Positions 1-33,134 of a stretch of 33,134 bases of DNA are shown here, piece by piece. How positions within the stretch are numbered: the first letter of the stretch is position 1; each line of letters begins with the position of its first letter. This DNA comes from Schwartzia sp. (in: firmicutes). Lineage in GTDB: Bacteria > Bacillota > Negativicutes > Selenomonadales > Selenomonadaceae. The DNA lies in the NCBI GenBank assembly GCA_017444395.1, contig JAFSWT010000009.1, positions 1 to 33,134 of the forward strand. The letters are read 5' to 3'. The translations under genes were made by a program, and so were the position numbers. Below the pieces are notes generated by a model that saw only the letters and a program-made list of their open reading frames with translations, ran no database searches and was not told the origin of the DNA.

Positions 1-291
1 GCAATCCTCGAAGTCCTTGAACGCTGCGTTGTCAATGGCACGCATCACTTCATTATGCCCTGCGCTGCACACAGTCAATATATTGCAGACATCGCTGATT
101 TTTTCACGCTTCGTGCAATCATTATAGTTTCGCAAAACATACCAAAGATTCGACACAGAATGAAACGCAATATAGCCTTGTACCTGTTTGTCGGCGCATA
201 GCCGTAAAATCCTACATGACGCATTGTAAAACTCCATGCGTTCTTGCAACACATCAAGCACAACATTTGTATCAATCAAGCGGTGGTGCAC
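1..291 (-). CDS. PIN-domain toxin (VapC-like), 3' end cut by window edge
   Basis: The minus strand reads open for 97 codons from a GTG at 291 to the window edge. The N-terminus, MHHRLIDTNVVLDVLQER, is the classic PIN opening: a hydrophobic strand, then the acidic DTNVVLD motif whose Asp binds Mg/Mn. The later stretch CNILTVCSAGHNEVMRAID followed by FKDFED fits the second half of a VapC-like fold, in which an Asp in FxDxxD is another metal ligand. PIN toxins are usually ribonucleases that cut tRNA or rRNA. An in-frame TGA lies a few codons upstream of the GTG, so the start is GTG 291 or the TTG of the LIDTN segment. The small gene at 384-635 just upstream is the likely antitoxin. The usual tight overlap is missing: a hairpin-rich 92-bp spacer separates them. 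The C-terminus is outside the window. Confidence 0.78.
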   Translation of the reverse strand, partial: MHHRLIDTNVVLDVLQERMEFYNASCRILRLCADKQVQGYIAFHSVSNLWYVLRNYNDCTKREKISDVCNILTVCSAGHNEVMRAIDNAAFKDFEDC

Positions 292-301
292 TAGACTCAG
301 G

Positions 302-395
302 CTTCGCCCTTCGGGCTTGCTTCGTCAAGTGCCCTGCGCATACATGAAATCTAAGTTCGCCTTCGCCCTTCGGGCTTGACTCACTAAGATTTCAT
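302..395. repeat. REP-like inverted and direct repeats between antitoxin and PIN genes
   Basis: An 18-bp direct repeat, CTTCGCCCTTCGGGCTTG, occurs at 302-319 and 361-378. Each copy contains the hairpin GCCC-TTC-GGGC. A longer inverted repeat, ATGAAATCTAAGT (344-356) against ACTAAGATTTCAT (383-395), pairs 12 of 13 bases around the second copy. The right arm includes the last codons and stop of the antitoxin gene. This looks like a palindromic intergenic repeat inserted at, or copied from, the end of the antitoxin gene. No T-run follows on the minus strand, so it is not an ordinary terminator. Confidence 0.75.
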
Positions 396-635
396 AGTAA
401 AAGGACCATATTTCTCCTTCAGCGCCTCCCATCGTTCTTTGTCCGGGTCGAAATCCTCAGGGAAATCCAAGTGCGAAGAAGTGAGCCGATGAAACGCTTT
501 CATCGCCTCAGTCATTTCAGCGTCGTCCTCTGTGGGGGAGGACGATAAGCCTTTGATGAAGTCAATCACGCGGCGCAAATGCTCGTCACTCAAACCGTCC
601 ATCATCTTTACCGCCTGCGCCTGCAATGCTGTCAT
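384..635 (-). CDS. Small antitoxin-like protein upstream of the PIN toxin
   Basis: 83 residues starting MTALQAQAVKMMDGLSDEHL, with an acidic C-terminal half (PEDFDPDKERWEALKEKYG). The N-terminal pattern (a short helix, then LSDEHLRRVIDFIKGL) is one I associate with small antitoxin-like proteins next to RelE or PIN toxins in Firmicutes. I cannot name the family with certainty. ATG 635 is preferred over the in-frame GTG at 644, because the promoter -10 at 659-664 would place the transcript start too close to 644 to leave a ribosome binding site. AGGCGG lies about 8 bases before ATG 635. It is the first gene of a two-gene unit with the PIN gene downstream. Its stop codon sits inside an inverted repeat. 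It most likely neutralises the toxin and represses its own promoter, by analogy. Confidence 0.75.
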   Translation of the reverse strand: MTALQAQAVKMMDGLSDEHLRRVIDFIKGLSSSPTEDDAEMTEAMKAFHRLTSSHLDFPEDFDPDKERWEALKEKYGPFTMKS

Positions 636-658
636 GGAAACCACCGCCTTTCTCTTCC

Positions 659-687
659 ATTATATTCTTTTCCGCGCCCCGTCGCAA
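659..687 (-). promoter_or_regulatory. Sigma-A promoter of the antitoxin/PIN pair
   Basis: Read on the minus strand: TTGCGA (682-687), a 17-base spacer, then TATAAT (659-664). The transcript would start near 652, about 17 bases before ATG 635. Confidence 0.75.
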
Positions 688-767
688 GAGCGAAGTGCCG
701 GATAATCGGCAATCCGCCGGAATCAAAAAGCACCATGCGCGCTGGCACAGTACTTTCGGTTGCCGGT

Positions 768-965
768 TCAGGCGATTTTCTTCCTCCTCTTTTGCCACGC
801 GGCGCGGGCTTCGTTCAGGGATTCCTTATTGGCGCCGCCGCGCATATCAGGATTTTTGAATTGCAAGTCGTCATTCTCCCAAAAGCACACCTCACAAACA
901 TCATAATCGCCCTCTTCTTCAAACGTATATTCCCCGCAAACCGGGCACTGAATCCCTTCCGCCAT
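768..965 (-). CDS. CPCC-family cysteine-rich zinc-binding protein
   Basis: 65 residues. The sequence carries QCPVCGEYTFEEEG then CEVCFWENDDLQF and GGANKESLNEAR, which matches the cysteine-rich CPCC family (PF14206 from memory). Two CxxC pairs form a zinc knuckle. Here the signature is CPVC rather than CPCC, so one of the usual cysteines is replaced by Val. Length is normal for the family. ATG 965 was chosen because AAGGA lies about 7 bases upstream, while the longer reading has no such site. The family's function is not established. It lies upstream of the antitoxin gene on the same strand, 132 bp away, with a separate promoter between them, so the two need not be co-regulated. Confidence 0.88.
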   Translation of the reverse strand: MAEGIQCPVCGEYTFEEEGDYDVCEVCFWENDDLQFKNPDMRGGANKESLNEARAAWQKRRKKIA

Positions 966-1041
966 ACGCGATCCTTCCCTCCCCACTTTTTTGTCAGCAT
1001 ACTCAAATGCTTGTCATATGTCAAGGAAAATCCACCGATGA

Positions 1042-2718
<1,677 letters not shown>

Positions 2719-3133
2719 AAAATACGCAGGTGCAGGGGCAGAGACGGTGCTCCGCTCTCCCCGGCAGCTTTGCCAACGGAGCCTTTGCGTTGGATCGGGA
2801 GAGAATTTTGGTTGACGGGCTATAAACCAGTAGCGGCGAATTCCTTACGGGGACGCTTCTTTGGCAGCGGTCTCGAAAGGGCGGCAAAAAAATCAAAACA
2901 CAAAAATTTTTGTTTTGAAATTTTGCCAAGGGACTGTCCCGGTGCTCGCCGGAATATGGTATCATTGGCCTGACGGGCATCACGCTTTTTCGGGAAAAAC
3001 CAAATTCGACGTCATTGTATCAATATATCTCCCAGAAACTCATTGTAATGCCAAAGATTTCGGACAAAAAATATCGTAACAAATATTATTTTTCCGGCAC
3101 ACAACTCATACTTCTGGAAGGAAGGCGTATAGA
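2719..3133 (+). other. Intergenic region with AT-rich long hairpin
   Basis: No convincing gene in this 415-bp gap. The main structure is a long AT-rich inverted repeat at 2883-2927: GGCAAAA..TCAAAAC and CAAAAATTTTTG at the centre, closing with TTTGAAATTTTGCC. It is followed by GGGAC-T-GTCCC at 2930-2940. It may end glpK transcripts or be a regulatory site. A promoter for the channel gene must lie in the AT-rich last 130 bp (for example TATTAT near 3083), but no clear -35/-10 pair stands out. Confidence 0.5.
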
Positions 3134-3859
3134 ATGGATAATCTCTTGGGCGAATTCATGGGCATGGTGGTCCTGATTACCTTCGGCTGCGGTGTCAACG
3201 CCAACATGTCACTGAAGAAGACCTGCGGCAACGGCGGCGGCTGGATCTGCATCACCGCCGGCTGGGCTTTCGCGGTTCTCCTGGGCGTGTTCACCTCAGT
3301 GGCACTGGGCGCGCCCCAGGCCGACATCAATCCCTCGGTAACGCTGGCCAAGACCTTCGCCGGCATCTACACCCTGCCGCAGTTCTTTGCCACGGCGGCG
3401 GCGCAGCTGGCCGGCGGCATCGTCGGCGGTCTCATCGTGTACCTGGCCTATATGCCGCACTGGGCGGCCACCGAGGACCCGCTGACGAAGCGCGGCGTCT
3501 TCTGCACCGCGCCAGCCATCCGCAACCTGCCGGCGGCGTTCCTGACGGAAATGATTGCCACCTTCTTCCTGATGTTCGTCATCTGGATGATTTTCGCCAA
3601 GCCGAACGGACCGATTCCGCCGGGCCTCGGCCCCTACTTCGTGGCCATGCTGATCTTCGCGCTGGGCCTGTCGCTCGGCGGCCCCACCGGCTACGCCATG
3701 AGCGGCGCCCGTGACCTCGGCCCCCGTATCGCGCACCTCCTGGCGCCGATCCCGAACAAGGCCGATTCCGATTGGGAATACGCCTGGATCCCGGTGGTCG
3801 CGCCTCTTTGCGGCGGCGTCGCGGCCTACGTCGTGGCCCACGCTTTCGGCATCGTGTAA
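3134..3859 (+). CDS. glpF: Glycerol facilitator / aquaglyceroporin (MIP family) with altered NPA motifs
   Basis: 241 residues, the normal MIP size, with six predicted membrane spans. It should pass glycerol across the inner membrane, given its GlpF-like C-terminal block (RDLGPRIAHLLAPIPNKADSDWEYAW) and the nearby glpK. The two pore half-helices normally carry Asn-Pro-Ala. Here the first is N66-P67-S68 (DINPSVT) and the second is S190-G191-A192 followed by R193-D194 (GYAMSGARDLGPR). The selectivity arginine R193 is kept, but the second pore asparagine is replaced by serine. The codons read cleanly (ATG AGC GGC GCC CGT), so this is not a frame error in the window. The start has AGGAAGG about 10 bases upstream. 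Whether it conducts water, glycerol or another small solute cannot be told from sequence. Confidence 0.9.
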   Translation: MDNLLGEFMGMVVLITFGCGVNANMSLKKTCGNGGGWICITAGWAFAVLLGVFTSVALGAPQADINPSVTLAKTFAGIYTLPQFFATAAAQLAGGIVGGLIVYLAYMPHWAATEDPLTKRGVFCTAPAIRNLPAAFLTEMIATFFLMFVIWMIFAKPNGPIPPGLGPYFVAMLIFALGLSLGGPTGYAMSGARDLGPRIAHLLAPIPNKADSDWEYAWIPVVAPLCGGVAAYVVAHAFGIV

Positions 3860-3920
3860 CGACTTCATGCCATTACGCCAACGATTCCGCCTTTAGGCTG
3901 GGTCGCTTTATAAAACAAGA

Positions 3921-3967
3921 AACGCCCTGCTCTTGAAGTGTTCACCGCTTAAAGCAGGGCGTTTTTT
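3921..3967 (+). terminator. Rho-independent terminator after glpF
   Basis: Perfect 11-bp stem AACGCCCTGCT (3921-3931) with AGCAGGGCGTT (3953-3963), a 21-base loop, then a T-run. Confidence 0.9.
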
Positions 3968-4047
3968 ACGCCAGTTTCACAGTAAAGGTCATTATATCCA
4001 GATTTCAACCCTTATCCCACAATATCCGTCACGTCAAGGAAACGCCT

Positions 4048-4090
4048 CGCGCCTTGTTCCCTCGCCATTAGGAAACAAGGCGCGTTTTTT
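4048..4090 (+). terminator. Second terminator-like hairpin
   Basis: Stem CGCGCCTTGTT (4048-4058) with AACAAGGCGCG (4074-4084), extended by two more GC pairs across one bulge, then six T. It points in the plus direction, like the terminator 80 bases before it. It also lies just past the stop of the minus-strand regulator at 4092, where a weaker minus-direction function is possible. Confidence 0.75.
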
Positions 4091-4091
4091 A

Positions 4092-4283
4092 TTACTCGCT
4101 AACCTCGCTGTTTTCCAGCGCGTACTCCAAAAGCATCCCAATGAGCTCATTGCGCGTGCGCCCGGTCCGGTCAGACAACGCGTTGATTCTGTCCAGCGTA
4201 TCATCCCGGATACGGATGGAAAAAATCTTGTAGCCATCCACGCCGCGGGGATTCTTCTTCGTAATGACGAGCTTGTCTTTCAT
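4092..4283 (-). CDS. Ribbon-helix-helix (Arc/CopG-type) DNA-binding protein
   Basis: 63 residues. The core FSIRIRDDTLDRINALSDRTGRTRNELIGMLLEYALE has the ribbon-helix-helix pattern: a short beta-strand with alternating residues that reads DNA bases, then two amphipathic helices with the GRTRNELI turn. Such proteins bind DNA as dimers and act as small repressors or antitoxins. The ATG is preceded by GAGGTGATG-like pairing at good spacing. No toxin gene lies next to it in the operon direction, so it may be a solitary regulator. It diverges from the flgE leader, sharing the AT-rich region 4300-4420, and may control either direction; that is inference. Confidence 0.85.
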   Translation of the reverse strand: MKDKLVITKKNPRGVDGYKIFSIRIRDDTLDRINALSDRTGRTRNELIGMLLEYALENSEVSE

Positions 4284-4411
4284 GATACATCACCTCGCCT
4301 CTATCATAGAAGGGGAATTGGGGGAAATATATGTTATGTTTTATGATTTTGAGTCTATGGAATATCTCTCTAAAATTTATGTTAAAATTTATAGCATATA
4401 AAATATTTCTA

Positions 4412-4420
4412 TGTTATAAT
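4412..4420 (+). promoter_or_regulatory. Extended -10 promoter upstream of flgE
   Basis: TGTTATAAT is an extended -10 with a perfect TATAAT, set in a very AT-rich stretch (4320-4430). No good -35 is present, and I see neither a sigma-28 nor a sigma-54 flagellar promoter. The leader to flgE would be about 160 bases. It contains a GGGAGGTGATG site at 4447-4457 that could start a 10-codon ORF ending at 4487. Confidence 0.55.
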
Positions 4421-4585
4421 CATGTTAAACAACGTGTTGCTCTTTTGGGAGGTGATGAAGAAAAAAGGGCAAGGGGATAACCATTGACATCGGGTGGAAA
4501 GGCAGGACCCAGACGGGATGCCGCCGGGACGCTGATTGACAGATGTGTGCCGCCACCCATTTGTAGAAAGGAAGATGAATGTATC

Positions 4586-6607
4586 ATGATGCGCTCACTA
4601 TTTTCCGGCGTTTCCGGGCTCAAGAACCACCAGACCCGCATGGATGTCATCGGCAACAACATCTCAAACGTCAACACCACCGGGTTCAAGTCAAGCCGGG
4701 CGACATTTACCGATATGCTAAGCCAGACTATGACTGGCGCGGCCTCGCCTTCGGATAACCGGGGCGGTACCAATCCCAAACAAATCGGTCTCGGCTCTTC
4801 GGTATCTTCCATCGACCTGATTTTCACAAACGGGTCAGTGCAATCCACCGGTAAGAACACCGACCTTTGCATTTCCGGCAACGGACTTTTCGCCGTGAAG
4901 GACAACAGCGGCATTTATTACACCCGCGACGGCGCCTTCGAGTTCGATGCCGACGGCAACTATGTCCTGCCTGGGAGCGGCCTCTACGTCCAGGGTTGGA
5001 TGGCATCAGCGGACGGAACATTGTCCACGACCGGTGAGACGACAAATATCGTCGTTCCCGCAGGAAAGTCAATGACGTCCGAGACGACAAAAACCGCAAC
5101 CTATTCCTACAACCTGAACGCCGCGCCGGTGAGCTATAAGATTGCCCAGGTCACGGTGACCTATGTGGACAACACGACGGAAACGACAAACGCTTACACT
5201 CCTGCGAAAGTGGAGGGCGCCGTCATCAAGGTCACGATGGATGACGGGAATACATACGCGTTGGGCGCAAGCGTCGCTGGCACTTTCGAACTGGGGCAGG
5301 TGCTGACGGATCAGATGGTGTACACCACAACCGTCAAATCCGCTACCGTCTCCTCCACGGGTACGCTGAAACTCACCCTTGACAATACGGCGTATAAAGC
5401 CATCGACCCTGACCCGCCTGAAATCGATGGGCTGACGGAGGGCACCTACAGTGTAGGCGGGTATTATTCCCCCTCCCCGCAAACCATCACGGCTGCCGTT
5501 GCAGATAGCGTAACCAAGACGATTGAACTGACGCTGGATAACACGGACGGAAAAGGGTTCAATAAAATCACTGTCCCAATGCCAGAGGATACAGGAACAT
5601 ATGTGGTCGGTGGCACGTTCCAGGCAAGGCTTCCCATCAAAAGCATCCATGCGGCCACGGGGGCGGAGATTGCTTTGGCTGACGGAACGACAGAGACCCT
5701 GACGGCGGATCTGGACATCACGTCGGCCAATCAGGATTATGACAAGAAGATTTCCGGCACGATTACCGGTCTGGAACGTGATGCCACCAGTACAATCTAT
5801 ACATATAACGGCAAGGAAGTTGCCTCGGTGAGCCTCAACACATCTGACGGCAGCGTCCTGGATGGGCAGATTGGCCAGGTCTATAACGCCGGCAGTGCCT
5901 TTTATCCGCCCTCGGTTACGACGGTCACAGTGTATGATAGTCTCGGGGGATCTCACGACATCCCGGTGATTTTCACCAAATCAGCCGAGAAAGAGAATAC
6001 CTGGTCGTTGAGCTTGCCCGGCGGCGGCAACAGCTATTCCTATACGGAAAGCGACGGAACTACGACGAACGTAATTCTTGACAGTTCCGAGCTGAAATTC
6101 AGTGAATCCGGCACATATGTCGATGGCAGCGGTTCGCTTTCCCTACAATACGGCAACGGAGCCTTTGAACAAATGGTGAATCTGAGCCTCAGTGACTTGA
6201 CGCAATATGTCGGCTCCAGTACCATAAATGCTCACGCTGACGGGCACGCGGCTGGAACGCTTTCCTCCGTTTCCATCGACTCTTCCGGCATCATCACCGG
6301 GACTTACACAAACGGCGTGCGGCAGGCGGAGGCTCAAGTCGCCATCGCGCAGTTCAACAATCCGTCCGGTCTCACAAAAACCGGCGACAGCCTCTATCAG
6401 GAATCGAACAATTCCGGTACGGCAAACGTCAAGACTGCCGCTGACCTTGGCGTCACCATCACGCCGGCAGCGCTGGAAATGTCCAACGTAGACATCGCCA
6501 ATGAGTTTACGGACATGAACATTACCCAGCGCGGTTTTCAGGGAAACTCGAAAGTCATCACCGTATCCGACGAAATGCTTGAAACCTTGATCAATCTGAA
6601 ACGGTAA
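4586..6607 (+). CDS. flgE: Flagellar hook protein FlgE, enlarged with internal repeats
   Basis: 673 residues, much longer than the roughly 400 of enteric FlgE. It polymerises outside the cell into the hook joining basal body and filament. The N-terminus MMRSLFSGVSGLKNHQTRMD with GNNISNVNTTGFKSSR is the rod/hook polymerisation helix. The C-terminus (ALEMSNVDIANEFTDMNITQRGFQGNSKVI and a final helix) is the matching partner. The extra length is in the outer domains, which hold at least three copies of a roughly 53-residue unit. Each ends in GTFELG, GTYSVGG or GTYVVGG at about residues 231, 285 and 337; the last two also contain LTLDNT. ATG 4586 (or the adjacent ATG 4589) follows AAAGGAAG. An in-frame TTG at 4484 would add 34 unlikely residues. 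No other flagellar gene is in the window, so the gene stands alone. Confidence 0.95.
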   Translation: MMRSLFSGVSGLKNHQTRMDVIGNNISNVNTTGFKSSRATFTDMLSQTMTGAASPSDNRGGTNPKQIGLGSSVSSIDLIFTNGSVQSTGKNTDLCISGNGLFAVKDNSGIYYTRDGAFEFDADGNYVLPGSGLYVQGWMASADGTLSTTGETTNIVVPAGKSMTSETTKTATYSYNLNAAPVSYKIAQVTVTYVDNTTETTNAYTPAKVEGAVIKVTMDDGNTYALGASVAGTFELGQVLTDQMVYTTTVKSATVSSTGTLKLTLDNTAYKAIDPDPPEIDGLTEGTYSVGGYYSPSPQTITAAVADSVTKTIELTLDNTDGKGFNKITVPMPEDTGTYVVGGTFQARLPIKSIHAATGAEIALADGTTETLTADLDITSANQDYDKKISGTITGLERDATSTIYTYNGKEVASVSLNTSDGSVLDGQIGQVYNAGSAFYPPSVTTVTVYDSLGGSHDIPVIFTKSAEKENTWSLSLPGGGNSYSYTESDGTTTNVILDSSELKFSESGTYVDGSGSLSLQYGNGAFEQMVNLSLSDLTQYVGSSTINAHADGHAAGTLSSVSIDSSGIITGTYTNGVRQAEAQVAIAQFNNPSGLTKTGDSLYQESNNSGTANVKTAADLGVTITPAALEMSNVDIANEFTDMNITQRGFQGNSKVITVSDEMLETLINLKR

Positions 6608-6623
6608 CACTCTCCACTTCCGC

Positions 6624-6668
6624 CCCGCCCCTGCCGGCAAATCCACGTCCGGCCGGGGCGGGTTTCGT
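6624..6668 (+). terminator. Terminator after flgE
   Basis: GC-rich stem CCCGCCCCTGCCGG (6624-6637) with CCGGCCGGGGCGGG (6649-6662), an 11-base loop, then TTTCGTTT. Confidence 0.8.
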
Positions 6669-6696
6669 TTGCCGGGTTTCGTTTTTCATTTTTTGC

Positions 6697-6725
6697 TTGC
6701 GCCGAAGATTATTTTGTGGTATGAT
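6697..6725 (+). promoter_or_regulatory. Sigma-A promoter and structured leader of rplS
   Basis: TTGCGC (6697-6702), a 17-base spacer and TATGAT (6720-6725). The leader to 6799 contains two small hairpins: GTCC-TCT-GGAC and GGCAG-ACGCGC-CTGCC, the second around 6759-6774. Firmicute rplS genes can carry an L19 autoregulatory leader, but I cannot match this one to that consensus. Confidence 0.75.
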
Positions 6726-6799
6726 GGGCGATACACGGGCGGTCCTCTGGACAGGCAGACGCGCCTGCCACGAACGTCACGGAATGGGAGGAAAGACAA

Positions 6800-7141
6800 A
6801 TGAACATCATCCAGGCTTTGGAAGAGGAGCAGCTTCGCTCGGACATCCCGGCGTTCCGCCCCGGCGACACGGTTCGCGTCCACGCGAAGATCGTCGAGGG
6901 TACCCGGGAGCGTATCCAGGTATTTGAAGGCGTCGTCATCGCCCGTCAGGGTTCGGGGGTTCGTGAAATGTTCACGGTCCGCCGCGTTTCCTACGGCATC
7001 GGCGTGGAGCGCGTTTTCCCGGTCCACTCCCCGCGTATCGACAAAATCGAAGTCACGCGGCGGGGCATCGTGCGCCGGGCCAAGCTCTACTATCTGCGCA
7101 ACCTCACCGGCAAAGCTGCCCGTATCAAAGAGCGTCGCTGA
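6800..7141 (+). CDS. rplS: 50S ribosomal protein L19
   Basis: 113 residues, normal length. L19 lies at the interface of the 30S and 50S subunits. Recognisable segments are [54 protein letters not shown] and the basic end [22 protein letters not shown]. The ATG follows GGGAGGAAAG at good spacing. In many Firmicutes rplS ends the rpsP-rimM-trmD operon and precedes lepB and ylqF. Here it has its own promoter and lepB follows, but trmD is not in the window. A strong hairpin separates it from lepB. Confidence 0.98.
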
Positions 7142-7154
7142 TACGAATTGAAGG

Positions 7155-7184
7155 ATAGGGACTGGCAACAGTCCCTATTTGATT
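7155..7184 (+). terminator. Intercistronic terminator/attenuator between rplS and lepB
   Basis: Perfect 10-bp stem ATAGGGACTG (7155-7164), GCAA loop, CAGTCCCTAT (7169-7178), followed by TTGATTTTT. Its place between two same-strand genes suggests it sets a step-down in expression from rplS to lepB. Confidence 0.82.
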
Positions 7185-7216
7185 TTTCGGGATATGCTTT
7201 TTACAGGGGGGTTACT

Positions 7217-7738
7217 ATGAGCTCTTTGGGCGAGGAAGTCAAGGACTGGGTTGTCTCCATTGCCATCGCGGTGGTGCTGGCCTTCCTGATTCGCACCTTC
7301 ATCGTCGAGCTGTATCTGGTGGAGGGTCCCTCCATGCGGCCGACGCTGCAGAGCGCCGAGCGGCTCGTCGTCAATAAATTCATCTATCGGTTCCGGCCGC
7401 CGGAGCGCGGTGAGATTCTGGTGTTCCGCTATCCGCGGGACCCCAGCCGGGACTTCATCAAGCGGGTCATCGCCATCCCCGGCGATACCATCGAGATCAA
7501 AGAGGGACGGGTTTTCGTGAACTCCGTCCTGCTGAACGAGGACTACATCCTGAGCAAGACGCGGGGCAGCTACCCGCTGGCAACAGTGCCGGAAGGAAAA
7601 ATCTTCGTCATGGGGGACAACCGCAACAATTCCGAGGACAGCCGGTTCGCTGACGTGGGCTTCGTGCCCTACGAGCTCATCAAGGGAAAGGCGATCCTGG
7701 TCTTCTGGCCTTTCAGCCAGTTCAAGGCTCTGCCGTGA
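7217..7738 (+). CDS. lepB: Signal peptidase I
   Basis: 173 residues, the short Gram-positive type. It cleaves signal peptides from exported proteins on the outer face of the inner membrane. One N-terminal membrane span (about residues 11-30, WVVSIAIAVVLAFLIRTF) is followed by box B GPSMRPTL with catalytic Ser39, box D RDFIKRVIAIPGD with catalytic Lys82, and box E MGDNRNNSEDSR. The start is the ATG at 7217, eight bases after a GGGGGG stretch. The frame is open back to 7148, but that would include the rplS terminator. It probably shares the rplS transcript or has a weak promoter of its own. Another terminator follows before the riboswitch. Confidence 0.97.
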   Translation: MSSLGEEVKDWVVSIAIAVVLAFLIRTFIVELYLVEGPSMRPTLQSAERLVVNKFIYRFRPPERGEILVFRYPRDPSRDFIKRVIAIPGDTIEIKEGRVFVNSVLLNEDYILSKTRGSYPLATVPEGKIFVMGDNRNNSEDSRFADVGFVPYELIKGKAILVFWPFSQFKALP

Positions 7739-7768
7739 GGCAGACAGGATTTCCGGGAGAGACAACGC

Positions 7769-7800
7769 AGCGGCGGTGCATGGGCTCCGCCGCTTTCTTT
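7769..7800 (+). terminator. Terminator after lepB
   Basis: Perfect stem AGCGGCGG (7769-7776) with CCGCCGCT (7787-7794), then TTTCTTTT. Confidence 0.82.
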
Positions 7801-7844
7801 TGCCCTTTTGCCGCCGCGTTGGGGCGTTTTTCCGCTGCGTCGCC

Positions 7845-7873
7845 TTGCAATTCGCGCCGGGATATGCTAGGAT
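7845..7873 (+). promoter_or_regulatory. Sigma-A promoter of the rib transcript
   Basis: TTGCAA (7845-7850), 17-base spacer, TAGGAT (7868-7873). It lies 25 bases before the FMN aptamer. Confidence 0.75.
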
Positions 7874-7897
7874 AGAGGGCGACAAATCCATATCCGT

Positions 7898-8031
7898 GTC
7901 TTTGGGGCGGGGTGCGATTCCCCACCGGCGGTACAGCCCGCGAGCTATCTTTTTAGCATGATCCGGCGCGATTCCGGAGCCGACAGTGATGAGAGCGATG
8001 TTCTGTTCTCTGAGTCTGGATGAGAAAAGAC
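7898..8031 (+). promoter_or_regulatory. FMN riboswitch (RFN element)
   Basis: The conserved RFN blocks are all present in order: TTTGGGGCGGGGTGCGATTC, CCCACCGGCGGTA, AGCCCGCGAGC, GATCCGGCGCGATTCCGGAG, GCCGACAGT and AGTCTGGATGAGAAAAGA. The closing stem pairs GTCTTT at the 5' end with AAAAGAC at the 3' end. FMN binding should shut off the riboflavin genes. The terminator at 8052-8086 immediately after the aptamer points to control by premature transcription termination. Confidence 0.97.
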
Positions 8032-8051
8032 GATGGTTTTGCAATGCATGC

Positions 8052-8086
8052 AAGCCGCCCAAAGCTGTTTTTGGGCGGCTTTTTTC
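8052..8086 (+). terminator. Riboswitch expression-platform terminator
   Basis: Stem AAGCCGCCCAAA with TTTGGGCGGCTT, then six T, ending about 13 bases before the ribD start. Confidence 0.93.
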
Positions 8087-8098
8087 GGGGGTGGGAAT

Positions 8099-9187
8099 AT
8101 GCTGGACGAGGAATATATGCGGGAGGCGCTGCGACTGGCGAGGAACGCGGCCGGGCGGACTTCGCCGAATCCCCTGGTGGGCGCGGTGATCGTCCGGGAC
8201 GGGCGAATCGTGGCCGAGGGCTGGCACCGGCGGGCCGGGACCCCGCACGCCGAGGTTCTGGCGCTGCAGATGGCCGGCGAGCTGGCAAAGGGAGCGACGC
8301 TCTATGTGACACTGGAGCCCTGCGTCCACCACGGGCGCACCGGGCCCTGCGTTGAGGCCATCATCGGGGCGGGCATCCGCCGGGTGGTGGCGGCGATCGA
8401 GGACCCGAATCCACTGGTGAAGGGCCAGGGGTTCCAAAAGCTCCGGGAGGCCGGCATCGAAGTCACGTCCGGGGTACTGGAAGCGGAGGCCCGGCAGCTC
8501 AACGAGGCCTTCCTAAAATGGATTTCGACGCGGACGCCCTTCGTGACGCTGAAGATGGCGATGACGCTGGATGGAAAGATCGCCACCACCGTCGGGGAGT
8601 CTCAATGGATTACCGGCGAAGCGGCACGACAGCGGGGACATGAGATGCGTGACCTCTCAGACGCGATTCTCGTAGGCATCGAGACGGTACTGGCCGACGA
8701 TCCGAGCCTGACGACACGGCTGCCGGAGGGCGGTCGGAACCCGGTGCGCATCGTGCTGGACAGCCAGGCCCGGATGCCGCTGACCGCCCGAATGCTGGGC
8801 GACGGCGCGGCGCCGGTATTGGTCGCGGTGACCGAGTGGGCGCCGGAGGAGCGGCTGGAAAAGCTGCGGGCGGCGGGCGCGGAAATCGTCTTTTGCGGCG
8901 ACGGCACCCGGGTGGACCTGTCGATTCTGCTGAAACGGCTGGGGGAGCGGGAAATCTGTTCGCTGCTCGTCGAGGGCGGCGGCATCGTGCATTTCTCGTT
9001 CCTGCAGGCAAATCTCGCCGACAAGGTCTGCACGTTCATCGCCCCGCGACTCATCGGCGGCGCCAAGGCCCCGTCGGTGGTGTCGGGGGAGGGCTTCGCC
9101 CATCTGGATGACGGCGTCCGCCTGCGGGATGTCACGTCGGAGTTCGTCGGCGAGGATATCTGCCTGACGGGTTATGTAAGGAAGTGA
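8099..9187 (+). CDS. ribD: Bifunctional deaminase/reductase of riboflavin synthesis
   Basis: 362 residues. It carries out the second and third steps of riboflavin synthesis: deamination of the diaminopyrimidine made from GTP, then NADPH-dependent reduction of the ribose side chain. The deaminase domain (about 1-145) has SPNPLVGAVIV, zinc ligand His50 in HAE and the two cysteines of EPCVHHGRTGPC (C75, C84). The reductase domain (about 148-362) starts FVTLKMAMTLDGKIA and has SQWITGEAAR, VGIETVLADDP and LLVEGGG. The ATG at 8099 lies between the riboswitch terminator and the conserved MREALRLA helix; GGGGGTGGG precedes it. It is the first gene under the FMN riboswitch, and ribE follows within 5 bases. 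Confidence 0.97.
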   Translation: MLDEEYMREALRLARNAAGRTSPNPLVGAVIVRDGRIVAEGWHRRAGTPHAEVLALQMAGELAKGATLYVTLEPCVHHGRTGPCVEAIIGAGIRRVVAAIEDPNPLVKGQGFQKLREAGIEVTSGVLEAEARQLNEAFLKWISTRTPFVTLKMAMTLDGKIATTVGESQWITGEAARQRGHEMRDLSDAILVGIETVLADDPSLTTRLPEGGRNPVRIVLDSQARMPLTARMLGDGAAPVLVAVTEWAPEERLEKLRAAGAEIVFCGDGTRVDLSILLKRLGEREICSLLVEGGGIVHFSFLQANLADKVCTFIAPRLIGGAKAPSVVSGEGFAHLDDGVRLRDVTSEFVGEDICLTGYVRK

Positions 9188-9191
9188 GGGC

Positions 9192-9830
9192 TTGTTTACC
9201 GGGATTGTGGAGGAAATCGGCACCGTGCGGCGGGCCGCGGCGGGACATCTCTCCATCGGAGCGCAGCGCGTTCTGGAAGGGACGCAGGTCGGCGACAGCA
9301 TCGCCGTGAACGGTGTCTGCCTGACAGTGACGACGCTGGACGCCGCCGGCTTCGAGGCCGACGTGATGCCGGAGACGCTGCGCCGGTCGTCGCTGGGGGC
9401 GCTGCGGCCGGGGAGCCGGGTGAACCTGGAACGGGCCCTGACGCTTTCCGCCCGCCTCGGAGGCCATATCGTCAGCGGCCATATCGACGGCACCGGGCGC
9501 GTAGCAGCGCTGCGGGAGGAGAAAAACGCCCGGGTGATGACCATAGAGGCGCCGCCGGCACTGACCCGCTACATCGTCGTCAAGGGCTCGGTGGCGCTGG
9601 ACGGGGTGAGCCTGACAGTGGCGGCAGAGACGCCGGGCGGCTTTAGCGTGTCGCTGATCCCCCATACCCGGGGGGTGACGACGCTGGACGAAAAAAACGC
9701 CGGCGATACCGTCAACATCGAGACGGACATCATCGGCAAATATGTGGAGAAGCTGCTCGGCGCCGCCCCGGCGGAGGAAGCCGGGAGCGGTGGTTTATCG
9801 CGGGCGTTTCTGGCCCGGCACGGCTTTTGA
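9192..9830 (+). CDS. ribE: Riboflavin synthase alpha subunit
   Basis: 212 residues with the two homologous lumazine-binding halves expected of riboflavin synthase: MFTGIVEEIGTV with DSIAVNGVCLTV, then LGGHIVSGHIDGTG with SVALDGVSLTV. It converts two molecules of dimethylribityllumazine into riboflavin plus the pyrimidine precursor. The start codon is TTG at 9192, five bases after a GAGGG that overlaps the ribD stop; no ATG is available before the conserved FTGIVEE. It is tightly linked to ribD and hence to the FMN riboswitch. The next rib gene lies 980 bp downstream, beyond a Uma2 gene. Confidence 0.96.
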   Translation: MFTGIVEEIGTVRRAAAGHLSIGAQRVLEGTQVGDSIAVNGVCLTVTTLDAAGFEADVMPETLRRSSLGALRPGSRVNLERALTLSARLGGHIVSGHIDGTGRVAALREEKNARVMTIEAPPALTRYIVVKGSVALDGVSLTVAAETPGGFSVSLIPHTRGVTTLDEKNAGDTVNIETDIIGKYVEKLLGAAPAEEAGSGGLSRAFLARHGF

Positions 9831-9839
9831 TACGCATGC

Positions 9840-9916
9840 ACTCTCAGTAAAGATTCAAAAAAGATACACTCATACTACTCTTAATAAGGATTTAAAAACC
9901 CTAACTGAGAGTAGTA
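9840..9916 (+). repeat. Overlapping inverted repeats able to form alternative hairpins
   Basis: ACTGAGAGTAGTA at 9904-9916 can pair in two exclusive ways: ACTGAGAGT with ACTCTCAGT at 9840-9848, or AGAGTAGTA with TACTACTCT at 9873-9881. Both are perfect 9-bp matches. The segment is AT-rich against GC-rich neighbours. No T-run follows either hairpin. The rest of the gap to 10116 shows no gene. Confidence 0.6.
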
Positions 9917-10116
9917 AAAAGCGCCACCAAAGCAACACCTTTTTTCCAGCCATGGCATCACCAAAGCGCTACCCCTCCCGGAGTTCCCCCGGCGTGCTCC
10001 TGCAGCCCTTCGGGATTCCCCCCGAAACTTTCCCGGCGTGCTCTTTCGTTGGAAAACGCCGGAAACAATCAACCGTTGACTGCCGCCCCGGGCGGATGAC
10101 GAAAGGAGAATACACC

Positions 10117-10686
10117 ATGAGCAATACCGCCGTTGCATATCACGATGACCTCATCATTACCGAAATCATAGACGGGCAGGAAGTGGCCATGAGTCCGCGC
10201 CCGGCGCTGGAACATAGCCACATCATACTGAATCTTGCCCGCATTTTCTCCATCTACCTTCGGGGAAAACGGTGCAAGGCATTTGTTGAGCCGGAGCTGA
10301 TTCTTGACGAAAAGAATCACTTTGCCCCCGACCTGGCTATAGTGTGCGACAAGTCCAAGATGAAAGCCAATGGCATATACGGAGCGCCTGATCTTGTGGT
10401 TGAAGTCCTTTCCCCGGCCACGATGACGCGGGACAAGGGCATTAAAAAAGCCACTTATGAAGCGGCCGGCGTCAGGGAATATTGGATCGTGAGCCCGCTG
10501 GAAAAGTCCATTGAAGTTTACCACCTGAAGGAAGGACGCTTCCAGCTTGACGGCGTTTATTGTGTCTTTCCTGAATGGGAATGGGAGCGCATGAGCGAGG
10601 ACGAACGGGCCGCCGCCCGGCTGTCCGTGAAAGTGTCCCTGTATGATGATCTGTTGGTTGACGTCCGGGAAGTGTTCGAAGAATAA
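10117..10686 (+). CDS. Uma2-family putative endonuclease
   Basis: 189 residues. The order of motifs fits the Uma2 family (PF05685, PD-(D/E)XK fold): DGQEVAMSPRPALEHSHIILNL, then the acidic core CKAFVEPELILDEKNHFAPDLAIVCD, then DLVVEVLSPATMTRDKGIKKATYEAAGVREYWIVSP. Asp, Glu and Lys in PDLAIV / VVEVLSP / K would form the nuclease site. The biological role of the family is not settled; members are often multicopy. ATG 10117 follows GAAAGGAGA. It sits between ribE and ribBA, on the same strand, with an unusual AT-rich upstream region, which suggests it was inserted into a formerly continuous riboflavin operon. Confidence 0.88.
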   Translation: MSNTAVAYHDDLIITEIIDGQEVAMSPRPALEHSHIILNLARIFSIYLRGKRCKAFVEPELILDEKNHFAPDLAIVCDKSKMKANGIYGAPDLVVEVLSPATMTRDKGIKKATYEAAGVREYWIVSPLEKSIEVYHLKEGRFQLDGVYCVFPEWEWERMSEDERAAARLSVKVSLYDDLLVDVREVFEE

Positions 10687-10810
10687 CCCCCGGAAATGCC
10701 TCTGGCGGCCCCGTGGTTCGATTTTTTCCGGCTGCCTATAGGTTTCTCGGTCGGATTTTGCCGCTGATGATATCGCGTAACCGTTGATATAAAAGGGAGG
10801 AGCTTGATTC

Positions 10811-12010
10811 ATGGGATTTTCCAAAGTAGAAGATGCCATCGAGGATATACGGCAGGGGAAAATGCTGGTGGTGGTGGACGATGAGGACCGGGAAAACGAG
10901 GGCGACCTGATTCTGGCGGCCGACCACGTGACGCCGGAGGCCATCAACTTCATGGCGACCTACGCCAAGGGGCTCATCTGCACCCCCATTGACGGGCGGC
11001 GGCTGGACGAGCTGAATATTCCCCAGATGGTGGCGAATAATACCGATAACCACGAGACGGCCTTCACCGTGTCGGTGGATGCCCGGGAAACGGAGACGGG
11101 GATTTCCGCTTTCGAGCGCTGCCTGACGGTAAAAAAACTCATCGACCCGGCGGCAAAGCCCGGGGACTTCCGGCGGCCGGGTCATATCTTCCCGCTGCGG
11201 ACGGTGCCGGGCGGCGTGTTGCGGCGGGCCGGACACACCGAGACGACGACGGACCTGGCGACGCTGGCGGGGCTGTTCCCGGCCGGGCTCTGCTGCGAAA
11301 TCATGGACGACGACGGCCACATGATGCGGACGCCGAAGCTGCTGGAATTCGCGGACAAGCACGGCCTGAAAATCATCACCGTGCAGGCGCTGATCGAGTA
11401 CCGCAAGCGCACCGAAACCTTCATCCGGCAGATTGCCGACGTGGATTTCCCCAGCAAGTACGGCCATTTCCGCATCAAGGCCTACGAGAGCACGCTGGAC
11501 GGCAAATGCCATCTGGCGGTGGTGAAAGGCGAGATAGCCGGCAAGGAAAACGTGATGGTACGCGTCCACTCCGAGTGCCTGACCGGGGACGCGCTGGGCT
11601 CGCTGCGCTGCGACTGCGGCGACCAGCTGGCGGCGGCGCTGCGGCGCATCGAGGCCGAGGGCGAGGGCGTGGTGCTCTACATGCGGCAGGAGGGGCGCGG
11701 CATCGGCCTGGCCAACAAGATGCGGGCCTACGCCTTGCAGGATGAGGGTAAGGACACCGTCGAGGCCAACGTGCTGCTGGGCTTCGCCCCGGACCTCCGG
11801 GACTACGGCATCGGGGCGCAGATTTTGTCCGACCTCGGACTCACGACCATCCGGCTGCTCACCAACAACCCGGCGAAGCGGGCCGGGCTGGAGGGGCACA
11901 ACCTCCACATCGTCGAGCGGCTGCCGCTGGAAATCCACGCCAACAAGTTCAACCGCCGCTATCTGAGCGTCAAGAAGGTCAAGATGGGGCACCTGTTGGA
12001 AGAAGAATAA
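10811..12010 (+). CDS. ribBA: Bifunctional DHBP synthase / GTP cyclohydrolase II
   Basis: 399 residues. The N-terminal half (about 1-200) is RibB, which makes dihydroxybutanone phosphate from ribulose 5-phosphate. It has [17 protein letters not shown] and [10 protein letters not shown] with [17 protein letters not shown]. The C-terminal half is RibA, which opens GTP in the first committed step. It has [20 protein letters not shown] with three zinc cysteines and [12 protein letters not shown]. The two substrates of lumazine synthase therefore both depend on this gene. ATG 10811 follows AGGGAGGAG. It lies 980 bp past ribE, with no clear terminator seen in between, so it may still be read from the riboswitch transcript or from its own promoter. 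Confidence 0.97.
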
Positions 12011-12057
12011 GCGGGCGGATTGCGACAGATCATTTTCGACAAAGGAGAGAAAACAGC

Positions 12058-12525
12058 ATGGCAAATATCATCGAGGGAAAGATCACGGCGAAGGGCTTGA
12101 AGTTCGGCATCGTCGCCGCCCGGTTCAACGAGTTCATCACCGGCAAGCTGCTGGCCGGAGCGCTGGATATGCTGACGCGCCACGAGGCGGCGGAGGGAGA
12201 TATCGACGTGGCCTGGGTGCCGGGGGCTTTCGAGATCCCGCTGGTAGCGAAAAAAATGGCCGAGAGCGGCAAATACGACGCCGTTCTCTGCCTGGGGGCG
12301 GTCATCCGCGGGGCCACCTCCCACTATGATTACGTTTGCAGCGAGGTCTCCAAAGGCGTGGCCCAAGTGGGGCTCTCCAGCGGCGTGCCCACGATTTTCG
12401 GGGTGCTGACGACGGAGAACATCGAGCAGGCGGTGGAGCGGGCCGGCCCGAAGGCCGGCAACAAGGGGTCCGACGCCGCCATGGCGGCCATGGAAATGGC
12501 GAATCTCCTGCGGGCCATGAAATAA
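12058..12525 (+). CDS. ribH: 6,7-dimethyl-8-ribityllumazine synthase
   Basis: 155 residues, normal length. It condenses dihydroxybutanone phosphate with the ribityl-aminopyrimidine to give the lumazine used by RibE, and in most bacteria assembles as a 60-subunit shell or a pentamer. Seen: [53 protein letters not shown] with the catalytic His region, and [29 protein letters not shown] precedes the ATG. It follows ribBA by 47 bases, completing the riboflavin set in this window. Confidence 0.97.
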
Positions 12526-12539
12526 GGAGGAGCAGCGGC

Positions 12540-13100
12540 ATGAAAATCGGCATCATCAGTGACACCCACGGCAGCGAAGACTGCTGGAAGATGGCCTTTG
12601 ACAGCTTTTTCCACGACGCGGACCTGATTCTCCACGCCGGCGACGTGCTCTACCACGGGCCCCGCAATCCCCTGCAGGCGGACTACGGGCCGGCGCGGCT
12701 GGCCGAGCGCCTCAACGCCTGCCCGGTTTCCATCGTGGCGGCCCGGGGCAACTGCGACTCCGAGGTGGACGCCTCGGTGCTGGACATGGTGCTGGCATCG
12801 CCTTACGCCTTCGTCGCCGAGGGCGGCCATCGCATCGTCGTCACCCACGGCCATTTCACGGAAGACGATGAGGAAAAGGACGCGCTGGCGGCGCGGCTCC
12901 AGGCAGACATCTTCATCAGCGGCCACACCCATATCGGCGGCCTCGTAAAGCGCGGCCAAACCGTCTTCGTGAACCCGGGCTCGCCGTCGCTCTCCAAGCG
13001 CCCCGACGGGCGGCAGACCATTGCCTTGCTGGACGGCGCGACGCTCTCACTCCACGATCTCTATACCGGCGAGGTCCTGGAAACGATGACGCTGGGCTAA
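12540..13100 (+). CDS. yfcE: YfcE/MJ0936-type metallophosphodiesterase
   Basis: 186 residues, about the length of E. coli YfcE. All calcineurin-like metal motifs are present: GIISDTHG near the N-terminus, HAGDVLYHG, ARGNCDSE, VVTHGHF and SGHTHIGGL, ending in NPGSPSLSKRP. These enzymes hydrolyse phosphodiester bonds using Mn or similar metals; the natural substrate is not known. It begins 14 bases after ribH with GGAGGAG in between, so it is co-transcribed with the riboflavin genes. A riboflavin-related role is possible but not shown. Confidence 0.93.
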   Translation: MKIGIISDTHGSEDCWKMAFDSFFHDADLILHAGDVLYHGPRNPLQADYGPARLAERLNACPVSIVAARGNCDSEVDASVLDMVLASPYAFVAEGGHRIVVTHGHFTEDDEEKDALAARLQADIFISGHTHIGGLVKRGQTVFVNPGSPSLSKRPDGRQTIALLDGATLSLHDLYTGEVLETMTLG

Positions 13101-13114
13101 AGGGAGGACAACCG

Positions 13115-14011
13115 ATGGATCATCTGGTAAAAGCCACCGCCGGAGACGTGCGGATTTTCGCCGCCGTCACCACGGAGCTGGTACAGGAGGCGGCCCGGCG
13201 TCACGGCTGCGGGGCCCTGGCTACGGCGGCGCTGGGGCGCACCATGACCGGGGCGCTGCTTTTGGCGGCGAACCTCAAGGAAAAGGAATGTATTACCGTC
13301 AAGTTCCGGGGCGACGGTCCGCTGGGGCCCATCGTCGCCGACGCCTCCGCCGACGGGGCGGCCCGGGGCTATGTGGCGAACCCGGCAGTGGAACTGCCGC
13401 TGACGGCGGGCAAACTGTCGGTGGGACAGGGCGTGGGCCGGGGCCTTCTCTCGGTAACCCGCTTCACCACCGGAACGAAGGAGCCCTTCACCGGGACCTG
13501 TGAAATCTTCTCCGGCGAGATTGCCGAGGACATCACGCAATACCTCTACCAGTCGGAGCAGACGCCCTCCAGCGTCGGCCTCGGCGTTCTCGTCGGCAAG
13601 GACGGCGCCACCGAGGCCGCCGGTGGTTTCCTGCTGCAACCGCTGCCCGGGGCGGTGGAGGAAACGCTGGACCGCCTTGAAGCGAACCTCAAAAAGGCGC
13701 GCCCCGTCACCGCCATGATTGCGGGGGGCCTCGACGCCAGGGGCATGATTGCCGAACTGCTGGACGGCTTCGACATCGAGTACCTGGCGACGACGGATCT
13801 CTCTTTTCAATGCCAGTGCTCCAAGCGGCGCACCGAGGACATCCTGATGACGCTGCGCCACGACGATTTGGCCCAGCTGGTGGAAGACGGCCAGGCCGAA
13901 GTCTGCTGCCAGTTCTGCGGCGAGAAATACCAGTTCGACAAAGAGGAGCTGACGGCGCTGCTCCACGTCGCCGACAAACTCCGGAGCCGCCAGAACGCGG
14001 CCGGCGCATAG
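13115..14011 (+). CDS. hslO: Hsp33 redox-regulated chaperone
   Basis: 298 residues, normal length. Hsp33 holds unfolded proteins when oxidative stress removes zinc from its C-terminal cysteines. The switch is intact: C233-x-C235 (FQCQCSKRR) and C265-x-x-C268 (CCQFCGEKY), with one extra cysteine, C264, beside the second pair. The N-terminal domain has ALGRTMTGALLLAANLKE and IKFRGDGPLGP-like motifs (here VKFRGDGPLGPIVADA). It begins 14 bases after the phosphodiesterase gene with GGGAGGA before the ATG, and is the last gene of the plus-strand rib unit before a bidirectional terminator. Confidence 0.97.
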   Translation: MDHLVKATAGDVRIFAAVTTELVQEAARRHGCGALATAALGRTMTGALLLAANLKEKECITVKFRGDGPLGPIVADASADGAARGYVANPAVELPLTAGKLSVGQGVGRGLLSVTRFTTGTKEPFTGTCEIFSGEIAEDITQYLYQSEQTPSSVGLGVLVGKDGATEAAGGFLLQPLPGAVEETLDRLEANLKKARPVTAMIAGGLDARGMIAELLDGFDIEYLATTDLSFQCQCSKRRTEDILMTLRHDDLAQLVEDGQAEVCCQFCGEKYQFDKEELTALLHVADKLRSRQNAAGA

Positions 14012-14024
14012 CCGAAAAAGAGCA

Positions 14025-14064
14025 AAAAAGGGCCTGTCCCCCGATGAGAGGACAGGCCCTTTTT
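14025..14064. terminator. Bidirectional terminator between hslO and rpmB
   Basis: Perfect 15-bp stem AAAAAGGGCCTGTCC (14025-14039) with GGACAGGCCCTTTTT (14050-14064). A-run and T-run on both sides make it work on either strand for the convergent genes. Confidence 0.93.
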
Positions 14065-14088
14065 GCGTGCAAATAAAAGTACAGCGTA

Positions 14089-14280
14089 TCAGATCGCGCG
14101 CTGGACTTTCCCGGAACGCAGGCAGCGGGTGCAGACGTTGACACGCTTCACCTCGCCGTTGACCACGGCGCGGACACGCTGGATATTGGGCTTCCAGGTG
14201 CGCTTCGTCTTCAGATGGGAATGGCTGACATTCATACCGCTGCGCTCGCTTTTATTGCAGATCTCGCAAACACTGGCCAC
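14089..14280 (-). CDS. rpmB: 50S ribosomal protein L28 (zinc-binding form)
   Basis: 63 residues: ASVCEICNKSERSGMNVSHSHLKTKRTWKPNIQRVRAVVNGEV... and CTRCLRSGKVQ. The two CxxC pairs show the zinc-containing form of L28, not the cysteine-free form used under zinc starvation. The start is GTG 14280, with AAGGAGGT about 8 bases upstream; the frame stays open to 14364 without another good site. It stands alone with its own promoter and shares a terminator with hslO. Confidence 0.97.
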   Translation of the reverse strand: MASVCEICNKSERSGMNVSHSHLKTKRTWKPNIQRVRAVVNGEVKRVNVCTRCLRSGKVQRAI

Positions 14281-14334
14281 ACGGAACACCTCCTTAAAGA
14301 CAACGATCTCGTTCGCATAGAATAAACGCATATC

Positions 14335-14364
14335 ATTATAACACTCCCCCCGGCGGATTGGCAA
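14335..14364 (-). promoter_or_regulatory. Promoter of rpmB
   Basis: On the minus strand: TTGCCA (14359-14364), 18-base spacer and TATAAT (14335-14340), with a TG one base before it (extended -10). Confidence 0.82.
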
Positions 14365-14412
14365 GGGGCTTTCCGGAGAAAATTTACTCCCCGGCAGACA
14401 GCCCCGCCGGCA

Positions 14413-15834
14413 TCACATCCGGACGGCTTTCATCTGCCGCTTCTTCTCGTACATCGCCGCGTCGGCGCGCTTGAAGACAGACTCGACGCTGCTGTCCAGC
14501 ATCCGGTCAAAGAGGGAATAGCCGATGGCGGCGGAAATCTTCTCCCAGTATTCCAGCGTCTCGTCCCGGGCCATCTTCGCCTCCTGTTCGTAGTATTCGG
14601 CAATCAGGGCGTCCACGTTTTCGTAATCCGAGCCCTTCAGGATGATGGCGAACTCGTCGCCGCCGATGCGGAACACCGGCGAATGGGCGAAGACATGGCA
14701 GATGATATAGCAGAGCTTCCTGATGGCGACATTGCCCTTGTCGTGGCCGAAGGTATCATTGATGCGCTTGAGGAAATTCAGGTCAACGATGGCGAGGCCG
14801 AACCGATCCTGGCCGCTCTCCATCTCCCAGGTGAGTTTCTTGAGCTCCTCGTCATAGGCCATCTTGTTGCGGATGCCGGTCAGCGCGTCCTTGTTGGCCA
14901 GCTGGTTCATCCGCACGACTTCGTTCTGCGCCGATTCCAGCGCGCTTTCCGTCTCCAGGATTTCGGACACATAGGTCCGGATGTCGTCCGCCATCTTCAC
15001 GACGTTATGGCACAGCGCCTCGATCTCGTTGCCGGAATGGATCTCCGGCGCCCGGATTGCGAGCTGGCTGATATCCCGCTGCCCGTGGCTCTTTTCGGCG
15101 AACTCGGACATCCCGCGTCCCAGGGCAGCGATGGGCTCTATGACATGGGAATTGACCCACAGGACGAACAGCAGCGTGAACAGGACGCCCAACCCCACGA
15201 TGACCGCCATGTTGATGATGGTCTGCCGTCGCAGGTCGTCATGGATTTTCGTACTGGACACATCGACGCAGAGCTCGGCGAAAAACTCGCCACGGGAATC
15301 CACCAGCGGCAGGACGCCGGTGTACGCCCAGCCGAACCGGTCCAAATCGTCCTCGAAATACGTGATCTCGCCCTTGTTGTTCATGGCGTTGTAGTACAGG
15401 GCGGCAATCTCGGCGGTGTAATCCGTCCCCGTCAGGCCGCCGAGCTGCACCTCCATATCGGGCTGATACTTCTTCTCGTAGGACGACATCCCGGCGATGA
15501 CATTCCTGATGTTGTCACGGTCCGACGTATTCACGGGAATGATGACGTACACATAGTTGATCTCATAGTGGTCCTTGATGTTATCGAGAAATGCCTGCGT
15601 CTGGCGGAACCGCTCCGACTTCTGGCCGGTCGCCAGGCATTTCTTCAGATCCTCAATGTCCAGGTTCGAGGCGACGAAATGCAACAGATCCCGCACATAC
15701 GCCTGATGCCTTTCGAACAGTGAATTCCGGTAGTTCATGTACACCGAGACATTCAGCACCAGGCACAACGAGAGGACGAACAGGAAACATCCCGCTATGA
15801 TGCTGTATTTAAGCGGTCTGCGTATCTCATTCAT
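14413..15834 (-). CDS. Membrane-bound diguanylate cyclase (GGDEF)
   Basis: 473 residues. Membrane span 1 is about 10-32 and span 2 about 206-228, enclosing a roughly 170-residue periplasmic sensor region that may be Cache-like. A HAMP-like linker follows (about 229-290, starting VIEPIAALG), then a short coiled-coil and a GGDEF domain (310-473). The signature is complete: IRNKMAYDEEL, metal ligand D351, NDTFGHDKGN and RIGGDEF (active site 391-395). It should make cyclic di-GMP from two GTP. The product-inhibition RxxD site expected just before RIGGDEF is absent (residues read VFAHSPVF), so feedback control is probably lost. ATG 15834 follows TTAGGAGG. The signal sensed is unknown. Confidence 0.95.
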   Translation of the reverse strand: MNEIRRPLKYSIIAGCFLFVLSLCLVLNVSVYMNYRNSLFERHQAYVRDLLHFVASNLDIEDLKKCLATGQKSERFRQTQAFLDNIKDHYEINYVYVIIPVNTSDRDNIRNVIAGMSSYEKKYQPDMEVQLGGLTGTDYTAEIAALYYNAMNNKGEITYFEDDLDRFGWAYTGVLPLVDSRGEFFAELCVDVSSTKIHDDLRRQTIINMAVIVGLGVLFTLLFVLWVNSHVIEPIAALGRGMSEFAEKSHGQRDISQLAIRAPEIHSGNEIEALCHNVVKMADDIRTYVSEILETESALESAQNEVVRMNQLANKDALTGIRNKMAYDEELKKLTWEMESGQDRFGLAIVDLNFLKRINDTFGHDKGNVAIRKLCYIICHVFAHSPVFRIGGDEFAIILKGSDYENVDALIAEYYEQEAKMARDETLEYWEKISAAIGYSLFDRMLDSSVESVFKRADAAMYEKKRQMKAVRM

Positions 15835-16040
15835 GGAGCGTGCCTCCTAACTCTGCCGGGAGAAGCGGAACCCAATGTACTGCTATTGTCGCCACACGGG
15901 AACGCGGCCAGACTATCCCCGGCTGGCATGGGACGTGACTTTGGCCGGGCCCTTCCCGTCGCCGCGCCCTTTTTCTGCCCGCGACAGCAGGAAGAGGCCC
16001 CGGCCCCGCGCCCCTGCGCCGGGCCGAAGCCTCCGTTCAC

Positions 16041-16072
16041 GGTGCCCGGACAGAGCCGGGCACCCTTTCTTA
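16041..16072. terminator. Hairpin downstream of the exported-protein pair
   Basis: Perfect 9-bp stem GGTGCCCGG with CCGGGCACC (16041-16064). It lies just past the minus-strand stop at 16070. The T-rich side (CTTTCTTATTT) is in the plus direction, so its use by the minus transcript is uncertain. The rest of 15835-16040 shows no credible gene. Confidence 0.5.
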
Positions 16073-16885
16073 TTTCCTGAACACGATGGACTCGCCGGCG
16101 TTTTCTTTCTTGTCCTGCCAGGTCAGCACGCCCTCGCGCATGGCAAAGGTGCCGTGGCCGTCCAGATAAACCTCGGTCAGCGTCTCGGCGCCGTCTTCAG
16201 AAAACTCGTAATTCTCTCGAATCCCGCCGCCGCTGCAAACCAGGAGCGCCGATTCCTCGTCATAGGTGCAGCGGTAGTCCCAGCGGGCACCAGTGGCGGC
16301 GCTACCCGCCCAGGAGATGCTCACATGATAGCGACCGTCCTCTTTTTCAATCACGACAGTGTACCGGCCGCAGCCCCAGACACCGAGATAGTCAGCAGCT
16401 TTCACGCCCTCCCGGGTCTGCCGGAAATCATGGCCCTGCCCCCGCACGAAGTGCATGGCGCCGTCCTGTCCCGACCAGAGATCGTTTATCTCGCCTGCCT
16501 CCGGTTTGGCGAAAGCTGCCCACATCGTGCCGTCTTTCTCCAGGAATCCGTACCAGGGCGACCGGGAGCCGTCGGGGTGCTCCTCGTACATCACCTTCAC
16601 CGTGCCATAGGCGGCGCCGCCCTCCCGGTAGGTGAGCTTGTAAGTACCGTCGGCGTGGATGGTCAGCGACCGGGAATCAATCGCGCCGGCTTCGTACCAC
16701 TGGCCAACGATGTCCTGAATGCCCGCCTCCTGCTCTGCGGCGGCGCTGGCCACGGCAAACGCGGGCGCGCCCGTCCCGGTAAAACCGCCGCCCAGCAGGC
16801 AGGCCGCCACCGTCAGCGCCAGAGCGCCTTTTTTGCCAACATAGGAAAGGGACCGCCACCCTTCCTGTTTTCCTGTATGTTTCAT
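16070..16885 (-). CDS. Exported protein with two lipocalin-like repeats
   Basis: 271 residues. The N-terminus (MKHTGKQEGWRSLSYVGKKG, then a hydrophobic run ALALTVAACLLGGGFTGTG and APAFAVASA) is a signal peptide, probably cut after an Ala-x-Ala. The mature part has two similar segments, each opening with a G-x-W motif: IVGQWYEAGAIDSRSLTIHADGTYKLTY and YLGVWGCGRYTVVIEKEDGRYHVSI. Each is followed by beta-strand-rich sequence, as in small lipocalin-like or META-type beta-barrels. I do not recognise the family. ATG 16885 follows AAGGAGGAAG. It begins 26 bases after the smaller exported protein gene at 16912, so the two form an operon and probably act together in the envelope. Confidence 0.72.
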   Translation of the reverse strand: MKHTGKQEGWRSLSYVGKKGALALTVAACLLGGGFTGTGAPAFAVASAAAEQEAGIQDIVGQWYEAGAIDSRSLTIHADGTYKLTYREGGAAYGTVKVMYEEHPDGSRSPWYGFLEKDGTMWAAFAKPEAGEINDLWSGQDGAMHFVRGQGHDFRQTREGVKAADYLGVWGCGRYTVVIEKEDGRYHVSISWAGSAATGARWDYRCTYDEESALLVCSGGGIRENYEFSEDGAETLTEVYLDGHGTFAMREGVLTWQDKKENAGESIVFRK

Positions 16886-16911
16886 CCGGTTTCTTCCTCC
16901 TTCATCCTGTA

Positions 16912-17319
16912 TCAACCCTGGGCCAGTTTCCAATGGACACGGGCATTCTGCTTCTTCCAGGTGTAGCGGCCGTGGTACTCGGGAATACCGTCGTCGTGGA
17001 GGGTGATCGTGTACTCCCGCACGTCGCCCGCGCCCACCCACAGCTCGTCCGGATAATGGCGCAGGTCGGTGCCTTCCCAGAGCCGGTTCCGGTCGCTGTC
17101 CATGATGAGCAGATCAAACTCCGTCCACTCGATATAGGCCCCCCGGTCCCCCGTGTTCTCGAAATAGCTGGTGATGGTTAAGGCCCCCGGCTCATTCAGA
17201 TATACATGAGTGAACCTATGGCGGATATGGGGTTTGGCATCCGCCATCTGCGGAAAAACCGCCGCGCAGAGTACAGCGAACGCGAAAAAAACCAGGATCC
17301 TGCGGACAAAAAACTTCAT
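16912..17319 (-). CDS. Small exported protein, unknown function
   Basis: 135 residues with a clear signal peptide, MKFFVRRILVFFAFAV then LCAAVFPQMADAKPH, with a likely cut at ADA-KP. The mature part is beta-rich (VYLNEPGALTITSYFENTGDRGAYIEWTEFDLLI ... EYTITLHDDGIPEYHGRYTWKKQN). This resembles the immunoglobulin-like or FxLYD-type domains that describe tissue-like extracytoplasmic binding modules, but no firm family match can be made. ATG 17319 follows GGGAGGG. It is first in a two-gene operon with the larger exported protein and has a near-consensus promoter. Confidence 0.75.
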   Translation of the reverse strand: MKFFVRRILVFFAFAVLCAAVFPQMADAKPHIRHRFTHVYLNEPGALTITSYFENTGDRGAYIEWTEFDLLIMDSDRNRLWEGTDLRHYPDELWVGAGDVREYTITLHDDGIPEYHGRYTWKKQNARVHWKLAQG

Positions 17320-17360
17320 GAACAACCCTCCCAATCTGTCTGAAAATTCTCTCTGTTGCT

Positions 17361-17389
17361 ATTTTACCCGCCTCCGGGGGTTTTGTCAA
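17361..17389 (-). promoter_or_regulatory. Promoter of the exported-protein operon
   Basis: On the minus strand: perfect TTGACA (17384-17389), 17-base spacer, TAAAAT (17361-17366). It is divergent from the ftsA-like gene promoter, whose -35 starts 17 bases away. Confidence 0.85.
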
Positions 17390-17405
17390 AGAGAACAGAG
17401 GGGTG

Positions 17406-17433
17406 TGGACAAAACCCGCCAATCTGATATAAT
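17406..17433 (+). promoter_or_regulatory. Promoter of the FtsA-like gene
   Basis: TGGACA (17406-17411), 16-base spacer, TATAAT (17428-17433), about 70 bases before the start codon. Confidence 0.82.
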
Positions 17434-17503
17434 GGAGGGTACTGATGGATAATCTTTCCCGCCCCGAAACGCGGGAGGGTTCACGTTCGGAGGAGAGATC
17501 TTC

Positions 17504-20299
17504 ATGACGATAGAAAAAAAGAACGTCCGCAAGACGGAAACGGAAGAACTGTTGGCGGAGGACGCGGCCCCGGAGGAGGCGAAGCCGGCGCCGAAGAAGC
17601 GCACCCGCAAGCCCCGGACGACCCGGGCTACCGCCGCCGCCGAGGTAGCGGCGGAAACCGGTGGGACGGTGACGGCGGCCCCGCCGCCGGCTATGCCGGT
17701 AGAGCCTCCGGTGGAACCGGCGCCGTCGGCAACGCCCGAACCGGCAGCGCCCGCACCTTCGGCGGCTGATGCCGCGTCGGCGGCACCGGACACACCGGCA
17801 GAGGCGGCGCCTGTGGCTGCGCCGCCCGCGGCCGCTTCCCCGGATGTTCCCGCCGAACCCGCCGCGCCGACAGCACCGGTTGCCCCGGCAGCGGCTCCAG
17901 CTGTTTCCGCAGCCAGTCCGGTCCCGGCTGCCACGGCGGCGGCGAAAGAGCGCATTTTCGCCCTCGATGTCGGCACCCGAAGCGTCATCGGCATCGTGGC
18001 TGCTGTCGAAGCAGACGGCAGCATGACCGTTCTCGACACCACCCGGCGGGAGCATAAGACGCGCGCCATGCTGGACGGGCAAATCCACGACGTGCCGCAG
18101 GTGGCCGCCGTCATCCGCGAGGTCAAGGCGGCGCTGGAAGCGTCGGCGGGCCCGCTGGACAAAGTGGCCGTCGCCGCTGCCGGCCGTGCCCTTTACACCG
18201 AGACCTGCGATGCCGAAATGGAGTTCGACTGCACCATCACCGAGGAACAGGAGCACCGGCTCGACTTCGCCGGCGTCCAGGCGGCCCAGGCGAAGCTGGC
18301 TTCCTCCACGGACATCGGCGATCCTTCCCGCTATTACTGTGTCGGCTACAGCACCATCAAATATATTCTCGACGGCAACCGCCTGAAGAGCCTCGTGGGC
18401 CAGCGCGGCCATCTGGCCCAGGCAACAGTCATCGCCACCTTCCTGCCCCGGCAGGTCATCGACTCCATGGACTCGGCGCTTCAGGCGTCGGGTTTGGCCA
18501 TGCAGGCCATCACGCTGGAGCCGATTGCCGCCATCAACGTGCTGATTCCGCCGACGATGCGTCATCTGAACCTGGTGCTCGTCGATATCGGCGCCGGCAC
18601 CTCCGACGTCGCCATCACCAAGAACGGCTCCGTCATCGCCTACGGCATGGTTCCCATGGCCGGCGACGAGATCACCGAAGCCATTTCCCAGAAATTCCTG
18701 CTGGACTTCAACGTGGCCGAGCGCATCAAGCGTGAGGCCACCGGCGGCAACAGCGTCTCCTTCGACGACATCCTCGGCACCCATTACGACATGGCCGCCG
18801 ACCAGGTCATCGAGCCCATCATGCCGAACATCGAGAAGCTGGCCGACGCCATCGCCAAGCAGATCATCGAGCTGAACGGCGAGGAGCCCCAGGCCGTGCT
18901 TTTGGTGGGCGGCGGCAGCCTCACGCCCCACCTGGCCGAAGTCGTCTCCAATATCTTGAAGCTACCGGCAGGCCGTGTAGCGGTACGCCATCCCGAAATC
19001 GTGGACGGCGTGAACGGGCTGCCCGATGTCCTGCGCCTGCCGGATGCCGTGACGCCTTTGGGCATCCTGAAAATCGCCTCGCTGAACACGCTGCACTTCC
19101 TGACCGTCTATGTCAACGATCAGGAATACCGGCTGTTCAATTTCCGCGACCTCACCATCTCCGACGCCCTGCTTTCCGCCGGCATCCATCTCAAGAAATT
19201 CAACGGCAAGCCGGGCCTCGGCACCTCCGTCACCATTGACGGCCAGACGCGCTTCTTCCCCGGCACTATGGGAACGCTGGCGAAGCTGACCCTCGAGGGG
19301 GAAAGCGCCACCATCGACATGCCCATCCACGACGGCAGCCATATCGAAATCGAGCCGGGTGAAAGCGGCGCCAATCCCGATATCCGCATCTCGGACCTGG
19401 TGGAGGACCCGCCGGAAACGACGATTTTCGTCAACGGCTTTGAAAAGAAGATCCCGGCCCAATTCCTTGTCAACGACAAGCCCGCCGAGCCGGACCAGCT
19501 CCTGCAGGACGGCGACACCGTCACCTCCCGGGACACCCGCTCCGTAGGTGAGGCCCTGGCCGCGGCCGGCTACCCCCCCACCGGCCGCAAGATCAAGTAT
19601 TATCTCAACGGCTCCGAGTCCCAATACGCCGCCAAACCCGACATCCTTCTGAACGATTCGCCCAGCACCCTGTCGGCGGATGTCCAGGAGGGCGACCGCA
19701 TCGAATACCAGCTCAACGAGGAACCGAAACTGGCGCAGGTGCTGGGCATCGAGGACCGGGACACCAGCATCACCATTCTCTACAACGGCGTAGAGGAGAA
19801 AATCCCCTCCGCCGTCGTCAGCATCGAGATGAACGGCCGCCCGGCCACCGCCAACACCCTGTTGGCCGAGGGAGCGAAGATTCACTTCGACCGCTCCGAA
19901 CGTCGCACCACCATCGTCTCCACCGCGCTGGCCGCTGTGGGCTTCGAGCCGCCGCCGGCTGCCAGCCGAGTTTCCTTCGACATCCTGCTCAACGGGAGTT
20001 CGGCGAAATTCACCGACCCCATCAAGAACGGCGACAGCCTCGAAGTCAAGATCACGCCTATCGAGACGCCGCCCGCTCCAACGACCAGCGAAGCACCGCC
20101 GCCGCTGAAGGAAGGTCTTCTGGGCGATTACCTGGCAAAGCTCCAGCAAGAGAAAGAGCCCACCCCCGCCCCGGAGCCCGAGACACCGGCCGCCCCGGAA
20201 CCCGCCGCCACGACGCCGCCCGCTTCCTCCGATACGCCGTTCATCGCCACACCGGCGAAGCCGCGCACGCGGTTCGGCTGGGATCGTTTTCGCTCCTGA
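17504..20299 (+). CDS. FtsA/PilM-type actin-fold ATPase with repeated beta-grasp-like C-terminus
   Basis: 931 residues, over twice normal FtsA length. Residues 1-147 are a charged start then a long Ala/Pro-rich, probably disordered stretch. Residues 149-525 form an actin-fold ATPase: phosphate-1 loop ALDVGTRSVIGIVA, an inserted FtsA-like subdomain, phosphate-2 LVDIGAGTSDVAI (near 362) and adenosine motif VLLVGGGSLTPHLAE (near 466). From 531 to 850 come at least four similar segments of the pattern hydrophobic-strand, NG, ..., L-x-NG/ND, ..., GD: FVNGFEKKIP..LLQDGDTV, YLNGSESQY..VQEGDRIEY, LYNGVEEKIP..LLAEGAKIHF and LLNGSSAKF..IKNGDSLEV. These resemble beta-grasp (ubiquitin-like) folds. A second Pro-rich tail (855-931) ends the protein. 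Its role could be in cell division, shape or envelope assembly. ATG 17504 follows GGAGGAGAG. Confidence 0.9.
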   Translation: MTIEKKNVRKTETEELLAEDAAPEEAKPAPKKRTRKPRTTRATAAAEVAAETGGTVTAAPPPAMPVEPPVEPAPSATPEPAAPAPSAADAASAAPDTPAEAAPVAAPPAAASPDVPAEPAAPTAPVAPAAAPAVSAASPVPAATAAAKERIFALDVGTRSVIGIVAAVEADGSMTVLDTTRREHKTRAMLDGQIHDVPQVAAVIREVKAALEASAGPLDKVAVAAAGRALYTETCDAEMEFDCTITEEQEHRLDFAGVQAAQAKLASSTDIGDPSRYYCVGYSTIKYILDGNRLKSLVGQRGHLAQATVIATFLPRQVIDSMDSALQASGLAMQAITLEPIAAINVLIPPTMRHLNLVLVDIGAGTSDVAITKNGSVIAYGMVPMAGDEITEAISQKFLLDFNVAERIKREATGGNSVSFDDILGTHYDMAADQVIEPIMPNIEKLADAIAKQIIELNGEEPQAVLLVGGGSLTPHLAEVVSNILKLPAGRVAVRHPEIVDGVNGLPDVLRLPDAVTPLGILKIASLNTLHFLTVYVNDQEYRLFNFRDLTISDALLSAGIHLKKFNGKPGLGTSVTIDGQTRFFPGTMGTLAKLTLEGESATIDMPIHDGSHIEIEPGESGANPDIRISDLVEDPPETTIFVNGFEKKIPAQFLVNDKPAEPDQLLQDGDTVTSRDTRSVGEALAAAGYPPTGRKIKYYLNGSESQYAAKPDILLNDSPSTLSADVQEGDRIEYQLNEEPKLAQVLGIEDRDTSITILYNGVEEKIPSAVVSIEMNGRPATANTLLAEGAKIHFDRSERRTTIVSTALAAVGFEPPPAASRVSFDILLNGSSAKFTDPIKNGDSLEVKITPIETPPAPTTSEAPPPLKEGLLGDYLAKLQQEKEPTPAPEPETPAAPEPAATTPPASSDTPFIATPAKPRTRFGWDRFRS

Positions 20300-20351
20300 G
20301 GGGGCTGGCATAGCGGCCGCACCGTCGTTTCGCGGCAAATCTCCCGGGCTA

Positions 20352-20380
20352 TTGAATAAATTCCCGCTATGCCCTATAAT
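20352..20380 (+). promoter_or_regulatory. Promoter of the Cse60-like gene
   Basis: TTGAAT (20352-20357), 17-base spacer, perfect TATAAT (20375-20380). Confidence 0.82.
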
Positions 20381-20465
20381 GTAGGAAAGGGTATTTCCAC
20401 CAAGGCGCACAAAGCCGATGGAATCGTCGCCGCGCCGAACTTCCGAAGCGAGGAGGAATCCTAAA

Positions 20466-20681
20466 ATGGAACAGCTCGAACCCATCGAATGCATTGACAT
20501 GGTCACCTTCGGCGACAAGCCGGACGAATTCAACCGGGCGCTGAACCGCAAGGTTCAGGCGATGCAGGAGAGTGGGCTGGACGTGGAAATCCAGTATCAG
20601 ACCGCCGGCGTTTCCCAGCCGAAGTTCATCCAGGCGGATATCATCTACTCCGCCATCCTCATCGGACGTAAGCGGAAATAA
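20466..20681 (+). CDS. Small Cse60-like protein
   Basis: 71 residues: an N-terminal strand (CIDMVTFGDKPDEF), a helix (NRALNRKVQAMQESGLDV), then strands EIQYQTAG and ADIIYSAILIGRK. This beta-alpha-beta-beta layout and the EIQYQ...YSAILIG pattern recall the small sporulation-associated Cse60 family of Firmicutes; this is a similarity from memory, not a proven match. ATG 20466 follows GAGGAGGAA, giving a much better start than the upstream in-frame ATG at 20418. It has its own promoter and is followed at once by a tRNA gene. Function unknown. Confidence 0.8.
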   Translation: MEQLEPIECIDMVTFGDKPDEFNRALNRKVQAMQESGLDVEIQYQTAGVSQPKFIQADIIYSAILIGRKRK

Positions 20682-20685
20682 CCTC

Positions 20686-20714
20686 TTGCCACCGGCTCCG
20701 ATTTATGGTAACAT
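20686..20714 (+). promoter_or_regulatory. Promoter of tRNA-Gly
   Basis: TTGCCA (20686-20691), 17-base spacer, TAACAT (20709-20714), 12 bases before the tRNA 5' end. Confidence 0.75.
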
Positions 20715-20726
20715 ATTCTTGTTATC

Positions 20727-20800
20727 GCGGGCGTAGTTCATCGGTAGAATAGCGGCTTCCCAAGCCTCAGAGAGGGGTCCGACTCCCCCCGCCCGCTCCA
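20727..20800 (+). tRNA. tRNA-Gly(CCC)
   Basis: 74 bases with encoded CCA. Acceptor stem GCGGGCG pairs with CGCCCGC, discriminator T, then CCA. D-arm GTTC/GAAT. Anticodon loop TTCCCAA gives anticodon CCC, reading the glycine codon GGG. T-loop TCCGACT. Two stem positions are mismatched: C with T at the second pair of the anticodon stem (GCGGC/GCCTC) and A with C at the outer pair of the T-stem (AGGGG/CCCCC). It has its own promoter and terminator. Confidence 0.95.
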
Positions 20801-20810
20801 TAGGAAAACC

Positions 20811-20846
20811 AAAGCCCCCGGGATATTTCTCCCGGGGGCTTTTTCT
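20811..20846. terminator. Terminator after tRNA-Gly, also serving the AAA ATPase gene
   Basis: Perfect 12-bp stem AAAGCCCCCGGG (20811-20822) with CCCGGGGGCTTT (20831-20842), then T. The A-run on the other side lets it act on the minus strand as well. Confidence 0.9.
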
Positions 20847-20882
20847 GCCGGTACAGCGGAGGCGACGGCCGCCATTATTCCC

Positions 20883-22064
20883 CTACAGCGCATCCCGCTG
20901 CAGGAACTCCCTGAGTTGATAGTGGCAGACGGTGCTGGTGGAAAAATCGACCTCATCGTTGGTGATGATGATTTTCTTTACGGAATGATCGATCCCGGCG
21001 AAGGCCGAGAATTCCCTCTCATACGCCTTATCCTCGGCGACGCTGTACGCGACCTGGACCAGATAGACCTTGCTGCCTTTCACGGCGCGAAAGTCGATTT
21101 CCCGGCCCCGGTTGTCATAGACGGAAACTTCATAGCCCCTATAGGCAAGTTCGTTCAGGACGATGTTTTCCAGGTTGTGGGTCAGGTCATAGCGCGTGCC
21201 CGATTGCCGGATGCTGTTCAGGGAAACGTCCTCATCGTATAACTTATAATAATAGTTGAGCTTCGCTTTCGCCTTGGGAGAGTAAAGAGGCACATCCCCG
21301 ACCAGATAGGCTTCCTTCAGATAGCCCAGATATTTGATGACCGTGGGGACCGACACGGAAACGCCCTGCCCTTTCATGTAGTCGGCGATGGACTTGGCGC
21401 TGAATATCCGCGCGTTGGAAATGAGCACATAGTCGGCGATGCGTTCAAATACGTCTTTCTTGCGGATGTCATACCGGACTTCTAGGTCATTGTAAATGAT
21501 GGTATCGTTGAGGTCCTCCAGGTATCGTTTCCTCGCTTCTTCCGTTGGCTGCTCCAGGGCCGCCGGGAAGCCGCCCCAAACCAGATAATCGCTGATGGCG
21601 AAAGGACGGCCCAACTGCTGGGCGTATTCCGCCGCTTCCCTGTAAACGAAGGGCCTGACCCGGAAAGAAACGTACCGTCCGGACAGTTCCCGGGTGAATT
21701 CTTTGGACAGGAGTTTGGAATTGCTGCCGGTGATGAATACGGACGCATTATATAGCCGCAGCGTCCGGCAGGCCTCATTCCAGCCTTTCACATTCTGCAC
21801 TTCATCGAGGAAAACAAAGAGCTTTTCATCGCCGAGCCGGCTGCTCACATAGGCGATGAGAGCGTCGGCATCCGGAAGCATCGCCCGGACCGGCCGCAAA
21901 TCGAAATCCAGGAACAGGCATTTCCGGCCGGCGGATTCCAGATCGTCCATAGCCTGCTTCATGATGACAGACTTCCCGCAGCGCCGGATGCCGGTGATGA
22001 CTTTGATCAGGTCGCTTTCATAGAAGGGCCGGATTTGCGACAGATAGTGTTCCCGGCGAATCAC
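20883..22064 (-). CDS. AAA-type ATPase with DUF4143 C-terminal domain
   Basis: 393 residues from GTG 22064. The N-terminal ATPase has Walker A ITGIRRCGKSVIM, Walker B LFVFLDEVQNVKGW and sensor FITGSNSKLLS, followed by the C-terminal DUF4143 region with EIDFRAVKGSKVYLVQVAYS, a nuclease-like EID..Q signature. Such ATPases are common accessory genes in anaerobes and their role is not established. The frame opens at ATG 22112, but the promoter found at 22121-22149 would start transcription almost at that ATG. GTG 22064 has GGGGGG about 6 bases upstream, so it is preferred. The gene stands alone, lower in GC upstream than its neighbours, which suggests horizontal transfer. The promoter is framed by two palindromes. 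Confidence 0.9.
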   Translation of the reverse strand: MIRREHYLSQIRPFYESDLIKVITGIRRCGKSVIMKQAMDDLESAGRKCLFLDFDLRPVRAMLPDADALIAYVSSRLGDEKLFVFLDEVQNVKGWNEACRTLRLYNASVFITGSNSKLLSKEFTRELSGRYVSFRVRPFVYREAAEYAQQLGRPFAISDYLVWGGFPAALEQPTEEARKRYLEDLNDTIIYNDLEVRYDIRKKDVFERIADYVLISNARIFSAKSIADYMKGQGVSVSVPTVIKYLGYLKEAYLVGDVPLYSPKAKAKLNYYYKLYDEDVSLNSIRQSGTRYDLTHNLENIVLNELAYRGYEVSVYDNRGREIDFRAVKGSKVYLVQVAYSVAEDKAYEREFSAFAGIDHSVKKIIITNDEVDFSTSTVCHYQLREFLQRDAL

Positions 22065-22115
22065 ACGAATCCCCCCTGGCTTTTGATCATGACTTTTTGT
22101 CTGGCAAGGCATTTT

Positions 22116-22177
22116 CTTAAAGTGTACTTTAAGATTTTTTCAAAGTCAACAAAATCTTAAAGTAGTAATTTAAGATT
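22116..22177 (-). promoter_or_regulatory. Promoter with two CTTAAA-type palindromic operators
   Basis: On the minus strand: TTGACT (22144-22149), 17-base spacer, TACACT (22121-22126). An 18-base palindrome, CTTAAAGTGTACTTTAAG (22116-22133), covers the -10. A second inverted repeat, AATCTTAAA (22153-22161) with TTTAAGATT (22169-22177), lies just upstream of the -35. Both share the word AATCTTAAA / TTTAAGATT, which looks like a repressor site present twice. Confidence 0.75.
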
Positions 22178-22204
22178 TTGCATTCGGCGATGATTTCTTA
22201 AAAT

Positions 22205-22241
22205 AAAAAGGAAGGCCTCCATCTCCGGGGCCTTCCTTTTT
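22205..22241. terminator. Terminator after the gene at 22260
   Basis: Perfect 13-bp stem AAAAAGGAAGGCC (22205-22217) with GGCCTTCCTTTTT (22229-22241). It works in both directions and ends the minus-strand gene. Confidence 0.9.
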
Positions 22242-22259
22242 CGCTTTTTGTTGACGTTG

Positions 22260-22622
22260 TCAGCCCTCTTCGGGCACCTCGAAGGGGATGCCGCCCTTCG
22301 GCAGGTCCGCCAGCGTCGGATACTTCTTCACGAACTCCACCGGCCGCGACCAGTCCACATGGACGCCGGTCTCCTCCCAGAGCTTTGTCAGCGCGATCTG
22401 GAAATGGCGCACACTGGCCAGGGGGTCGATGGTCTCCTCGGTGAAATCCAGCAGCGTCTCCCGGGGAATCCTGACCGGGCGCGGGGTATGCAGGAATTCC
22501 TCGGCCAGTTTCCGGCCGTCGTCGTCCGGCAAAAAGACGCGGGCCTCCTTCTTGTCACCGTCGTATTCGATATAGCCGAGAACGTCGTGATAATTGACCG
22601 CGACGCTGAATGTATTGGACAT
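22260..22622 (-). CDS. Conserved-looking protein of unknown function
   Basis: 120 residues, no membrane segment or signal peptide. It starts MSNTFSVAVNYHDVLGYIEYDGDKKEARVFLPDDDGRKLAEEFL and ends in a Pro/Gly/acidic tail (PKGGIPFEVPEEG). The beta-strand-like N-terminus (YHDVLGYIEYD) followed by helical segments suggests a compact cytoplasmic fold; I do not recognise the family. The ATG follows AAAGGAGAA at good spacing. Upstream on the minus strand is a perfect TATAAT near 22727-22732 with a partial -35 (GCGACA, 18 bases away), so it is probably transcribed alone. Confidence 0.8.
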   Translation of the reverse strand: MSNTFSVAVNYHDVLGYIEYDGDKKEARVFLPDDDGRKLAEEFLHTPRPVRIPRETLLDFTEETIDPLASVRHFQIALTKLWEETGVHVDWSRPVEFVKKYPTLADLPKGGIPFEVPEEG

Positions 22623-22758
22623 GAGCGATTCTCCTTTGCCGGCGGCCGCCAGTGTACGGGCACGATGATTTTTGAATTGTCATCAAGTTCGTATACAAAG
22701 GCCGCGTTTTTGCTTCTCTCTATTATACCCGATTCCGACGGTTTTGTCGCCCCCGCCG

Positions 22759-23151
22759 TCAGATGTTGAAGAAATTCATGCACTTCTTCGTCAGCTTGAA
22801 GTGGTCCTCATCCCGGTGGGTGAGCAGATAGTCCAGCGTATAGACGGCGAAGAAGGACGAGATGGGCACGAAGCGGTTGTACTTGCGGAAATTGCCCAGA
22901 ATCAGCAGCTTGTGATAAAGCTTGTCGAAATCCTCCCGCGTGGCCTGATGCTTCTCGACCACCCGCTTGAGGCGCCGGTCCTTCCGGCAGAAATCGTACA
23001 TCTCGTCGATGAGCTGCGGGTTCTCGACATCGTGCTCATAGGTGTCGATGAGTCGGCGGACGACGTTGAGCTTCGTGACCTGCCGGTATTCCTCGGCGAC
23101 AAAGAAGATGGCGACGGCCGCCAGGAACGCCAGCAACAAATAGGATACCAT
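22759..23151 (-). CDS. Small membrane-anchored protein of unknown function
   Basis: 130 residues. One N-terminal membrane span (MVSYLLLAFLAAVAIFFVAEE) anchors a charged, helix-rich cytoplasmic part (YRQVTKLNVVRRLIDTYEHDVENPQLIDEMYDFCRKDRRLKRVVE... to CMNFFNI). The absence of a signal-peptide cut site suggests a membrane anchor. I do not recognise the family. The ATG follows GAGGAGGTT and a good promoter lies 30 bases upstream. It is read separately from the gene at 22260-22622, which has its own TATAAT. Confidence 0.82.
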   Translation of the reverse strand: MVSYLLLAFLAAVAIFFVAEEYRQVTKLNVVRRLIDTYEHDVENPQLIDEMYDFCRKDRRLKRVVEKHQATREDFDKLYHKLLILGNFRKYNRFVPISSFFAVYTLDYLLTHRDEDHFKLTKKCMNFFNI

Positions 23152-23184
23152 CGGGGCAACCTCCTCGGTTCAATAACTCTGCTT

Positions 23185-23213
23185 ATTATACTAGAGGGCG
23201 TTGGAATTTACAA
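23185..23213 (-). promoter_or_regulatory. Promoter of the membrane-anchored protein gene
   Basis: On the minus strand: TTGTAA (23208-23213), 17-base spacer, TATAAT (23185-23190). Confidence 0.85.
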
Positions 23214-23283
23214 GCGAAGCGAAGAAAAACTCTTACGCGCTGCTGTGCATTTTCCCGTTTTTTCAACTCGCGGCGGGAAAGAA

Positions 23284-23315
23284 ATGGAAAACCGCCCCGC
23301 GGCGGCGGAGCGGTT
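23284..23315 (-). terminator. Terminator after aroF
   Basis: On the minus strand, AACCGC-T-CCGC pairs with GCGG-G-GCGGTT (23290-23315), followed by TTCCATTTC. The remaining stretch to the next gene holds only the promoter at 23185-23213. Confidence 0.7.
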
Positions 23316-23329
23316 CCTTCCGTTCAGGG

Positions 23330-24364
23330 TCAGGCCAGGTCGATGGAGTGGATGCCTTCGTCGTGCATGAATTTCGCCAGTTTCTTCACGTCCCGCATGA
23401 GGTCGTTGTAGTTCTCCGGCGTCAGGGACTGGGGGCCGTCGGAGAGGGCCTTGGCCGGGTTCGGGTGCATTTCCATGATGAGGCCGTCGGCGCCGGCAGC
23501 CACGGCAGCCAGGGCCATGGGCTTGACGAGACGCCATTTGCCGGTACCGTGGCTGGGATCGACGATGATGGGCAGATGGGACAGATGCTTGACGGCGGCC
23601 ACGGCGCTGAGGTCCAGGGTGTTGCGGGTGTAAGTCTCGTAGCTCCGGATGCCTCGCTCGCAGAAAATCACGTTGGGGTTGCCCTCGTTGAGGATATATT
23701 CGGCGGCGTTGAGCCATTCATCGAGGGTGGCGGCGAGGCCGCGCTTCAACAGGACGGGCTTACTGGTGCGGCCGACTTCTTTCAGCAGGCGGAAGTTCTG
23801 CATATTGCGGGCGCCGATCTGCAAGAGGTCGGCGTAGCGGGCCACGGTATCAACGGCCTCCACTTCGGTGACCTCGGTGACGATGCGCAGGCCGGTCTTT
23901 TCCTTGGCCTCGGCCAGGTATTTCAGCCCTTCTTCTTCCAGTCCCTGGAAGGAGTAGGGAGAGGTGCGGGGCTTGTAGGCGCCGCCGCGCAGGAACTGGG
24001 CCCCGCCCTTTTTGGCAATCTCAGCGGCTTCGAGAAGCTGCTCGCGGCTCTCCACAGCGCAGGGGCCGGCCATGACGACGAATTCGTCGCCGCCGATCTT
24101 CACCCCGTCCACGTCGATGATGCTGGAATGGGGATGGAACTCGCGGCTCACCAGCTTGTAGCTCTTGGAAATGGCGACGCTCTGCTCGACGCCGGGCATG
24201 GCGTCGATGGCGCAGGCGGCCAGGCGCGTCTTGTCGCCGATGACGCCGACGATGCGCTGCTGTACGCCCTCCATGACTTTGGCGGTGAGGCCGTTGCTCT
24301 CGATGACAGCGATGACGTCCTCGATGTTCTTCGTGGAGGCGTCGGGATTCATGATGATGACCAT
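23330..24364 (-). CDS. aroF: 3-deoxy-7-phosphoheptulonate (DAHP) synthase, type I-beta with N-terminal regulatory domain
   Basis: 344 residues. It joins phosphoenolpyruvate and erythrose 4-phosphate in the first step of the shikimate route to aromatic amino acids. Residues about 1-70 (MVIIMNPDASTKNIEDVIAVIE...) are the ferredoxin-like/ACT-type regulatory domain found in the Thermotoga-type enzyme. The barrel then follows with VVMAGPCAVESREQLLEAA, FLRGGAYKPRTSPYSFQG, LLQIGARNMQNFRLLKEVG, PVLLKRGL, IFCERGIRSYE, IIVDPSHGTGK and LIMEMHPNP. The metal-binding Cys, His and Glu lie in AGPC, DPSHG and MEMHP. ATG 24364 follows AAGGAGAG. It is the only shikimate gene here; its leader is about 100 bases. 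Confidence 0.97.
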   Translation of the reverse strand: MVIIMNPDASTKNIEDVIAVIESNGLTAKVMEGVQQRIVGVIGDKTRLAACAIDAMPGVEQSVAISKSYKLVSREFHPHSSIIDVDGVKIGGDEFVVMAGPCAVESREQLLEAAEIAKKGGAQFLRGGAYKPRTSPYSFQGLEEEGLKYLAEAKEKTGLRIVTEVTEVEAVDTVARYADLLQIGARNMQNFRLLKEVGRTSKPVLLKRGLAATLDEWLNAAEYILNEGNPNVIFCERGIRSYETYTRNTLDLSAVAAVKHLSHLPIIVDPSHGTGKWRLVKPMALAAVAAGADGLIMEMHPNPAKALSDGPQSLTPENYNDLMRDVKKLAKFMHDEGIHSIDLA

Positions 24365-24465
24365 AGGTTTCTCTCCTTTTCTTTGTTACCGATGTTATTC
24401 TTTCGACGCGTCAATATTGCAATAGCGCCGCGCATTTCCCTTCCTGTTTCGGAAAATACACTGCA

Positions 24466-24471
24466 ATTATA
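24466..24471 (-). promoter_or_regulatory. Possible -10 of the aroF promoter
   Basis: A perfect minus-strand TATAAT lies about 100 bases upstream of aroF. The -35 region is poor (GGATTT at 17 bases), so this is tentative. The 24480-24640 stretch shows no gene on either strand. Confidence 0.4.
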
Positions 24472-24647
24472 TTCGACATCGGCGGAAAAAATCCTTTTTG
24501 CGATTTTGTTTCTGTCCCGCGCCTGGTGTCCGTCATACCATGAACGGAGTATTTCACCCTTCGCCTCGCCGCTTCTTCCTTTCGGTCCGATTCGGGTTCC
24601 GGCCTGGTCGAAATGGCATGGGGAATGTCCTTTTTTATAATACTCTC

Positions 24648-24676
24648 TTGCTTGTCAGGAGAATCGGTGATAATAT
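24648..24676 (+). promoter_or_regulatory. Promoter of the AbrB/PIN pair
   Basis: TTGCTT (24648-24653), 17-base spacer, TAATAT (24671-24676), about 50 bases before the antitoxin start. Confidence 0.7.
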
Positions 24677-24728
24677 CTTCGGGTAAGGAGTTCTTACTTC
24701 ATTTTTTGCCAGAATGAAAGGAGTCCCT

Positions 24729-24995
24729 ATGAAAGTTGACGTCATAAAGGTTTCCGGCAAGGGACAGATTTCCCTGCCAACCGAAATCCGCCGGTCGCTT
24801 TCCATCGCCGACGGCGACTGCCTGGCGGTCTATGCCACTGACAAGGTGATCGTACTGAGGCCGCTGCATCTGCCGACGAAGAAGCAGTTTTCCCGTTGGC
24901 TGGACGAGGCGCAGGTGTGGGCCCGGGAGGCCGGATACGAGGAAGAGGATATAGCCGGCATCGTGAAATCAGTGAGGAGAAGGAAAAAGCAATGA
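24729..24995 (+). CDS. AbrB/MazE-type antitoxin
   Basis: 88 residues. The N-terminal 45 residues (VDVIKVSGKGQISLPTEIRRSLSIADGDCLAVYATDKVIVLRP) are a swapped-hairpin AbrB/SpoVT DNA-binding domain; GKGQISLPTEIRR is its hallmark. The C-terminal part (QFSRWLDEAQVWAREAGYEEEDIAGIVKSVRRRKKQ) is the helical toxin-binding tail. ATG 24729 follows GAAAGGAG. Its stop overlaps the start of the PIN toxin gene (ATGA), as is usual for type II pairs. It should neutralise the toxin and repress the shared promoter. Confidence 0.93.
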   Translation: MKVDVIKVSGKGQISLPTEIRRSLSIADGDCLAVYATDKVIVLRPLHLPTKKQFSRWLDEAQVWAREAGYEEEDIAGIVKSVRRRKKQ

Positions 24996-25393
24996 AAATC
25001 GTCATGGATACCGGTGTCATTCTGACGGCACTTTTCTTCGGCGGCACCTCCCGGAAGATTGTCGAGGCAGTGGCACAGAAAAAGGTGGCAGCCTATGCCA
25101 CGCGGGAAATCGTGGTGGAATACCGGGCCGCGTTGGCAAAGATGACCGCGAAAAAACCAGGTGACCTCCGCCCGGATCTCCTGTTGCCAATCACCACCCG
25201 GCTGCATATCATCGAGGAAAAACCCAAGCCCCCGTTATGCCGCCATCCCGGCGACGACAGGTTCCTGTCCTGCGCCCTGGACGCCAAAGCGGTCTATATC
25301 GTCACCGGCTTCAAGGACCTGCGGCTCCGGGGCGCGGGAAAAAGCGTCTCCATGATGACCGCCGAAGACCTCGGCCAACGGCTCAGCCTGTGA
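24992..25393 (+). CDS. PIN-domain toxin, second PIN subfamily
   Basis: 133 residues. It starts MKIVMDTGVILTALFFGGTSRKIVEAV, typical of the 'putative toxin-antitoxin PIN family' group (TIGR00305, PF13470 from memory). Further acidic residues are in EIVVEYRAAL and in HPGDDRFLSCALDAKAVYIVTG, where GDDRFL and the following TGFKDL complete the metal site. PIN toxins act as ribonucleases. The start overlaps the antitoxin stop by 4 bases, so translation is coupled. This pair belongs to a different PIN subfamily from the one at 1-291, so the window carries two unrelated PIN systems. Confidence 0.92.
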   Translation: MKIVMDTGVILTALFFGGTSRKIVEAVAQKKVAAYATREIVVEYRAALAKMTAKKPGDLRPDLLLPITTRLHIIEEKPKPPLCRHPGDDRFLSCALDAKAVYIVTGFKDLRLRGAGKSVSMMTAEDLGQRLSL

Positions 25394-25448
25394 GGAAAGC
25401 GCCGGATACGAGGCCCGGAGGCACGAGAAAAATTAATCGGTCTTCATG

Positions 25449-25493
25449 TTGACAAAGATAATCATATGCGATATTATAGGGACAATGATTTTC
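25449..25493 (+). promoter_or_regulatory. Consensus promoter with Fur-box-like half sites
   Basis: Perfect TTGACA (25449-25454), 17-base spacer, TATTAT (25472-25477). The spacer holds GATAATCAT (25457-25465), and ATGATTTTC (the inverted form of GAAAATCAT) lies at 25485-25493. Both match half sites of the ferric-uptake-regulator consensus GATAATGAT. A Fur-type repressor sitting here would block the operon when iron is plentiful; the regulator itself is not in the window. Confidence 0.7.
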
Positions 25494-25524
25494 AAATTCA
25501 CAGTCTACACAGGAGGAATGACGT

Positions 25525-25731
25525 ATGTTTTCTAAGAGCGATTTCTGGATTGGTCTGGCTGTCGGCGCGATTGCCGGTGTTTTCGGCTACCGCTTCATGC
25601 AGGAGCGCGAGCAGCAGATGATGGCGCTTTCCGGCGGCGCGCCGACGGGGCAGGTGCCGCTGGCTGAGCTGGAGCGGCAGAAAGAGGAGCTGGAAGACCT
25701 GATCGCGGCGCAGAAGGCCCAGGCGAAATAA
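25525..25731 (+). CDS. Small membrane protein, first gene of the P-type ATPase operon
   Basis: 68 residues: an N-terminal membrane span (DFWIGLAVGAIAGVFGYRFM) with glycine-rich packing, a Met/Gln-rich linker and a charged coiled-coil-like tail (VPLAELERQKEELEDLIAAQKAQAK). ATG 25525 follows AGGAGGAAT. It is first behind the Fur-like promoter and is separated from the next gene by a hairpin terminator, so it is probably made in excess over the downstream proteins. Function unknown; small hydrophobic-helix proteins also head ferrosome loci, which is the comparison I suggest. Confidence 0.85.
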   Translation: MFSKSDFWIGLAVGAIAGVFGYRFMQEREQQMMALSGGAPTGQVPLAELERQKEELEDLIAAQKAQAK

Positions 25732-25740
25732 TTGGTAAGG

Positions 25741-25777
25741 AAAGGAGACTGCCTGACGAAAGACAGTCTCCTTTTTT
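25741..25777 (+). terminator. Intercistronic terminator in the ATPase operon
   Basis: Stem AAAGGAGACTG (25741-25751) with CAGTCTCCTTT (25764-25774), then T-run. It lies between the small membrane protein and the rest of the operon, so only part of the transcripts should read through. Confidence 0.85.
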
Positions 25778-25791
25778 GTGAGGCGAGAAGA

Positions 25792-26265
25792 ATGAAGCAG
25801 TTATCGTTGGGGCTGCCGCTTCTGGGGGCAGCGGCGGGCACACTCCTGTCGCTGGCACTGCCGTCAAAGAAGGGGCATATCGCCTGCGGTCTGGCGTGGG
25901 CGGGTCTGTCGGCGCTCCACGTCTGGCAGTACCGGAAAAAGCTCGCCCGGGATTTAAGCAGAAACGGCAGGGGGCTGTCTTTGATGGGATTTCCGCAATC
26001 GAGTCTTGAGTTTTTCCTCCGCTCGGTGGAGGTTGCCTCGTATATTCCGGGACGGGCGCGGATCTATGCCCGTGCTCTGGTAGGAAATCCCGGGCTGGCC
26101 GAGCAGGTCAGGCGGGAGATTGCCGCCGCGCCGGGCATGAAGAGCGTCCGCACGAATCTGACGACCGGCTCCCTGCTGCTGGAGTACGACCCGGCCACGC
26201 TCCGTCAGGACCCGCAGTTGGCGCGCCTGGAAGAATACATCCGTACCCATGTGAAGAAGAAATGA
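25792..26265 (+). CDS. HMA_2-like protein with N-terminal membrane segment
   Basis: 157 residues. A hydrophobic N-terminal region (about 1-45, LGLPLLGAAAGTLLSLALP and ACGLAWAGLSALHVWQYRKK) forms one or two membrane spans. It is followed by a ferredoxin-like domain of the HMA_2 kind: VASYIPGRARIYARALVGNPGLAEQV, then GMKSVRTNLTTGSLLLEYDP. The CxxC metal-binding pair of true HMA domains is absent. The same block recurs in the next protein (IPGR-x-R-x-YA-x-AL-x-GN and GSLL-x-x-Y), so the two are paralogues. ATG 25792 lies after a GAGGCGAGAAG stretch. It is likely to work with the P-type ATPase three genes on; no function is proven. Confidence 0.85.
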   Translation: MKQLSLGLPLLGAAAGTLLSLALPSKKGHIACGLAWAGLSALHVWQYRKKLARDLSRNGRGLSLMGFPQSSLEFFLRSVEVASYIPGRARIYARALVGNPGLAEQVRREIAAAPGMKSVRTNLTTGSLLLEYDPATLRQDPQLARLEEYIRTHVKKK

Positions 26266-26281
26266 GAAGGAAGGGAAATCT

Positions 26282-26863
26282 ATGTCATATATGTCCGGCG
26301 TCATGATGGGGCTGGCCTTTGGCAAGGGGCTTCGTCATATCCTGTCCGGCCGGCCGGCACCGAAGGCTACACTGCCGGCATTCGCACTGGCCCGGGCGAT
26401 TCCGGGACGGCGTCGCTACTACGCGAAGGCGCTGCTGGGGAACGAAGCTCTGGCGGCAGCGGTGGAAAAGGCGTTGACGCGTCTCGACTTCGTGGACGAG
26501 GCGCGGGCGAATCCCGTCTCGGGCAGTCTGCTCATCGTTTACCACGTCGATGAGGCGGCGATGAACGCGGTGGCGGATCGTCTTGCCAACCGCGTTTTCA
26601 CCGTCCCCATGGATGGGCCGACGCCGATGGAAGAGGCCGCCGAGGGGCTGGCTGCCATCGGTCGCCATCTGCATGGGACGTTTTGCGCCATCAGCCGCCA
26701 CCTGAAGATGGTGACGGCCGGCCTGCTGGATTTGCCGTCGCTGCTGTCGATTGTCTTCGCCGTGCGCGGCATCCGGAAAATCCTGCTGGCGAAACAGCTC
26801 CCGTCGGGGCCGCAGCTCCTCTGGTGGGCCTTTTCTCTTTTGAGAGGATGGCGGATCGCATGA
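26282..26863 (+). CDS. HMA_2-like protein with C-terminal hydrophobic helices
   Basis: 193 residues. After a short N-terminus comes the HMA_2-like block ALARAIPGRRRYYAKALLGNEALAAAV ... DEARANPVSGSLLIVYHVDE, paralogous to the preceding protein and likewise without CxxC. The C-terminal third (AAIGRHLHGTFCAISRHLKMVTAGLLDLPSLLSIVFAVRGIRKILL...) is amphipathic to hydrophobic, with a possible membrane segment. ATG 26282 follows GAAGGGAAA. Its stop overlaps the start of the P-type ATPase gene (ATGA), indicating coupled translation and probably a physical partnership. Confidence 0.85.
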   Translation: MSYMSGVMMGLAFGKGLRHILSGRPAPKATLPAFALARAIPGRRRYYAKALLGNEALAAAVEKALTRLDFVDEARANPVSGSLLIVYHVDEAAMNAVADRLANRVFTVPMDGPTPMEEAAEGLAAIGRHLHGTFCAISRHLKMVTAGLLDLPSLLSIVFAVRGIRKILLAKQLPSGPQLLWWAFSLLRGWRIA

Positions 26864-28950
26864 ACATTCGCCTGGTAAAAGCGCCGCTGGCCTCGGTACT
26901 GTCCCATGAAGCGCGGCTTCTGGCCGGTGTGCGCCTTCGCGCCGTACGGGGCGTCGTCTCCGTAGCGGCAGACGGGAACTGCCTGCGGGTATGGCATACC
27001 GGAGCACAGCTCGCGCCGGCGGCGCAACGGTTGATTCGGCGCATCCAATCGGAGGCGGCGGCCCGGGAGGCGGAGCCGACGATGGCGGATTACCGCCGCG
27101 ACGCACTTCTCTCCGTTGGCGTCTTTGCCGCCCTGAAGCTGTTGGAAAAGAACGCCCCCGCCGCTTATGAGGGGCTGCGGTTCGTCCGCAGCTTGCTGGT
27201 GCTCGGCATGGCCCGCAATCTGTTTGACAGTGGCTACGGCGGCTTTTTCCGCGACCGCCGGCCGAACGCGGACACCCTGACGGCGACGGCAGTGGCCGCG
27301 TCGGTTCTTTCCGGAAGGCCGGAGTCGAGCCTGACGCTCCTGACGCTGTCCAACGTGGCGGAAATGCTGACCAGCTACGCAGCGGAGCGGGCCCGTCGCC
27401 AGATTTCCGGTCTTTTGAACCTCAACCAACGGTATGTCTGGCGCATCGAAGGCGGCGTGGAGCGGAAGGTTCCGGTGGAAGCGCTGCAGGCGGGGGACAC
27501 AATCGCTGCCCACGCCGGCGAGATGATCTGCATTGACGGCCGGGTGCTGGCCGGCTCTGCCGCCGTGAACCAGTCCTCTATCACCGGCGAGTCAAACCCG
27601 GCACTGAAACAGGAAAAATCCCGGGTTTACGCGGGCAGCGTCGTCGAGGCGGGAGAGCTGGTCATTCTCGTGGAAAAGGTCGGGCAGGACACCTCTCTGG
27701 CCCACATCGTCCATCTTGTGGAGGAAGCCCAATCGCAGCGCGCCCCGGTACAGAACTTCGCCGACCAGATGGCGAATCTCCTGGTGCCGGTCTCGCTCAT
27801 CGGCGCCGCCGTCGTGTACGGCGCGACCCGGGACTGGCAGCGCGTACTGAACCTCCTGTTCATCGACTTTTCCTGCGGCCTGAAGCTCTCGACGGCCACA
27901 GCGATCTCCGCCGCCATTGCCTCGGCCGCGAAGAAGGGCATTCTCGTCAAGGGCGGTAACTACATCGAGGCGCTGGCGGAGGCGGACACCGTTGTCCTGG
28001 ACAAGACGGGCACGCTGACCATCGGCGTGCCGCAGATTTCCTATATCCGCACGGCGGAGGACGTCACCGAGAAGGAAACGGTCCTCCTGGCGGCGTCGGC
28101 GGAAATGCACTCCGTCCACCCGCTGGCAGTGGCCATCCAGAAATACGTCCGGCAAAAGGCCTGGGAAGTGCCGCAGCATAAGAGCTCCGCCACCGTGGTG
28201 GCCCGGGGCATGAAAGCCGTCGTGCCCGACTTTGAGGAATACAAGGGCGGCGCGGTGCTGGTAGGCAGCCGGAAGTTCATGGAGGAATCGAAGGTCAAGG
28301 GGCTCGATCGCATCGCCATAGAGGAAACGGCCCCCAACTGCATCTATGTGGCACGGGACAAGAAGCTCCTGGGCGTCATCGGCATCAACGACCCGATTCG
28401 CCCGAAGATGAAGAAGACGCTGAACCAGATGCGGCGTTGCGGCATCGACGAAATCGTCATGCTGACCGGCGACTCAAAGGAAGTCGCGGCGCAGGTGGCG
28501 CGGGACATGGACATCGACGCCTTCTACGCCGAGGTGCTGCCGGAGGAGAAAGCGGACTACGTCCGAAAGCTCAAGGAACGCGGCTGCATCATGATGGTCG
28601 GCGACGGCATCAACGACGCCCCGGCTTTGGCCTTTGCCAATGTCGGCGTCAGCCTCGGCGGGCAACAGACGGACATCGCCGCCGAATCCGGCGCGGTGAC
28701 GATCCGCTCCGAAGACCCGGAAGGGCTGATGACCGCCCTTACCATCGGGCGGCGCACCATGCGGCTGATACGGCAGAACTTCATGGCAACCATCGCCGTG
28801 AACTCCGCCGCCATGCTGCTCGGCGCCATTGGGAAAATCAACCCGCTCTGGGCCGCCATCATCCACAACACCGCGACCCTGGCGGTAGTGCTGAACAGCG
28901 CCCGCATCCTCGGCAGCGACAAGCGAAGGTTCCTGCCCCCCGGCAACTGA
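26860..28950 (+). CDS. P1B-type heavy-metal ATPase with Ser-Cys-Gly motif (FezB-like candidate)
   Basis: 696 residues. The N-terminal region (1-70) has no CxxC. The catalytic core is complete: TGES (242-245), phosphorylation site D381 in DKTGTLT, SVHPLA (about 418-423), TGDS and GDGINDAP (581-588). In the membrane segment before D381, where P1B pumps have Cys-Pro-Cys, this one reads DFSCGLKLSTATA (S338, C339, G340). The near-invariant proline is absent, which recalls the SCA-type P1B-6 group. The last span ends IIHNTATLAVVLNSARIL. The gene is translationally coupled to the HMA_2 gene before it; ATG 26848 is an alternative start. With the Fur-like promoter this suggests an iron-moving pump, possibly for an internal iron store. 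The substrate is inference. Confidence 0.92.
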   Translation: MNIRLVKAPLASVLSHEARLLAGVRLRAVRGVVSVAADGNCLRVWHTGAQLAPAAQRLIRRIQSEAAAREAEPTMADYRRDALLSVGVFAALKLLEKNAPAAYEGLRFVRSLLVLGMARNLFDSGYGGFFRDRRPNADTLTATAVAASVLSGRPESSLTLLTLSNVAEMLTSYAAERARRQISGLLNLNQRYVWRIEGGVERKVPVEALQAGDTIAAHAGEMICIDGRVLAGSAAVNQSSITGESNPALKQEKSRVYAGSVVEAGELVILVEKVGQDTSLAHIVHLVEEAQSQRAPVQNFADQMANLLVPVSLIGAAVVYGATRDWQRVLNLLFIDFSCGLKLSTATAISAAIASAAKKGILVKGGNYIEALAEADTVVLDKTGTLTIGVPQISYIRTAEDVTEKETVLLAASAEMHSVHPLAVAIQKYVRQKAWEVPQHKSSATVVARGMKAVVPDFEEYKGGAVLVGSRKFMEESKVKGLDRIAIEETAPNCIYVARDKKLLGVIGINDPIRPKMKKTLNQMRRCGIDEIVMLTGDSKEVAAQVARDMDIDAFYAEVLPEEKADYVRKLKERGCIMMVGDGINDAPALAFANVGVSLGGQQTDIAAESGAVTIRSEDPEGLMTALTIGRRTMRLIRQNFMATIAVNSAAMLLGAIGKINPLWAAIIHNTATLAVVLNSARILGSDKRRFLPPGN

Positions 28951-28966
28951 TACCAATCTCATTTAC

Positions 28967-29008
28967 CCAGCGCTCGTTAGCATCGGATAAAAAAGCATTT
29001 CTAACAGC
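28967..29008. repeat. Imperfect hairpin similar to one at the right edge
   Basis: CAGCGCTCGTTAGC and CTAACAGCGAGTCG form an imperfect inverted repeat around a TCGGATAAAAAAGCATTT loop. The words CGCTGTTAG and CTAACAGCG recur in the hairpin at 32931-32965, suggesting a small dispersed repeat. Confidence 0.5.
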
Positions 29009-29030
29009 GAGTCGTAGGATTCCCGGCCAC

Positions 29031-29078
29031 AAGAATCCCCCGCAGCCTGTCTGTGACACGGCTCCGGGGGATTCTTTC
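29031..29078 (+). terminator. Terminator after the P-type ATPase operon
   Basis: Stem AAGAATCCCCCG-C-AGCC (29031-29047) with GGCT-C-CGGGGGATTCTT (29060-29076). Confidence 0.85.
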
Positions 29079-29456
29079 GCCTGTCGGGGCTTTTCGACAC
29101 AAATGGCATCCCCAACGCTGATTTCCTTCCCGGCGCCGACCATTCAAAATTTTTTTTACGAAGCAAAAAAAAATCTGTCCCCGGAGGCAAGACCGTGGCA
29201 AATCGCCCGGACACAACCGGTTGATAATAGTTGGAGAAGAAAACACAATATCTGTTATCCGTGGTGGTTTCTCCGCCGCCTTCCGGGCTGTCACAGCGGG
29301 AAAAAAGCAGAAAAAAGGCGAGTCATTTATGAATATTTCATGAAAAAATTCTTTACTTGCCGCCGCGTTTTATATTATAATAGCTACAAAGCGGGATTCT
29401 CCGTCCCGACGCTATCATTTTCATCGTTTCCATTCGATTCATAAAGGAGGGAACGC
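29079..29456 (+). promoter_or_regulatory. Gap and promoter region of the anion transporter
   Basis: No gene is seen in this stretch. It holds an A/T hairpin (ATTTTTTTT, ACGAAGC, AAAAAAAAAT near 29150-29172), a 13-base palindrome ATGAA-TAT-TTCAT (29329-29341) and a promoter: TTTACT (29352-29357), 18-base spacer, TATAAT (29376-29381). The palindrome ends 10 bases before the -35 and is a candidate activator or repressor site. The leader to the transporter start is about 120 bases. Confidence 0.6.
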
Positions 29457-29516
29457 GTGGCAATCAAAGACAGGGTTTCATCGAATCCACGAAAAAGGAG
29501 GATGTATCGTGTTTAA
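29457..29516 (+). CDS. 19-residue basic leader peptide overlapping the transporter start
   Basis: GTG 29457 has an excellent site, AAAGGAGGG, 5-6 bases upstream, and opens a 19-codon frame reading MAIKDRVSSNPRKRRMYRV, ending in TAA. The frame carries the transporter's own ribosome binding site (AAAAAGGAGGATG) inside it and overlaps the transporter start by 8 bases. Ribosomes finishing the peptide would restart on the transporter, a common form of translational coupling. The peptide is strongly basic, with an Arg/Lys cluster near its end. No similarity is known to me, so it may act only as a coupling device. Confidence 0.5.
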   Translation: MAIKDRVSSNPRKRRMYRV

Positions 29517-30918
29517 GAGCAATTTCCAAAAGGGCCTGTTCACCGTCATCGTCGGTGTCGCGCTCTGGTTCTTCCCCGTCCCGGCGGGGCTGAAGCCTGC
29601 CGCCTGGCACATGTTCGCGATCTTCGTCGCCACCATCATCGGCTTCATCCTGCACCCGATCCCCATCGGCGGCGTGGCTCTCATCGCCGTCGGCCTTACC
29701 GGATTCTTGAAGGTCCTGAAGCCGGGCGAAGCGTTGTCGGGCTTTGGCAACGCTACCATCTGGCTCATCGTCGGCGCTTACATGTTCGCCAAAGGCTTCA
29801 TCAAGACCGGCCTCGGGCGACGTATCGCCTATGTCATCATGTCAAAGATCGCCACGAGTTCGCTGAAATTGGCCTACTCCATGACCATCACCGACTTCAT
29901 CGTCTCGCCGGCCACGCCGTCCAACACGGCCCGCGGCGGCGGCATCCTGTATCCGATCGTGCGCTCGCTCTGCACCGCCTTTGAGTCGGAGCCGGACGAG
30001 AAGACCCGCAAGAAGATCGGCAACTTCCTCATGCTGTCCACTTTCGAGTGCAACTGCGTCACCTCGTCGATGTTCCTGACGTCGGTGGCCCCGAACCTCC
30101 TGGTCGCCAAGCTGGCGAAGGACGTGACCGGCCTCGACATTTCCTGGGGCACCTACGCGCTGGCCTGCATCGTGCCGGGCATCATCGCCCTGGCTATCAC
30201 CCCGTACCTCGTCTATAAGCTGGCGCCCCCCGAACTGAAGGCAACGCCGGAAGCGCCGCAGATCGCCAAGGAAGAGCTCCAGAAGATGGGCCCGATGTCC
30301 CGCGACGAATCGGTCGTTCTCCAGGCCTTCATCGCGGCCCTCGCCATGTGGGCCACGACCTCCTTCACCGGCTTCAACGCCACCATGATCGCCCTCGTCT
30401 GCATCGGCTACATGCTGGTGCGCGGCGCCCTTGTCTGGGAAGACATCATCACCGAGAAAGGCGCCTGGGACACCCTGGTCTGGATGGGCGGTCTCATGAG
30501 CCTGGCCACCGGCCTGTCGAAGCTCAAGTTCATCGAATGGATGGCGGGCGGCATTTCCGGCAGCCTCAAGGGCATCGACCCGATGACGACCCTCGTCATC
30601 CTGGCGCTCATCAACATGTACGTACACTACGCTTTCGCGTCGCTGTCAGCCCACGTCAGCGCGGTCTATGCCGCGTTCCTGGCAGTGGCGGTAGCGGCCG
30701 GCGCACCGCCGATGCTCTCGGCCATCGTGCTGGGCTGCGAAACCGGTATCATGGGTTGCCTGACGCACTACGCGACGGGCCCCTCGCCGATCTTCTTCGG
30801 CTCGGGCTACATCACCCAGCCGGAATGGTGGAAAGTCGGCTTCATCTGCTCGATCCTCTTCATGCTCTGCTTCCTGGGTATTGGCCCGGTATGGTGGAAG
30901 GTCATCGGGCTCTGGTAA
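29509..30918 (+). CDS. DASS-family anion transporter (CitT/TtdT-like)
   Basis: 469 residues with about 12 membrane spans. It belongs to the divalent anion:Na+ symporter family, the branch of the citrate/succinate and tartrate/succinate exchangers. Typical blocks are the first substrate loop SPATPSNTARGGGILYPI, WMGGLMSLATGLSKL, and the second loop LTHYATGPSPIFFGSGYI in the CitT/TtdT form. It should import a di- or tricarboxylate such as citrate, malate or tartrate, perhaps in exchange for succinate, across the inner membrane; the exact substrate cannot be read from sequence. GTG 29509 follows AAAAAGGAGG. No citrate lyase or dehydratase genes are adjacent, and a strong terminator follows. Confidence 0.93.
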   Translation: MFKSNFQKGLFTVIVGVALWFFPVPAGLKPAAWHMFAIFVATIIGFILHPIPIGGVALIAVGLTGFLKVLKPGEALSGFGNATIWLIVGAYMFAKGFIKTGLGRRIAYVIMSKIATSSLKLAYSMTITDFIVSPATPSNTARGGGILYPIVRSLCTAFESEPDEKTRKKIGNFLMLSTFECNCVTSSMFLTSVAPNLLVAKLAKDVTGLDISWGTYALACIVPGIIALAITPYLVYKLAPPELKATPEAPQIAKEELQKMGPMSRDESVVLQAFIAALAMWATTSFTGFNATMIALVCIGYMLVRGALVWEDIITEKGAWDTLVWMGGLMSLATGLSKLKFIEWMAGGISGSLKGIDPMTTLVILALINMYVHYAFASLSAHVSAVYAAFLAVAVAAGAPPMLSAIVLGCETGIMGCLTHYATGPSPIFFGSGYITQPEWWKVGFICSILFMLCFLGIGPVWWKVIGLW

Positions 30919-30928
30919 ATGCACAAAC

Positions 30929-30963
30929 AAAAAAGAGCGGTCCATCAGGGATCGCTCTTTTTT
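30929..30963. terminator. Terminator between the transporter and the DUF3298 gene
   Basis: Stem AAAAAAGAGCG (30929-30939) with CGCTCTTTTTT (30953-30963). A- and T-runs on both sides let it serve both convergent genes. Confidence 0.9.
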
Positions 30964-30989
30964 ATTGTTCTTTTGGCGCCCAACGGCAA

Positions 30990-32315
30990 TCAGCCGAAAC
31001 TGATTTGTCCGGTCTCGTCCATCTGCACCACGTGGGTCTTCGGCCCGTCGCGGTTATCGCTGAGCTCGATGCGGAACTCATAGGGATCGGTCAGCAGCCA
31101 CTCGCGGGTGAAGCCCTCGCCGGAGCCGAAGAACGGCCTTTGGAAGGTGTAATCGCGCACCATGGTGCGGACGGGCCGGCCGCCGTTCAGGTCGTAAACG
31201 CGCATCTCGCGCTCCCCTTTGGCGGCCAGCAGGCAATCGACGTAGAGGAAATTCCGTCCGTCTCCCCGGTGCACGAGTACCGGCACGACTTCCGACGCCC
31301 GGTATTCGTCTTCGTACGCCATTCCGTTCAGGTCAATGCGGATCTTCCCGTCGTAGTCGCTGACCATCAGCTTGTCATGGTGCCCGTCGGGACTGTCGCG
31401 CAGCACGACCTCCGCCTCATAGCCCGGCAGCAGATACGTGCCATAGGACGCCGGGCCGCGATTGTACTTCTCCCGGAAGAAGCCCGGCCGCTCGTCGTAG
31501 AGGATCGTCGCCGACAGCAGTCCCGAAGCGTAAGGGGCGATGTCATACTGGTTGAAAAAGAACGTCACGCCGCGGGGCTCCAGCACCCAGCAGACGGTGC
31601 CCTCGGCGATTTCCTTTGTCACCGTCTCCTCCATGCTGTCGAAGAAAGCCGCCGGCTGGTATTTGGCCCGGAGCGCCTCGATGACGGCCTGCGACAGATT
31701 CTCCGAGACGTTCATGACATCCGAAAGAGCCAGTTCCTCCCCCGATACCGCGTCGAAATTGATGCCCCGGACATTGAAGCTGCCGTGGGCCCCGCCGGTA
31801 TAGCCGGTATATGTAGCCAGGAAACTCAGCGCCAACGTATCGGCGCGCCGCAGGACGATGTCCTGGAAATCCGTATAGGCGTGGAAGCCCCTCCCTTCCC
31901 TCGCCAGAAACTCCTTTTGGGCCTCTTCTTTGAGATTGGCCGCCCGGGCGCTGCTCTCCGCCTTTTCCTGCCCGTTGAAGCGATCCAATGCCGCCTTCAG
32001 GTTCGGGAAATGCGCCCCGGAAAGCATGGAGCGGTTATCGCCGTCCGACAGGTGGATCTCCGTCCGCCGGCGTTGCAACATCATCTGCCCGTTGTCATAG
32101 ACCTCGTTCTCGTAGGTTCGCCGGTAACTTCCGAGCTGCCGCAGCACCGGATCGACGGCCACCGACGCCAGCGGCGCTCCCTCCACCGGCTCTTCGGCCG
32201 CCATCGCCACCGGCGCCCCCATCCCCAAAGGCGCCTGCGGCACCAGCCCCGGCACCCCGGCGGCGAAAACGAGCGCCCCCAGGAGCGCCAGGCCCTTCTT
32301 CCTGCTACTGTTCAT
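30990..32315 (-). CDS. Exported DUF4163/DUF3298 (RsiV/PdaC-like) protein
   Basis: 441 residues. The signal peptide (MNSSRKKGLALLGALVFAAG ... APVAMAAEE) is probably cut at AMA-AE. The central part has the DUF4163/DUF3298 signature: LSFLATYTGYTGGAHGSFNVRGINFD, SGEELALSDV, then EPRGVTFFFNQYDIAPYASGLLSATILYDE. This pair of domains occurs in the extracellular part of anti-sigma factor RsiV and in the deacetylase PdaC, but no transmembrane anchor or deacetylase domain is present here. A C-terminal region of about 150 residues (VVLRDSPDGHHDKLMVSDYDGKIRIDLNG...) is beta-rich and unassigned. ATG 32315 follows AAGGAGGAAAG. It probably binds an envelope ligand; function is unknown. Confidence 0.85.
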   Translation of the reverse strand: MNSSRKKGLALLGALVFAAGVPGLVPQAPLGMGAPVAMAAEEPVEGAPLASVAVDPVLRQLGSYRRTYENEVYDNGQMMLQRRRTEIHLSDGDNRSMLSGAHFPNLKAALDRFNGQEKAESSARAANLKEEAQKEFLAREGRGFHAYTDFQDIVLRRADTLALSFLATYTGYTGGAHGSFNVRGINFDAVSGEELALSDVMNVSENLSQAVIEALRAKYQPAAFFDSMEETVTKEIAEGTVCWVLEPRGVTFFFNQYDIAPYASGLLSATILYDERPGFFREKYNRGPASYGTYLLPGYEAEVVLRDSPDGHHDKLMVSDYDGKIRIDLNGMAYEDEYRASEVVPVLVHRGDGRNFLYVDCLLAAKGEREMRVYDLNGGRPVRTMVRDYTFQRPFFGSGEGFTREWLLTDPYEFRIELSDNRDGPKTHVVQMDETGQISFG

Positions 32316-32451
32316 CGTCTTTCCTCCTTCATAGAAGTCTGATTGAAACCTCTGAAAGAAGTATAGCCCATGTCATCGAAAAAGAAAATGGTAAAAGGGT
32401 TTGATTTCGGTTAGAATCCCGTTAAAAATCTCCGCCCGGTACGGGCAAAAG

Positions 32452-32486
32452 AAAGGCGCGCCCCATCGGAGCGCGCCTTTCCTTTC
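32452..32486. terminator. Terminator near the STAS gene
   Basis: Perfect stem AAAGGCGCGC (32452-32461) with GCGCGCCTTT (32471-32480), with T-rich flanks on both strands (TCCTTTCC and TCTTTTG). It most likely ends the minus-strand STAS transcript. Confidence 0.8.
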
Positions 32487-32559
32487 CCGCCGCGATACTC
32501 TGACGGGAACCTTTTTTTATTCTGACGGAATCAAGAATGGCCGCCATTGGGTTTCCTTG

Positions 32560-32901
32560 TCAGGGCAGTTCCTCCGCCGACGCGTAAATCGTCACGAACA
32601 TATCCAGCCGGGACTCGGTCAGCACGGTTTTCACGAAGCCTTTCGGCGCCACCAGCGCAAAGTCCTTGCCCCCGGCCCGGGACATTTTCGACAGGCGCAT
32701 CAGCACGCGGATGCCGGCGCTGGAAAGATACTCCAGTTCACTCATTTCGACGGCGAGTCTGGACGCGGCCGCCAAAACCTTGTCCGCCTCCCCGCTCACC
32801 CCCGGCGCCGAGATCCGGTCCAGCCGCCCCTTCATGCGCAAAAGCGTCCAGCCGTTCTTTTCGCTCGTCTGCAAGCTGACAAGATTTTCTTCCAATTCCA
32901 T
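32560..32901 (-). CDS. STAS-domain protein (anti-sigma factor antagonist type)
   Basis: 113 residues, one STAS domain with the SpoIIAA-like layout: an N-terminal strand (WTLLRMKGRLDRISAPGV), a helix, the phosphorylation loop ELEYLSSAGIRVLMRLSK and a C-terminal helix (GFVKTVLTESRLDMFVTIYAS). The serine in YLSSAG is the usual site a partner kinase phosphorylates, so the protein should switch an anti-sigma or other kinase-type partner by phosphorylation. No RsbW-type kinase gene is adjacent. ATG 32901 follows GGGAGG at a short 2-base gap; the TTG two codons later would sit at more usual spacing and is a possible start. The likely promoter -10 (TATAAA, 32923-32928) lies against the hairpin at 32931. 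Confidence 0.9.
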   Translation of the reverse strand: MELEENLVSLQTSEKNGWTLLRMKGRLDRISAPGVSGEADKVLAAASRLAVEMSELEYLSSAGIRVLMRLSKMSRAGGKDFALVAPKGFVKTVLTESRLDMFVTIYASAEELP

Positions 32902-32930
32902 TTCCTCCCTTTTCGTGGTTCTTTTATACT

Positions 32931-33056
32931 ACGCGCTGTTAGAAATTTTATTTCTTACAGCGCGTGCATGAGACGTCAGCCGCGCTGTAGGCGCGGCTGT
33001 AGCCTGCGTAGCAGGCGTATCTTCGATAAGAATTTATAAAAATTCTTATCGAAGAT
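32931..33056. repeat. Cluster of four tandem hairpins
   Basis: Four inverted repeats follow one another: A, ACGCGCTGTTAGAAA with TTTCTTACAGCGCGT (32931-32965, one mismatch in 15); B, AGCCGCGC with GCGCGGCT (32978-32998); C, GCCTGC with GCAGGC (33002-33016); D, a perfect 17-bp arm from 33019-33035 paired with 33040-33056 (ATCTTCGATAAG... and CTTATCGAAGAT). Words such as GCTGTAG and CGCTGT recur between them. No gene fits here. It looks like a palindromic repeat block or the end of a mobile element; hairpin A also touches the STAS promoter region. Confidence 0.75.
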
Positions 33057-33081
33057 TAGATAATATGTAGTGACCTCCCGG

Positions 33082-33109
33082 TTGCAAAACGCGGATTTAC
33101 CATTAAAAT
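33082..33109 (+). promoter_or_regulatory. Promoter reading off the right edge
   Basis: TTGCAA (33082-33087), 16-base spacer, TAAAAT (33104-33109). It is followed by GGAGGTGAG at 33111-33118 and AGGAATTA at the very end, so a plus-strand gene probably starts just outside the window; none can be translated here. Confidence 0.55.
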
Positions 33110-33134
33110 GGAGGTGAGAACACCACAGGAATTA

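Follow-up and report, generated by a model that had tools for sequence, protein, structure and literature searches.

A putative self-operator of a PDC-S01 defence-candidate ATPase: a four-turn array of half-sites in the promoter region of a Schwartzia gene and its relatives

Introduction

DnaA and other AAA+ initiators bind arrays of sites and repress their own gene, while WYL-type (BrxR-type) proteins of defence islands are reportedly repressors of defence loci. The winged helix of NLRs is not known to act as a reader of DNA sequence. In the AbiE systems, the DNA-binding protein (AbiEi, Rv2827c) is reported to repress its own promoter via inverted repeats, one pair of which lies over the transcript start (PMC7319586), and RptR is described as a defence-locus repressor acting on repeats over the -10 (PMC12255303).

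The PDC-S01 ATPase is a candidate single-gene phage-defence system, very common yet uncharacterised. One paper, in which validation is said to be pending for most such defence candidates, places it fourth by frequency among the defences of prokaryotes as a whole (PMC12988326), and it is given as the most frequent individual locus (10,358) in a cattle rumen genome set (PMC13356809). The main text of PMC12988326, in which the word “promoter” is absent, describes no operator for PDC-S01, and in the open-access literature (subscription papers being outside the scope of our search) we found no report of an operator for the AAA_14-DUF4143 ATPase family.

In this study we analysed a window of 33,134 nucleotides (the whole stretch of DNA under examination, from contig JAFSWT010000009.1 of the Schwartzia sp. 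assembly GCA_017444395.1) which carries such an ATPase gene; its product matches the PDC-S01 models of PADLOC (E 1.6e-113, residues 15-405). The locus would resemble AbiE in that the DNA-binding protein of a candidate defence locus represses its own promoter via inverted repeats. It would differ from AbiE, whose binder is a separate antitoxin, in having the single ATPase as binder; its sites, moreover, are arranged as a 40-41 bp array of clade-specific sequence. RptR and the BrxR-type proteins are dedicated regulators of other genes, not self-regulating ATPases. With DnaA the locus shares an AAA+ ATPase, a repeat array in its own promoter region and, as we propose, cooperative assembly; however, no replication role is indicated for the ATPase, and its reader would be an internal winged helix. 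By predicted structure, the ATPase is closest to STAND/MNS-type ATPases (SSO1545 and PABY2304, then NLR and CED-4 NB-ARC chains), but, unlike in the NLRs, a helix of the winged helix covaries with the operator (in a combined set of loci) and a restriction-endonuclease-like domain follows. Autorepression via inverted repeats (AbiE antitoxins) and repression over -10 repeats (RptR) are known; the putative self-operator of this ATPase family is, as far as our search of open-access literature shows, new.

Results

The ATPase gene

The gene probably begins at the GTG codon 22064-22062, behind a GGGGGG ribosome site, since close relatives have their start codons at the aligned position and ATG 22112 follows the -10 by a mere 9 bases or so. 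Both Pfam matches of the window protein exceed the curated cut-offs (AAA_14, 97.6 bits against 27; DUF4143, 44 bits against 28.1), and the PDC-S01 models match all 116 members of our alignment A1, the window's own included, at E 1e-10 or better. Searches with the window ATPase returned no PDB relative by sequence and no NCBIfam match. A Pfam scan of the ATPase and its 120-aa and 130-aa neighbours revealed no AbiE-type antitoxin or partner gene: the 120-aa neighbour matched nothing and the 130-aa neighbour had matches below cut-off only. Of 151 genomes of the same family, 82 contain a match to the ATPase at E 1e-20 or better, and one genome (G063) carries nine or ten copies.

A half-site array around the promoter

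The first-pass annotation described an 18-base palindrome covering the -10 of the ATPase gene. The palindrome does cover the -10, but its length is 20 bases (22115-22134; 9-base arms and a 2-base centre). A second inverted repeat with the same half-site had been placed upstream of the -35, and it is indeed found there: it occupies 22150-22180, has 15-base arms (93% complementary) with a 1-base gap, and abuts the -35. The two repeats are mutually related: the TACTTTAAGATTTT found at 22125-22138 recurs as an exact complement at 22151-22164. Both turned out to be part of a larger array, which includes a fifth, weaker half-site and thus comprises five half-sites of the TACTTTAAGATTTT type in alternating orientation (22115-22205), with a period of 40-41 bp and the minus-strand promoter (TTGACT-17-TACACT, with a 17-base spacer) inside it. 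Read along the minus strand, the order is weak half-site, reverse, forward, -35, reverse, -10 and forward (Table 1), and the same-orientation spacings are 41, 40 and 41 bp.

Table 1. Features of the ATPase locus, in window coordinates
Feature	Position	Strand	Remarks
ATPase gene	20886..22064	-	probable true frame from GTG 22064, 393 aa; AAA_14, winged-helix-like aa 203-277, restriction-endonuclease-like C-terminal part of DUF4143; PDC-S01
Half-site d, ACTTTAAGA, forward type	22115..22123	-	overlaps -10 end, runs towards transcript start
-10 TACACT	22121..22126	-	TAnnnT in equal register in 37/38 close arrays ending in a reverse half-site
Half-site c, AAAATCTTAAAGTA, reverse type	22125..22138	-	overlaps first bases of -10
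-35 TTGACT	22144..22149	-	in 12-base gap between half-sites b and c; TTGA in same place in 30/38 close arrays
Half-site b, TACTTTAAGATTTT, forward type	22151..22164	-	exact complement of half-site c
Half-site a, AAAATCTTAAATTA, reverse type	22166..22179	-	arm of 93% complementary repeat
Outermost weak half-site, TATTTTAAGA, forward type	22196..22205	-	one mismatch; 41 bp from half-site b
Terminator-like hairpin bounding array	22205..22241	+	array end

When the 150 bp upstream of the ATPase gene were subjected to 200 dinucleotide shuffles, the observed inverted repeat was never reached. The distal palindrome pattern has no further occurrence in the 2.3 Mb draft genome at up to three mismatches, and the 14-base half-site has one further occurrence in it with one mismatch and eight with two, the reversed control pattern giving 8 matches.

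The array in close relatives

The closest relatives of the window protein are 68-81% identical to it and come from records labelled Lachnospiraceae, Selenomonadaceae, Acidaminococcaceae, Spirochaetales, Succinivibrio, Clostridia and Kiritimatiellae, and many of these records have titles that name a rumen or gut source; Fibrobacterales and Aeromonadales records come next (58 and 55% identity). Most of these are metagenome bins, so single taxon labels can be wrong. Removal of five second fetches of the same genomes from the 45 close loci left 40, the window's included, for the counts of spacing and register. The first-pass annotation had proposed looking for the same site upstream of homologous genes, and the site is there: 36 of the 40 loci, from several labelled phyla, have at least two AATCTTAAA half-sites with no more than one mismatch, the exceptions being L035, L041, L042 and L073.

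Close relatives share a promoter plan in which a forward half-site is followed by the -35 and by a reverse half-site running into the -10. The forward-to-reverse spacing is 25 in 42 of 49 cases and 24 in the other 7, and the reverse-to-forward spacing is 16 in 15 of 16. In 37 of the 38 arrays that end in a reverse half-site, TAnnnT (TAGAAT in 19, TATAAT in 11) starts 10 bases after the start of that half-site, and the position 13 bases before it holds TTGA in 30 and TTG in 34. The operator thus overlaps the -35/-10 region at the window locus and in close relatives. On this comparison of upstream sequences, most close relatives have an alternating array of putative half-sites with a 40-41 bp period (four helical turns), whose register is fixed relative to the -10 and, in most cases, to the -35 as well.

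Pairs of loci with 85-98% nucleotide identity remain homologous for about 90-340 bp upstream, where the sequence reaches that far, and beyond the stop codon the homology is as a rule lost inside some 160 bp; a small number of pairs share a longer stretch (one of 3 kb downstream, three of about 1.5 kb upstream). The comparison of close loci revealed no other gene regularly shared with the ATPase-operator unit. An operator core was found downstream of the gene in just 1 of the 59 testable loci (of 99 with a clear operator). Judged by these alignments, the array differs between clades and travels with the gene, lying upstream and almost never downstream of it. ATPase genes of high nucleotide identity in differently labelled records (L035-L096) usually have only this short upstream stretch and the gene itself in common, as if the single gene and its operator formed a transfer unit.

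Palindromes and period in the wider family

A usable gene start with at least 60 bases before it was available for 157 of 184 matched loci, the relatives from the same-family genome search being part of the matches listed; 147 of the 157 upstream regions entered the shuffle test, 8 duplicates and 2 short or N-holding sequences being left out. Inverted repeats equalled by no more than 2 of 200 shuffles were present in 104 of 135 family upstreams (including the window gene and two further copies from its own genome) against 11 of 148 control upstreams (Fisher 8e-36), and in 3 of 12 upstreams from other DUF4143 branches. Relatedness makes the family loci non-independent, which the variety of operator cores lessens but does not remove. 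The controls are less A+T-rich (median 0.61 vs 0.68), and A+T-rich controls behave alike (6/79; 4/71). Distant members keep the plan and change the letters, as in TTATCAGTTATAACTGATAA, ACTGAAAATTTT, TGTCCAGTAG, ATTGAGAATTTT, ATTCCCCAAA, CAAGTTTTTAAA, TTTACATCGTGATGTAAA and others. An attempt to sort the operators into classes by single linkage was dropped when runs of A and T chained 87 of the 99 loci.

The period was measured at the 99 loci that have a clear operator: of 119 spacings between successive half-sites of like orientation, 97 are 39-41 bp, and three loci have arrays of 6-7 sites. When repeat shifts were scored free of any motif, the best shift was 39-41 in 80 of 134 family upstreams vs 9 of 147 controls; direct repeats scoring 11 or more occurred in 57 of the 134, all but one (56) at 39-41 bp, and in 13 of the 147 controls, two of them at that distance. 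In another DUF4143 branch, none of 19 upstreams had its best shift at 39-41 bp.

After the period had been seen, 160 further loci were fetched, of which 110 were kept (score above 300, below 80% identity to A1, 85% non-redundant) and 109 had usable upstreams. The best shift was 39-41 in 24 of the 70 genome loci (p 2e-7), which represent the same family (often other copies in sampled genomes) and other families of the phylum, and in 12 of the 39 viral contigs (p 1e-4). Repeats scoring 11 or more were less pure, with 11 of 19 (genome) and 7 of 15 (viral) at 39-41, and palindromes were rarer (23 of 70 genome loci; 6 of 39 viral contigs, no excess over controls, p 0.11), which suggests that the period generalises further than the palindrome. 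The viral upstreams had already been seen in an earlier pass, in which 8 of 48 (score above 300) passed the inverted-repeat test. The exact 29-base palindrome had no match in viral contigs. Among 16 plasmid-borne relatives from several phyla, the best direct repeat lay at 39-41 bp in 7 (Parabacteroides, Enterococcus gilvus, L. gasseri, Ilyobacter, Lachnospira, R. albus and Streptococcus) and at another distance in the copy on an archaeal Methanosphaera plasmid.

In the window's own genome, two ATPase genes of another DUF4143 branch (L165 and L166, contigs C123 and C19) have upstream direct repeats, namely two copies of CATTTTTCATAGGAAAAAGTGT and two clear copies plus a weaker third of TTTGCGxTTTGTGTA. 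Other DUF4143 branches may therefore have operators of a different layout.

Predicted structure of the ATPase

The AlphaFold model of the protein (pLDDT 92.4, pTM 0.90) places helices at 203-215, 223-232 and 239-251 and strands at 219-221, 255-262 and 267-277 after the ATPase part, followed by the C-terminal domain. From this order of helices and strands in the whole-protein model, we assign residues 203-277 to a predicted winged-helix-like region. Model residues 1-288 are best matched by 2qen and 2fna, the structures of the pair SSO1545 and PABY2304 (Z 17.3; rmsd 3.1 and 3.3, 258 aligned), and next by NLR and CED-4 (NB-ARC) chains (Z 14-15.5), with DnaA and Orc chains among the Foldseek matches; the predicted model thus has a STAND/MNS-type P-loop ATPase fold together with the part that follows it.

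For the C-terminal domain, modelled alone (pLDDT 89.8), the best matches include AF1548 (Z 8.8, rmsd 3.4, 98 aligned) as well as a VRR_NUC domain (Z 8.5, rmsd 2.9, 87 aligned), and many of the other matches are restriction-type or related nucleases; no Foldseek match reached E 0.001. The model therefore points, with moderate strength, to a restriction-endonuclease-like (PD-(D/E)XK) fold. The lysine of motif III is absent: position 339, which follows Gln337 by two residues, holds A, S, T or C in all 116 A1 members (A1 residues follow the window numbering from V17), which makes nuclease activity of the PDC-S01 branch doubtful, although a lysine might be supplied from elsewhere. Four other-branch paralogues in the same genome retain E-x-K, unlike the A1 members at residue 339.

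Covariation of protein and operator

Between genomes (81 loci), operator similarity was 0.41-0.45 at protein identities below 60%, 0.533 at 60-70%, 0.727 at 70-80%, 0.664 at 80-90% and 1.0 above 90%. For copies within one genome it was 0.419 (32 pairs, none at 0.75 or above), which equals the background of 0.425.

The input for the covariation analysis consisted of A+T-rich operators reached by at most 2 of 200 shuffles and, for new loci, also of 39-41 bp repeats scoring 9 or more. In a scan of all 12-residue windows of the protein from which overall identity had been removed (83 loci), residues 236-247, at the presumed recognition helix, tracked the operator best, a result attained by 0 of 500 permutations, by 1 of 500 at below 60% identity and by 7 of 500 without the window's own group; at below 45% identity a different 12-residue window ranked first. 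With 125 loci, residues 238-249 ranked first of 378 windows at both below 80% and below 45% identity (1 of 500 permutations each), but the helix came only seventh among pairs with at least one new locus, and the 42 new loci alone gave no helix signal (rank 52 of 378). Among those 42 loci, residues 279-290, after the wing, led the operator tracking. The covariation is weak (partial r 0.17-0.23), and the differences in a nearest-neighbour test are small (helix 0.480, whole winged helix 0.479, AAA part 0.466, whole protein 0.451, nuclease part 0.415, background 0.420). A one-letter half-site code at residue 240, fixed beforehand after an impression by eye, proved over-simple: on other loci Asn240 failed (0 of 5), Glu240 and Lys240 were not significant, and Pro240 gave a hint (2 of 3 vs 2 of 39, p 0.02; three loci). 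The loss of rank in new loci, the small nearest-neighbour differences and the failed one-residue code mean that reading of the operator by the recognition helix of the ATPase is supported by these comparisons, but not secure.

The composite promoter-operator was found in 8 of 189 family genomes, six times before the ATPase gene, once as an orphan and once at a contig end, which argues against a wider regulon. In the orphan array (L404; G041:C200, 8751-8786) the -10 is lost, unrelated genes adjoin and the stretch examined contains no ATPase match, as if the gene had been removed and the operator left behind. The other (L405; G095:C30, 9499-9534) lies 152 bp from the contig end and is followed by repeated GGAAACCG-type segments, which resemble the terminus of a mobile element that has come to separate the operator from the gene.

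Discussion

We consider it probable that the repeats are a putative self-operator, to whose half-sites the ATPase binds, cooperatively repressing its own gene. A half-site over each end of the -10, with the -35 between two half-sites, fits repression. The first-pass annotation had suggested a repressor that loops or blocks the promoter: the position over the -10 is that of a repressor, from which we infer repression, but the looping part is not needed, as a period that stays at 40-41 bp points to cooperative binding on a single face of the helix. The same annotation left the binder as the ATPase itself or an outside regulator, and the evidence leans towards the ATPase, because the sites go with the gene, operators of copies that share a genome do not exceed the background in likeness and the helix tracks the operator in the combined set.

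Regulation by an outside host repressor would suit the palindromes well, since palindromic operators over the -10 are typical of MarR-, TetR- and GntR-type proteins. The same site nevertheless accompanies the same gene in records labelled Selenomonadaceae, Lachnospiraceae, Spirochaetales, Succinivibrio and Kiritimatiellae (mostly metagenome bins, with fallible labels). Given also that operator copies in one genome do not exceed background likeness, that the composite site is confined to so few genomes and mostly precedes the ATPase gene, and that no other gene is regularly shared with the unit, we find control by such a regulator quite improbable. Chance palindromes or transcript hairpins might be expected in A+T-rich intergenic DNA beside a terminator-like hairpin; the shuffles and the neighbouring-gene controls rule out a chance or terminator origin of the repeats, and their conservation across records of different phyla further leaves this explanation with practically no probability.

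The ATPase might bind the array for another purpose, as a cis site for DNA transactions (initiator- or partition-like iterons, or a self-recognition mark), with the promoter overlap incidental. Its fold does resemble that of AAA+ proteins generally known to bind arrays, archaeal Orc1/Cdc6 and DnaA, and three loci have 6-7 sites per array, but a single register of the -10 and, for the most part, the -35 within the array, together with the near absence of cores downstream, render a promoter-independent role unlikely. Positive feedback, in which the ATPase would activate its own promoter from upstream sites without repression, could draw on the half-sites upstream of the -35 and on the related ATPase IniR, reported to bind and induce the iniBAC promoter (PMC5760070). 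We give it little credence, as half-sites overlap the start and the end of the -10, which is a repressor position, and as TTGACT-17-TACACT here and TTGAC with TAGAAT or TATAAT in relatives are good promoters, for which an activator should be needless.

Under the autorepression that we favour, the ATPase would bind the half-sites via its own winged helix, with a recognition helix at about residues 239-251. Since a four-turn period puts like half-sites on one DNA face, the AAA+/NB-ARC-like domains of neighbouring molecules could touch, the promoter would be covered cooperatively and the gene would repress itself, its expression staying low. If the ATPase then lost its hold on the sites, be it by titration, through a switch of nucleotide state or on capture by a product of the invader, a burst of ATPase would follow, and such a release might, more speculatively, trigger a defence response. 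A bolder version, which we regard as fairly unlikely, holds that the array serves as the system's sensor: the NLR/STAND-like ATPase would be parked in an ordered four-turn assembly on its own promoter, and disturbance by an invader (RNA polymerase takeover, DNA degradation or modification, protein titration) would lead to release, derepression and active oligomers, a private operator in each lineage avoiding cross-talk.

PDC-S01 is presented as a common defence and no mechanism is described for it in the sources cited above (PMC12988326, PMC13356809); the putative self-operator opens the way to a direct assay, with a DNA ligand to bind, a reporter to follow and half-sites to mutate. Should the ATPase read DNA by its winged helix, it would link an NLR-like ATPase fold with sequence-specific control of a promoter, and the coexistence of nine or ten copies in one genome without cross-repression would be accounted for by private operators.

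Elsewhere in the window, an FMN riboswitch (7894-8035, plus strand, 89.8 bits) precedes ribD, ribE, ribBA and ribH (names from a reading of the open reading frames), an ordinary riboflavin operon.

Follow-up and report, generated by a model that had tools for sequence, protein, structure and literature searches.

A P1B-6-type ATPase encoded with HMA_2 proteins in Schwartzia sp.: a candidate ferrosome-type iron-storage locus

The locus occupies positions 25449 to 28950 of a 33,134-nucleotide stretch of DNA from Schwartzia sp. (the window), and all of its genes lie on the forward strand. A sigma-70-type promoter (TTGACA-17-TATTAT, 25449-25477) is followed by the genes for P1, a 68-residue single-span protein (25525-25731), for P2, a protein of 157 residues with a transmembrane hairpin and an HMA_2 domain (25792-26265), for P3, a protein of 193 residues with an HMA_2 domain and C-terminal membrane segments (26282-26863), and for a FezB-like ATPase of 696 residues (26860-28950). 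A terminator-like hairpin and a run of T residues are found between the P1 and P2 genes (25741-25774). The parts described in the initial annotation, which had proposed a four-gene P1B ATPase operon behind a consensus promoter with two half sites of Fur-box type, are therefore all in place, the one adjustment to the genes themselves being that the start of P2 was corrected to the ATG at 25792.

P1 has one hydrophobic span (residues 7 to 25), rich in glycine, and a C-terminal LxxxKExLEDxIA motif, most positions of which are invariant in 23 sequences ranging from Fusobacterium to Bacillota. In a Pfam profile search no family was matched above the cut-off, DUF6110 and DUF1490 included. In layout P1 nevertheless resembles the PacL/DUF6110 proteins, its one span being rich in glycine and its tail acidic and (L/V/I)E(D/E)xxAE-like. 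P1 does not carry a histidine-rich metal motif at its C-terminus.

Both P2 and P3 match the HMA_2 family (PF19991, E-values of 6e-13 and 7e-25 respectively), as had been suggested for these two proteins. In each of them invariant arginines replace the metal loop of the HMA domain, with PGRxR standing in place of CxxC in P2 and RRRY in the domain of P3. Structure prediction, which the initial annotation had recommended, gave for P3 a model that keeps the HMA-like fold (pLDDT 86, best Z of 8.4 in the fold search). For P2 the fold search, which covered the HMA domain only, returned mixed folds with Z values of 6.6 or below. Within the transmembrane hairpin of P2 the pattern H29-x3-G33-x9-H43 is invariant in 25 orthologues, a spacing shared with DUF4405 proteins of the class to which the window belongs. 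This invariant histidine pair, spaced as in DUF4405 proteins and FezC, is a new point of the present analysis. The match of P2 to the DUF4405 profile itself is weak (hhalign probability of 34%; score of 22 against 16 or less in 60 shuffles). Because FezC is a DUF4405-like cytochrome, with a haem site formed by dimerising (PMC10979944) and the histidine spacing also present in P2, P2 may unite the functions of FezC and of an HMA_2 domain in one chain, and by analogy its transmembrane hairpin may bind haem b. In contrast to the fez operons that include FezC, the locus neither contains nor adjoins a separate DUF4405 gene. The genome has two elsewhere, and genes of this family are frequent across the class.

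The ATPase gene overlaps that of P3 by four bases (ATGA), suggesting translational coupling. The protein scores 506 bits against TIGR01525 and, in agreement with the initial annotation, lacks CxxC in its first 150 residues and has Ser-Cys-Gly (residues 338-340, in the metal-site helix FSCGLKLS) instead of Cys-Pro-Cys; it has no SPC site either. An HN motif, His669-Asn670, is located in the last core membrane helix. Three types of ATPase that carry an HMA_2 domain or are accompanied by one were distinguished, type I with xCG, to which the ATPase of this locus belongs, type II with CPC, which is CtpC-like, and type III with SCA. The HN motif was present in 78 of 79 type I and all 33 type III sequences (111/112 together) and in none of 56 P1B-1, P1B-2 and P1B-4 sequences, though it is not exclusive to types I and III, being found also in 14/14 members of one CPC group, FCPC. 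HN has been described as a feature of P1B-6 pumps, which DUF6110 proteins accompany, while CtpC, with both HN and CPC, has been termed P1B6-like (PMC9374683). Types I and III, with HN but without CPC, thus bear the published marks of P1B-6. Consistent with this, they form one clade in a maximum likelihood tree of 63 sequences (99 bootstrap, 96 SH-aLRT; support of 94 in a larger quick tree), with the Cu, Zn/Cd, P1B-4 and type II (CtpC-type CPC) pumps outside it and the present ATPase grouping with the DUF6110-linked SCA ATPases. A position among the Zn/Cd or Mn pumps, which the initial annotation had named as the result that would speak against it, was not observed. The P1B ATPases from one genome scan, made with patterns common to all P1B, are a random sample and of use as outgroups only. 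The one FezB compared in the tree is the probable one of Clostridioides difficile described below. Taken on these sequence criteria, membership of the fez-type P1B-6 family is well supported. The absence of CPC or SPC and the place of the ATPase outside those groups in the tree speak against a P1B-2 Zn/Cd or a P1B-4 pump, as do SCG without CPC and the lack of a DUF1490 match for P1 against the CtpC/PacL platform.

In D. magneticus, R. palustris and S. putrefaciens the fez operons encode a P1B-6 ATPase together with small membrane proteins, which, going by their description, the present locus has in common with them. Among the Hyphomicrobiales sampled, SCA-type ATPases were found, some of them beside feoAB, and a six-gene operon like those of R. 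palustris and S. putrefaciens was not recognised. In C. difficile, fezAB corresponds to CD630_05910-05920 (PMC11651100), and FezA and FezB are repressed by Fur and required for ferrosomes (PMC12574912). In a search of 71 Peptostreptococcaceae genomes, six of the seven in a 4.2-4.8 Mb set had one type III ATPase each, adjoining a DUF6110-type gene wherever the region was read. In a 4.11-Mb Peptostreptococcaceae chromosome (G603) the sole ATPase of this kind (G603:C1:711607-713685) also adjoins a DUF6110 gene and, at 711.6 kb, is at about the position expected for CD630_05920 from its number; we infer that G603 is very probably C. difficile and its type III ATPase thus FezB. The plasmid pCD630 is absent from G603, and the 13-kb region around this ATPase matched nothing among plasmids. 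This probable fezAB shares with the present locus an ATPase of the same clade with HN and without CPC, a small glycine-rich single-span protein encoded next to it, and an HMA_2-like sequence, which there forms the N-terminus of the ATPase. It differs in having SCA rather than SCG and in its DUF6110 partner, and HMA_2 was not seen as a separate gene in the 13-kb region.

The comparison of the locus across relatives, again as proposed in the initial annotation, does not bear out its description of the locus as divergent. Of 61 genomes sampled from the family, 51 carry an orthologue of the ATPase with 60-89% identity, and orthologues at 56-67% identity extend to several further families within the class. 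HMA_2 genes adjoin the ATPase orthologues in relatives, and two gene orders recur, either P1, P2, P3, ATPase, as here, or P2, P3, ATPase, in some cases a third HMA_2 gene, and P1. Remoter versions of the whole set were found on Priestia plasmids, in Fusobacterium, in Peptostreptococcaceae and in one Bacteroidales genome. On the plasmids of Priestia megaterium (e.g. NZ_CP071477.1) the order is HMA_2, HMA_2, type I ATPase (43% identity), HMA_2 and a small transmembrane protein, differing from the present locus in the extra third HMA_2 gene and in the small gene being last. Such recurrence across the family and in remoter lineages indicates a common module rather than a curiosity of this genome.

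The hairpin at 25741-25774 was missed by the automatic terminator scan and was picked up by direct search. Of 39 homologous spacers between gene 1 and gene 2, 34 fold at z < -2, and compensatory changes are seen in 9 of the 12 base pairs. This conserved and covarying terminator-like hairpin is the second new point of the analysis, and since it parts gene 1 from genes 2-4 the locus is not the plain four-gene operon that had been proposed, although all four genes are there. The promoter scan found no promoter-like site between the hairpin and gene 2, so that the simplest reading would be partial termination, giving P1 in excess over the pump.

The promoter at 25449-25477, with 11 of 12 consensus matches, is the top-scoring one across 24600-29600. 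Two Fur-box-like sites, neither assigned to a strand, each match the 7-1-7 type consensus TGATAATNATTATCA at 11 of its 14 scored positions (cut-off of three mismatches or fewer), the first (25450-25464) overlapping the -35 element and the spacer and the second (25480-25494) lying near the expected transcription start. At this cut-off there are three matches in the 33-kb window against 0.42 expected, two of which are those that flank and overlap the promoter, and the best score of the upstream region of the locus was equalled in 1 of 100 shuffles of that region. Relatives with P1 as the first gene have a 7-1-7 site upstream at p ≤ 0.05 in 16 of 36 cases, and in relatives with P1 as the last gene none was found in P1's own upstream region. 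Among control genes 11/14 matches were reached in 8 of 101 cases, and a stricter 19-bp box gave no match. Searching the organism's own genome for classic Fur boxes with two mismatches or fewer gave six sites, compared with one in the reversed control, none of the six being at evident iron genes. Only one FUR-family gene was found in the 79%-complete assembly; it adjoins a ZnuA-like gene and its product looks Zur-like, and no clear Fur gene was found there. As candidate operators, the two sites would be expected to allow expression when iron runs short, presumably through iron-responsive repression by a Fur-type protein.

Further context comes from the flanking genes. FeoB is encoded in the flanks of 10 of 46 type I and III loci, against 0 of 68 for the remaining P1B loci (p = 6e-5, the rows sharing ancestry and so not being independent). 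The loci concerned are from the class of the window, Peptostreptococcaceae, a further family in the same phylum, Hyphomicrobiales and a genome named Ruminococcus. The part of the window that was read showed no FeoB gene. The FeoB neighbours and the recurrent Fur-box-like sites agree with a role in iron handling, and a function of the locus in iron storage is moderately supported.

As a whole explanation, we favour, with a probability of roughly 0.65, a fez-type, ferrosome-like set for the storage of Fe(II) that is induced by iron starvation. When iron is scarce the Fur-type repressor would leave the promoter, and P1, P2, P3 and the P1B-6 ATPase would be made. The ATPase would then pump cytosolic Fe(II) across a membrane, most probably into vesicles derived from the inner membrane, which would be filled once iron returns. 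P1 might use its glycine-rich span to cluster the pump or to serve as its scaffold, with the hairpin 3′ of its gene ending part of the transcripts and so supplying the excess, and P2 and P3 might dock on the pump through their HMA_2 domains, with the arginine-rich loop taking the place of the cysteine metal site. Haem b bound by the transmembrane hairpin of P2 could alter the redox state of the iron, as proposed for FezC.

The main rival to storage is drawn by analogy with PacL1-CtpC of Mycobacterium tuberculosis. There PacL1, a small protein with one span and an acidic tail, is encoded together with CtpC, a P1B ATPase that has the HN motif, and gathers it into foci in the membrane (PMC9374683). 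The pump would in this case export Fe(II), or another divalent metal, against overload, and P1 would gather the pumps into patches with no vesicle being involved. The resemblance of P1 to PacL/DUF6110 proteins, the latter going with P1B-6 pumps (PMC9374683), fits such an arrangement, as does the presence of CtpC-like CPC pumps in the neighbouring HMA_2-linked type II group. CtpC, however, is a zinc exporter with CPC, a type that is on a separate branch of the tree, and PacL1 is a DUF1490 protein with a histidine-rich metal motif, whereas the present ATPase has no CPC and P1 has neither that motif nor a match to DUF1490. Moreover the starvation-induced expression predicted from the Fur-box-like sites is in the wrong sense for relief of overload, and we regard the efflux reading as unlikely. 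That the locus handles Mn, Zn, Ni or Co instead of iron would seem more improbable still. In its favour, sequence by itself does not reveal the substrate of a P1B ATPase, the Cd model scores best among the named NCBI subfamilies beneath the general one, and, as the one FUR-family protein found is Zur-like, the boxes could be sites for Zur or for something else. Against it, FeoB neighbours occur in several lineages and at none of the control loci, the ATPase has no CPC or SPC site and is placed away from the Zn/Cd and P1B-4 pumps, and iron is the metal with which its FezB-type relatives are associated (PMC12574912).

Within the iron-storage reading, a narrower and more tentative proposal, which we consider possible but less likely than not, is that of a compact ferrosome system that almost every member of one family has. 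Its P2 would join the cytochrome function of FezC to an arginine-loop HMA_2 domain, and the hairpin would set the excess of P1 over the pump. To our knowledge, ferrosomes have been shown in only a few species. With the locus in most of the sampled relatives of the family and related forms elsewhere, there would be many new species in which to test for them, and two predictions that follow from this type of locus, an HMA_2 fusion that binds haem and a hairpin that sets dosage, are directly testable.

A terminator-like hairpin at 25741-25774 of the window separates gene 1, which encodes the 68-residue single-span protein, from gene 2. Comparison of homologous spacers shows covariation in this hairpin, which is kept throughout the family and also outside it. 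Genes for an AbrB/MazE-type antitoxin and a PIN-type toxin (window 24714-25393) lie immediately 5' of the locus.

The metal-site helix motif varies, since in the P1B-6-like ATPases of two Hyphomicrobiales loci, L273 and L267, it holds ACP or ACA. Elsewhere, seven HMA_2 matches form one cluster in Nostoc sp. LEGE 12450 (G593:C117:4007-13402; loci L201, L206, L210 and L212-L215), together with a P1B-like ATPase whose metal-site helix, LDFATGIRVSVP, is without cysteine. Locus L123 of Anaerosolibacter sp. encodes a P2-type ATPase bearing an N-terminal HMA_2 domain, adjoined by two HMA_2-fused P1B ATPases, in one of which CPK replaces CPC. At another locus (L071, 6930-11969) a reading frame of 1679 residues for a P-type ATPase adjoins a type II HMA_2-fused pump.

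With respect to candidate Fur control of the locus promoter, the sole FUR-family gene found in the organism's own assembly (G000:C143:3010-3342) adjoins a ZnuA-like gene, and probably encodes Zur.
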